Shown here: piece after piece, positions 1-35,460 of the stretch
How positions within the stretch are numbered: position 1 is the first letter of the stretch
Layout of the letters: the number at the start of each line of letters is the position of its first letter
NCBI GenBank assembly: GCA_030740295.1
Contig: JASLXP010000384.1
Coordinates: 1-35,460 of the forward strand
Direction: 5' to 3'
DNA length: 35,460 nt
Origin: Planctomycetota bacterium
GTDB taxonomy: Bacteria > Planctomycetota > PUPC01 > JACPCR01
The notes under the pieces: generated by a model
The model's database searches: none
Told to the model about the DNA's origin: nothing
What the model saw: only the letters and a program-made list of their open reading frames with translations
Position numbers and translations under genes: made by a program

Positions 1-56
1 GACTAGGCTAGGTTACCAAGTGGAAGAACATGGCCGGGACGGCCGTGCCACGATGG

Positions 57-1673
57 CTACTCCTCCGTGAAACGAATGGCAAACAGCTCCGCGTGGCGGA
101 GATCGACGTTTAACGAGATTGGCTCGTCCGTGCCTACAGCCCGGCCCGACTCGCCGCGCCAGGTGATGAGACGGTCGTATTCATTGCCCCTGACAGGATC
201 GCAATCGTCCACTGTGCGGCCTGGCAGGGCGTTGCCGTTTGCGTCGCGGACTTCGACTCGGATGTGACCGGTGTCTTTGGTGCGATGGTTGATCCGGATG
301 CGGCGGCAGCGGGTGAGCAGCGGCCAGGTGCCGAAGCCGCTTTCGTCTTCGACTTCGAGGGCCACCAGCCGGTCGCGTTCCCACAAGGCCCACGCCAACC
401 CGCCGTAAGGATGATGACGCGGGTGTTTGTGCGGGACGGGCGCGCCCGAGTAGAGCAGCCCCATTTTGTTGTCCGGCAGGTGCACCATGCCGCTTCCCGC
501 CCAGACGCCTCCCGCGTCCCAATCACCTGGCTCGCCGGGCACGCAGACTGGGCCGCCGGGGAGGAAGTCCCAGGTCAGGTTGTCGGGACTGCTCGCGAGT
601 GAAAAATCGTACAGGTCGGTCGCCTGATCCCATCGCATGGGGAACATGACATGGTACGCGCCGCTCTCGTCGGCGCCGGGCATGACGTTTTTGCCGCTGG
701 AGTACCAGAGGTCGGTGTGCTCTGCGCTCGCGCCCGGGTAGACGACCGGCAGCGGCCGCGGGAAGCGGCGGAAATCTGCGCTTTCCGTGCGACTGACGCT
801 GCGTCGGCTCATGATGTGGTCACGCACATGGGCGACGTAACTGCCGCGCGTGACGTCGTATTCGCAGAGGTTGTGGGTATCACACCTCTGCAGCAGGAGC
901 GGCTCGGGAATATGCTGCCAATGGAACCCGTCCGACGAGACCGCCCCAAGGATGGCAAACGCCTCCCGGCCGTCTGCAGAAACCGCGCTCGGCTGCACGT
1001 CCTCCGGACGCTCGCGCAGATACGTCTCCAGCACATCGCCGCTGACTGTGCCCTGCTGGATGAGCTTGTAGCGTTCTTCGGGCGGGGCGGACGGGTCTTT
1101 GAAGACCCCGCATCCATGAAGGCTGCCACCCGCGGCTGGCGCGCCATAGACCGCATGCCGGGCACAGGCGGATGCGTGCTCGATGTGTCCCTGTTCGGGG
1201 AAACGCCAGTCGAACCCGTTGTCCGATTCGGCGTAGCAGACCAGGTTCTGACGGCCGATGCCCTGAGTGCCAAAACTCTCGACGGGCCAGACCTCCAGCC
1301 AGAAGCGATACATGCCCTCATCATGGATGAGGTTCCCCGGCATCAGAAAGAAGGGAAACGGCGAATTGTGTGGAGCAATCACCGGCCCGCTCTTAACAGC
1401 CGGCACAGCCCTGAGCCGCAGCCCGGGCCGGCCATAAGGGCAGACTTCGTATCGCATCTCAGGCACAGGCTCAGGCTGGAAGATCGGCAGATTTTCTCCC
1501 TGTTGGGTGAGCCACTGCGATTGAGGGTGACCGTGTCGCAGGTACCGCCAATCATGAAAGTAGAGCGTGTCGCCGGGCAGTCGATACGGGGGCTTCAAGC
1601 CGCTGAGGTGCGAGTGCATGGGGCTGTTTATTTCAGGTTTTTTCTGGGCAGCGAAGACGTAGTCGAGCTGCAT
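57..1673 (-). CDS. Beta-propeller glycoside hydrolase-like protein (GH32/43-like)
   Basis: The 538-residue protein has the look of a five-bladed beta-propeller glycosidase. A central part (about residues 100-430) carries repeated aromatic and Asp-rich blade motifs, including a segment reading KDPSAPPEERYKL near residue 193, which is typical of GH32/GH43-like propellers found in PVC bacteria. The last 100 residues look like a beta-sandwich with the pattern RVEVRDANG...DDCDP. I see no convincing signal peptide, so the location is unclear. The start is uncertain: the ATG at 1673 has no clear Shine-Dalgarno, and a second ATG at 1619 is possible. It is separated from the next upstream gene by a 215-bp gap holding hairpins. 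The substrate cannot be read from the sequence. A catalytic role is inferred from family resemblance; it might also be a non-catalytic propeller. Confidence 0.6.
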   Translation of the reverse strand: MQLDYVFAAQKKPEINSPMHSHLSGLKPPYRLPGDTLYFHDWRYLRHGHPQSQWLTQQGENLPIFQPEPVPEMRYEVCPYGRPGLRLRAVPAVKSGPVIAPHNSPFPFFLMPGNLIHDEGMYRFWLEVWPVESFGTQGIGRQNLVCYAESDNGFDWRFPEQGHIEHASACARHAVYGAPAAGGSLHGCGVFKDPSAPPEERYKLIQQGTVSGDVLETYLRERPEDVQPSAVSADGREAFAILGAVSSDGFHWQHIPEPLLLQRCDTHNLCEYDVTRGSYVAHVRDHIMSRRSVSRTESADFRRFPRPLPVVYPGASAEHTDLWYSSGKNVMPGADESGAYHVMFPMRWDQATDLYDFSLASSPDNLTWDFLPGGPVCVPGEPGDWDAGGVWAGSGMVHLPDNKMGLLYSGAPVPHKHPRHHPYGGLAWALWERDRLVALEVEDESGFGTWPLLTRCRRIRINHRTKDTGHIRVEVRDANGNALPGRTVDDCDPVRGNEYDRLITWRGESGRAVGTDEPISLNVDLRHAELFAIRFTEE

Positions 1674-1705
1674 GTTTCAAGTGGTGTCGTCGTCCGAGTC
1701 GCTGC

Positions 1706-1730
1706 CACTACCGGGCATGCCCCGGTAGTG
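1706..1730. repeat. Perfect 10-bp hairpin upstream of the propeller gene
   Basis: CACTACCGGG and its reverse complement flank a 5-base loop (CATGC). The hairpin lies 33-57 bases before the start of the minus-strand propeller gene, so it would fall in that gene's leader. No T-run follows on either strand, so it is not a standard terminator. It may belong with the paired hairpins just beyond it. Confidence 0.55.
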
Positions 1731-1771
1731 CAAAGAATGGGGGCTAGAATTCTTGTATCAGCAATATAGCT

Positions 1772-1859
1772 CACCACGGGGTTCCCCCGTGGAGCATGAT
1801 TGCCGACTGGGCATCTTTCAGCCCCAAATCATCGCGCCACGGGGGTGAACCCCGTGGTG
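1772..1859. repeat. REPIN-like paired hairpin element, copy A
   Basis: Two GC-rich hairpins, each with a stem CCACGGGG/CCCCGTGG, lie at 1774-1792 and 1837-1857 in inverted orientation. Together they form a larger inverted repeat with about 44 bases between the arms. A similar pair occurs at 20549-20650, sharing a CCCCCG..GAGC(C)ATGATTG core and a CACGGGGG-n-CCGTGG right arm. That structure is the one known for REP doublets (REPINs) mobilised by RAYT transposases; no such transposase is in this window. Confidence 0.6.
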
Positions 1860-1888
1860 GCGAAAGATTGCTCTAATATCGATTCCAG

Positions 1889-3844
1889 CTAAAGCTCCAC
1901 ATCCAGGAACACAGGCAGATCGAGCTCATCAATATCTGACATGCGGCGCTCTCTATCCAGTTGAGGGTGATGGCTGGCGTCTTGAAGTTTGAGCTGGTAC
2001 GTCTGCCCGGTTTTCTTCGAGAGTTTCAGCTTCTGACCATCCAGAATGCACCAGTGCATAACGGTGATGCGGCCGGCGACCGCCTGCCCGTTGTCGGGAA
2101 CTTCATAAACATACTCGGCAAGGCATCGCCGGTAGGGCGCTATATCTGCGACCTCGGGCGTTGCTGTCGCCTCAACGAGCCTGCCCGTGACTTTGTGCGT
2201 GGGAATAGGCTTTCGATTCTTCAATCGATCCGCGTAGAGCCTGTGATGATGCATGGCCTCTTTCTGTTCCATGAAGCGGCTGTAAATGGCGACGCCTTCC
2301 AGGTGGCCTGCCCAGTTGCGTCCGCCACGATGTTCATCGCCGAAGATGGCGTGCTGGGGTGACCAGTTCGAGAAATCCCCCTGGATCTTTTCTGTCGATA
2401 CGACCTGCTTTCCGTCGACGTATGCCTCCAGCAACCCGGGTCGATACGTGGCGATGATGTGCTGCCATTTATCCGGATTTACTTTTCCAAACATTGTCTG
2501 GGGCTTGCTGCCGTTGTTACCCGTCCTGGGCGTCCGCAAACGCATGACAAACTGATTGGCCTCCTGCCCCAGCGTGAAGTCCCTTGCGCTGGTGTTGCTC
2601 GAGAATGAGATGATCCGTGCCGGCCCGCGCTGCTTCAGGCCGTCGGCCTTCAGTGTGGCCTCGATGGTGAGTTGATGGCTTCGAGTGCACTGTTGGAAAA
2701 GGAGCGCGTCGATGCCCTTTGGAAAATACGTCCCTCGATGGAGCTGCAACTCATAGAAACGTCCGACAGTGCCGTAGCCTCGCAGTTGGCCGGAACACTG
2801 TCTCGGTGGCCGGCCGGGCCCGAGGACTTCGTTGCTCTTGCGGTGGTTCTCATAAAGGAAGATCAGCTCATCGTGATTCGCGGGCCAGGTATTGGAGAGT
2901 CTGATCTCACGCGCCTTGTATGGCTGGGCTTTGACGGGTGCAGGCTCTTTGAGATCAGCGCCCGGTATGCTTGCCAGCTTTGGCCACGGCGTACCTTTTC
3001 CGTTGCCGCGTGTGAAGTCACCGTAAACTTCACGCTTGTTTTTTGGATTGAAAGGTGCACCGAGGCGTGTGGCTTTGGATGTGCCAACCTGCATCACGAT
3101 CATGTACCCCGTTTTCTCATCAACGCACGAGACAAAGCCCGGCGCGTTCGAAGACCAGCGATGATTGTCGAAGCTGCCATCGTATTTCCACACCAGCTCG
3201 CCCTGGACGCCTCCTTTTCGAATCCGTCTCAGCGTGCATTTTTTGTGTCCGCCCTGCAGGGCCGTAATGCTCTTTCCGTCCGGCGAAAGGCTGCACGAAC
3301 AGCCGCCGCCGATTGGGCCGGATTTACCTTCGGACGTCTTCCATGTGCGGCTCGCCACGAGGGACCAATGACCGTCCTTACTCTTCTTCACGTCACACTC
3401 TCGGCCGCCGCTCCAGAGTCGATTCAACTCAGGAACCGGCTGCACTTTGCCGTCCAGTGAAATTCGATACCAGGCGCGCTGTTTTCCTTTCCTCAACACG
3501 GCGGCCAGCTCGGTGTTACTCAGCCAATGAACGGCCCCCTCGGGGTCGACATTCACGGCGAGCGTTCGAATGGACGTGTCCCCAGTGCGCATGCGCCCCT
3601 TGATAGTCTTGCCGTCCACCCAGGCCAGCTTGGAACTGTCAGGCGAGAACTCGGCGAATCTGCCTGGTCCGACCGTAACAGTCATATTCGTGGACAGCTC
3701 GACAAGTCGGATTTTTTTGCCGTCTGAATAGGCCAGTGCGCCGTCACCGACCTCTTTCCGCAGCCAGCCAAGATCGGACGGGCACGGCGGCGCTGCAAGT
3801 AGAGGGGAGGACAGAATCAGAATCAGGAAATTGCAGGACCGCAT
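1889..3844 (-). CDS. Secreted TolB-like propeller / LamG (ConA-like lectin) protein
   Basis: The predicted protein has 651 residues. The start is set at the ATG at 3844, which begins a good signal peptide (MRSCNFLILILSSPLLA) and leaves a 16-bp gap to the gene before it; the frame stays open to 3904, but that start would overlap the SPFH gene and place 20 basic residues before the signal. After the signal, about residues 20-320 show WD40/TolB-like strands (FSPDSSKLAWVDG, SLSPDGKSITAL). Residues of about 385-555 match a LamG/ConA-like jelly roll (LTIEATLKADG, KWQHIIATYRPG, AYVDGKQV, WAGHLEGVAIYSR). A short C-terminal beta domain follows. Propeller plus LamG proteins are common in planctomycete secretomes, and usually bind carbohydrate or cell-surface partners. 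No catalytic residues can be named. It is probably co-transcribed with the SPFH gene just upstream. Confidence 0.65.
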   Translation of the reverse strand: MRSCNFLILILSSPLLAAPPCPSDLGWLRKEVGDGALAYSDGKKIRLVELSTNMTVTVGPGRFAEFSPDSSKLAWVDGKTIKGRMRTGDTSIRTLAVNVDPEGAVHWLSNTELAAVLRKGKQRAWYRISLDGKVQPVPELNRLWSGGRECDVKKSKDGHWSLVASRTWKTSEGKSGPIGGGCSCSLSPDGKSITALQGGHKKCTLRRIRKGGVQGELVWKYDGSFDNHRWSSNAPGFVSCVDEKTGYMIVMQVGTSKATRLGAPFNPKNKREVYGDFTRGNGKGTPWPKLASIPGADLKEPAPVKAQPYKAREIRLSNTWPANHDELIFLYENHRKSNEVLGPGRPPRQCSGQLRGYGTVGRFYELQLHRGTYFPKGIDALLFQQCTRSHQLTIEATLKADGLKQRGPARIISFSSNTSARDFTLGQEANQFVMRLRTPRTGNNGSKPQTMFGKVNPDKWQHIIATYRPGLLEAYVDGKQVVSTEKIQGDFSNWSPQHAIFGDEHRGGRNWAGHLEGVAIYSRFMEQKEAMHHHRLYADRLKNRKPIPTHKVTGRLVEATATPEVADIAPYRRCLAEYVYEVPDNGQAVAGRITVMHWCILDGQKLKLSKKTGQTYQLKLQDASHHPQLDRERRMSDIDELDLPVFLDVEL

Positions 3845-3860
3845 CGCAAAGCCCGTATGA

Positions 3861-4949
3861 CTACGGTTTCTCTTCCACCTTAAAATCCTCTTCAGACAGC
3901 CCAAATTTCTTCAGCATCTGGTCGATGTCAAGGAAATCGTGCTGTTGAGTTGATACCGTGATATCCCCCAGCGACAGGTTCTTTGCAGCTTCGAGCGCGC
4001 TCATGATTTTGCCGCCCGTACCTGCCAGGGCCTCATTCCTCAGACGCTCGCCTTCCGCTTCGGAAATCTTGAGGAGAAGATTACCTTCGGCCTCCTTTTC
4101 CGCTCTGTACAGATCCGCCTCGGATTTCTTCTCGCTTTCGAACTTGACGGCCTTGGCGCGAATCTCTGCAAGCGTCGCTTCCAGGTCCGCCTGCAGCTCG
4201 ACCAGCTTTCCCTTTTTCTCGGCGCCTACCTCCTGAACGAGCGCTTCGGTGGCAGCGCTAATCGTATCGGTGACGCCCTTCTGCTCTGCCGCCTTTGCTT
4301 TTGATTGATTCAACAGTGCGTCCTGGTCAGCAAGCTTACGGTCGCGGATTTTGCGTTCGTAGGAGGGGTCGAATCGCACATCCCGGATGAGAATATCGAT
4401 TACCTCGACAGAAAGGCTGTCCACCAGCGTCTGCAATATTTTTTTGGCCTCTTCGCTCTTCGCTACTTTCGTTTCAGGATTATAAAAGTCCTCCGTATTC
4501 ATTTGCCCAAAGCTGATGCGGCAGGCATCCAGGGCGTTCTGAATAAACGTGTCCTTGTATTTGTCTCCCTCACCTTTCTTCTGGAGCAGCTTGTGTGCCT
4601 CGCCTGTTTTGATGCGGTATTTCACAGTCACGTCCAGGTCCACCGAATAACCGTCCGCAGATTTCAGGGTCAGGGTCGTCCAGCCCTTCTCTTTATGGTG
4701 CCTGTTTTGTGACATCTCGAGTGTCTGAACAGTTGCGTTAAACAGGGCCCAGTTGTGCATGGGGCCGAAATCCCGATGCCAACCCGGTCCGAAATCTTCC
4801 TGGACGAGGCCGCCGGTCCAGACATCGGTCCGGACTCCTATCTCGCCGACACTGACTCGAAGGACACAGAGCCTTGCCCCTGACAGTAACAGGACGACAA
4901 GGACGATGATCACGACGAAGGCACTTGCGATTTTGTTTAGCTGAGACAT
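3861..4949 (-). CDS. SPFH/band 7 (prohibitin-like) membrane protein
   Basis: A 362-residue protein with one N-terminal membrane segment (residues about 8-30), then an SPFH domain (about 33-215) containing VGEIGVRTDVWTG and the strand pattern LKSADGYSVDLDVTVKYRI. An Ala/Glu/Lys-rich coiled coil (about 220-310) follows, with repeats such as AEIRAKAVKFESEKKSEAD. The layout matches prohibitin, stomatin and HflK/HflC proteins, which assemble ring scaffolds in the membrane and often recruit proteases or channels. Its last 40 residues are acidic and read ITVSTQQHDFLDIDQMLKKFG. It lies 61 bp downstream of a second SPFH gene on the same strand, so the two probably form a hetero-oligomer, like HflK with HflC. 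No FtsH protease gene is nearby, so the partner is unknown. Confidence 0.8.
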   Translation of the reverse strand: MSQLNKIASAFVVIIVLVVLLLSGARLCVLRVSVGEIGVRTDVWTGGLVQEDFGPGWHRDFGPMHNWALFNATVQTLEMSQNRHHKEKGWTTLTLKSADGYSVDLDVTVKYRIKTGEAHKLLQKKGEGDKYKDTFIQNALDACRISFGQMNTEDFYNPETKVAKSEEAKKILQTLVDSLSVEVIDILIRDVRFDPSYERKIRDRKLADQDALLNQSKAKAAEQKGVTDTISAATEALVQEVGAEKKGKLVELQADLEATLAEIRAKAVKFESEKKSEADLYRAEKEAEGNLLLKISEAEGERLRNEALAGTGGKIMSALEAAKNLSLGDITVSTQQHDFLDIDQMLKKFGLSEEDFKVEEKP

Positions 4950-5010
4950 GAAGTAGCTCTCGATTGAAGATTTGTGCTCAAAGGATCCGTCTGACGAAAA
5001 TGATGATCGA

Positions 5011-6123
5011 TTACCGTGGGGCCTTAGTGCGAATACGACTGCCTGCGGCCGCGCCGGCTTCGTTCAATTCAAGCTTTTCCATTCGGTTATCGATCGATAC
5101 CGGCGTGCCGGTCAGTTTCAGTTCCTTAAGCCGTTTGGCGTATTCCATACGGACCAGGTTCATTCCGCCGGGCCCCTTGAATGCGTCTGCGAGTGCCTTG
5201 ATCCCTTCGGCATCTGCCTTCTTCGTGGCCAGGACTGCCTTTGCTTCGTTCTGGAGACGAATGAATTCGGCCTCGGCCTCGGCCTGGATGCGGATCGCGT
5301 ATGCCTCTGCTTCACGCATAGTTTTCTTGGCTGCCGCTTCAGCTTCGATGCGCTGCTTTTGCATCTCGCCATCGAATCGGGCTACCTCTACCTCCATCCT
5401 TTTCGTCTCTTCGATCCGGACCCTCTTCTGATTCTCTTCCGCCGCTTTTGCTTTGGATTTTTCCTCTTCGATCTCCTGGTCGGCGAGTTTCTTCTCTTTG
5501 ATCTTCTCCTGGTACTCCTCGTAAAAGCTGAAGTCCTGCGGGATAACGTCCGTGACGATGATTCCCCAGGCGTTCAGTGATTTGTTGAGCGATTCAAGTG
5601 CTTCGCCCGCCTTCTGCCGCCGCAATTCGCTGTCGTAAAACTTTTCGGTTGTTAATTCCCCGAATTCCGTGCGGCAAATCGAGCGCGCATAATCGCGAAT
5701 CCATTTGTACGTGTATTCGTCCGTTGGCCCGGAGGTCATGGCAATCTCGATCGCCTTCTCCGGATCGATCTCGTAGTTGATGGTGATATCCACATCCACG
5801 TCGCTGCCATCGATGGTCTTGATCTTCACATCGTCTCTTCCCTGGCGATCTCCGCGGCCCTGTTCCGCTGTCATTTCCAGGGTCTGGCGGGTCTTATCCA
5901 GCAGGTAGATATCCTGGAAATATGGGCAGTAAACAATAGCGCCGACTTTCTTGTGCAGTCGCAGGTCGCCGCTGAGGTTGTTGACGATGACCGCCACTTG
6001 GTCGGCCTGCATCTTCTTTACACCGATGGCACGGGACAGCAGGGCGAGTGCAAGAATGATCCCGCCGATAATAACGACCCGTCGAATAACTTTCGGATCC
6101 AATTGAGGGGTTTCAAATTCCAT
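5011..6123 (-). CDS. SPFH/band 7 membrane protein, second copy
   Basis: The start is the ATG at 6123, preceded by a good Shine-Dalgarno (AGGAAG, 6 bases upstream); the open frame before it is not supported. The 370-residue protein has an N-terminal membrane helix (about residues 12-30, VVIIGGIILALALLSRAIG), an SPFH domain (about 35-205, TIDGSDVDVDITINYEIDPEKA), and a long coiled coil (about 205-310) rich in Ala, Glu, Lys and Arg. It is clearly related in layout to the next gene, but the sequences have diverged well beyond a recent duplication. Known SPFH pairs such as HflK/HflC sit with the active domain outside the cytoplasm; the same topology is likely here. It follows the ABC permease gene after a 144-bp gap, so it could share an operon with it or have its own promoter. 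Confidence 0.8.
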   Translation of the reverse strand: MEFETPQLDPKVIRRVVIIGGIILALALLSRAIGVKKMQADQVAVIVNNLSGDLRLHKKVGAIVYCPYFQDIYLLDKTRQTLEMTAEQGRGDRQGRDDVKIKTIDGSDVDVDITINYEIDPEKAIEIAMTSGPTDEYTYKWIRDYARSICRTEFGELTTEKFYDSELRRQKAGEALESLNKSLNAWGIIVTDVIPQDFSFYEEYQEKIKEKKLADQEIEEEKSKAKAAEENQKRVRIEETKRMEVEVARFDGEMQKQRIEAEAAAKKTMREAEAYAIRIQAEAEAEFIRLQNEAKAVLATKKADAEGIKALADAFKGPGGMNLVRMEYAKRLKELKLTGTPVSIDNRMEKLELNEAGAAAGSRIRTKAPR

Positions 6124-6267
6124 GTTTGCTTCCTGTGAAAGATTTCTGTGACAGCATCGGGCAACAGCGGCTATCCTAGCCCAGGCATTGGCCACCGCAA
6201 AGCGTATTGGAGCCGTTTCCCGCCAGAAGGCGTTGCTCCAGACCAGCACTGGATTGCCGAAAGATCC

Positions 6268-7437
6268 CTAGTGGCTCATCGTCCTCAAAACGTCCGGCGC
6301 AAAAACGAGGACACCGTTCGACAGGATGCCGGCAAGCCCCGCGCTGATGAGCAGGATGATCGCCAACTCGCTCACTTGAAGCCAGAAGATGGTCATACGG
6401 CTGCAGCCGATCCGAAACATCGTTTCCATCTCGCGCTGGCGAATCCGCAGCGACAGCATCACCACCAGCACCATGAAGAGAGCCGTGGCGATAGCGACTA
6501 AAAGGAAATTGGCATCGAAGAAGCGTTTGACCCGAAAAACCACGCCAAGCAGTTCTTCGATCACTTCCAGAGGGACGAGCATCTGGATCGTTTTGGAAGC
6601 GTTGATCTGGCTCTTTACAAGAGTCGCCGACTTCACACTTTCCGGCAGCACAATGACAGAGGTCAGGGGAAAGTTCGCCCAATCACCGTGGAAGTGGAAT
6701 TCGTTGATGTTGTCCCTTGTGATCTCGGCGTATTCCAGCACGGCTGCGTTGCCGACCACGTTCTTTTCTTCTCTTTTCAGAATGACGGAGCGGTCGGCCG
6801 CGGCGAGGTCGGTATGCCCGTGGCCGATGCCTTCGATGACCCAGGTTGTTTTGTAGTCCACAAAGACCGCGTGGTCGTCTGGTGTGTGCGTTTCGTTGAG
6901 GATTCCGACCACTTTCATCTTCAGTGGATAAACGGACGCGAGGTCGTAGAGGCTTGCCTGATCGGTGAGCAGATAGTCTCCCACATTCAGATTGAGTTTC
7001 CGGGCAACTCCGGCACCGAGCACCGCATCGCCAAGCATCAGCGGCAGGGTGCCGTCCTTTGGTGACAGGCCGCGAAATTCAAAATACTCCGGAGAAGTTC
7101 CTGCCACCGGCTGCCCTTGCGCGGAGTATCGAACGTGCAGCGGAATCGGGATGCCCCGCCCGCTGTCGAGGACCATCTCCACTTCCGACCAGGCGATGGT
7201 CTCCGGTTGTTCGGCTGTAAAGTAGAGGCTCTTAAGCACCAGGTCGTAGCGATTGCCCCGGGCGCCGATAAGCAAAGGTGTAGCCTGCGATCGTTCGATC
7301 AGATCGCGCTCGTAGTAATCAACCATCAGGTTGACGCACAGGGGCAGGAACATCGAGATGGTCAGGCAGATGACCAGGATGAAGGCCAGGGCTCGATGAT
7401 ATGTCAGGTATCGCCAGGCAAGGAGCAGCGTGCGCAT
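6268..7437 (-). CDS. ABC transporter permease, FtsX/MacB/LolC-type
   Basis: The 389-residue protein has the FtsX-family plan: a first membrane helix (about residues 15-37), a large extracytoplasmic domain (about 40-295), and further helices at the C-terminus (about 300-325 and 350-380) with the cytoplasmic loop LRIRQREMETMFRIGCSRMT between them. That loop (RxRE...fr.iGas) is the coupling region typical of FtsX/LolC/MacB permeases. The ATG at 7437 overlaps the stop of the ATPase gene by one base (TGATG), which points to translational coupling; a GTG one codon earlier is also possible. Such permeases, with a LolD-like ATPase, act as mechanotransmitters on lipoproteins, toxins or cell-wall enzymes rather than as classic channels. 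The substrate is unknown. Confidence 0.85.
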   Translation of the reverse strand: MRTLLLAWRYLTYHRALAFILVICLTISMFLPLCVNLMVDYYERDLIERSQATPLLIGARGNRYDLVLKSLYFTAEQPETIAWSEVEMVLDSGRGIPIPLHVRYSAQGQPVAGTSPEYFEFRGLSPKDGTLPLMLGDAVLGAGVARKLNLNVGDYLLTDQASLYDLASVYPLKMKVVGILNETHTPDDHAVFVDYKTTWVIEGIGHGHTDLAAADRSVILKREEKNVVGNAAVLEYAEITRDNINEFHFHGDWANFPLTSVIVLPESVKSATLVKSQINASKTIQMLVPLEVIEELLGVVFRVKRFFDANFLLVAIATALFMVLVVMLSLRIRQREMETMFRIGCSRMTIFWLQVSELAIILLISAGLAGILSNGVLVFAPDVLRTMSH

Positions 7438-8111
7438 CACGGTTCACTCCCTGACGCGAGTTCGTGCACATCCACCACTTGATCAAAATCAACCAGGAGT
7501 GAATGGTCGTGCGACACCATCAGAAATGTGGCTTCCCGCTCTTCCACCTGCTCGAGGATGAGCTGCATGATGAGCCCGGTATTCGCCGGATCGAGGTTAC
7601 CCGTCGGCTCGTCGGCGATGATGATAGGAGGGCGAGTGATAAGCGCTCTGCAGATGGCCAGGCGCTGCCGTTCCCCCTGGGATAATTTGCCGGGCCGCCT
7701 ACGCAGCTTGTCCCCAAGCCCGACGGAATCGGCCAGCGTCGCCGCTTCGTTGCGGATTCTGCTGTTCAGCACTAACGACCGGTTTACGAGGAACGGCAGC
7801 AGGATGTTCTCGTGCACATTCAGGTATTCGACGAGCTCGAACTCTTGAAAAATGAAGCCGATGTTCGAGATGCGGAAATCTCTGCACCTCCGGTCGGACA
7901 GTTCGGAGACATTGAAATCATTGACCATGATGGTGCCCGCATTCGGCCGATAGATGCCGGCGATCAGATTCGCAAGGGTCGTCTTGCCGCAGCCGCTGGG
8001 ACCGATGAATGCCACCTTCTCTTTTTTCTCGATGGCCAGGCCGGGAATCCGCAGAGAGAAGGTGTCCCGTGGATATCGAAAGTGAAGGTTGTCGAGTCGA
8101 ATCATGTCCAT
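7437..8111 (-). CDS. ABC transporter ATP-binding protein, LolD/MacB-type
   Basis: The 224-residue protein is a complete ABC ATPase: Walker A GPSGCGKTT (residues 37-45), Q-loop Gln 89, signature LSQGE (143-147), Walker B IIIADE (163-168) with the D-loop GNLD, and H-loop His 201. The phrase ADEPTGNLD is characteristic of the LolD/MacB/FtsE subfamily, which pairs with FtsX-type permeases, and the permease gene directly overlaps its stop codon. The start is chosen at the ATG at 8111, 7 bp after the sulfatase gene; a GTG at 8129 would overlap that gene, and an ATG two codons later (8105) is also possible. None has a clear Shine-Dalgarno. Confidence 0.9.
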   Translation of the reverse strand: MDMIRLDNLHFRYPRDTFSLRIPGLAIEKKEKVAFIGPSGCGKTTLANLIAGIYRPNAGTIMVNDFNVSELSDRRCRDFRISNIGFIFQEFELVEYLNVHENILLPFLVNRSLVLNSRIRNEAATLADSVGLGDKLRRRPGKLSQGERQRLAICRALITRPPIIIADEPTGNLDPANTGLIMQLILEQVEEREATFLMVSHDHSLLVDFDQVVDVHELASGSEP

Positions 8112-8118
8112 CGGTACA

Positions 8119-9636
8119 TTAATTCGCACTCATTAACTGTGGCTGAGGCTCATCAACTTTTCCACGGTGGCGTTGGTTCTTTCCACGGCGTCCGTGGTCG
8201 CCGAGATCTTCACGCGCCTTTTCTGCAAATCTGGTCAGCCGTTCGACGATTTTCGGGTTTTCGTCCGCGACATCGCTCTTTGAACCGACATCCGTCACGA
8301 CATTGAACAACAGCGGTTTGTCGCCCTCGCCCTTTCTGAAATGGGGATGACGAAGAGGTTCCTTCAGAGGGACGAACAGTTTCCACGGACCGCTTCGAAC
8401 GGCCTGGAGCTGATTCATGTAATAGTAATAGAAGGCGTCGCAAGGCGATGTAGCGCCCGGATCGCCAAGAATGAGGGGGCGGATGTCGTGGCCATCGATG
8501 ATGCGATCCTGCGGTTCCTTTCCTCCGGCCATACGGGCAAAGGTCGGCAGGACATCCATCGTTGTCGTGAGCTCATCGCAGACGGAGTCAGCGGGGATCG
8601 TGCCCGGCCACCACATGATCGTGGGCATGCGAAAACCGCCTTCAGATGTGGTGTAACCGCGGCCATTCAGTGGAAGATTGCTGCCTCGTGAAAGGCTCCT
8701 GATATCGCGTGCCAGCGGGGCCCCGTTGTCCGATGTGAAGATGACCAATGTCTTCTTGTCGATGCCGAGGTCGACCAGCTTGTCGAGGATCTGTCCCGTC
8801 GACCAGTCGAGCTCTTCCATCGAATCACCCCACGGGCCATTGCGGCTTTTGCCTCTGAATTCCGGGCTCGCAAAAGGCTTTGCCGTGCTGCCGGGCATCG
8901 CGTGTGGGATGTAGAGAAAGAAAGGCTGGTCTTTTTTACGTTCTATGAAATCAAGCGCTCGTTCGGTGTAGCGTTTGGTCAGCCCATCTCGATCCACCGG
9001 TGCTTCGATGACCTTATCGTTTTCCATCAGCGGAAGCGGGGGCCAGCGATTGCCTTCAAACCGATCCGGTGCGCGTTTGCCGAGCTCCTGCGTCATGTCG
9101 TCGCTGTAAGGAACACCGAAAAACTCATCGAAACCGTGCCTGGTTGGAAGAAACTCCGGCTGATCGCCCAGATGCCACTTGCCGATGATTGACGTCGCGT
9201 ATCCCTGTTTCTTGAGAATGGTCGCGATGGTGATCTCATCCGGATTCAATCCGTACGGCGATACCGGCCTGAGGACGAGCCCGTCCCTTGGATTGTTATG
9301 CATGCCGACCCGTTGCGCGTAGCATCCGGTCATCAGGCTTGCCCGGGAGGGAGTGCAGACCCCGGCAGTCACGCAGAAGTGGGTAAACTTACGGCCCTCC
9401 TTCGCCATCCGGTTGAGGTGCGGCGTTCGGTGTAGCGTTGAGCCGAAGGGCTCGATATCGCCATAGCCGGCGTTATCACAGAAGAGGATGATGAAATTAG
9501 GCTTGTCCATTTTGGGGTCTACGCGTTCGGCAAAGGTTAGCTTGAATAAGATGCTGAAAACAACGCATGCTGCGCAGAGGAATTGCGCTTCAGAGATTCT
9601 ACTTCTTCGTGAGCTGTTCTTCTTTGGACGCCACAT
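8119..9636 (-). CDS. Sulfatase (arylsulfatase A-like, formylglycine type)
   Basis: The protein has the S1 sulfatase plan. The active-site motif CTPSRASLMTG starts at Cys 94 (numbered from the ATG at 9636) and would be converted to formylglycine by a separate enzyme not present here. The first metal-binding motif reads FCDNAGYGD, with Asn in place of the second Asp usual in this position, and the second metal site FTSDNGAP is intact. KWHLGD and a late HG-type segment also fit. A hydrophobic stretch after a basic run (RRSRISEAQFLCAACVVFSILFKL) looks like a signal peptide from this start; the frame is open up to a TTG at 9687, which would overlap the upstream gene. The role is hydrolysis of sulfate esters, most likely on a polysaccharide, given the lyase-like genes near by. 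The C-terminal 20 residues are unusually basic (DHGRRGKNQRHRGK). Confidence 0.9.
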   Translation of the reverse strand: MWRPKKNSSRRSRISEAQFLCAACVVFSILFKLTFAERVDPKMDKPNFIILFCDNAGYGDIEPFGSTLHRTPHLNRMAKEGRKFTHFCVTAGVCTPSRASLMTGCYAQRVGMHNNPRDGLVLRPVSPYGLNPDEITIATILKKQGYATSIIGKWHLGDQPEFLPTRHGFDEFFGVPYSDDMTQELGKRAPDRFEGNRWPPLPLMENDKVIEAPVDRDGLTKRYTERALDFIERKKDQPFFLYIPHAMPGSTAKPFASPEFRGKSRNGPWGDSMEELDWSTGQILDKLVDLGIDKKTLVIFTSDNGAPLARDIRSLSRGSNLPLNGRGYTTSEGGFRMPTIMWWPGTIPADSVCDELTTTMDVLPTFARMAGGKEPQDRIIDGHDIRPLILGDPGATSPCDAFYYYYMNQLQAVRSGPWKLFVPLKEPLRHPHFRKGEGDKPLLFNVVTDVGSKSDVADENPKIVERLTRFAEKAREDLGDHGRRGKNQRHRGKVDEPQPQLMSAN

Positions 9637-9674
9637 CAGAATTGGTGCGATGGCTGTTTCATTGGGCGTCAATC

Positions 9675-10892
9675 TCAGAAATCCCAATCACATCGCGGTG
9701 CAGGCAGTCGCAGAAGGTCATCCAGGGATTCGAGCAGAGATTCCGGCGCCTCTAATTCTTCGACTATGGCCAGGCCGGACGCGGGCAATACACCCAGCCA
9801 GAGTCGCGAGAATGCGTTCACCGTGGCTGTCATGTGCGGCAACGAATCATCGCTGCCCCGTTCTGCCGATGACTCCCTTCCGATCGTGATGACATATTCG
9901 CCGGCAACTCCGCGCCAGGGCTGGTCTTCATCAAGATACTTCTCAACAGGATCGGTGAGCGTGAGGCCGAACCGCACATCTCCGCCTGGCAGGCTGGTCT
10001 TAGCAAGGCAGGACTCGATATCACAGAGACGTATCTGCCATTTGGCGTAAGCACGGATGGAGCTTTGATGTTTGGAATTCTCCGTGAGCCTCTGATGTCT
10101 GAAGGGCTGTCGGAGCATGTTCTGAATGTGGATGCAGGCGGGCTCGAGCATCCTGACCGAACTTACCTGGTCGCCAAGGTTACGGATCAATGCCATGAGT
10201 TCGAGGAGCTGTTCTCGATTCCTCCAGGCAATGATGTCGATGGAGTAGGGGCCGGCACCTCCCTTCGGCTCACACCAGATGAAGTGGGTCAACGGCGTGC
10301 CGTATCCGAGACCGAATCCACCTTTGGTGAAACGCATCTCGCCTCGGGTGATAACCGCGGAGTCGATGTTGCAGGAGCCATGACCGCGCTGGCGGCTGAG
10401 CCGGGCCTGATGGATTTCCTCCCAGTCCTCACATGAGAGGCGACGTGGTATGCCAGCCGTGACGGGAACGGCGAGCTCCGCGGGATCAAAACAGACAATA
10501 TTTTCGTAACTGCCTGTACCGTAGCCGAGCTTATTGTAAAAGCCCTGCTCGAATATACCCAGTGCACTGACTTCGGCGCCATCAGCCGCGTCCTCGGCGA
10601 CAAGCCTTGCCGTCAACCTCTGAGCGAGGCCCTGCTTTCTAGCCACGTAGCTTGTCGTCACTCCGGTGACAGCGGCGAGACGGAGGTCCTGCTTCAAGTG
10701 CCGGATGCTCCCCCGGGCAGAGGTCACGAGGCATTCCGCTTCGCCGTTCACCTCACCGACCAGGGAGCGGGTCTCGGCGAGGAAGTCATCCATGGCCTCC
10801 TGGTATTTTTCTTCGGTGGCCCAGCCACACTCTTTCCAGATGCGGCGGACAGCAGCGGTGTCTGTCTGGGGGTTGAAAGGCCTGAGTTTCAT
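9675..10892 (-). CDS. Eis-like GNAT N-acetyltransferase with C-terminal SCP2-like domain
   Basis: The 405-residue protein matches the three-part Eis fold: an N-terminal GNAT domain with the acetyl-CoA motif VTTSYVARKQGLAQRLT (residues 78-94), a second GNAT-like domain, and a C-terminal sterol-carrier-like domain (about 295-400). Two features known to be catalytic in mycobacterial Eis are present: a Tyr in the KLGYG motif (Tyr 124, general acid) and a terminal Phe (Phe 405) whose carboxylate acts as base. Eis enzymes acetylate amines, including aminoglycosides, but environmental homologues have unknown substrates. The start ATG at 10892 has a strong AGGAAG Shine-Dalgarno. The gene is 38 bp downstream of the dehydrogenase gene and probably co-transcribed with it. 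Confidence 0.85.
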   Translation of the reverse strand: MKLRPFNPQTDTAAVRRIWKECGWATEEKYQEAMDDFLAETRSLVGEVNGEAECLVTSARGSIRHLKQDLRLAAVTGVTTSYVARKQGLAQRLTARLVAEDAADGAEVSALGIFEQGFYNKLGYGTGSYENIVCFDPAELAVPVTAGIPRRLSCEDWEEIHQARLSRQRGHGSCNIDSAVITRGEMRFTKGGFGLGYGTPLTHFIWCEPKGGAGPYSIDIIAWRNREQLLELMALIRNLGDQVSSVRMLEPACIHIQNMLRQPFRHQRLTENSKHQSSIRAYAKWQIRLCDIESCLAKTSLPGGDVRFGLTLTDPVEKYLDEDQPWRGVAGEYVITIGRESSAERGSDDSLPHMTATVNAFSRLWLGVLPASGLAIVEELEAPESLLESLDDLLRLPAPRCDWDF

Positions 10893-10901
10893 CTTCTTCC
10901 T

Positions 10902-10925
10902 ATCCGTGTTCCTGTTTCATCCGTG
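10902..10925. repeat. Short direct repeat ATCCGTG x2
   Basis: ATCCGTG occurs at 10902-10908 and 10919-10925, period 17, in the 38-bp gap between two minus-strand genes, just upstream of the Shine-Dalgarno of the acetyltransferase. Similar ATCCGTG/CACGGAT doublets are, from memory, scattered through many PVC genomes; that link is an inference I could not check here. Confidence 0.4.
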
Positions 10926-10930
10926 GATTT

Positions 10931-11899
10931 TCAGGTCACAACGTTCCGCGGCTCTCCCTGCAAAAAGGCAATGACGTTATCCACCGCGCCTTCATTCAGA
11001 AGATCCACACCCTCCGGTGTCATGTCCGCACAGTGCGGTGTGAGTACAACTTGTTCACATGACAACAAGGGATAATCCGCGGGGACTGGTTCGACGTCGT
11101 AGACATCGACAGCCGCGCCGCCGAGGTGCCCTGAGTTCAAAGCATCCACAAGCGCGTGCACATTCACGATGTCGCCGCGAGCGCCGTTGACAAGCAATGC
11201 GCCTGGCTTCATCAGTTTCAACTCACGCGCGCCGATGAGATTGCGGCTGTCTTCAGTGAGCTTCGCGTGAATGCTTACCACGTCAGCAGAGCGAAGCAGA
11301 TCGTCGAGCTCAACGAATTCGACCTGCATGGACTCGGCACGTTCGGGCGACGGGTTGTAAGTCCATGCGATCACTTTCATTCCGATCGCTCTGCCGAGCC
11401 GCGCCATCTCGGCGCCAATGTTTCCAGTGCCGATGATGCCGAGTGTTTTGCCCTGGAGCATCATGCCGTCCATTCGAGGCCAACCACCGGCTTTCATTTC
11501 TGATGTGAAGAAGGCAGCCCTCTTTGCCGCGGCGAACATCAGACCGAAGGTGTGTTCCGCCACCACCGGCGCTGTTCTCCCTGGCTGGTTCGAGACGACG
11601 ATGCCTCGATCACTGGCGGCATCAAGATCGATCATGTCCGTCCCGATGGAACAGGTCGCGATCAACTTCAGCTCGGGCAGCTTACTCAGAACGTCCTCCC
11701 GCCAGGTCACCGATCCCCGTGAATTGATCACGACATCCGCATCCTTCACCCTTTCGATCTTCTGCTCATCCGATGAAGGACGGTCTGTGTAAACGACCAC
11801 TTCCCCGTAGGGCTTCAGTCGCTCAAGGTGAGGCGAGTTTTGAATCTGTACCGGGTCATCGCCTGGAACGACGATGGTTGCTTTTTCTGTTGTTTCCAT
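10931..11899 (-). CDS. D-isomer-specific 2-hydroxyacid dehydrogenase
   Basis: The 322-residue protein has the NAD-binding motif GIIGTGNIG (residues 154-162) inside a Rossmann domain, and the catalytic trio of the family: Arg 241 (NGARGDIVN), Glu 270 (DVYDVEP) and His 289 (LTPHCADMTPEG). Length and motifs fit phosphoglycerate or glyoxylate/hydroxypyruvate reductase-like enzymes, which interconvert 2-oxo acids and D-2-hydroxy acids with NAD(P)H; the exact substrate cannot be told. The ATG at 11899 is preceded by a GAGAG element 10-12 bases upstream. It is the first gene of a minus-strand run, divergent from the heparinase-like gene across a 322-bp gap. Confidence 0.9.
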   Translation of the reverse strand: METTEKATIVVPGDDPVQIQNSPHLERLKPYGEVVVYTDRPSSDEQKIERVKDADVVINSRGSVTWREDVLSKLPELKLIATCSIGTDMIDLDAASDRGIVVSNQPGRTAPVVAEHTFGLMFAAAKRAAFFTSEMKAGGWPRMDGMMLQGKTLGIIGTGNIGAEMARLGRAIGMKVIAWTYNPSPERAESMQVEFVELDDLLRSADVVSIHAKLTEDSRNLIGARELKLMKPGALLVNGARGDIVNVHALVDALNSGHLGGAAVDVYDVEPVPADYPLLSCEQVVLTPHCADMTPEGVDLLNEGAVDNVIAFLQGEPRNVVT

Positions 11900-12104
11900 T
11901 GTCTTTGCTCTCTCGAAGCTGAGATGTTGTTAACCGTAAAACCTTCACGGGTTAAAACCAACAGCGAACAGGAAGTCAAGAGAGGGAGTCTGGCCAACCC
12001 GCTGCCGGCAGGGGCGGTCTGTCTTCGACAACATATATTAGAAGGGCTTTTAACCTGCTTATTATGATCACGATTCAGGAGAATAGAGTCTGGCTTCGTA
12101 ACTT

Positions 12105-12121
12105 CTCCGCGTGGCGCGGAG
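12105..12121. repeat. Short GC-rich hairpin
   Basis: A perfect stem CTCCGCG/CGCGGAG encloses a 3-base loop (TGG). It sits just before the larger hairpin at 12128-12174, and both carry the CTCCGCG core, so they look like members of one repeat family. Confidence 0.5.
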
Positions 12122-12127
12122 ATAATC

Positions 12128-12174
12128 GTGGTCTTGGCGCTCCGCGACAAGTTGCCGCGGAGCGTCAACACCAC
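12128..12174. repeat. Long hairpin upstream of the heparinase-like gene
   Basis: A 19-bp stem with two mismatches: GTGGT/ACCAC, TTG/CAA and CGCTCCGCG/CGCGGAGCG, with a 9-base loop. It ends 47 bases before the ATG at 12222, so it would sit in the mRNA leader if transcription starts upstream. No T-run follows, which argues against a simple terminator. It could be a REP-type element or a leader structure. Confidence 0.55.
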
Positions 12175-12221
12175 AATCCCATTGCGGTGCAGGATAGACT
12201 GCAGATTTGAGAGCGATAAAA

Positions 12222-15200
12222 ATGATCATGAAAACTGGCCTACGTGCGATTTGCAGTTATTTCGAAGCGACCACTTTACAAACGACGCGACTGCTATCCG
12301 TGTTAATCATCCTTTCGTTCGCGCCTCTTCAGGCTGAGCCGGAGATTCTGCAGCGGATAGTTCTCCAGGAACATTTGAATCATGCATGGACGAACGAGCT
12401 TGTTTTCTTCAAGACGAACGACGCGGTCGAAAAGCTGCATCCGGAGAAACTGACACTTTGGGATAGCCGCGGCAACGAGCTTCCCTTTCAGTTGGATTGG
12501 ACAACGGCAATCACACGCATTGCTTTACTGACCGATCTTCCTCCGCTCTCCCGCAAGGAATTTCGACTGGTCAGAAAAATGCCTCGGCTCAAACAGGCAT
12601 CGCAGATCAAGCTTGAACAGAAACAGAACTTGATACGCCTTTTCAATGCATCAACGGGTGTTGAAATCCCGACCTCTCAGGGAAAAATCAACCAGGGGCC
12701 GGTCACCGCTTTTCGCCTCAAGTCTGGCAGATGGATGGGGGGCAGCCGGCTGAATCTGGGAAGGAAGATTGTGTCCTACGAAGCGAAAGTCGTTGCTTCA
12801 GGTCCCTTGTTCGGCGAAGTTGAGTGCCTTTACAGATTCGAGGGAGACAGAGAATGGCGCATCCGTTTTCGCGTCATTAGTGATGAGCCAGTAGTGGTCA
12901 TCAACGAAACATTCGATCTTGCGGACAAGTCGCGCTGGGAGCTCCTGGTCAGCCCAGGCTTTAAGCCGAGCCACGCGTTTTTTCGTGCGGCGACCCCGAA
13001 TGCGCCGCAGAAGGGATCCATGAATCAGAACTCGGTTTTCAAGATTCGCTACGGCAAGGATCCGACGCCGCTGACTCTCTGCTCCTGGATTCCATGGTGG
13101 GCGCCCGGGCATGCCTGCTTTTTGGGTCTCTTCCGCGCTGAACCTAATGTGCGGTTTGTTCGAGAGAGACGGGGGAGAGTTTCGGGAATGTGGAAAGTCA
13201 AGATTCCGGACAAGAAACCAAGCCAGGGGCTTCTTGACGTTGGTGAAGATGAGGACAAAGACTTTGCGAAACTTGTCGAAGAGGATTCGGTAAAGAAGGA
13301 CCCAGCCCTCGATGACATGTTCATCGCCGCGGCCGGACGTGGCGCGGACTGGGCGAGGCCCAGAGAGAATGGCGGCTCAAAGAAGGTGCCGCTGAAAGCA
13401 AATGCGGAAGGAGAACTCTTCTTCAGCCTTCAACTCGCCGGGCCGGCAAGGTCGTGGATTATCGGTTCAGTGTCGGCTGAGCGAGCCATTGTCCCGGACC
13501 AGAAAGTGTCTGATCCGCAGCGCCTGATGGTCAAGCATTGCGAAACATCTCTCGATGAGGTCAAGGACCTGATTCTTGACTGGGAGGCGGCGGACATCTC
13601 TTACCCACGGCTGGTGTTCGACCGGAAGGAACTCGAACGCCTTCGTAAAGAGGAGCGAAAGGTGCAAGACGGGGACCAGCGGCGCCGCATCATCAAGCAG
13701 TACCTTCTTACCCCCGATTCTGAGATGGGGAAGAAGGTCGCCGGAGCTGGACGCAGGGCAATTGACGAAGGCGTGAAGCACTTTCTGGAAGGGAGCTGGC
13801 AGCAACCTTCGCATTCCGCATACACGCACCACATCACCATGCGCGTCGGCCGGATGATAGGCGCTGTGGACATGTTGCTGGGAACCGACCTTTTGACGCC
13901 CAGAGAAAAGAAGGCAACGAGGTCCCGAATCGCATTTCTCGGATACAAGATTCACAGCCCTCACTTCTACTCGCGGAGTCGGGGGTACTCTGGCAACCCG
14001 AACATGACGACCTCGCGTAATTCCGTGCTGGGCCTGCTGGGCTGCCTTATCCCGAAGCATCCGAAGGCAAAGGAGTGGGCAAAGGCCGGGCTGGCCGAGG
14101 CTGGGCGAGAACTCAAGCACTGGTCCGGCCCGAATGGTGGCTGGCTCGAAGCGCCGCACTACCAGACGGTCTCGATGGCGGAGATTCTGATCCTTGCATT
14201 TGCTGCGAAGAATGCGGGATTCGTCGATTACGTAAACGATCCGCGGCTCGCACGTACTATTCTGTTTCTCGCCAAGCTCAGTACGCCCCCAGACCCGGCC
14301 CTGGGCGGTCTGCGGCACTTCCCGCCGATTGGTAACACTTACCTGCTGGAGACTTCATCTCTCTTTGCGATCATGGCGAAGATTTATCGCAAGAAAGATC
14401 CCGGGCTTGCCGACCAGCTTCAGTGGGCCTGGAAACAGCAGGGCTCGCCACCGTGGATTGGTATCGGCGGCGATTACAACATTCATCATTACAGCGAATT
14501 TCTCTACGACGATTTCGAGCCGTCGGGCCCACCGGGCTGGAAGAGCGAACTTTTTCCCGCGTCGGGCGCGGTCATGCGCAGCGGCTTTCCAGGAAATCGT
14601 GAGACATACCTCTACACCATTCAGGGGCCGCATCATCAACACTTCGATCGAGACCTCGGCAGCATCACGCTCTGGGGCAAGGGACGGCCGTTATGCCTCG
14701 ATTGGGGCTACCACGGTTCCATGCCGGCCTGGCAGCACAGCCGGGTTGATATCGAAGGGCGACCAAAAATTCACACCTTCGTCCCGCAGGGCAGCGTCGA
14801 TTACCAGCACGGGAATCAGGGCGGTTGGGATCGGCAGATCCTGTTCGTGAAAGATGAGGATCCGCTCGGGCCCAATTACTTTCTGATCCGAGATTCCACT
14901 TCTCCAAAGAACAGAGAGGCCAACTGGTGGCAGTGGGTCAACACCGCAAAGCACCCGAGGCTCGCGGGAGATGTCGTTCACGCTGCCGGGCGCGATGATG
15001 TGGATCTGGATATATGGTTCGCGCCCCCATTGGCTCGCGCTTTCAAATTCCTGACAGCCGCGGAAGCCGCTGAGCACAAAGCCCCAGAACTCGGGGATAT
15101 GGAATTGCAGGAAAAGAAAGATGAGACAGGGATCAAAGAGGTGGTGCTCACCGAAGAAGTGGAAGAACTGAAGAAACCCACCAGTTTCATCAAAACCACC

Positions 15201-15596
15201 GATGTGACCATCCCCTGTTACGGGGGCAATGGCAGAGGCTATTGGGAAATGAAAAAGACCACGCAAAAGGGGCTGCATCTGAAGCTTCCGCCGGGCGGCT
15301 CGTTGCTCTTCGTTTTGTACCCCAGGCTGCAAAGTGAGGCCGCCGCAAGCTTTGAATCCATCGCCGATAGCCAGGGCCTCAAGATGGTCAGCCCACACGG
15401 CACTGACTACGCATTCCTCTCGCTGAAGGCTATCGATTTCAAAAGTAAGAACATCTCATTCCAAGGCACTGCCGGTTCCGTTCAGATACGCGCGAAGAAG
15501 GTGATTCTCACATTGTCTCAGCCAGGCATGATCCGCTACCAGAAGTTTGAGCTGAGAGCAGGCGAAGCCACTTCTAAAGTCTTCGAATTGGAATAA
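12222..15596 (+). CDS. Large secreted heparinase II/III-like polysaccharide lyase
   Basis: The 1124-residue protein starts at the ATG at 12222, preceded by GAGAG 8-12 bases upstream; an in-frame TTG at 12207 is less likely. An uncleaved-looking long n-region leads to a hydrophobic signal (about residues 29-43, LLSVLIILSFAPLQA). About residues 45-410 form a beta-rich domain of unknown type. About 470-760 look like an alpha/alpha toroid (NPNMTTSRNSVLGLLG, GPNGGWLEAPHYQTVSM). The region about 780-900 carries the heparinase II/III-type beta-sandwich signature (GPHHQHFDRDLGSITLWGKG, then LCLDWGYHG), with the His and Asp that usually line the active cleft. Lyases of this fold cleave uronic-acid polysaccharides. 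Substrate is not readable. The size is about twice the usual for this fold, because of the N-terminal domain. Confidence 0.7.
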   Translation: MIMKTGLRAICSYFEATTLQTTRLLSVLIILSFAPLQAEPEILQRIVLQEHLNHAWTNELVFFKTNDAVEKLHPEKLTLWDSRGNELPFQLDWTTAITRIALLTDLPPLSRKEFRLVRKMPRLKQASQIKLEQKQNLIRLFNASTGVEIPTSQGKINQGPVTAFRLKSGRWMGGSRLNLGRKIVSYEAKVVASGPLFGEVECLYRFEGDREWRIRFRVISDEPVVVINETFDLADKSRWELLVSPGFKPSHAFFRAATPNAPQKGSMNQNSVFKIRYGKDPTPLTLCSWIPWWAPGHACFLGLFRAEPNVRFVRERRGRVSGMWKVKIPDKKPSQGLLDVGEDEDKDFAKLVEEDSVKKDPALDDMFIAAAGRGADWARPRENGGSKKVPLKANAEGELFFSLQLAGPARSWIIGSVSAERAIVPDQKVSDPQRLMVKHCETSLDEVKDLILDWEAADISYPRLVFDRKELERLRKEERKVQDGDQRRRIIKQYLLTPDSEMGKKVAGAGRRAIDEGVKHFLEGSWQQPSHSAYTHHITMRVGRMIGAVDMLLGTDLLTPREKKATRSRIAFLGYKIHSPHFYSRSRGYSGNPNMTTSRNSVLGLLGCLIPKHPKAKEWAKAGLAEAGRELKHWSGPNGGWLEAPHYQTVSMAEILILAFAAKNAGFVDYVNDPRLARTILFLAKLSTPPDPALGGLRHFPPIGNTYLLETSSLFAIMAKIYRKKDPGLADQLQWAWKQQGSPPWIGIGGDYNIHHYSEFLYDDFEPSGPPGWKSELFPASGAVMRSGFPGNRETYLYTIQGPHHQHFDRDLGSITLWGKGRPLCLDWGYHGSMPAWQHSRVDIEGRPKIHTFVPQGSVDYQHGNQGGWDRQILFVKDEDPLGPNYFLIRDSTSPKNREANWWQWVNTAKHPRLAGDVVHAAGRDDVDLDIWFAPPLARAFKFLTAAEAAEHKAPELGDMELQEKKDETGIKEVVLTEEVEELKKPTSFIKTTDVTIPCYGGNGRGYWEMKKTTQKGLHLKLPPGGSLLFVLYPRLQSEAAASFESIADSQGLKMVSPHGTDYAFLSLKAIDFKSKNISFQGTAGSVQIRAKKVILTLSQPGMIRYQKFELRAGEATSKVFELE

Positions 15597-15637
15597 AGAT
15601 GCCACCGGTTCACAAAAGAGATTAACCAACAGGCCCA

Positions 15638-17611
15638 ATGCAGATGACAAATGTAGACGTGCCCAGCCATGTTCCTCGGTGTTCTGAAGCCTGGCAGACC
15701 TGCCTTGGCGCGTGCCTGATGTTTGGATTATTGCTTCCGGCCAACGCGGAGAAGGTCTTGTCTTTCCAGGAGGCATACAAGGCCAAAAAGGCAGCGGTCA
15801 TTGAGAAGTACACGAGTGAAGAGATATGCGGGCACCCTCGCGATGCCTTTCTGCTCTTGAGGGAAGGCAAAGGTGCTGAGAAGGCCAATGCCTTTCTCGA
15901 TGGCAAGGCCAGGAAGCTGTCAGAGCGCAGCCTTGACGCCTGGGTCTACTACCTGATCCTTGCGCAGAACAGCCCGCATCTCAGCAAATTGGCGCGGCAG
16001 AATCTCGTTCGCCTGGTGGATAAATCCTACGGGGCGAAGCTCCCGTCATATGTGAGTCTGAAGCGCAAATACGACCCCTGGAACTATCTCCTCACCGCGA
16101 CCCCAACCGAAAACCATCTACTGAATGACACGGCCAACCGGCTTGCAGAAACGATTGTCTTCCCAGACCGGGTTTACTCCGATGGGCACAGGGCCTCTGA
16201 ATACCGCATCTACTGGGAGGATGCCTTTCGACGCTTTGTAGCCGCCCGAGTGAAGCATGGAATGCGTGAATGGCGCTCTACCGTCTATTGCCATATTCCA
16301 TTCAACAGCGCCCTTCTCGTTTACCATATCATGCCGGATGGACCGACTCGAAACGCGGCAAAGATGCTGCTGGATTACATGTTCCTCAGCATTGCCGTGG
16401 CTTATCGGAACACTCTCTGGACCGGCCCGCATTCCCGAGTGTACAACGGCAAACACGCAAACATTCTTGACCACTCGACTCAGGTATACCGGCACTTTTC
16501 ATTCAATCTGCATTCCGGGCATATCATCCCCGAGATTGCGGCCAGCGATTACATTCCACCTGAGGCAATCGCCAACCTACCAAAGGTGAAAGAGAAGTAT
16601 GCGTCGATTGAGAAAGTCGGACCGAGATACCATCCGCCGGGACAGGGCGCGGGGATCTTCAATCCCGACAGGTATAACCCATACCTCTGCAAGAACGACC
16701 GTGAAGACGCGGGCGGCGATGGAATTCTATACAACTACCTCACCCCCAGATACGCGCTCGGTTCCATGCAGGACTGGGGCTGGTACGGGGGCGAGTTTCA
16801 TATGCATTGCATCCCCTGGTGTTTCCAGATTGCCACCGGCAGCTACACCGACACCGTGTTCTCTTTCGCAGGCTCAGAGACCGAGTCGCAGGCCGGCTAC
16901 AACCAGGGCGGGTACATGACCTGGCCCAACGAGCATAACGATCAGGACGCCACCATTTTCCAATACAAAACAGTGCTCTTTTCTCAGATGCGCGCTCACT
17001 TTCACGCCGAGAAAGTGATCCATAAGAAGGGGCCTTTTCCAGAAGCGCCCTGGACACGCCAACAATACAGAATCCTCGGATTCAAAAGGGAAAAGACGTT
17101 GCTGAAGACTCGCTTTTACATCGCCAACTCGATTGGCAAACCGATACTGGAAAAGGGATGGGCATTCGGTGAAAAGGACGGGGTGTGCTTCGCCATTCGC
17201 AGCGTGCGCGGCGATTTCAGGCTCGAGCTGCAGAGCAGTTGGGTAAAGGGACGAGTCTATTACTGCGACGAGTGGGACGACTTTATTCTGATGGAAGTCG
17301 GCGAGGTCAATGATTACGGGACGTTCGAACGCTTTCGCCAGAAGGTAATAAAGGCAAAACTCGACTGGGATGGATACAGGGTCCTCTACCAGTCAACCAA
17401 GGGTGACGAGATCACTTTCGCCTGGAAGGAAAATGCCGCGCCTACTGTAAACGGCAAGACGCCGGAGTATGGTGGAAGAAGATTCAACGATCCGTTCGTC
17501 AAATCGGAGTATCAAAGCGGCGTCATAACCGTCGAGTGCGGCGGCGCAAAAGTGACACTCGATGCGAGCAACCCCGAAAGGATGAGCCGTACGGAAGGGC
17601 TTTCTGATTAA
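15638..17611 (+). CDS. Secreted lyase-like protein of unrecognised family
   Basis: The 657-residue protein has an N-terminal signal (about residues 20-37, CLGACLMFGLLLPANA). I do not recognise the family. The residues of about 130-450 are helix-rich, with conserved-looking aromatic and His motifs such as YCHIPFNSALLVYHIMPDG, DHSTQVYRHFSFNLHSGH and WYGGEFHMHCIPWCFQIATG. A beta-rich part follows (about 460-650, with YCDEWDDFILMEVGE). That helical-toroid plus beta-sandwich plan is the one of several polysaccharide lyase families, and the gene follows the heparinase-like gene after 41 bp. A lyase role is therefore inferred from layout and neighbour, not from a known motif. The ATG at 15644 is an alternative start. 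Confidence 0.5.
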   Translation: MQMTNVDVPSHVPRCSEAWQTCLGACLMFGLLLPANAEKVLSFQEAYKAKKAAVIEKYTSEEICGHPRDAFLLLREGKGAEKANAFLDGKARKLSERSLDAWVYYLILAQNSPHLSKLARQNLVRLVDKSYGAKLPSYVSLKRKYDPWNYLLTATPTENHLLNDTANRLAETIVFPDRVYSDGHRASEYRIYWEDAFRRFVAARVKHGMREWRSTVYCHIPFNSALLVYHIMPDGPTRNAAKMLLDYMFLSIAVAYRNTLWTGPHSRVYNGKHANILDHSTQVYRHFSFNLHSGHIIPEIAASDYIPPEAIANLPKVKEKYASIEKVGPRYHPPGQGAGIFNPDRYNPYLCKNDREDAGGDGILYNYLTPRYALGSMQDWGWYGGEFHMHCIPWCFQIATGSYTDTVFSFAGSETESQAGYNQGGYMTWPNEHNDQDATIFQYKTVLFSQMRAHFHAEKVIHKKGPFPEAPWTRQQYRILGFKREKTLLKTRFYIANSIGKPILEKGWAFGEKDGVCFAIRSVRGDFRLELQSSWVKGRVYYCDEWDDFILMEVGEVNDYGTFERFRQKVIKAKLDWDGYRVLYQSTKGDEITFAWKENAAPTVNGKTPEYGGRRFNDPFVKSEYQSGVITVECGGAKVTLDASNPERMSRTEGLSD

Positions 17612-17671
17612 ACCGACAGCACGGGGAATGGGGGGTATCTCATATCCGTGCCAGGAACTGCTCTGCAAGAC

Positions 17672-20464
17672 ATGAACGGCCATCCCTCACAGAAAAGTCT
17701 CGATGTAATCATCCTTGGCGGGACGCCGGGAGGAATTTCCGCGGCCATTGCCGCGGCGCGGCTGGGAAGAACGGTCGCCATCATTGAATATCACGACCAC
17801 ATAGGCGGGATGACAGCCAGCGGCCTCGGTAAGAGCGATATCGAAAACCGAGAGATGATCGGTGGGATCTTTCATGAGTTCACTGAGCGCGTGCGACAGC
17901 ATTACGTTGAGCAATACGGCGATGATTCCGACAACGTTGAACTGTGCCGAGACGGTTATTATTCAGAGCCTTCGGTCGCGGAAGCAATCTTCGAGCAGAT
18001 GCTCGGAGAACAGCCAGGGATCACGGTAATGAAAGGCTGGCGGTTGCAGTCAGCTTCGTTGAAAGAAGATCGGCTGACGGCGATTGAAATCGTGAATCGC
18101 CGAACTGATGAAGCGTCTGCCATGCGGGGCGAAGTTTTCGTTGACGCCACCTATGAAGGTGATCTGTACGCGGCAGCCGGTGCCGAGTATCGGCTCGGAC
18201 GCGAATCACGCGAGCATTTCGGTGAGCCCCATGCAGGAGTGGTTTATTTCGATTACCAGAGCGGGAAGTTTCTGCCGGGAACAACCGGTGAAGCTGATGA
18301 GCGACTTCCCGCTTGCACTTACCGTCTTTGCCTGACGACCGATCCGGATAATTCGTTCGCTCTGGGTGAAGAGCCTCCAGATTACGCCCGCGAAAACTAC
18401 ATTGGCTACTTCGACGACCTCGCTGCAGGCCGATTAGGCGGGCCGAAAGTGTTGAAGCCGGGTCGCGGCTACAACCCCGCTCATTTCGACACTCTGGTGC
18501 GGGCACTGTCAGTGACTGACATTCCTAACAACAAGACCGACGTCAACATCAATCCGCGGCCACTCGCCTTCCCGTTTCCTGAAGAGAACCGCGGCTATGT
18601 CGAAGGCGATGATGCCGCACGCCAAAGCATCTGCGAACGGCATCGGCACCTTACGCTCGGCCTGCTCTGGTTTCTTCAGAACGACGAACAGATTCCATCG
18701 GAACACCGCGCCATTGCACGCCGGTACCACCTGCCTCTGGATGAGTTTGCCGACAACGGCCATTTCCCATTCCAACTTTATGTACGTGAGGCCCGCCGGT
18801 TGGTTGGCGAGTGCACACTCACTGAACAGGACATCACCCGAGACGGCGAGGACGGAGGGCCCCGCCAGCATCATGACACCATCGCCATCGGCGAGTTTCC
18901 GATCGACAGCTTCCCCTGCAGTAAACGGCAACCGGGAGACACGGTGGTTCTGGAGGGCTATCTTGGGATGCTCGATGCGATTACCAGGCCTTACGAAATC
19001 CCATATCGCATTATGTTGCCCACGCGCATCGACGGACTGCTCGTGCCCGTTGCCGCATCGACGACTCATGTCGCATATTCGTCCATTCGAATGGAACCTA
19101 CCTGGATGGCGCTTGGGCAGGCCGCGGGTACCGCCGCTCATCTTGCATTGAAACATGATGCCGTACCACGTCGCGTTCCAATCGCCGGACTGCGGCAATT
19201 ACTCTTTGAACATGGACAGGTGCTGAAGCACTCAGGAGATCAAATGATGAAATCTGGAATTTCGAAACACAAGGTTGCGGTTGGTAGTGCGCTGGCCGTC
19301 GGGCTGGCCTGTTCCGCGCCTGCAGCCGGTGAGCATCCGGACGCGCCTCATCCGGTGAAAAATCCCGACAGTTCACTCATGCTCGACCTGCCCGGCATCG
19401 GGAGGAAGCCCAATAAGATCAGTTTCAACAAACTGCCGCGGATGCCGGCTGAACACGCGGTCATCAGTGACGTGCGCGACCGCGGTGGCAAGTGGGTCCA
19501 TCAGCATGCTTACCTGGTACATCATGGGGGCCGGTATTGGGCGATGTGGAGCGACGGACCGGGTGTTCCTCAGGTCCCGGCCGCACGGCATCGCAATCGC
19601 GTTCCAGGACACGACCGGCCGGATACGCGTGTATCTTACGCCACAAGCAAGGACGGCTTGGAATGGAGCAAGGTCGGTGACATGTCCGGACCTCCCAGGA
19701 CGAAAGGCTTTGGCTGGATTTCCCGCGGATTCTGGAAACGCGACGGGGAGCTCCTGGCGCTGGCCAGCCATTTCAACGCGCCGGGGTATCCGGGGAAAGG
19801 GCTCAGCCTTGAATCGTTCCGCTGGGACAATACTGCAGACAAGTGGATCGCGCATGGCACTGTGCGTGACGATTCCATGAATAACTTTCCGCCGAAGATG
19901 CTGCCCAGCGGAAAATGGATGATGAGCCGCCGCGACCATCGCCGGCAGGTCTCCGTGATGGTCGGTGGTGTCGAGGCATTCAATCAATGGGAGATTCGGC
20001 CATTAGCCAACTACGAGGGCAAGCAGCAGCCGGAGGAGCCGTACTGGTATGTCCTGCCCGACGGAGAGAACCTGGTCGGGCTACTCCGGGACAACGGCGG
20101 CTCGAAGCGGTTGCTCCGTGTTTTCTCGACGGACAACGGCACGACCTGGAGCAAAATGGTTACGACCAACTTTCCTGACGCCACGAGTAAATTCTTCACA
20201 CTTCGGACGTCTCGCGGTTACTACGCGATGGTCTCAAACTCCAACCCTCGCCGTCGAGATCCTTTGACGCTGGCGATCAGTCCTGATGGCCTTGTCTACA
20301 CTCGCCTGTTTTACCTCGTTGGCGGACGTCACATCGATTACCCGCACATGATCGAACATGACGGCCATCTGATGATCATCTTCTCCGGCGCCAAGCAGAC
20401 TGTGGAAGTGCGAAAAGTGTCCCTGAAGACTATCGATGAACTGATCGCAAAGCCGAACCCCTGA
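17672..20464 (+). CDS. FAD-dependent oxidoreductase fused in frame to sialidase-like propeller
   Basis: One continuous frame codes for two proteins' worth of sequence. Residues about 1-520 are an FAD_oxidored-type flavoprotein: a dinucleotide-binding motif LGGTPGGISAA (about 15-25), an acidic residue ending the second strand (IIEYHDHIGG), and a C-terminal WMALGQAAGTAAHLAL motif that closes the FAD domain. At the ATG at 19244 a new start appears inside the frame, with a Shine-Dalgarno and a signal peptide, followed by a BNR/sialidase-like propeller (about 600-925; VSYATSKDGLEWSKVG, RVFSTDNGTTWSKMV). The flavoprotein half would act in the cytoplasm and the propeller outside it. The stop expected after the FAD domain is missing. 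Start: the ATG at 17672 is chosen; a GTG at 17648 is also possible and neither has a good Shine-Dalgarno. The sum may be a real fusion or two genes merged by a small indel or read error. Confidence 0.75.
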   Translation: MNGHPSQKSLDVIILGGTPGGISAAIAAARLGRTVAIIEYHDHIGGMTASGLGKSDIENREMIGGIFHEFTERVRQHYVEQYGDDSDNVELCRDGYYSEPSVAEAIFEQMLGEQPGITVMKGWRLQSASLKEDRLTAIEIVNRRTDEASAMRGEVFVDATYEGDLYAAAGAEYRLGRESREHFGEPHAGVVYFDYQSGKFLPGTTGEADERLPACTYRLCLTTDPDNSFALGEEPPDYARENYIGYFDDLAAGRLGGPKVLKPGRGYNPAHFDTLVRALSVTDIPNNKTDVNINPRPLAFPFPEENRGYVEGDDAARQSICERHRHLTLGLLWFLQNDEQIPSEHRAIARRYHLPLDEFADNGHFPFQLYVREARRLVGECTLTEQDITRDGEDGGPRQHHDTIAIGEFPIDSFPCSKRQPGDTVVLEGYLGMLDAITRPYEIPYRIMLPTRIDGLLVPVAASTTHVAYSSIRMEPTWMALGQAAGTAAHLALKHDAVPRRVPIAGLRQLLFEHGQVLKHSGDQMMKSGISKHKVAVGSALAVGLACSAPAAGEHPDAPHPVKNPDSSLMLDLPGIGRKPNKISFNKLPRMPAEHAVISDVRDRGGKWVHQHAYLVHHGGRYWAMWSDGPGVPQVPAARHRNRVPGHDRPDTRVSYATSKDGLEWSKVGDMSGPPRTKGFGWISRGFWKRDGELLALASHFNAPGYPGKGLSLESFRWDNTADKWIAHGTVRDDSMNNFPPKMLPSGKWMMSRRDHRRQVSVMVGGVEAFNQWEIRPLANYEGKQQPEEPYWYVLPDGENLVGLLRDNGGSKRLLRVFSTDNGTTWSKMVTTNFPDATSKFFTLRTSRGYYAMVSNSNPRRRDPLTLAISPDGLVYTRLFYLVGGRHIDYPHMIEHDGHLMIIFSGAKQTVEVRKVSLKTIDELIAKPNP
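19234..19249 (+). promoter_or_regulatory. Internal Shine-Dalgarno and start inside the fused frame
   Basis: AGGAG at 19234-19238 lies 5 bases before two ATG codons (19244 and 19247). Translation from there gives a signal peptide (basic MMKSGISKHK, then hydrophobic VAVGSALAVGLACSAPAA) and then the sialidase-like propeller, a complete secreted protein of about 405 residues. TGA codons overlap the ATGs in the +1 frame, as in a normal ATGA gene junction. So the second protein can be made on its own whether or not the upstream frame is fused. Confidence 0.7.
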
Positions 20465-20548
20465 TGTATCTGGACGACATGTGTTTTTCAGGCCCACACC
20501 TTGGGGATCTAAAAGTAGATAGTATCTGTTACGGATATGACTCTGGGT

Positions 20549-20650
20549 CACGTCCGGGGCCTGCCCCCGGCGAGCCATGATTGGTGGCTAGATTGAGAAT
20601 CCCTCGCAGTACCTTGCCAACAGCGCATCACGGGGGCAGGCACCGTGGAG
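20549..20650. repeat. REPIN-like paired hairpin element, copy B
   Basis: A hairpin with stem CCGGGG/CCCCGG (about 20554-20570) and a second one with CACGG/CCGTG arms (about 20629-20646) lie in inverted orientation. The inner CCTGCCCCCG is repeated inverted in the right arm. Layout and core match copy A at 1772-1859. It sits between the stops of two convergent genes, where it could also act as a two-way transcription stop. Confidence 0.6.
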
Positions 20651-20696
20651 GAGGAAAGACGTATCCGCAACAGAAAATCAGATAGTAAAATAACCC

Positions 20697-21737
20697 TCAG
20701 CCGCTCAGCACCTCGATGTTTCTGTCCTCCCCAGCCAGAGGCAAGTCTGTCCAGGACGCATTCCGTCTGTGTGAAGCATGAAAGCCGACGATGGCCTCGA
20801 AGGTGCGAACGGCCTCCGCAGGGGGAGTCGAGAACGGAGTGTCATCGTCCAGACTCTTCACGATCTCGCTGACTGCCACATCCATTGAAGAGCACTCTTC
20901 ATTTCGCATCGGCCATTGCTCGGTCCCGCCTTCCCAGGGCTCCAGCCTGATCCCTTCGCCATCAATTACGACTCGGCCCTCGGTGCCATTGATTACATTG
21001 CTGAAGGGCGCGACCGAATAATCTCCCGCGTCCACCGTGCACATGAGTCCACCCTCCAGGCGCAACACACCCCATCCGCCAGGATCATTGAACTGCGGCC
21101 CACGGCAGTCTGGCTTACCAGCAGAATCGAGTGTCCCTGAGACCGCTTCCACTTCTCTCCCTGTGAGCATTCGAAGCGCATCGAACTGGTGAGTCGCAAC
21201 ATTGCCGAGTCGGCCGGCTCCCCACTGAAGCGTGCAGGAGGTCAGTTCACCTATCGCGCCATCCGCGATGAGCGCACGGAGACGTCGATGGCTGTGCATG
21301 AAACGGCGATTGTGATTTATGACAAGAATCGCATCAGCATCGTCGCATGCCTGGACCATTCGTTCGGCATCGGGCAAAGTCGTGGCAATCGGTTTCTCAC
21401 AGTAGATCGCCCGGGTGCCCTGCTCCGCACAGGCCACGGTGATTTCTGCGTGGAAAGGCGCATACGTCGCCACGCTGACAATGTCGAGCTTTTCTTTCTC
21501 GATCATTTCTCGCCAGTCTGCGTAGGTGGGTTGGATGCCCGTACTCTCGGTGAATCGGATGCGCCTTCCTTCGTCTCTACTGCTGCCCGCGACCAGTTCA
21601 ACGCGGTCGTTGCGAGCAAGCGCGTGGAGGTGCGTGCCATCCAGGTCGATTACTTGTTGTCCAATTGCATCGCCCGAAACCTGGTCAGCTCCGCCAATGT
21701 AACCGAGACCGATTATGCCTGCTCTGTACCTTGACAT
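20697..21737 (-). CDS. Gfo/Idh/MocA family NAD(P)-dependent oxidoreductase
   Basis: The start is the ATG at 21737, which begins directly before the Rossmann motif GIIGLGYIGG (residues 7-16); the open frame upstream adds 22 residues with no fold support. The 346-residue protein has the family's EKP motif (114-116, IYCEKPIATTL) and a C-terminal alpha/beta domain with RRFMHSHRRLRALI and the substrate-side motif HQFDALRML. Members oxidise or reduce sugars, inositols and their derivatives. Here it may handle a sugar or uronate freed by the lyase-like enzymes; that is an inference. No Shine-Dalgarno is visible. It lies downstream of the phosphoesterase gene on the same strand after 142 bp. Confidence 0.85.
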   Translation of the reverse strand: MSRYRAGIIGLGYIGGADQVSGDAIGQQVIDLDGTHLHALARNDRVELVAGSSRDEGRRIRFTESTGIQPTYADWREMIEKEKLDIVSVATYAPFHAEITVACAEQGTRAIYCEKPIATTLPDAERMVQACDDADAILVINHNRRFMHSHRRLRALIADGAIGELTSCTLQWGAGRLGNVATHQFDALRMLTGREVEAVSGTLDSAGKPDCRGPQFNDPGGWGVLRLEGGLMCTVDAGDYSVAPFSNVINGTEGRVVIDGEGIRLEPWEGGTEQWPMRNEECSSMDVAVSEIVKSLDDDTPFSTPPAEAVRTFEAIVGFHASHRRNASWTDLPLAGEDRNIEVLSG

Positions 21738-21879
21738 GAGAGTGAAATATGTGCGTGATGAAAGCTCACTGTCGTTCATCAGCAAGTGAATGGCAGTTTT
21801 CACTCGATAGACAGTTTGCTCAACCGATAGAGATCAGAAGTCCAGAGAACCCTTGACTTAATTTCGCGCCATTCCCCCA

Positions 21880-23001
21880 TCATTGCAGAGAGTGTTCCCA
21901 GCTACGGCCATGGGGGTCTGTTGCTCTGACTTTCCATACCGTCTCATCCAGCGGGTAACGAATCGTATCGACATCTTCCTCCCATGAGTGAGTACACAGT
22001 TTGGGAAGGGCATCGGGATGCTCCCCTTTGATGTCGTCCACATCGGCGGTGATTCCTGTCGTCTGGTAGCTCATGTCATTCCAGCCCTCGTCATTTGCCT
22101 GGCACTTGACGTCCCAGCGTTCGCAGCCATCGAAGACATTCACTTTGAGTGTTCTGAAGCGGCCGCGTGAGCGATCGTCCGGTTCGAACATGACGGCCAT
22201 CTGGTGATCGATGCTCTTGCCAAGTGATTTGTAGAGAGACTGAAAGTTGCCCACGCTGTCCAGGGCAGCTATCCGGTAACCCATTGGCGCTCCGTCCGGA
22301 TTGTGGGGCCAGCGATCCCAGTCCCACCACGAGCCGCAGACAGCGCCAGTGCAGATGTACTCAATACCGTCTTTAAGGATGTTCTCGTTTTCATGAAAGT
22401 GGCCGGCCAGAACAGCCTTCACAGAGTGGCGAGTGAACAGTTCATGGGCCTCGTCCGCGTTGGCCACCAGCCAGGCCGGCACACGGTTGGCCTCGAATCC
22501 GCGCCGCTCCGGATAAGTGCTGAAGAGTGGGATGTGACAGAAGGCAACGATGGGGACATCCGGACCGGCAGCTTCGAGGTCGGACTGAAGCCACTTGAGT
22601 TCGTCCTCACCCACCTCGCCCACTACGTTGTGCCAGCCCTGCTCGTGCGGCCGGCACGCCAGAGAGTCCATGACAATGAAATGGGCGCCGCCGGATTCGA
22701 AGCTGTAATAGTTGTCCCGGCCAGTGAGCTTTCGGAAATTGACCTTTGGACCTGATTCTCCGACCAGAACATCATGATTGCCGAGCCCGTCGTAGAGGGG
22801 AATCTCGAAGCCCTCACAGAATTTCCGATAGAGGTCGCCCATGCCGGCCTGCAGACAGATGTCACCGGTGTGTATGGCGAAGCCCGGCCTGGGGGAAAGG
22901 GCGTTCACCTCATCAATCAAAGTCTGAAACGCTCGCTGGCTTCGTTCGTCATGGGAAAGATGCAAGTCAGTGAATTGAATGAAACTGATCGATGAGGACA
23001 T
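21880..23001 (-). CDS. Calcineurin-like metallophosphoesterase
   Basis: The 373-residue protein has the full set of metal-binding motifs of the calcineurin-like fold: Asp 12 and His 14 (FTDLHL), Asp 47 (HTGDI), Asn 75/His 76 (GNHD), His of FCHIPLF, and the GHFH pair. The first 250 residues are the catalytic domain; the last 120 form a beta-rich C-terminal domain (RTLKVNVFDGCERWDVKC) of the kind seen in calcineurin-like phosphoesterases of PVC bacteria. It could act on cyclic nucleotides, phosphodiesters or phosphorylated sugars. There is no signal peptide, so a cytoplasmic enzyme is expected. Start: ATG at 23001, no clear Shine-Dalgarno. Confidence 0.88.
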   Translation of the reverse strand: MSSSISFIQFTDLHLSHDERSQRAFQTLIDEVNALSPRPGFAIHTGDICLQAGMGDLYRKFCEGFEIPLYDGLGNHDVLVGESGPKVNFRKLTGRDNYYSFESGGAHFIVMDSLACRPHEQGWHNVVGEVGEDELKWLQSDLEAAGPDVPIVAFCHIPLFSTYPERRGFEANRVPAWLVANADEAHELFTRHSVKAVLAGHFHENENILKDGIEYICTGAVCGSWWDWDRWPHNPDGAPMGYRIAALDSVGNFQSLYKSLGKSIDHQMAVMFEPDDRSRGRFRTLKVNVFDGCERWDVKCQANDEGWNDMSYQTTGITADVDDIKGEHPDALPKLCTHSWEEDVDTIRYPLDETVWKVRATDPHGRSWEHSLQ

Positions 23002-23020
23002 GATTCAGCGTGGGAAGGAA

Positions 23021-23044
23021 TGATGGAGTGATGGAATGATGGAT
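23021..23044. repeat. 8-bp tandem repeat TGATGGAN x3
   Basis: Three tandem copies of TGATGGA plus one variable base (G, A, T). It starts 20 bases before the first codon of the minus-strand phosphoesterase gene. It could be a slippage hotspot or part of the repeat cluster at 23051-23102. Confidence 0.55.
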
Positions 23045-23050
23045 GAGTCT

Positions 23051-23102
23051 CGGTGCTCCGCAACGAGGTCGCTATTCCCAGGGCGCCCCTGGGTCGGCAC
23101 CG
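23051..23102. repeat. Nested hairpin element
   Basis: An outer CGGTGC/GCACCG pair encloses a strong inner hairpin CCCAGGG-CGC-CCCTGGG at 23077-23093. The outer arm is followed by CTCCGC, a core also seen in the hairpins at 12105-12174. The size and GC-rich paired-stem style suggest a relative of the REP-like elements elsewhere in the window. Confidence 0.45.
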
Positions 23103-23214
23103 TACTCATTTCTTCAGCAATCCAGACTGAACAGTTGCCGACGATCTTCTGGATCGCCAAAAGCGCTTGCGAGTGAGAGGTGTTTTCCATTCACTTCCCC
23201 GGCATCCCGGGAGC

Positions 23215-23270
23215 GAACTCGCACAAAGAGAGCTTCCTCTGGTTTTCGCGTTGTTGTGTGACGCGAGTTC
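23215..23270. repeat. 8-bp inverted repeat GAACTCGC/GCGAGTTC
   Basis: Perfect arms at 23215-23222 and 23263-23270, with ACAA/TTGT partly extending the stem, 80 bases upstream of the flippase-PHP start. It could be an operator-like site or a weak stem; there is no further support. Confidence 0.3.
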
Positions 23271-23350
23271 CGTTTTGATGACTGCAAGCCGATGCCGGCG
23301 ATGCGGCCAGAGAAAAAGGACTTCAGGCAGACGTCAAAAGACATTTCTTC

Positions 23351-25417
23351 ATGACGAAGCAAAGCAAGAAGATTCTGGTGACCATTCTGAAGCTGGTAAT
23401 GGCGTTCGGGGTGCTGCTGTTTCTCTACCACAAAAACGATATTGATGTGGCTCAGCTTCGCGAGGTTCTCGCCACAGGATGGCGATGGATCGCAATTGCC
23501 GCGGCCCTGTTTCTGATCACGATCGTCATGACCGGTTTTCGCTGGCAACTGCTGCTCAAGGCGCAGGGGATCGATATGCCGGTCGTGCTTGCGATCCGGC
23601 TGACACTGGTCGGGCAGGCATTCAGTATGATCTTCCCGGGTGCGACCGGCGGGGATCTGGTGAAGGCATATTACGTCTACAAGATGGGAAAAAAACGGGC
23701 GGCCGCGGTGACCACGATTCTCGTCGACAGGGTGATAGGGCTTTACTGCATGATTGGAATTGCCTCGGTGATGGTGCTCCTCGAATCCGGGCGGCTTTGG
23801 GCCTTGCCAAAGGCGCAGCCGCTGGTCTATTCGATCCCGCTGGTCTTTCTCGTTATCACGATCGTGTTGGGTTCATTCTTCACCAGTACGATTAGGAAGG
23901 TCTTCACCGCGGCGGGCGAGAGCGGGCCGCCGGTGTTGATGGGTGAACAGCTTTACAAGGTCTATACCGCCGTCGATCAATATCGAGAATCCCGCAAAAC
24001 GATCGTTCACGCCATACTCATTTCTGTTATCTCCATCAGCAATATCTGCGTCATGTTCGTATGCCTGGGAAAGGCGCTGGAGGTCGAGGGGATGTCGCTG
24101 CCGGATTATTTTCTGGTGACACCAACGAGCATGGTGATTACGGGGCTGCCGATATTCCCGGGCGGGCTTGGGCTTGGCGAGTTTGCCATGGGCGAGCTCT
24201 TTGAGATGGTGGCGAACAGCCTTTCCGGCCAGGAGGCGATGCTGCTCTGGCGAATCGTCATCATTTTCTGGAGCGTGATCGGTCTGGCTGTCTATCTGAC
24301 GCTCAGGTCGGATGTGCGCCAGGGCGAGATGGAGGACGAGGCCGAAGAGCGTGTCCGAGCGGTGTTCGATTACAACGGTACCGAGCTTCACGATTACTCG
24401 GGCGCGATCCATTTTCACACGACGTATTCCGACGGCTCTGAGTCCATTGAAAAAGTGATCAGCCAGGGAAGCGACAGCGGTCTCGATTTCATGATTGTCA
24501 CCGATCACGACACCTTGGAATCGAGGGACGATGGTCATCAGGGATGGAAGGGCGGGGTCCTGTCCATCGTCGGTGTTGAGATTTCGCCGCCGTCCGGACA
24601 TTGTCTCGCCGTTCGGCTGAAAGACTGTGAAGGGATGGTTGAGCTGACCCCGCCGGAATATCTTTCGAAGGTCCGCGAGCAGGACGGGCTCTCATTTGTC
24701 GCGCACCCAACTGCGCCGCAGCGGCCGGAATTCTATTATCAGATCGAAGGCTGGAAATACTGGGACAATGAGGATTTCAACGGCCTGGAGATCTGGACTT
24801 ACATGCACGACTGGTTAAAGAACGCGAGCCGAATGTCGCTGCTGCATCATCTTTTTAATCCCAGCCGCGGAATTGAAGGTCCTGACCCGGAGCTCCTCGA
24901 ACATTGGGATCGTCTTGGCCAGGCGCGGCGCGTCATCGGCATTGGAGGCATCGACAATCACGCCCGGAATCTGCCATTCAGGCGTCTGCCGATTTACATC
25001 TTCAAAGTGCTTCCGTTCCGATTTGCGTTCAAGACCGTCCGTACACACGTGCTGGCCCAGCCTTTTGAATCCGACGATGAGGCTGACATTAACCACGTTT
25101 GCGATGCGCTGCAGAACGGTCACTGCTATATCGCTTACGATTACCTTGCCGTTGCCACCGGTTTCAACTTTTCCGCCAGGCAGGGCGACAGGACGGTTTT
25201 GATGGGGGATGAAGTGACATTGAGTGGAGGGATGACCCTCGAAGTGCGCAGCCCGCAGAAGGCGGATATCGCGCTGCTGAGAAATGGTGAGGCCATCCAG
25301 ACTGAATCGTCGACAGGATTCGGCTTTGACATAGATGAGCCCGGCGTCTACAGAATTGAGGCCAGACTGAATGACACCCCTTGGGTTTTTACCAACCCGA
25401 TCTATGTTCGTTCCTGA
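23351..25417 (+). CDS. Flippase-like membrane protein (LPG synthase TM type) fused to PHP phosphoesterase
   Basis: The 688-residue protein has two parts. Residues 1-320 are an integral membrane domain of the UPF0104/LPG_synthase_TM family: several helices, the motif PGATGGDLVKAYY (about 96-108) and IFPGGLGLGEFAMGEL (about 268-283), both typical of that family (AglD, MprF transmembrane region, flippase-like proteins). Residues about 350-600 are a PHP metal-dependent phosphoesterase domain with all main metal ligands: His 354 and His 356 (HFHTTYSDGS), Asp 361, Asp 385-His 386-Asp 387 (VTDHDT), Glu 410, His 452, and Asp 535/His 537 (GGIDNH). The last 85 residues are a beta-sandwich-like extension. 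Short acidic linker at about 322-345. A lipid-linked or phospholipid phosphate substrate is an attractive inference. The RadC gene follows closely. Confidence 0.85.
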   Translation: MTKQSKKILVTILKLVMAFGVLLFLYHKNDIDVAQLREVLATGWRWIAIAAALFLITIVMTGFRWQLLLKAQGIDMPVVLAIRLTLVGQAFSMIFPGATGGDLVKAYYVYKMGKKRAAAVTTILVDRVIGLYCMIGIASVMVLLESGRLWALPKAQPLVYSIPLVFLVITIVLGSFFTSTIRKVFTAAGESGPPVLMGEQLYKVYTAVDQYRESRKTIVHAILISVISISNICVMFVCLGKALEVEGMSLPDYFLVTPTSMVITGLPIFPGGLGLGEFAMGELFEMVANSLSGQEAMLLWRIVIIFWSVIGLAVYLTLRSDVRQGEMEDEAEERVRAVFDYNGTELHDYSGAIHFHTTYSDGSESIEKVISQGSDSGLDFMIVTDHDTLESRDDGHQGWKGGVLSIVGVEISPPSGHCLAVRLKDCEGMVELTPPEYLSKVREQDGLSFVAHPTAPQRPEFYYQIEGWKYWDNEDFNGLEIWTYMHDWLKNASRMSLLHHLFNPSRGIEGPDPELLEHWDRLGQARRVIGIGGIDNHARNLPFRRLPIYIFKVLPFRFAFKTVRTHVLAQPFESDDEADINHVCDALQNGHCYIAYDYLAVATGFNFSARQGDRTVLMGDEVTLSGGMTLEVRSPQKADIALLRNGEAIQTESSTGFGFDIDEPGVYRIEARLNDTPWVFTNPIYVRS

Positions 25418-25434
25418 CGATTCTGAGGCGGAGC

Positions 25435-26475
25435 GTGGCTAAGAAAGGAACCGCAATTTATCAACAGGCTCGCGACGCCCTCGAGGGGCAGGCCGCGAGA
25501 AACGGCGCAGACCTATCGGTGCTGTTGGCCGAACACGAGGATTCGAGCTACAGGACCGGACTGAGGTTCCTGCATCGTCTGGGCGCGATCCATGGAAAGC
25601 GGAAGGAGCTGTTCGAAAAGCGCGTCGGGCAGATTTTTCGGCATACGCAGGAAGAGTTCGGCGTCACCGAGACTGAGGTGCGGGGCGTTCTTGGATTGTT
25701 CGGTAGCGATGCCGCGGAGATCGGTATCTGCAGTAAGGAGCCGGTCTGCGAGAAGTGTCCGTTTGAGTCCGAGTGCCAATGGGCGAAGAAGAATCCCCGG
25801 ATTCTGGATATGCCGTTAAGCGAACGCCCGCGGGAGCGTCTCATCAACGAAGGCGCGGATTCCCTCAGCGATGCGGACCTGATTGGTATCATCATTCGAG
25901 ACGGCCAGCCGAATCGCACCGCGGTGGACCTGGCGAGGCTGCTGATCAGCCGGCACGGCAGTCTGAGAAGCCTGGCGAATAAGACGATTAAGGAACTGTG
26001 CGAGATTCCCGGCATCGGCGAGGCCAAGGCGGCACAGATCAAGGCGGCGCTTACCGTCGGTATTCGGATGTCTGAAGAGGCCGGGCTGCGGCGGGGCGAC
26101 CCTCTAAGCAGCAGCGAGTCGGTCTTCAAGAGATATCACGCGAAGCTCAGAGACAAGCAGCACGAAGAGTTTCACACCATCCTTCTGGATCGTAGACACC
26201 GGGTCATTCAGGACGTGCTTGTTTCGGTCGGCTCGCTCACGGCCTCGATCGTTCATCCGCGGGAGGTGTTCAATCATGCGGTGAGTCACTCCGCGGCCGC
26301 GATAGTCTGCGTTCACAACCATCCTTCGGGCGACCCCGGTCCAAGCAAGGAAGATCTGGAGATCACAAAACGTTTGAAGGAGGCGGGCCGAACTCTGGGT
26401 ATACCTCTCTTAGACCACCTGATTATCGGGGACCAGCGCTATTACAGTTTTGCTGATGAGGGCCTTCTAAAGTAG
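25435..26475 (+). CDS. radC: RadC-family protein with endonuclease III-like Fe-S N-terminal domain
   Basis: The start is the GTG at 25435, preceded by GAGG/GGAG (about 25424-25433) and 17 bases after the flippase-PHP stop; the frame is open to 25381, but a start there would overlap that gene. The last 220 residues are a classic RadC: RPRERLINEGADSLSDADL, the HhH motif IPGIGEAKAAQIKAAL (191-206), and the MPN/JAMM metal motif H294-x-H296-x7-S304-x2-D307 with Glu 244/245. The first 120 residues are not usual for RadC. They carry four cysteines, C99-x5-C105-x2-C108-x5-C114, close to the C-x6-C-x2-C-x5-C loop of endonuclease III, and RTGLRFLHRLG (40-50) resembles the segment that precedes that loop there. 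The HhH catalytic half and the catalytic Asp are missing. Confidence 0.85.
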   Translation: MAKKGTAIYQQARDALEGQAARNGADLSVLLAEHEDSSYRTGLRFLHRLGAIHGKRKELFEKRVGQIFRHTQEEFGVTETEVRGVLGLFGSDAAEIGICSKEPVCEKCPFESECQWAKKNPRILDMPLSERPRERLINEGADSLSDADLIGIIIRDGQPNRTAVDLARLLISRHGSLRSLANKTIKELCEIPGIGEAKAAQIKAALTVGIRMSEEAGLRRGDPLSSSESVFKRYHAKLRDKQHEEFHTILLDRRHRVIQDVLVSVGSLTASIVHPREVFNHAVSHSAAAIVCVHNHPSGDPGPSKEDLEITKRLKEAGRTLGIPLLDHLIIGDQRYYSFADEGLLK

Positions 26476-26505
26476 CGAACGGCTTTCGCCTGAGCGTCAT
26501 GACTT

Positions 26506-26511
26506 TATAAT
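26506..26511 (+). promoter_or_regulatory. Possible -10 box TATAAT before the Dabb gene
   Basis: A perfect TATAAT lies 46 bases before the ATG at 26557, in the 81-bp gap after radC. No good -35 is found at the right distance, so this could be chance. Confidence 0.25.
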
Positions 26512-26556
26512 CCGGGTTCAGGTATCTTTACCACAGACCTTTTTCAGGAACATCTC

Positions 26557-26850
26557 ATGGTTGAACATATTGTCTTATTCAAAGTGCGTGAAGGAACGCC
26601 GCAGGAAAAAGTCGATGGAATGTTGGCGGGCATCAATTCCCTGAAGGATTCCATTGACGAAGTGGTCAGCGTTTCGACGGGCACAAACTACACGGATAGA
26701 GGACAGGGCTTTACCCATGGCGTGGTCGTGCGCTTTAATGACAAAGAAGGCTTGGCAACCTATCAGCCACATCCGGCGCATCTGAAGGTCGTTGAGGAGG
26801 ACATCAGGCCGATTGTCGAGGATATTATTGCAGTGGATTACGAGTTCTGA
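26557..26850 (+). CDS. Dabb-family (stress-responsive A/B barrel) protein
   Basis: A complete 97-residue Dabb domain: MVEHIVLFKV at the N-terminus, LPG-like loop replaced by INSLKDSIDEVVSVSTGTN, GFTHGVVVRFNDKEGLATYQPHPAHLKVVEEDIRPIVEDIIAVDY at the C-terminus. The YxxHPxH signature is present. Family members form dimeric alpha/beta barrels in plants and bacteria, with mostly unknown or cyclase-like roles. AGGA lies 8 bases before the ATG. Confidence 0.92.
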   Translation: MVEHIVLFKVREGTPQEKVDGMLAGINSLKDSIDEVVSVSTGTNYTDRGQGFTHGVVVRFNDKEGLATYQPHPAHLKVVEEDIRPIVEDIIAVDYEF

Positions 26851-26865
26851 GCCGCTTCATATTTC

Positions 26866-27480
26866 ATGACACGTTTAACCGGAAAATCTCGCAGTTTGTT
26901 GACGGCGTTCACGCTGTGCGCGTGCACGAGCGCTTACACCGAGGTGCCCACGATTCGCGGTAAGGTGTTGACAGTGCGAGAAGGGACTCGAGATGCGGTT
27001 CTGAGCGTGGGCGAGGTGGACGGTGTGAAGCGGGGAATGACCTTCCGAGCTTTCAGAGAGAAGACTTTCGTGGCCCTCATGCAGGTTTATTTTGTCAGCC
27101 CGGACATGTGCGCGGCCAAGATCTCAAACCAGGCAAAGCCGCTTCAGATGGGAGATAGGGTGACGACGCGCCTGCTGGTGGCGGACAGTTCGAAAGACGT
27201 GCCCGTTGAACCCAACAAGGCTCTTCTGCCGCCTCAATTGCATCTGCCGAAAGTAAAGGGCTCTATCTGGGGAGTGCAGAACGAGGTGAATCTGGTGCTG
27301 TTCGGGCTGGGTTCCCGCCAGGGCGTGCGAAAGGGCCAGCGGTTTACAGTTTCCCGCGGTAAGGAGTGGGTGGCGACGATCGTGGCGGATCGTGTTCACG
27401 GCAACTGGTCACTCGGGCTTGTGGAATCCAAGAGCAAAGAACTGCGCAAGGGTGATCTGGTGTTCAATCAGAAAGATTGA
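26866..27480 (+). CDS. Small exported protein with two tandem beta domains
   Basis: The 204-residue protein has an N-terminal signal (about residues 8-25, SLLTAFTLCACTSAYT). It then carries two copies of a roughly 70-residue beta-rich unit: about 31-105 (GKVLTVREG...VDGVKRGMTFRAFR...MGDRV) and about 132-200 (GSIWGVQNE...RQGVRKGQRFTVSR...KGDLVF). The pattern VxxG...GvkkGm.f.v.r matches a beta domain seen in FlgT C-termini and in many PVC exported proteins. Function unknown. It follows the Dabb gene after 15 bp, and its TGA abuts the stop of the convergent CvpA-like gene. Confidence 0.65.
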   Translation: MTRLTGKSRSLLTAFTLCACTSAYTEVPTIRGKVLTVREGTRDAVLSVGEVDGVKRGMTFRAFREKTFVALMQVYFVSPDMCAAKISNQAKPLQMGDRVTTRLLVADSSKDVPVEPNKALLPPQLHLPKVKGSIWGVQNEVNLVLFGLGSRQGVRKGQRFTVSRGKEWVATIVADRVHGNWSLGLVESKSKELRKGDLVFNQKD

Positions 27481-28959
27481 TCACAGCTCGAAGATTTTCC
27501 TGAAGGCCGCCAGGCCGTCCGTATCATTCGCGGCGAGTTTTTCATAGACCAGCAGCAAATCTGCAGGTGGGAATTTTTTCCAGGCGATCGTCTTTACGGA
27601 TCCACCTGTCTTCAGAGCGACGCTTCCTTCAAACGCACTGACAACGGTGGCGGTCTGTTCCGTTCCAGGAACCTTCAACGTCAGCGGCTGAGAAACCTGG
27701 CGGATCTGCTGAAGGAGCTTCCTGTGCAGGGCCTGCAGGCGGGCGCTGTCCTGCAACAATTGCTCCACTGCATCCCTGTCAGCTTCGGGGTGCTGGAGGA
27801 GCTTTTCGGCCATCGTGACTGCAGCCTTGAATCTGAAAGATCTGAGCTCCTGGAGAATGTCTCCCGACGAGTTTTTTGGCGGAGCTATTCGCGGGGGTGT
27901 TACAGTCCCGTCGGGGGAGGTCGTCTTGCGACTGCTGGTGGCGACCGCCATTCCGAGTGCCGCGGCATCTCTGGTGATCCGTGCCCTGTATCGGCTGGAT
28001 CTGTTGCCCTTGAGGTAGCTCTGATAAATTCGGATTGCCCTGCCTGCCTGGCCTTCTTTCTTGTACTTTTCAGCCCAGCCTACTGTTCTTCTGACGGCAT
28101 CTCCTTCCAGCTTCACCCTGGCAAACTCGGTGCTCTGAATCACGCTGACTGCGGCAAGGAAGAAGTTCATTTCCTCGACGCTGCCTTCCAGGAAAACTTC
28201 CTGGCTTTTCTGCAGCAGGCCGCTCTGATTCTCCGATGCCAGCTTCTGGATATTCGCTATCGCGCTGGAAACCCAAGGGTTGTCTTTATAGAGGCTCTGT
28301 CTGGTATAAAAATCGGTAAAGACGCTGAGTTTCATGAACAGAGTGACCGCATCGGGCTCGCCCTGTCGATATGAGGTGCTCAGGCATGAATGGTAATCCC
28401 CGGCGATCCTTCCTGCGATAGTTGAGATGAACACCGAAGCTTCCGGATTTGGCTGGATGGATGAGCGAAGCGGCTCAAAGCCTTTTGAGAGGACATTGAT
28501 TACGGCCGGAAGGATGGCGCCCTGGGCTTCCCCGGCATCCTCTCGGTCCGCAAACTGCGGGGCCAGCGGCGCGGCGAGAATCGGGAGCTGAATGGCAAAC
28601 AGGAAGGCGGCATGAAACCCAGAGAATCCAGCCAGCACGCCAAACAGAGCCCCTCCCAGGCCGTTTACCGCGGCAGGGATGGGCTTGCCCTCGCCGTGGG
28701 CCAGCTTGTTGAGCACAGATCGGATTCCCAGCGTCAGACCGAGTATGAGAAATCCAAAGAATGAACAAGTGCGGACCAGGTAATCCGCGCTTCCGAAGAG
28801 TTTGAACATCAACCAACCCAGCAGCGCGGCAATGGCCAGCGCGCCCGTTTGTACGCAGATGATTGCAGCCGCGAGCCCAGCCGCCTGCTTGAGGCCGAAT
28901 TTCAATCCCAGAATCAGACCGGCGAACAGGAACCCACCAATAAGTGCATCCAGAATCAT
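27481..28959 (-). CDS. CvpA-family membrane protein with long C-terminal extension
   Basis: The start is the ATG at 28959 (MILDALIGGFLFAGL); the frame upstream has no support. Of 492 residues, the first about 150 are a CvpA-like membrane domain with four hydrophobic helices (FLFAGLILGLKFGLKQAAGL, ALAIAALLGWLMFKLF, FFGFLILGLTLGI, GGALFGVLAGFSGFHAAFLF). A helical region follows (about 190-400, IRIYQSYLKG and AMAEKLLQHPE like TPR), then an SH3-like beta unit (about 405-490, PLTLKVPGTEQTATVVSAFEGSVALKTGG). CvpA proteins are linked to colicin V production, purine regulation and envelope stress; the extension is not part of that family. Its stop codon abuts the stop of the convergent gene (27480/27481). 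Confidence 0.7.
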   Translation of the reverse strand: MILDALIGGFLFAGLILGLKFGLKQAAGLAAAIICVQTGALAIAALLGWLMFKLFGSADYLVRTCSFFGFLILGLTLGIRSVLNKLAHGEGKPIPAAVNGLGGALFGVLAGFSGFHAAFLFAIQLPILAAPLAPQFADREDAGEAQGAILPAVINVLSKGFEPLRSSIQPNPEASVFISTIAGRIAGDYHSCLSTSYRQGEPDAVTLFMKLSVFTDFYTRQSLYKDNPWVSSAIANIQKLASENQSGLLQKSQEVFLEGSVEEMNFFLAAVSVIQSTEFARVKLEGDAVRRTVGWAEKYKKEGQAGRAIRIYQSYLKGNRSSRYRARITRDAAALGMAVATSSRKTTSPDGTVTPPRIAPPKNSSGDILQELRSFRFKAAVTMAEKLLQHPEADRDAVEQLLQDSARLQALHRKLLQQIRQVSQPLTLKVPGTEQTATVVSAFEGSVALKTGGSVKTIAWKKFPPADLLLVYEKLAANDTDGLAAFRKIFEL

Positions 28960-29108
28960 GACAGTGTCAATTCCATCAGTGTTGATATTGCAGTCATTGT
29001 GACCTGGCCGATGCCGTTGAAGCTCTGCGGAGCCCCGCCGGGCCATCCGATTTCGACAGAGCCATTTAGTTCACGCCGCTGGCATGTCCCACGGTTCGAC
29101 GTCCGCAT
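28956..29108 (-). pseudogene. Possible small ORF or gene remnant upstream of the CvpA-like gene
   Basis: A 50-codon frame starts at the ATG at 29108 and ends with a TGA overlapping the CvpA-like start (ATGA). Its translation contains NGSVEIGWPGGAPQSF, which resembles the end strand of ASPIC/UnbV-type repeats. It is in the 237-bp gap between two minus-strand genes. The overlap and the motif are suggestive but short; it may be chance. Confidence 0.2.
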
Positions 29109-29196
29109 TGGCTTCAGATGAAGATTGTTGCCCTGGAATGCCTCCCTGTCTCGTCACTTCGGCGCTTTGCTCCCGGATCCTGTCAACCACTCTGTG

Positions 29197-30585
29197 TCAG
29201 TCCTCTTCTTCTTTCTCTTCTCCTTCTTTTTCCCGTTCGTGTTTTTCCTGTTTCTCTTTGTGTTCCCTTTCTTTTTCTCTTTCTCTCTCTCTTTCTCTCT
29301 CTTTTTCCCGTTCGTGTTTTTCCTGTTTCTCTTTGTGTTCTCTTTCTCTCTCTTTTTCCCGCTCGTGTTTTTCCTGTTTCTCTTTGTGTTCTCTTTCTCT
29401 CTCTCTTTCCTGTTTCTCTCTGTGTTCCTTCTCTCTTTCCTTTTCTCTCTCCCGCTCTCTCTCTTTTTCTCGTTCATGCCGGTCTTGTTTCTCCCTCTGC
29501 TCCTTTTCTCTTTCTCTTTCCCGCTCCCTTTCTCTCTCCCGCTCTCTGTTATCGCCGTCTCCGTGTTCTCTTTCTCTCTCCCGCTCCCTTTCTCTTTCCC
29601 GCTCTCTGTCATTGCCGTCTCCGTGCTCCCTTTCTCTTTCCCGCTCTCTTTCTCTTTCCCGCTCTCTGTCATCGCCGTCTCCGTGTTCTCTTTCTCGTTC
29701 CCTCTCTCTTTCTCTCTCCCGCTCACTGCCACTGCCGCCTCCGTGCTCCCTCTCTCGTTCCCGTTCTTCGTCTCCATGCTCCCGCTCTCTGTCATCGCCG
29801 TCACCATGCTCACCGTCACCTTCCTCGCCGTGTTCTTCCATACCTCCGCCGTGATCTCCACCTTCGTGGTCTCCTCCGTCGCGATCACCAGGGAAATGGC
29901 CCGGACCTCCATCTTGGTCCAGTGGTGGTGTGTCGCCGTCTCCCTCGCCTTCATCATCGACAGGTATGTTCGTCTCGAAGTAGTCCCGGCTTGTGAGCTC
30001 CTCGGTATAGACCTCAGGCTTCACCAAATCCACGTGCCAGTCTGCATACAACACATTGACCCCATCGAGGCCATGGTTGTCCAGGTTATCCATCGTGCCG
30101 ATCTGGCCTGTCTCCACTTGGTCTTGGACCATGGGAATCTGAGAAGCGGTGTTGGAAGTGTTGTTCGCGTCCTTATGGACAAAGCCGTCCAGGTAGGTGA
30201 AATGAGGGCGGTATTCATAGCTCATGCCGCCGGTGTTAGTGCCTCCACTGTTGTTCGTAAGATCTGCCGCGGCGGTGACTGATACTCCGGAACTTGGGCA
30301 TTCAAAGACCCTGACTTCATCCACGAATTTTGGGTACAGGGCTGAAAGGTCGTCCTCAAAGGGCGGAAGGCCAGCCTGCGGGTATTGTCCCATGTACTCG
30401 TTGGAGTAGAGCTGCATCGCCACGCCAATCTGACGCAGGTTCTGCTTGCACTTGACCATGCGCGCCTTTTCCCGAGCTGACTTCAGACTGGGGAGCAGAA
30501 GGGAAGCGAGAATAGCAATGATGGCGATAACCATCATGAGCTCGATCAGCGTGAAAGCACTGCTTTGGCGAATTCTCCGATACAT
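29197..30585 (-). CDS. Prepilin-type (H-X9-DG-like) protein with long Arg/Glu/Lys repeat tail
   Basis: The 462-residue protein starts at the ATG at 30585, with AAGGAG 10 bases upstream. Residues 11-35 are a type IV prepilin N-terminus ([25 protein letters not shown]), with the conserved Glu at +5 and the processing site at Ala 10/Phe 11. The middle (to about 200) is the pseudopilin globular domain, with a degenerate H-X9-DG motif at 171-184 (H-x10-DW, then HV). From residue 210 the chain becomes Asp/Gly/Glu rich (to about 262), and from about 264 to 462 it is almost only Glu, Arg, Lys, His and Gln, in ER/K repeats. Such ER/K stretches are known to form single alpha-helices or coiled coils. 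H-X9-DG pseudopilins usually have no such tail. Confidence 0.85.
29200..29796. repeat. Polypurine/polypyrimidine repeat coding the ER/K tail
   Basis: The plus strand is C/T-rich over about 600 bp. Two repeat types are visible: a 60-bp unit coding EHGDG(D/N)(D/N)-(RE)n, about 4-5 copies at 29535-29796, and a 34-base block coding roughly [12 protein letters not shown] at about 29232, 29308 and 29358. The unit copies differ by point changes. Confidence 0.75.
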
Positions 30586-30623
30586 GCCAGAAGACTCCTT
30601 CGAGATTTGAGCGGGGTTGCGGA

Positions 30624-30652
30624 GAGTTAAGCAGGATTTACCTGCCGGTCAA
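30624..30652 (-). promoter_or_regulatory. Possible sigma-70-like promoter for the prepilin gene
   Basis: On the minus strand, TTGACC (30652-30647) is followed after 17 bases by TAACTC (30629-30624). The -35 box matches 5 of 6, the -10 only 3 of 6. Transcription would start about 30-35 bases before the ATG, which fits the Shine-Dalgarno. Confidence 0.3.
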
Positions 30653-30778
30653 TCTCTCAATACTTACATGGCAGAGAAAATGTATGGCCATAATAGTTGT
30701 GGTATATGCTGCTGAACCAGTAAGTTGGCGGCTTCCGACCGGTTGAAGAGGCCGGTCGCACTGAACCCCAACCTGAAT

Positions 30779-33700
30779 ATGTCATCTCTTAAACTGTTGT
30801 CAGCTTTCTGCTTTGCGATTGCCATCATCGGGAACGCGCAGGACGTCCTCACCTATGAAGCGGAGGAGGTCTCCACACCCGAAGATGCCTGGGCTGCAGA
30901 CATAAATCCCAAAGACAAGTGGAATCTGTGGAGTAAGGACACGGACGCTCACAAGAAGTGGTCAGGGGGCAAGGTTCTTCAATCCCCCAAAGTTTTGAAG
31001 GACCGTCTGACCCCTGAAGCTGGCGCGCCCGTGCTCCATGTTGTCATCAATGAAGTACCCAATGGCACGTGGCAGGTGAGCATAAAGCACGGCCGGGCCC
31101 TGGCGGCTTCGCTCGACGGGAAACAGTGGCGCGACCTTTCCAAGACGGGCGGCCAACTCGGCACTCTGGAAATCAGGAATGGCCGATTTGAATGTTGGGT
31201 GGACGACCGGTTCGCGCTGAAAGCTAATCCCGGTTTTTCATACTTCGACACGATTTCTCTTTCTACGCCCGTCCCGGAAAAACTTGGAGTCGTCAACGGC
31301 GAATTCGAGTTTGGGAAGAGTTGGAAGAATAGCGGCTGGGGTTGGTGGTCCCGTGAGGGGGACGGCAAAGCAGATTACGGAGAGGTAGAACTCAATGAAA
31401 AAGAGGGTCCATCGGGAAGGTGCGTTCACATCGAGCATCCCGCGGGCAGAGACTGGGCTCTTACGAACCGGGGAAGGCTCGACGTGAAACCCGGTGAGGT
31501 CTTCCTGGTATCCGCGTGGATGAAGTGCACGGACACCGAACAGGCCGGCGTTTCAGTGGTCGCTCTTTCGGGTGGGCAAACACTCAAGTGGAGTATCGGT
31601 TCTGACGGTCTGACCGGTACGCACGAGTGGAAGAAGATATCGGCCAAGTTGTACGTGCCCGAAGATTGCGATCAGATATATGTCCGCGCGCGGGGGAGTG
31701 GCAAGACGAATGCCTGGATAGACCGAGTCACGCTGGAGAGAGGTAAACCCGATCCGCCCCGCAAGCCTAAACCGAAAGTCGAAGGATGGGCGGAGAGGCG
31801 AGTCGAAGAAAGATTGGATCGCGGCCTGGTAGCGACTCGCCATAAAGAAGGCGTCTACCTCAGTTGGCGTCTGCTGCCTTCGGACCCTCCGGACGTCTCC
31901 TTCCGTTTGTCCTGCCTCCGCGAGGGTGGAAAGCAGGAATTGTTAACCCGCGAGCCTGTGCACTCCACGGATTACCTGCATCAGACCGCTCCGCAATCGA
32001 TCCCGGTAGGCTATCGCGTCCAGACGATCGTGAAAGAGCAGGAACAGAAGTCTCTGACTCCGAATGCCGATGAATGGGTGGGCCTGCGCCAGTTGGAGGC
32101 TGAGCGATCATATATCTCGATCCCTCTGCAAGGGGATTACACATTCCAGAAAGCAGGTATTGCAGACTTGAACGGCGACGGCCGGTACGACTTTGTCATC
32201 AAGCAGCCAAACTCCAACATCGATCCCTATCGCTTCTACTGGTATCCAAGCCCGGAGTCATACACCCTCGAAGCCTATCTTCACGATGGCACTTTTCTTT
32301 GGAAGCGGAAACTGGGCTGGTCGATCGAACGCGGCATCTGGTACTCCCCCTATGTGGTTTTTGATTTTGACGGCGACGGCAAAGCTGAAGTGGCAGTCAA
32401 AACGGGCGAAGGCGATCCACGCAACGAAGACGGCCGCGTCTTGAAGGGAGCAGAATATCTCTCAATTCTGGATGGGATGACCGGCAAAGAAATGGCTCGG
32501 GTGCCTTGGCCTTCGAGGAAGGGGTTCAAAGGATCGTATGCCTACAATCTTGCTTCGCGCAATCAGCTCGGCATCGCATACCTTGATGGAAAGACGCCGT
32601 GCATCATGATCGGCCGTGGCACTTATACGCTTATGAAGCTCGAAGCCTGGCAGTTTCATGAGGGCAAGCTCGAACAGCTCTGGAATTGGAACAGCGAGGA
32701 AGAACCGGGCGGCCGCTACCGGGGCCAGGGCGCACATTTCATGCATTGCGCAGATGTAGATGAAGACGGCCGGGACGAAGTAATACTCGGCTCCTGCGTC
32801 ATCGATGACAATGGTGATGGCCTCTGGTCAACAGGAATGGGACACCCGGATCACTGTTATTTGGGCGATATCGATCCGTCGCGCCCAGGCCTGGAGATCT
32901 ACTACGGCATGGAGACCAGACAGCTTCGCAACGGGACATGCCTTGTCGAAGCCAGGACCGGCAAGGTCATCTGGGGCTTGAAGGAGCGGACCTACCACGT
33001 TCACAGCACAGGGCTCTGTGCGGATCTCGATCCTCTGACGCCCGGCGTCGAGTGCTACAGCGGCGAGAAAGAGATGCCGAAAGAAAAGCCCAAACGCTGG
33101 CTGCACTCTGCGGCCGGTGAGCTCCTGGAAAACGAGCTCTCATGGGACCGTGGCCTCAGCCCGAGAGCTGCCTACTGGGACGGGGACCACCAGCGGGAGA
33201 TCCTCTTCCGAAACAGCATCAGCAATTATCACGGCGAGAAATACACAACGAAAATAGAAGGCAGACAGATCGCCTGGGCTGACATCCTCGGCGACTGGCG
33301 GGAAGAGATCATTACCACCGTCCCCGGCGAGCTCCGCATCTATACAACGACCATCCCTGCCAACGATCGTCGCGTCACATTGATGAAAGACCACATCTAC
33401 AGAAAAGATGTCGCACACCTGGCGATGGGCTACCCCCAGGTTCCGATGACCAGTTTCGTCATCGCATCTCAGGCCAACATTGCCGCGATACAGATACGCC
33501 TCGAAAAACGACAGCTCAAGCCTGGAGAGTCCACCACCTTCAGAGTTGTCGTAGTCTCACCACAGACCGCAGAGCCGTCCCAACGCAACCAGGAGCAAGG
33601 CAATCGGCCCGGCCCGGTATCGATAAGAATCGAAGGTCTGGCAGCAAGGGCCGAGAGCCAGAGCAGTCAACTGCACCATGAAGGTCACAGATTCGAGCAG

Positions 33701-34249
33701 TCCTTCAAACTGACCATGCTCCAGAACAGCCAGCCCTTTTCGCCTCTGTCGGGCAAACTCACCGCAACCTGTGACGACGCCGGAGAAAAACGAAAGGCAT
33801 CAGTAACCATCGAACTCGAGGACACCCCAATTGAAGGCCTGAAGCTAGAGGCGGAATCCTTCACCGCACAGGGCGGAGGCGAGGTCAAGATTCGTGAAGA
33901 CAAGATCGGGCACTCGGGAAAAAGCCTTTCGCACTGGGATGACAAGGGCCACTGGCTCGAATGGAAATATCGGATCCCTGAATCTGGAAATTATGTCCTG
34001 GGGTTGCGCTACGCCACGCCGTATTCCACCAAACGTTCCGTAGAGTTGATCGGCCGGAAGTACGACGTCGAATTCCCCGCCACGGACGGTTTCAGCTCAA
34101 CCACCAACGATTGGCGCCACATAAGACTGATGAGCAAAGATGGAAAACCCCGTGTCCTGAAACTCAAAGAAGGAGACACAACCATCAAGATGACAAACCT
34201 GGATGGCCAGGGCACGAATCTGGATTACCTGGTGTTGATGAAACAGTGA
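30779..34249 (+). CDS. Secreted PL11-like rhamnogalacturonan lyase with CBM-like domains
   Basis: The start is the ATG at 30779, giving a 1156-residue protein with a signal peptide (MSSLKLLSAFCFAIAIIGNAQ); the in-frame TTG at 30725 is unlikely. About residues 25-155 and 160-320 are beta-sandwich, CBM-like domains. About 345-880 are the eight-bladed propeller of PL11-type rhamnogalacturonan lyases, with the calcium-binding repeats DLNGDGRYDF (near 463), DFDGDGKAEVAVKT (near 529), DVDEDGRDEV (near 659) and DDNGDG before GHPDHCYLGDIDPSRPGLE. That last stretch is a PL11 hallmark. A bridging domain follows (to about 1015), then a CBM35-like C-terminal domain (about 1020-1156; LEAESFTAQGGG, NYVLGLRYATP). 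PL11 enzymes cleave the rhamnose-galacturonate backbone of pectin. Substrate here is inferred from family. Confidence 0.85.
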   Translation: MSSLKLLSAFCFAIAIIGNAQDVLTYEAEEVSTPEDAWAADINPKDKWNLWSKDTDAHKKWSGGKVLQSPKVLKDRLTPEAGAPVLHVVINEVPNGTWQVSIKHGRALAASLDGKQWRDLSKTGGQLGTLEIRNGRFECWVDDRFALKANPGFSYFDTISLSTPVPEKLGVVNGEFEFGKSWKNSGWGWWSREGDGKADYGEVELNEKEGPSGRCVHIEHPAGRDWALTNRGRLDVKPGEVFLVSAWMKCTDTEQAGVSVVALSGGQTLKWSIGSDGLTGTHEWKKISAKLYVPEDCDQIYVRARGSGKTNAWIDRVTLERGKPDPPRKPKPKVEGWAERRVEERLDRGLVATRHKEGVYLSWRLLPSDPPDVSFRLSCLREGGKQELLTREPVHSTDYLHQTAPQSIPVGYRVQTIVKEQEQKSLTPNADEWVGLRQLEAERSYISIPLQGDYTFQKAGIADLNGDGRYDFVIKQPNSNIDPYRFYWYPSPESYTLEAYLHDGTFLWKRKLGWSIERGIWYSPYVVFDFDGDGKAEVAVKTGEGDPRNEDGRVLKGAEYLSILDGMTGKEMARVPWPSRKGFKGSYAYNLASRNQLGIAYLDGKTPCIMIGRGTYTLMKLEAWQFHEGKLEQLWNWNSEEEPGGRYRGQGAHFMHCADVDEDGRDEVILGSCVIDDNGDGLWSTGMGHPDHCYLGDIDPSRPGLEIYYGMETRQLRNGTCLVEARTGKVIWGLKERTYHVHSTGLCADLDPLTPGVECYSGEKEMPKEKPKRWLHSAAGELLENELSWDRGLSPRAAYWDGDHQREILFRNSISNYHGEKYTTKIEGRQIAWADILGDWREEIITTVPGELRIYTTTIPANDRRVTLMKDHIYRKDVAHLAMGYPQVPMTSFVIASQANIAAIQIRLEKRQLKPGESTTFRVVVVSPQTAEPSQRNQEQGNRPGPVSIRIEGLAARAESQSSQLHHEGHRFEQSFKLTMLQNSQPFSPLSGKLTATCDDAGEKRKASVTIELEDTPIEGLKLEAESFTAQGGGEVKIREDKIGHSGKSLSHWDDKGHWLEWKYRIPESGNYVLGLRYATPYSTKRSVELIGRKYDVEFPATDGFSSTTNDWRHIRLMSKDGKPRVLKLKEGDTTIKMTNLDGQGTNLDYLVLMKQ

Positions 34250-34252
34250 CGT

Positions 34253-34274
34253 GAACAGAGCCATTTCTCTGTTC
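34253..34274. terminator. Hairpin after the PL11-like gene
   Basis: A perfect 8-bp stem (GAACAGAG/CTCTGTTC) with a 6-base loop begins 3 bases after the stop codon and is followed by C-rich sequence, not a T-run. It may act as an intrinsic terminator or mRNA end protection. Confidence 0.4.
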
Positions 34275-34339
34275 CCCCATCGGAGCAACATCGTTAATAT
34301 CCCCGGTTCATTCATTCTGGGATTTTCGAGGAAACAAAC

Positions 34340-35206
34340 ATGAGCTGGGAATTTGAAAGAGTCGCCGGTCCGTATCAATTTACCGAAGGCCCCGCGTGGG
34401 ACGGCACCGGGATGCTTTTTACCGACATCCCCAATAACCGCATCATGCGTTTCGACCCCGAGACAGGGGAAACGGCCGAGCACATCAGCAAAACCAATGA
34501 AGGCAACGGCCTCATGTTCGATAAAGACGGCCTCCTCTACGTCTGCGAAGGCGGAGGACGATGCATGTCCCGCTACGACGGCAGCACACGAACCGTTCTG
34601 TGCGACAGCTTCGAAGGCAAACGACTCAACAGCCCCAATGACTGCGCGGTTGATGCTCAGGGCCGAGTCTGGTTCACCGACCCGCGATACGGGGGCAATC
34701 GTGAAGACATGGAACTGTCCCACGAATCCATATTCCGGCTCGACCCTCAAGACGGCGGTTCATGGTCCATTAAACGGATGACCTTCGACACCACCCGCCC
34801 CAACGGGCTCCTCGTTTCGTCCGATTGCAGAACACTCTTCGTGGCCCAGAGCGATCCGGGCGAAAGCGAAAAACGCGAGCTTCGCGGATATCCCATCAAT
34901 GACGACGACACCCTCGGCGATTACGAAATCCTCCACACCTTCTTCCCTCATCGCGGCATCGACGGAATGTGTCTGGACGTTGAAGGAAACCTTGTTGCCA
35001 CCGCGGGCTGGTCCCAGAGCGGCCCCGGCCCGATGATCTACGTATTCGCACCGAGCGGCCGCGTGCTCGAGACACACCCCGTGGAAGTCAATCCCACCAA
35101 CTGCACCTTCGGCGATTCCGACCTGCAAACCCTCTACGTCACGAACGCGGCAGGCGAGCTTTTGCGAGCCCGAACAGATCGCAAAGGCTGGCTTATCTAT
35201 CCTTAG
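34340..35206 (+). CDS. SMP-30/gluconolactonase-like hydrolase
   Basis: The 288-residue protein is a complete six-bladed SMP-30/LRE propeller. The divalent-metal and catalytic residues of the family are present: Glu 16 (FTEGPAW), Asn 100 (NSPNDCAVD), Asn 155 (TRPNGLLVS) and Asp 208 (GIDGMCLD). Members hydrolyse sugar lactones such as gluconolactone or rhamnonolactone, so it could act on products of the PL11-like lyase just upstream. No signal peptide. The ATG at 34340 has a GAGG 10 bases upstream. It is separated from the lyase by 90 bp with a hairpin, so it may have its own promoter. Confidence 0.88.
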   Translation: MSWEFERVAGPYQFTEGPAWDGTGMLFTDIPNNRIMRFDPETGETAEHISKTNEGNGLMFDKDGLLYVCEGGGRCMSRYDGSTRTVLCDSFEGKRLNSPNDCAVDAQGRVWFTDPRYGGNREDMELSHESIFRLDPQDGGSWSIKRMTFDTTRPNGLLVSSDCRTLFVAQSDPGESEKRELRGYPINDDDTLGDYEILHTFFPHRGIDGMCLDVEGNLVATAGWSQSGPGPMIYVFAPSGRVLETHPVEVNPTNCTFGDSDLQTLYVTNAAGELLRARTDRKGWLIYP

Positions 35207-35250
35207 AATGCCAGATGTCCCATGTCATCAGATCACCAACAGGAAACACC

Positions 35251-35460
35251 ATGAAGTATTGGTCTGTCACTCCCCTGATCTTCGCCATCCTGGTCCCATC
35301 ATTTGCCGAAGAAAAGGCGCCTCCCGCGCGCACCCACTACGAAGGACGACGCATTGCCCAGACGATGCATTACAAGCGCGCGCCGTGGTTGATGCGCGAA
35401 TCGCGCCAGCGTGAAGAGGACTGCACCACCTTGCTGAAAGAGCTCCAGGTCAAGCCGGGC
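35251..35460 (+). CDS. Secreted SAM-dependent methyltransferase-like protein, cut by the window end
   Basis: Only the first 70 codons are in the window. The ATG at 35251 has AGGAAA 7 bases upstream. The translation shows a signal peptide (MKYWSVTPLIFAILVPSFAEE), then the pattern GRRIAQTMHYKRAPWLMRESRQREED and LKELQVKPG, where a class I methyltransferase glycine motif would come next (it lies beyond the end). The family is recognised from memory of planctomycete proteins with this N-terminal layout, so the call rests on pattern rather than on the catalytic core. Confidence 0.6.
   Translation, partial: MKYWSVTPLIFAILVPSFAEEKAPPARTHYEGRRIAQTMHYKRAPWLMRESRQREEDCTTLLKELQVKPG

Follow-up and report, generated by a model that had tools for sequence, protein, structure and literature searches.

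A one-frame fusion of an MprF-type flippase domain and a CehA/McbA-type PHP metallohydrolase domain in a Planctomycetota bacterium, with related gene pairs

Analysis of the window, the whole stretch of 35,460 nucleotides that was analysed, revealed a single open frame of 688 codons on the forward strand at 23351-25417, which starts with ATG at 23351, ends with TGA at 25415-25417 and contains no internal stops. The frame encodes an LPG_synthase_TM or MprF-type flippase (scramblase) membrane domain (residues 1-320, 23351..24310), a variable linker predicted to be cytoplasmic (residues 321-345, 24311..24385), a CehA/McbA-type PHP metallohydrolase domain with the conserved PHP-motif residues (residues 346-600, 24386..25150) and a C-terminal beta-sandwich (residues 601-688, 25151..25414) lying within the CehA/McbA model NF038032, which covers 349-686. 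A radC gene (PF04002, 155.7 bits) is the linked downstream neighbour outside the fusion and is on the same strand; its longest frame spans 25381..26475, and its likelier start is a GTG at 25435, 17 bases past the fusion stop.

The first-pass annotation had read this frame as a genuine fusion, had pointed to 24300-24400 as the place where a frameshift or a missing stop might be found, and had proposed a domain-architecture search. The region 24300-24400 is free of stops, and the protein search (E up to 1e-3) listed 21 proteins, seven of them full-length fusions: the window's own (P0001, 100% identity to the window) and six others, P0002 (81%), P0003 (54%), P0004 (49%), P0005 (49%), P0006 (48%) and P0007 (49%). 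A second search using a profile of the fused proteins listed 20 proteins and no additional fusion, each search having scored about 8,000 candidates only. In genome contigs 15 loci with relatives were found, and one-frame fusions were present only in L001 (Planctomycetota, 81%, of the same length as the window's) and L002 (49%); the fusion was seen in 2 of 392 sampled Planctomycetota genomes, scoring being confined to the two best candidates of each genome. Separate genes, which the annotation had sought in close relatives, do exist, but they belong to distant relatives only and the closest kin, L001, is fused. Thirty viral-contig stretches matched the search pattern and tblastn found relatives encoded in none of them, so that a viral origin was rejected.

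Comparison of the window with L001 gave dN 0.116 and dS 0.85 for the flippase, dN 0.088 and dS 1.24 for the PHP domain, dN 0.129 and dS 0.96 for the beta-sandwich and dN 0.316 and dS 1.44 for the linker (Nei-Gojobori, custom script; dS is high). Both halves are under purifying selection, in agreement with the earlier statement that both are intact, and their motif residues are kept. An assembly error or frameshift joining two genes is hardly credible: the two domains sit in separate proteins in most relatives examined, but six further proteins, all distinct and of several sources, show the same one-frame fusion, no stop interrupts the frame and dN/dS is low on either side of the join. Because independent fused copies exist, the artefact reading is refuted and the fusion of an LPG_synthase_TM-type domain with a PHP domain is real. 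The fused set (seven rows, in which P0002 and P0007 are represented by L001 and L002) was monophyletic in both the hydrolase and the flippase tree, with SH-aLRT 100 in each, all trees being quick searches with long branches. Since the fused set is one clade, these sequences are most simply explained by a rare fusion with a single origin.

The membrane half matched PF03706 (LPG_synthase_TM, Pfam) over residues 12-308 with 110.3 bits against a cut-off of 33.4 and over profile positions 2-299 of 302, and TIGR00374 (NCBIfam) over residues 36-316 with 66.2 bits against 43.2; its predicted fold is that of the MprF flippase domain. Residues R64, W65, G101, D102, D126, R127, G130, P267, G272, G274 and E277 were invariant in 18 aligned rows, and the family motifs are thus intact, as first proposed. 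The Pfam search of the window protein found no LPG_synthase_C (PF09924) transferase domain, and the protein is therefore not MprF proper; it scored 12.4 bits against the 320 bits of the GpgF GlcN-PG flippase model NF053789 and falls outside that model. In the literature, PF03706 domains are described as predicted flippases that occur alone or within two-domain proteins (PMC5898192). MprF of P. aeruginosa scrambled many lipids in vitro, its transport domain is described as often fused to lipid-modifying enzymes, and a proposal holds that such domains move lipids in general and take their particular role from the enzyme to which they are fused (PMC11980842).

The hydrolase half matched the CehA/McbA metallohydrolase model NF038032 (NCBIfam) over residues 349-686 with 102.7 bits against a cut-off of 80, covering profile positions 3-314 of 315, while PF02811 (PHP) remained below the Pfam gathering cut-off in the window protein (22.6 versus 26.4 bits), so that CehA/McbA-type PHP is a more precise name than PHP. 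PF02811 is among the precomputed assignments of three fused relatives (P0003, P0004 and P0006), and some paired relatives miss the NF038032 cut-off (L059, 72.9 bits; L054, 65.4 bits). PHP metal sites follow the pattern HxH, DH, E...H, H, DxH. The ten PHP-motif residues, His354, His356, Asp361, Asp385, His386, Glu410, His417, His452, Asp535 and His537, were all invariant in the seven fused proteins and in an alignment of 51 rows that included unfused relatives, in agreement with the earlier statement that all PHP metal ligands are present.

The wider PHP superfamily generally goes by the label phosphoesterase, and the first-pass annotation had proposed that a phosphate is removed from, or added to, a lipid-linked compound. 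A true phosphatase or phosphodiesterase that takes phosphate off a lipid-linked phosphate is in our judgement unlikely. In its favour, phosphoesterases are among the enzymes with a PHP fold, the cyclic-phosphate and nucleoside bisphosphatase models were matched weakly and in part, at residues 353-412 only, and RNase AM (7ug9) and 2yb1, the latter with AMP and phosphate bound, are among the structural neighbours; but the named phosphatase models matched partially and far under their cut-offs, and the CehA/McbA model is the only NCBIfam model past its cut-off for this half. CehA and McbA are carbamate esterases whose His residues are needed for activity (PMC8292978). Because the CehA/McbA model is matched and its namesakes are carbamate esterases, the phosphate chemistry is unsupported. 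Carbamate-ester cleavage is the sole published activity that we found for the subfamily, and a carbamate or ester hydrolase activity of the window protein would be an extrapolation from its described members.

In the predicted structure the pLDDT of the linker was below 50 at residues 324-332, and beta strands at 606-687 had high pLDDT. The linker varies in length across the fused relatives and is 64% identical between the window and L001. The charge distribution suggests that the hydrolase half is cytoplasmic. Structure prediction had been proposed as a check for contact between the two domains; with a pTM of 0.66 and a low-confidence linker it gave no evidence of contact. Structure alignment placed 3e38_B over residues 337-684 of the window protein, and among the structure matches listed no PDB chain aligned over both domains, an absence that carries no weight. 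The solved PHP proteins 3e38 (BVU_3505) and 2anu (TM0559) are titled only as predicted phosphoesterases and, unlike the window protein, aligned no membrane domain.

The same two domains were also found as neighbouring genes. In L006, L011, L015, L052, L054 and L059 the flippase gene comes first on the same strand, with 35-85 bases between the flippase and hydrolase domain matches, and in L007 a flippase fragment (16 bits) lies beside the hydrolase at the contig edge. This count derives from 35 hydrolase loci, three of them fused, after repeat fetches and matches below 150 bits were dropped, and a few of the 35 have little upstream sequence. The hydrolase halves of four aligned two-gene loci were 36-40% identical to that of the window. 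A hydrolase-only survey of 392 Planctomycetota genomes, in which at most five candidates per genome were scored, gave a match in 39 genomes at E up to 1e-40 (40 matches). Among the 30 returned loci that were examined, two were fused, five had a flippase match directly upstream (L091, L093, L094, L099 and L032), two had part of a flippase where the contig ends (L095, 16 bits; L110, 60 bits) and 21 had no flippase in flanks of at most 1.5 kb, L043 being uninformative as it starts at the contig edge. All 19 genomes tested contained PF03706, in one to six match rows per genome, of which some were parts of a single gene; by a rough estimate, direct adjacency by chance is therefore expected at about one in a thousand per locus.

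We asked whether the paired flippases share one ancestry. The AU test was run on 35 of 41 rows, leaving out L080, L081, L045, L086, P0147 and P0153, among which L080 and L081 are close kin without a hydrolase. The paired flippases as one clade (13 rows versus 22) were rejected with p 3.3e-4, and the clade without L006 was also rejected (p 5e-8), which excludes a single origin of all flippase-hydrolase pairs as far as the flippases are concerned. The test did not reject (p 0.16) a clade made up of just the fused set and L052, L059 and L015. On the hydrolase tree, four changes are required for the adjacent group, two of them forced by starred branches. As the paired flippases are not one clade, the pairing probably arose more than once, with at least two separate origins, unless flippases were replaced in place; the p value of 0.16 would fit such an alternative, in which one old pairing could have had its flippase replaced later.

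The two domains were also encountered apart. Genome G003, which carries L006, belongs to a phylum of five genomes, in which G400 and G398 share the gene order up to ValS (L080 and L081), and no hydrolase was found between flippase and ValS nor elsewhere in these genomes at E up to 1e-12. Comparison of L006 (9998-11985) with L080 (4693-5661) and L081 (2606-3574) indicated that the hydrolase gene was gained or lost between flippase and ValS. The closest flippases outside the fusion clade whose surroundings were read (L071-L079, 178-231 bits) had no adjoining hydrolase, with L078 starting at the contig edge. In the 17 fusion-free genomes of the PF03706 test the PF03706 matches and the hydrolase were on different contigs, and hydrolases without a linked flippase also occur in Poribacteria and in seven loci that we label Brocadiales-like because they group with Scalindua and Brocadiaceae. 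In loci of Poribacteria and relatives, L008 (6376-11077), L012 (9115-11092) and L084 (5687-10456), the unfused hydrolase is preceded by genes that were read by eye as MetK and AhcY and by a PfkB kinase, assigned by Pfam in L008 and L012; a link of these loci to S-adenosylmethionine recycling is possible.

Such loci bear on a reading in which the hydrolase substrate is a soluble metabolite and the membrane domain is a mere anchor or performs unrelated housekeeping lipid scrambling. The occurrence of each domain without the other agrees with it, and the MetK, AhcY and PfkB neighbours in Poribacteria suggest small-molecule metabolism. We consider it rather improbable, since the hydrolase is paired with flippases of more than one clade, both halves are constrained, and a complete flippase with conserved motifs would be superfluous for an anchor.

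The explanation that best fits the whole, to which we give about an even chance, is a two-part membrane enzyme in which a lipid head-group hydrolase is linked to a lipid mover. The N-terminal domain, assigned by sequence and predicted fold, would move lipids from one leaflet of the inner membrane to the other, by analogy with MprF, and the C-terminal PHP domain, assigned in the same way, would be held in the cytoplasm by the short linker, as the charge distribution indicates. As a metal-dependent hydrolase it may act at the inner leaflet on the head group of a lipid or of a lipid-linked compound, from which it would cleave an ester-, carbamate- or amide-like group; a phosphate is less likely. 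The fusion would couple hydrolysis with transbilayer movement, the trimmed lipid being passed outward or, if the direction is the reverse, an incoming lipid being trimmed on arrival; the protein would work like MprF with a hydrolase in place of the aminoacyl-transferase. Against the coupling stand the flippases of L080 and L081, which lack a hydrolase partner, the 21 of 30 hydrolase loci where no neighbouring flippase was seen and the 17 genomes with their PF03706 matches on other contigs; nor does any operon partner point to a lipid. The annotated action at the membrane on a lipid-linked compound is plausible; the removal or addition of phosphate is unsupported.

Unlike MprF, the lysyl/alanyl-phosphatidylglycerol synthase-flippase, whose partner domain is the LPG_synthase_C transferase, the window protein carries a PHP hydrolase. 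PF09924 was found in none of the nine tested genomes with the fusion or the gene pair, and the control search was positive in 7 of 14 well-known genomes; because LPG_synthase_C was lacking in all nine, a link to aminoacyl-PG is unlikely and an aminoacyl-PG hydrolase, in which the PHP domain undoes MprF-type aminoacylation, is disfavoured. AglD and other PF03706 fusions (to glycosyltransferases and O-antigen ligases) likewise join a flippase-like domain to a lipid-modifying enzyme (PMC5898192; PMC11980842), but the enzyme of the window protein is a hydrolase rather than a transferase or ligase and is C-terminal. In P. aeruginosa GpgSDF (GlcN-phosphatidylglycerol) PMC12713373 places a GlcNAc-PG-making enzyme, the deacetylase GpgD and the predicted flippase GpgF in one predicted operon, a hydrolase thus standing alongside a YbhN/PF03706-type predicted flippase; in contrast to the window protein, GpgD is COG3233 and not PHP, the Gpg genes are separate, and the window protein is far below the GlcN-PG flippase model. 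The hydrolase half resembles the CehA/McbA carbamate hydrolases in matching NF038032. To our knowledge, CehA and McbA have no MprF-type domain.

The combination had been annotated as not known from any described protein. The design itself is already known, because PF03706 fusions to other lipid-modifying enzymes are described (PMC11980842; PMC5898192); the hydrolase partner appears to be what is new, within the literature reached. No paper describing PF03706/YbhN/AglD with PHP was found in the literature reached on PF03706, CehA/McbA, MprF-domain fusions and PplT; a fusion catalogue (doi 10.1101/2022.03.11.483950) may mention it, and in the lipocone paper (PMC12419801) a PHP protein and flippases both come up, but in separate contexts. 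A hydrolase as partner would extend by a step of removal a design whose described examples carry transferases and ligases. It would also place a family of hydrolases known chiefly for the breakdown of carbamate pesticides in a native role linked to the membrane. The recurrent pairing provides a concrete gene set for testing in Planctomycetota and in anammox-like bacteria, groups with unusual membranes.

A third gene recurs at these loci. A PF06050 gene (2-hydroxyglutaryl-CoA dehydratase D-component) was directly upstream of flippase-hydrolase in G004, G005, G087 and G132, and in G010 it lies ahead of the beginning of a flippase gene on one contig, a second contig opening with the end of a flippase gene and the hydrolase, the join between them being inferred. 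It preceded a flippase without a hydrolase in G047, G315 and G213 and a hydrolase without a flippase in the Brocadiales-like loci L003, L004, L005, L013, L046, L047 and L048. Its recurrence in all three settings is the ground for a reading that overlaps the main one, in which flippase, hydrolase and PF06050 protein form one lipid or cofactor pathway and the fusion is a reduced, two-function form; we regard this as possible but doubtful. No PF06050 ortholog was found in 10 of the 24 genomes tested, including the fusion genomes G001 and G002 and the paired genomes G003 and G098, which speaks against it, as does its location on another contig than the hydrolase in G391 and G277; the closest named model of the protein, double-cubane anaerobic reductase, was matched weakly (38 bits versus a cut-off of 350). 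Only tentatively, then, may the flippase, the CehA/McbA-type PHP hydrolase and the PF06050 protein be seen as a recurrent, undescribed envelope module of Planctomycetota, in which a lipid or lipid-linked compound would be made reductively or dehydratively, moved over the membrane and trimmed by hydrolysis, with the window protein as the fused form.

In the window and in L001 the gene behind the fusion encodes RadC, and the same holds for the gene behind the unfused hydrolase of L004, L005, L046, L047 and L048, five of the seven Brocadiales-like loci. The window RadC (25381-26475, forward strand) has an N-terminal extension of about 140 residues with Cys-x5-Cys-x2-Cys-x5-Cys, a pattern which we take to be close to the EndoIII/MutY Fe-S loop; a weak NCBIfam mutY match was found at 115-148 (E 0.006), and the L001 RadC has an extension of similar length. 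The window RadC is a possible fusion of an Fe-S loop with RadC. Elsewhere in the window, the forward frame at 17648-20464 holds FAD_oxidored and BNR_2 in one frame, either a real fusion or a read-through of two genes, and the reverse-strand frame at 29197-30585 begins like a prepilin (by eye) and continues as a long Glu-Arg-rich low-complexity tail.
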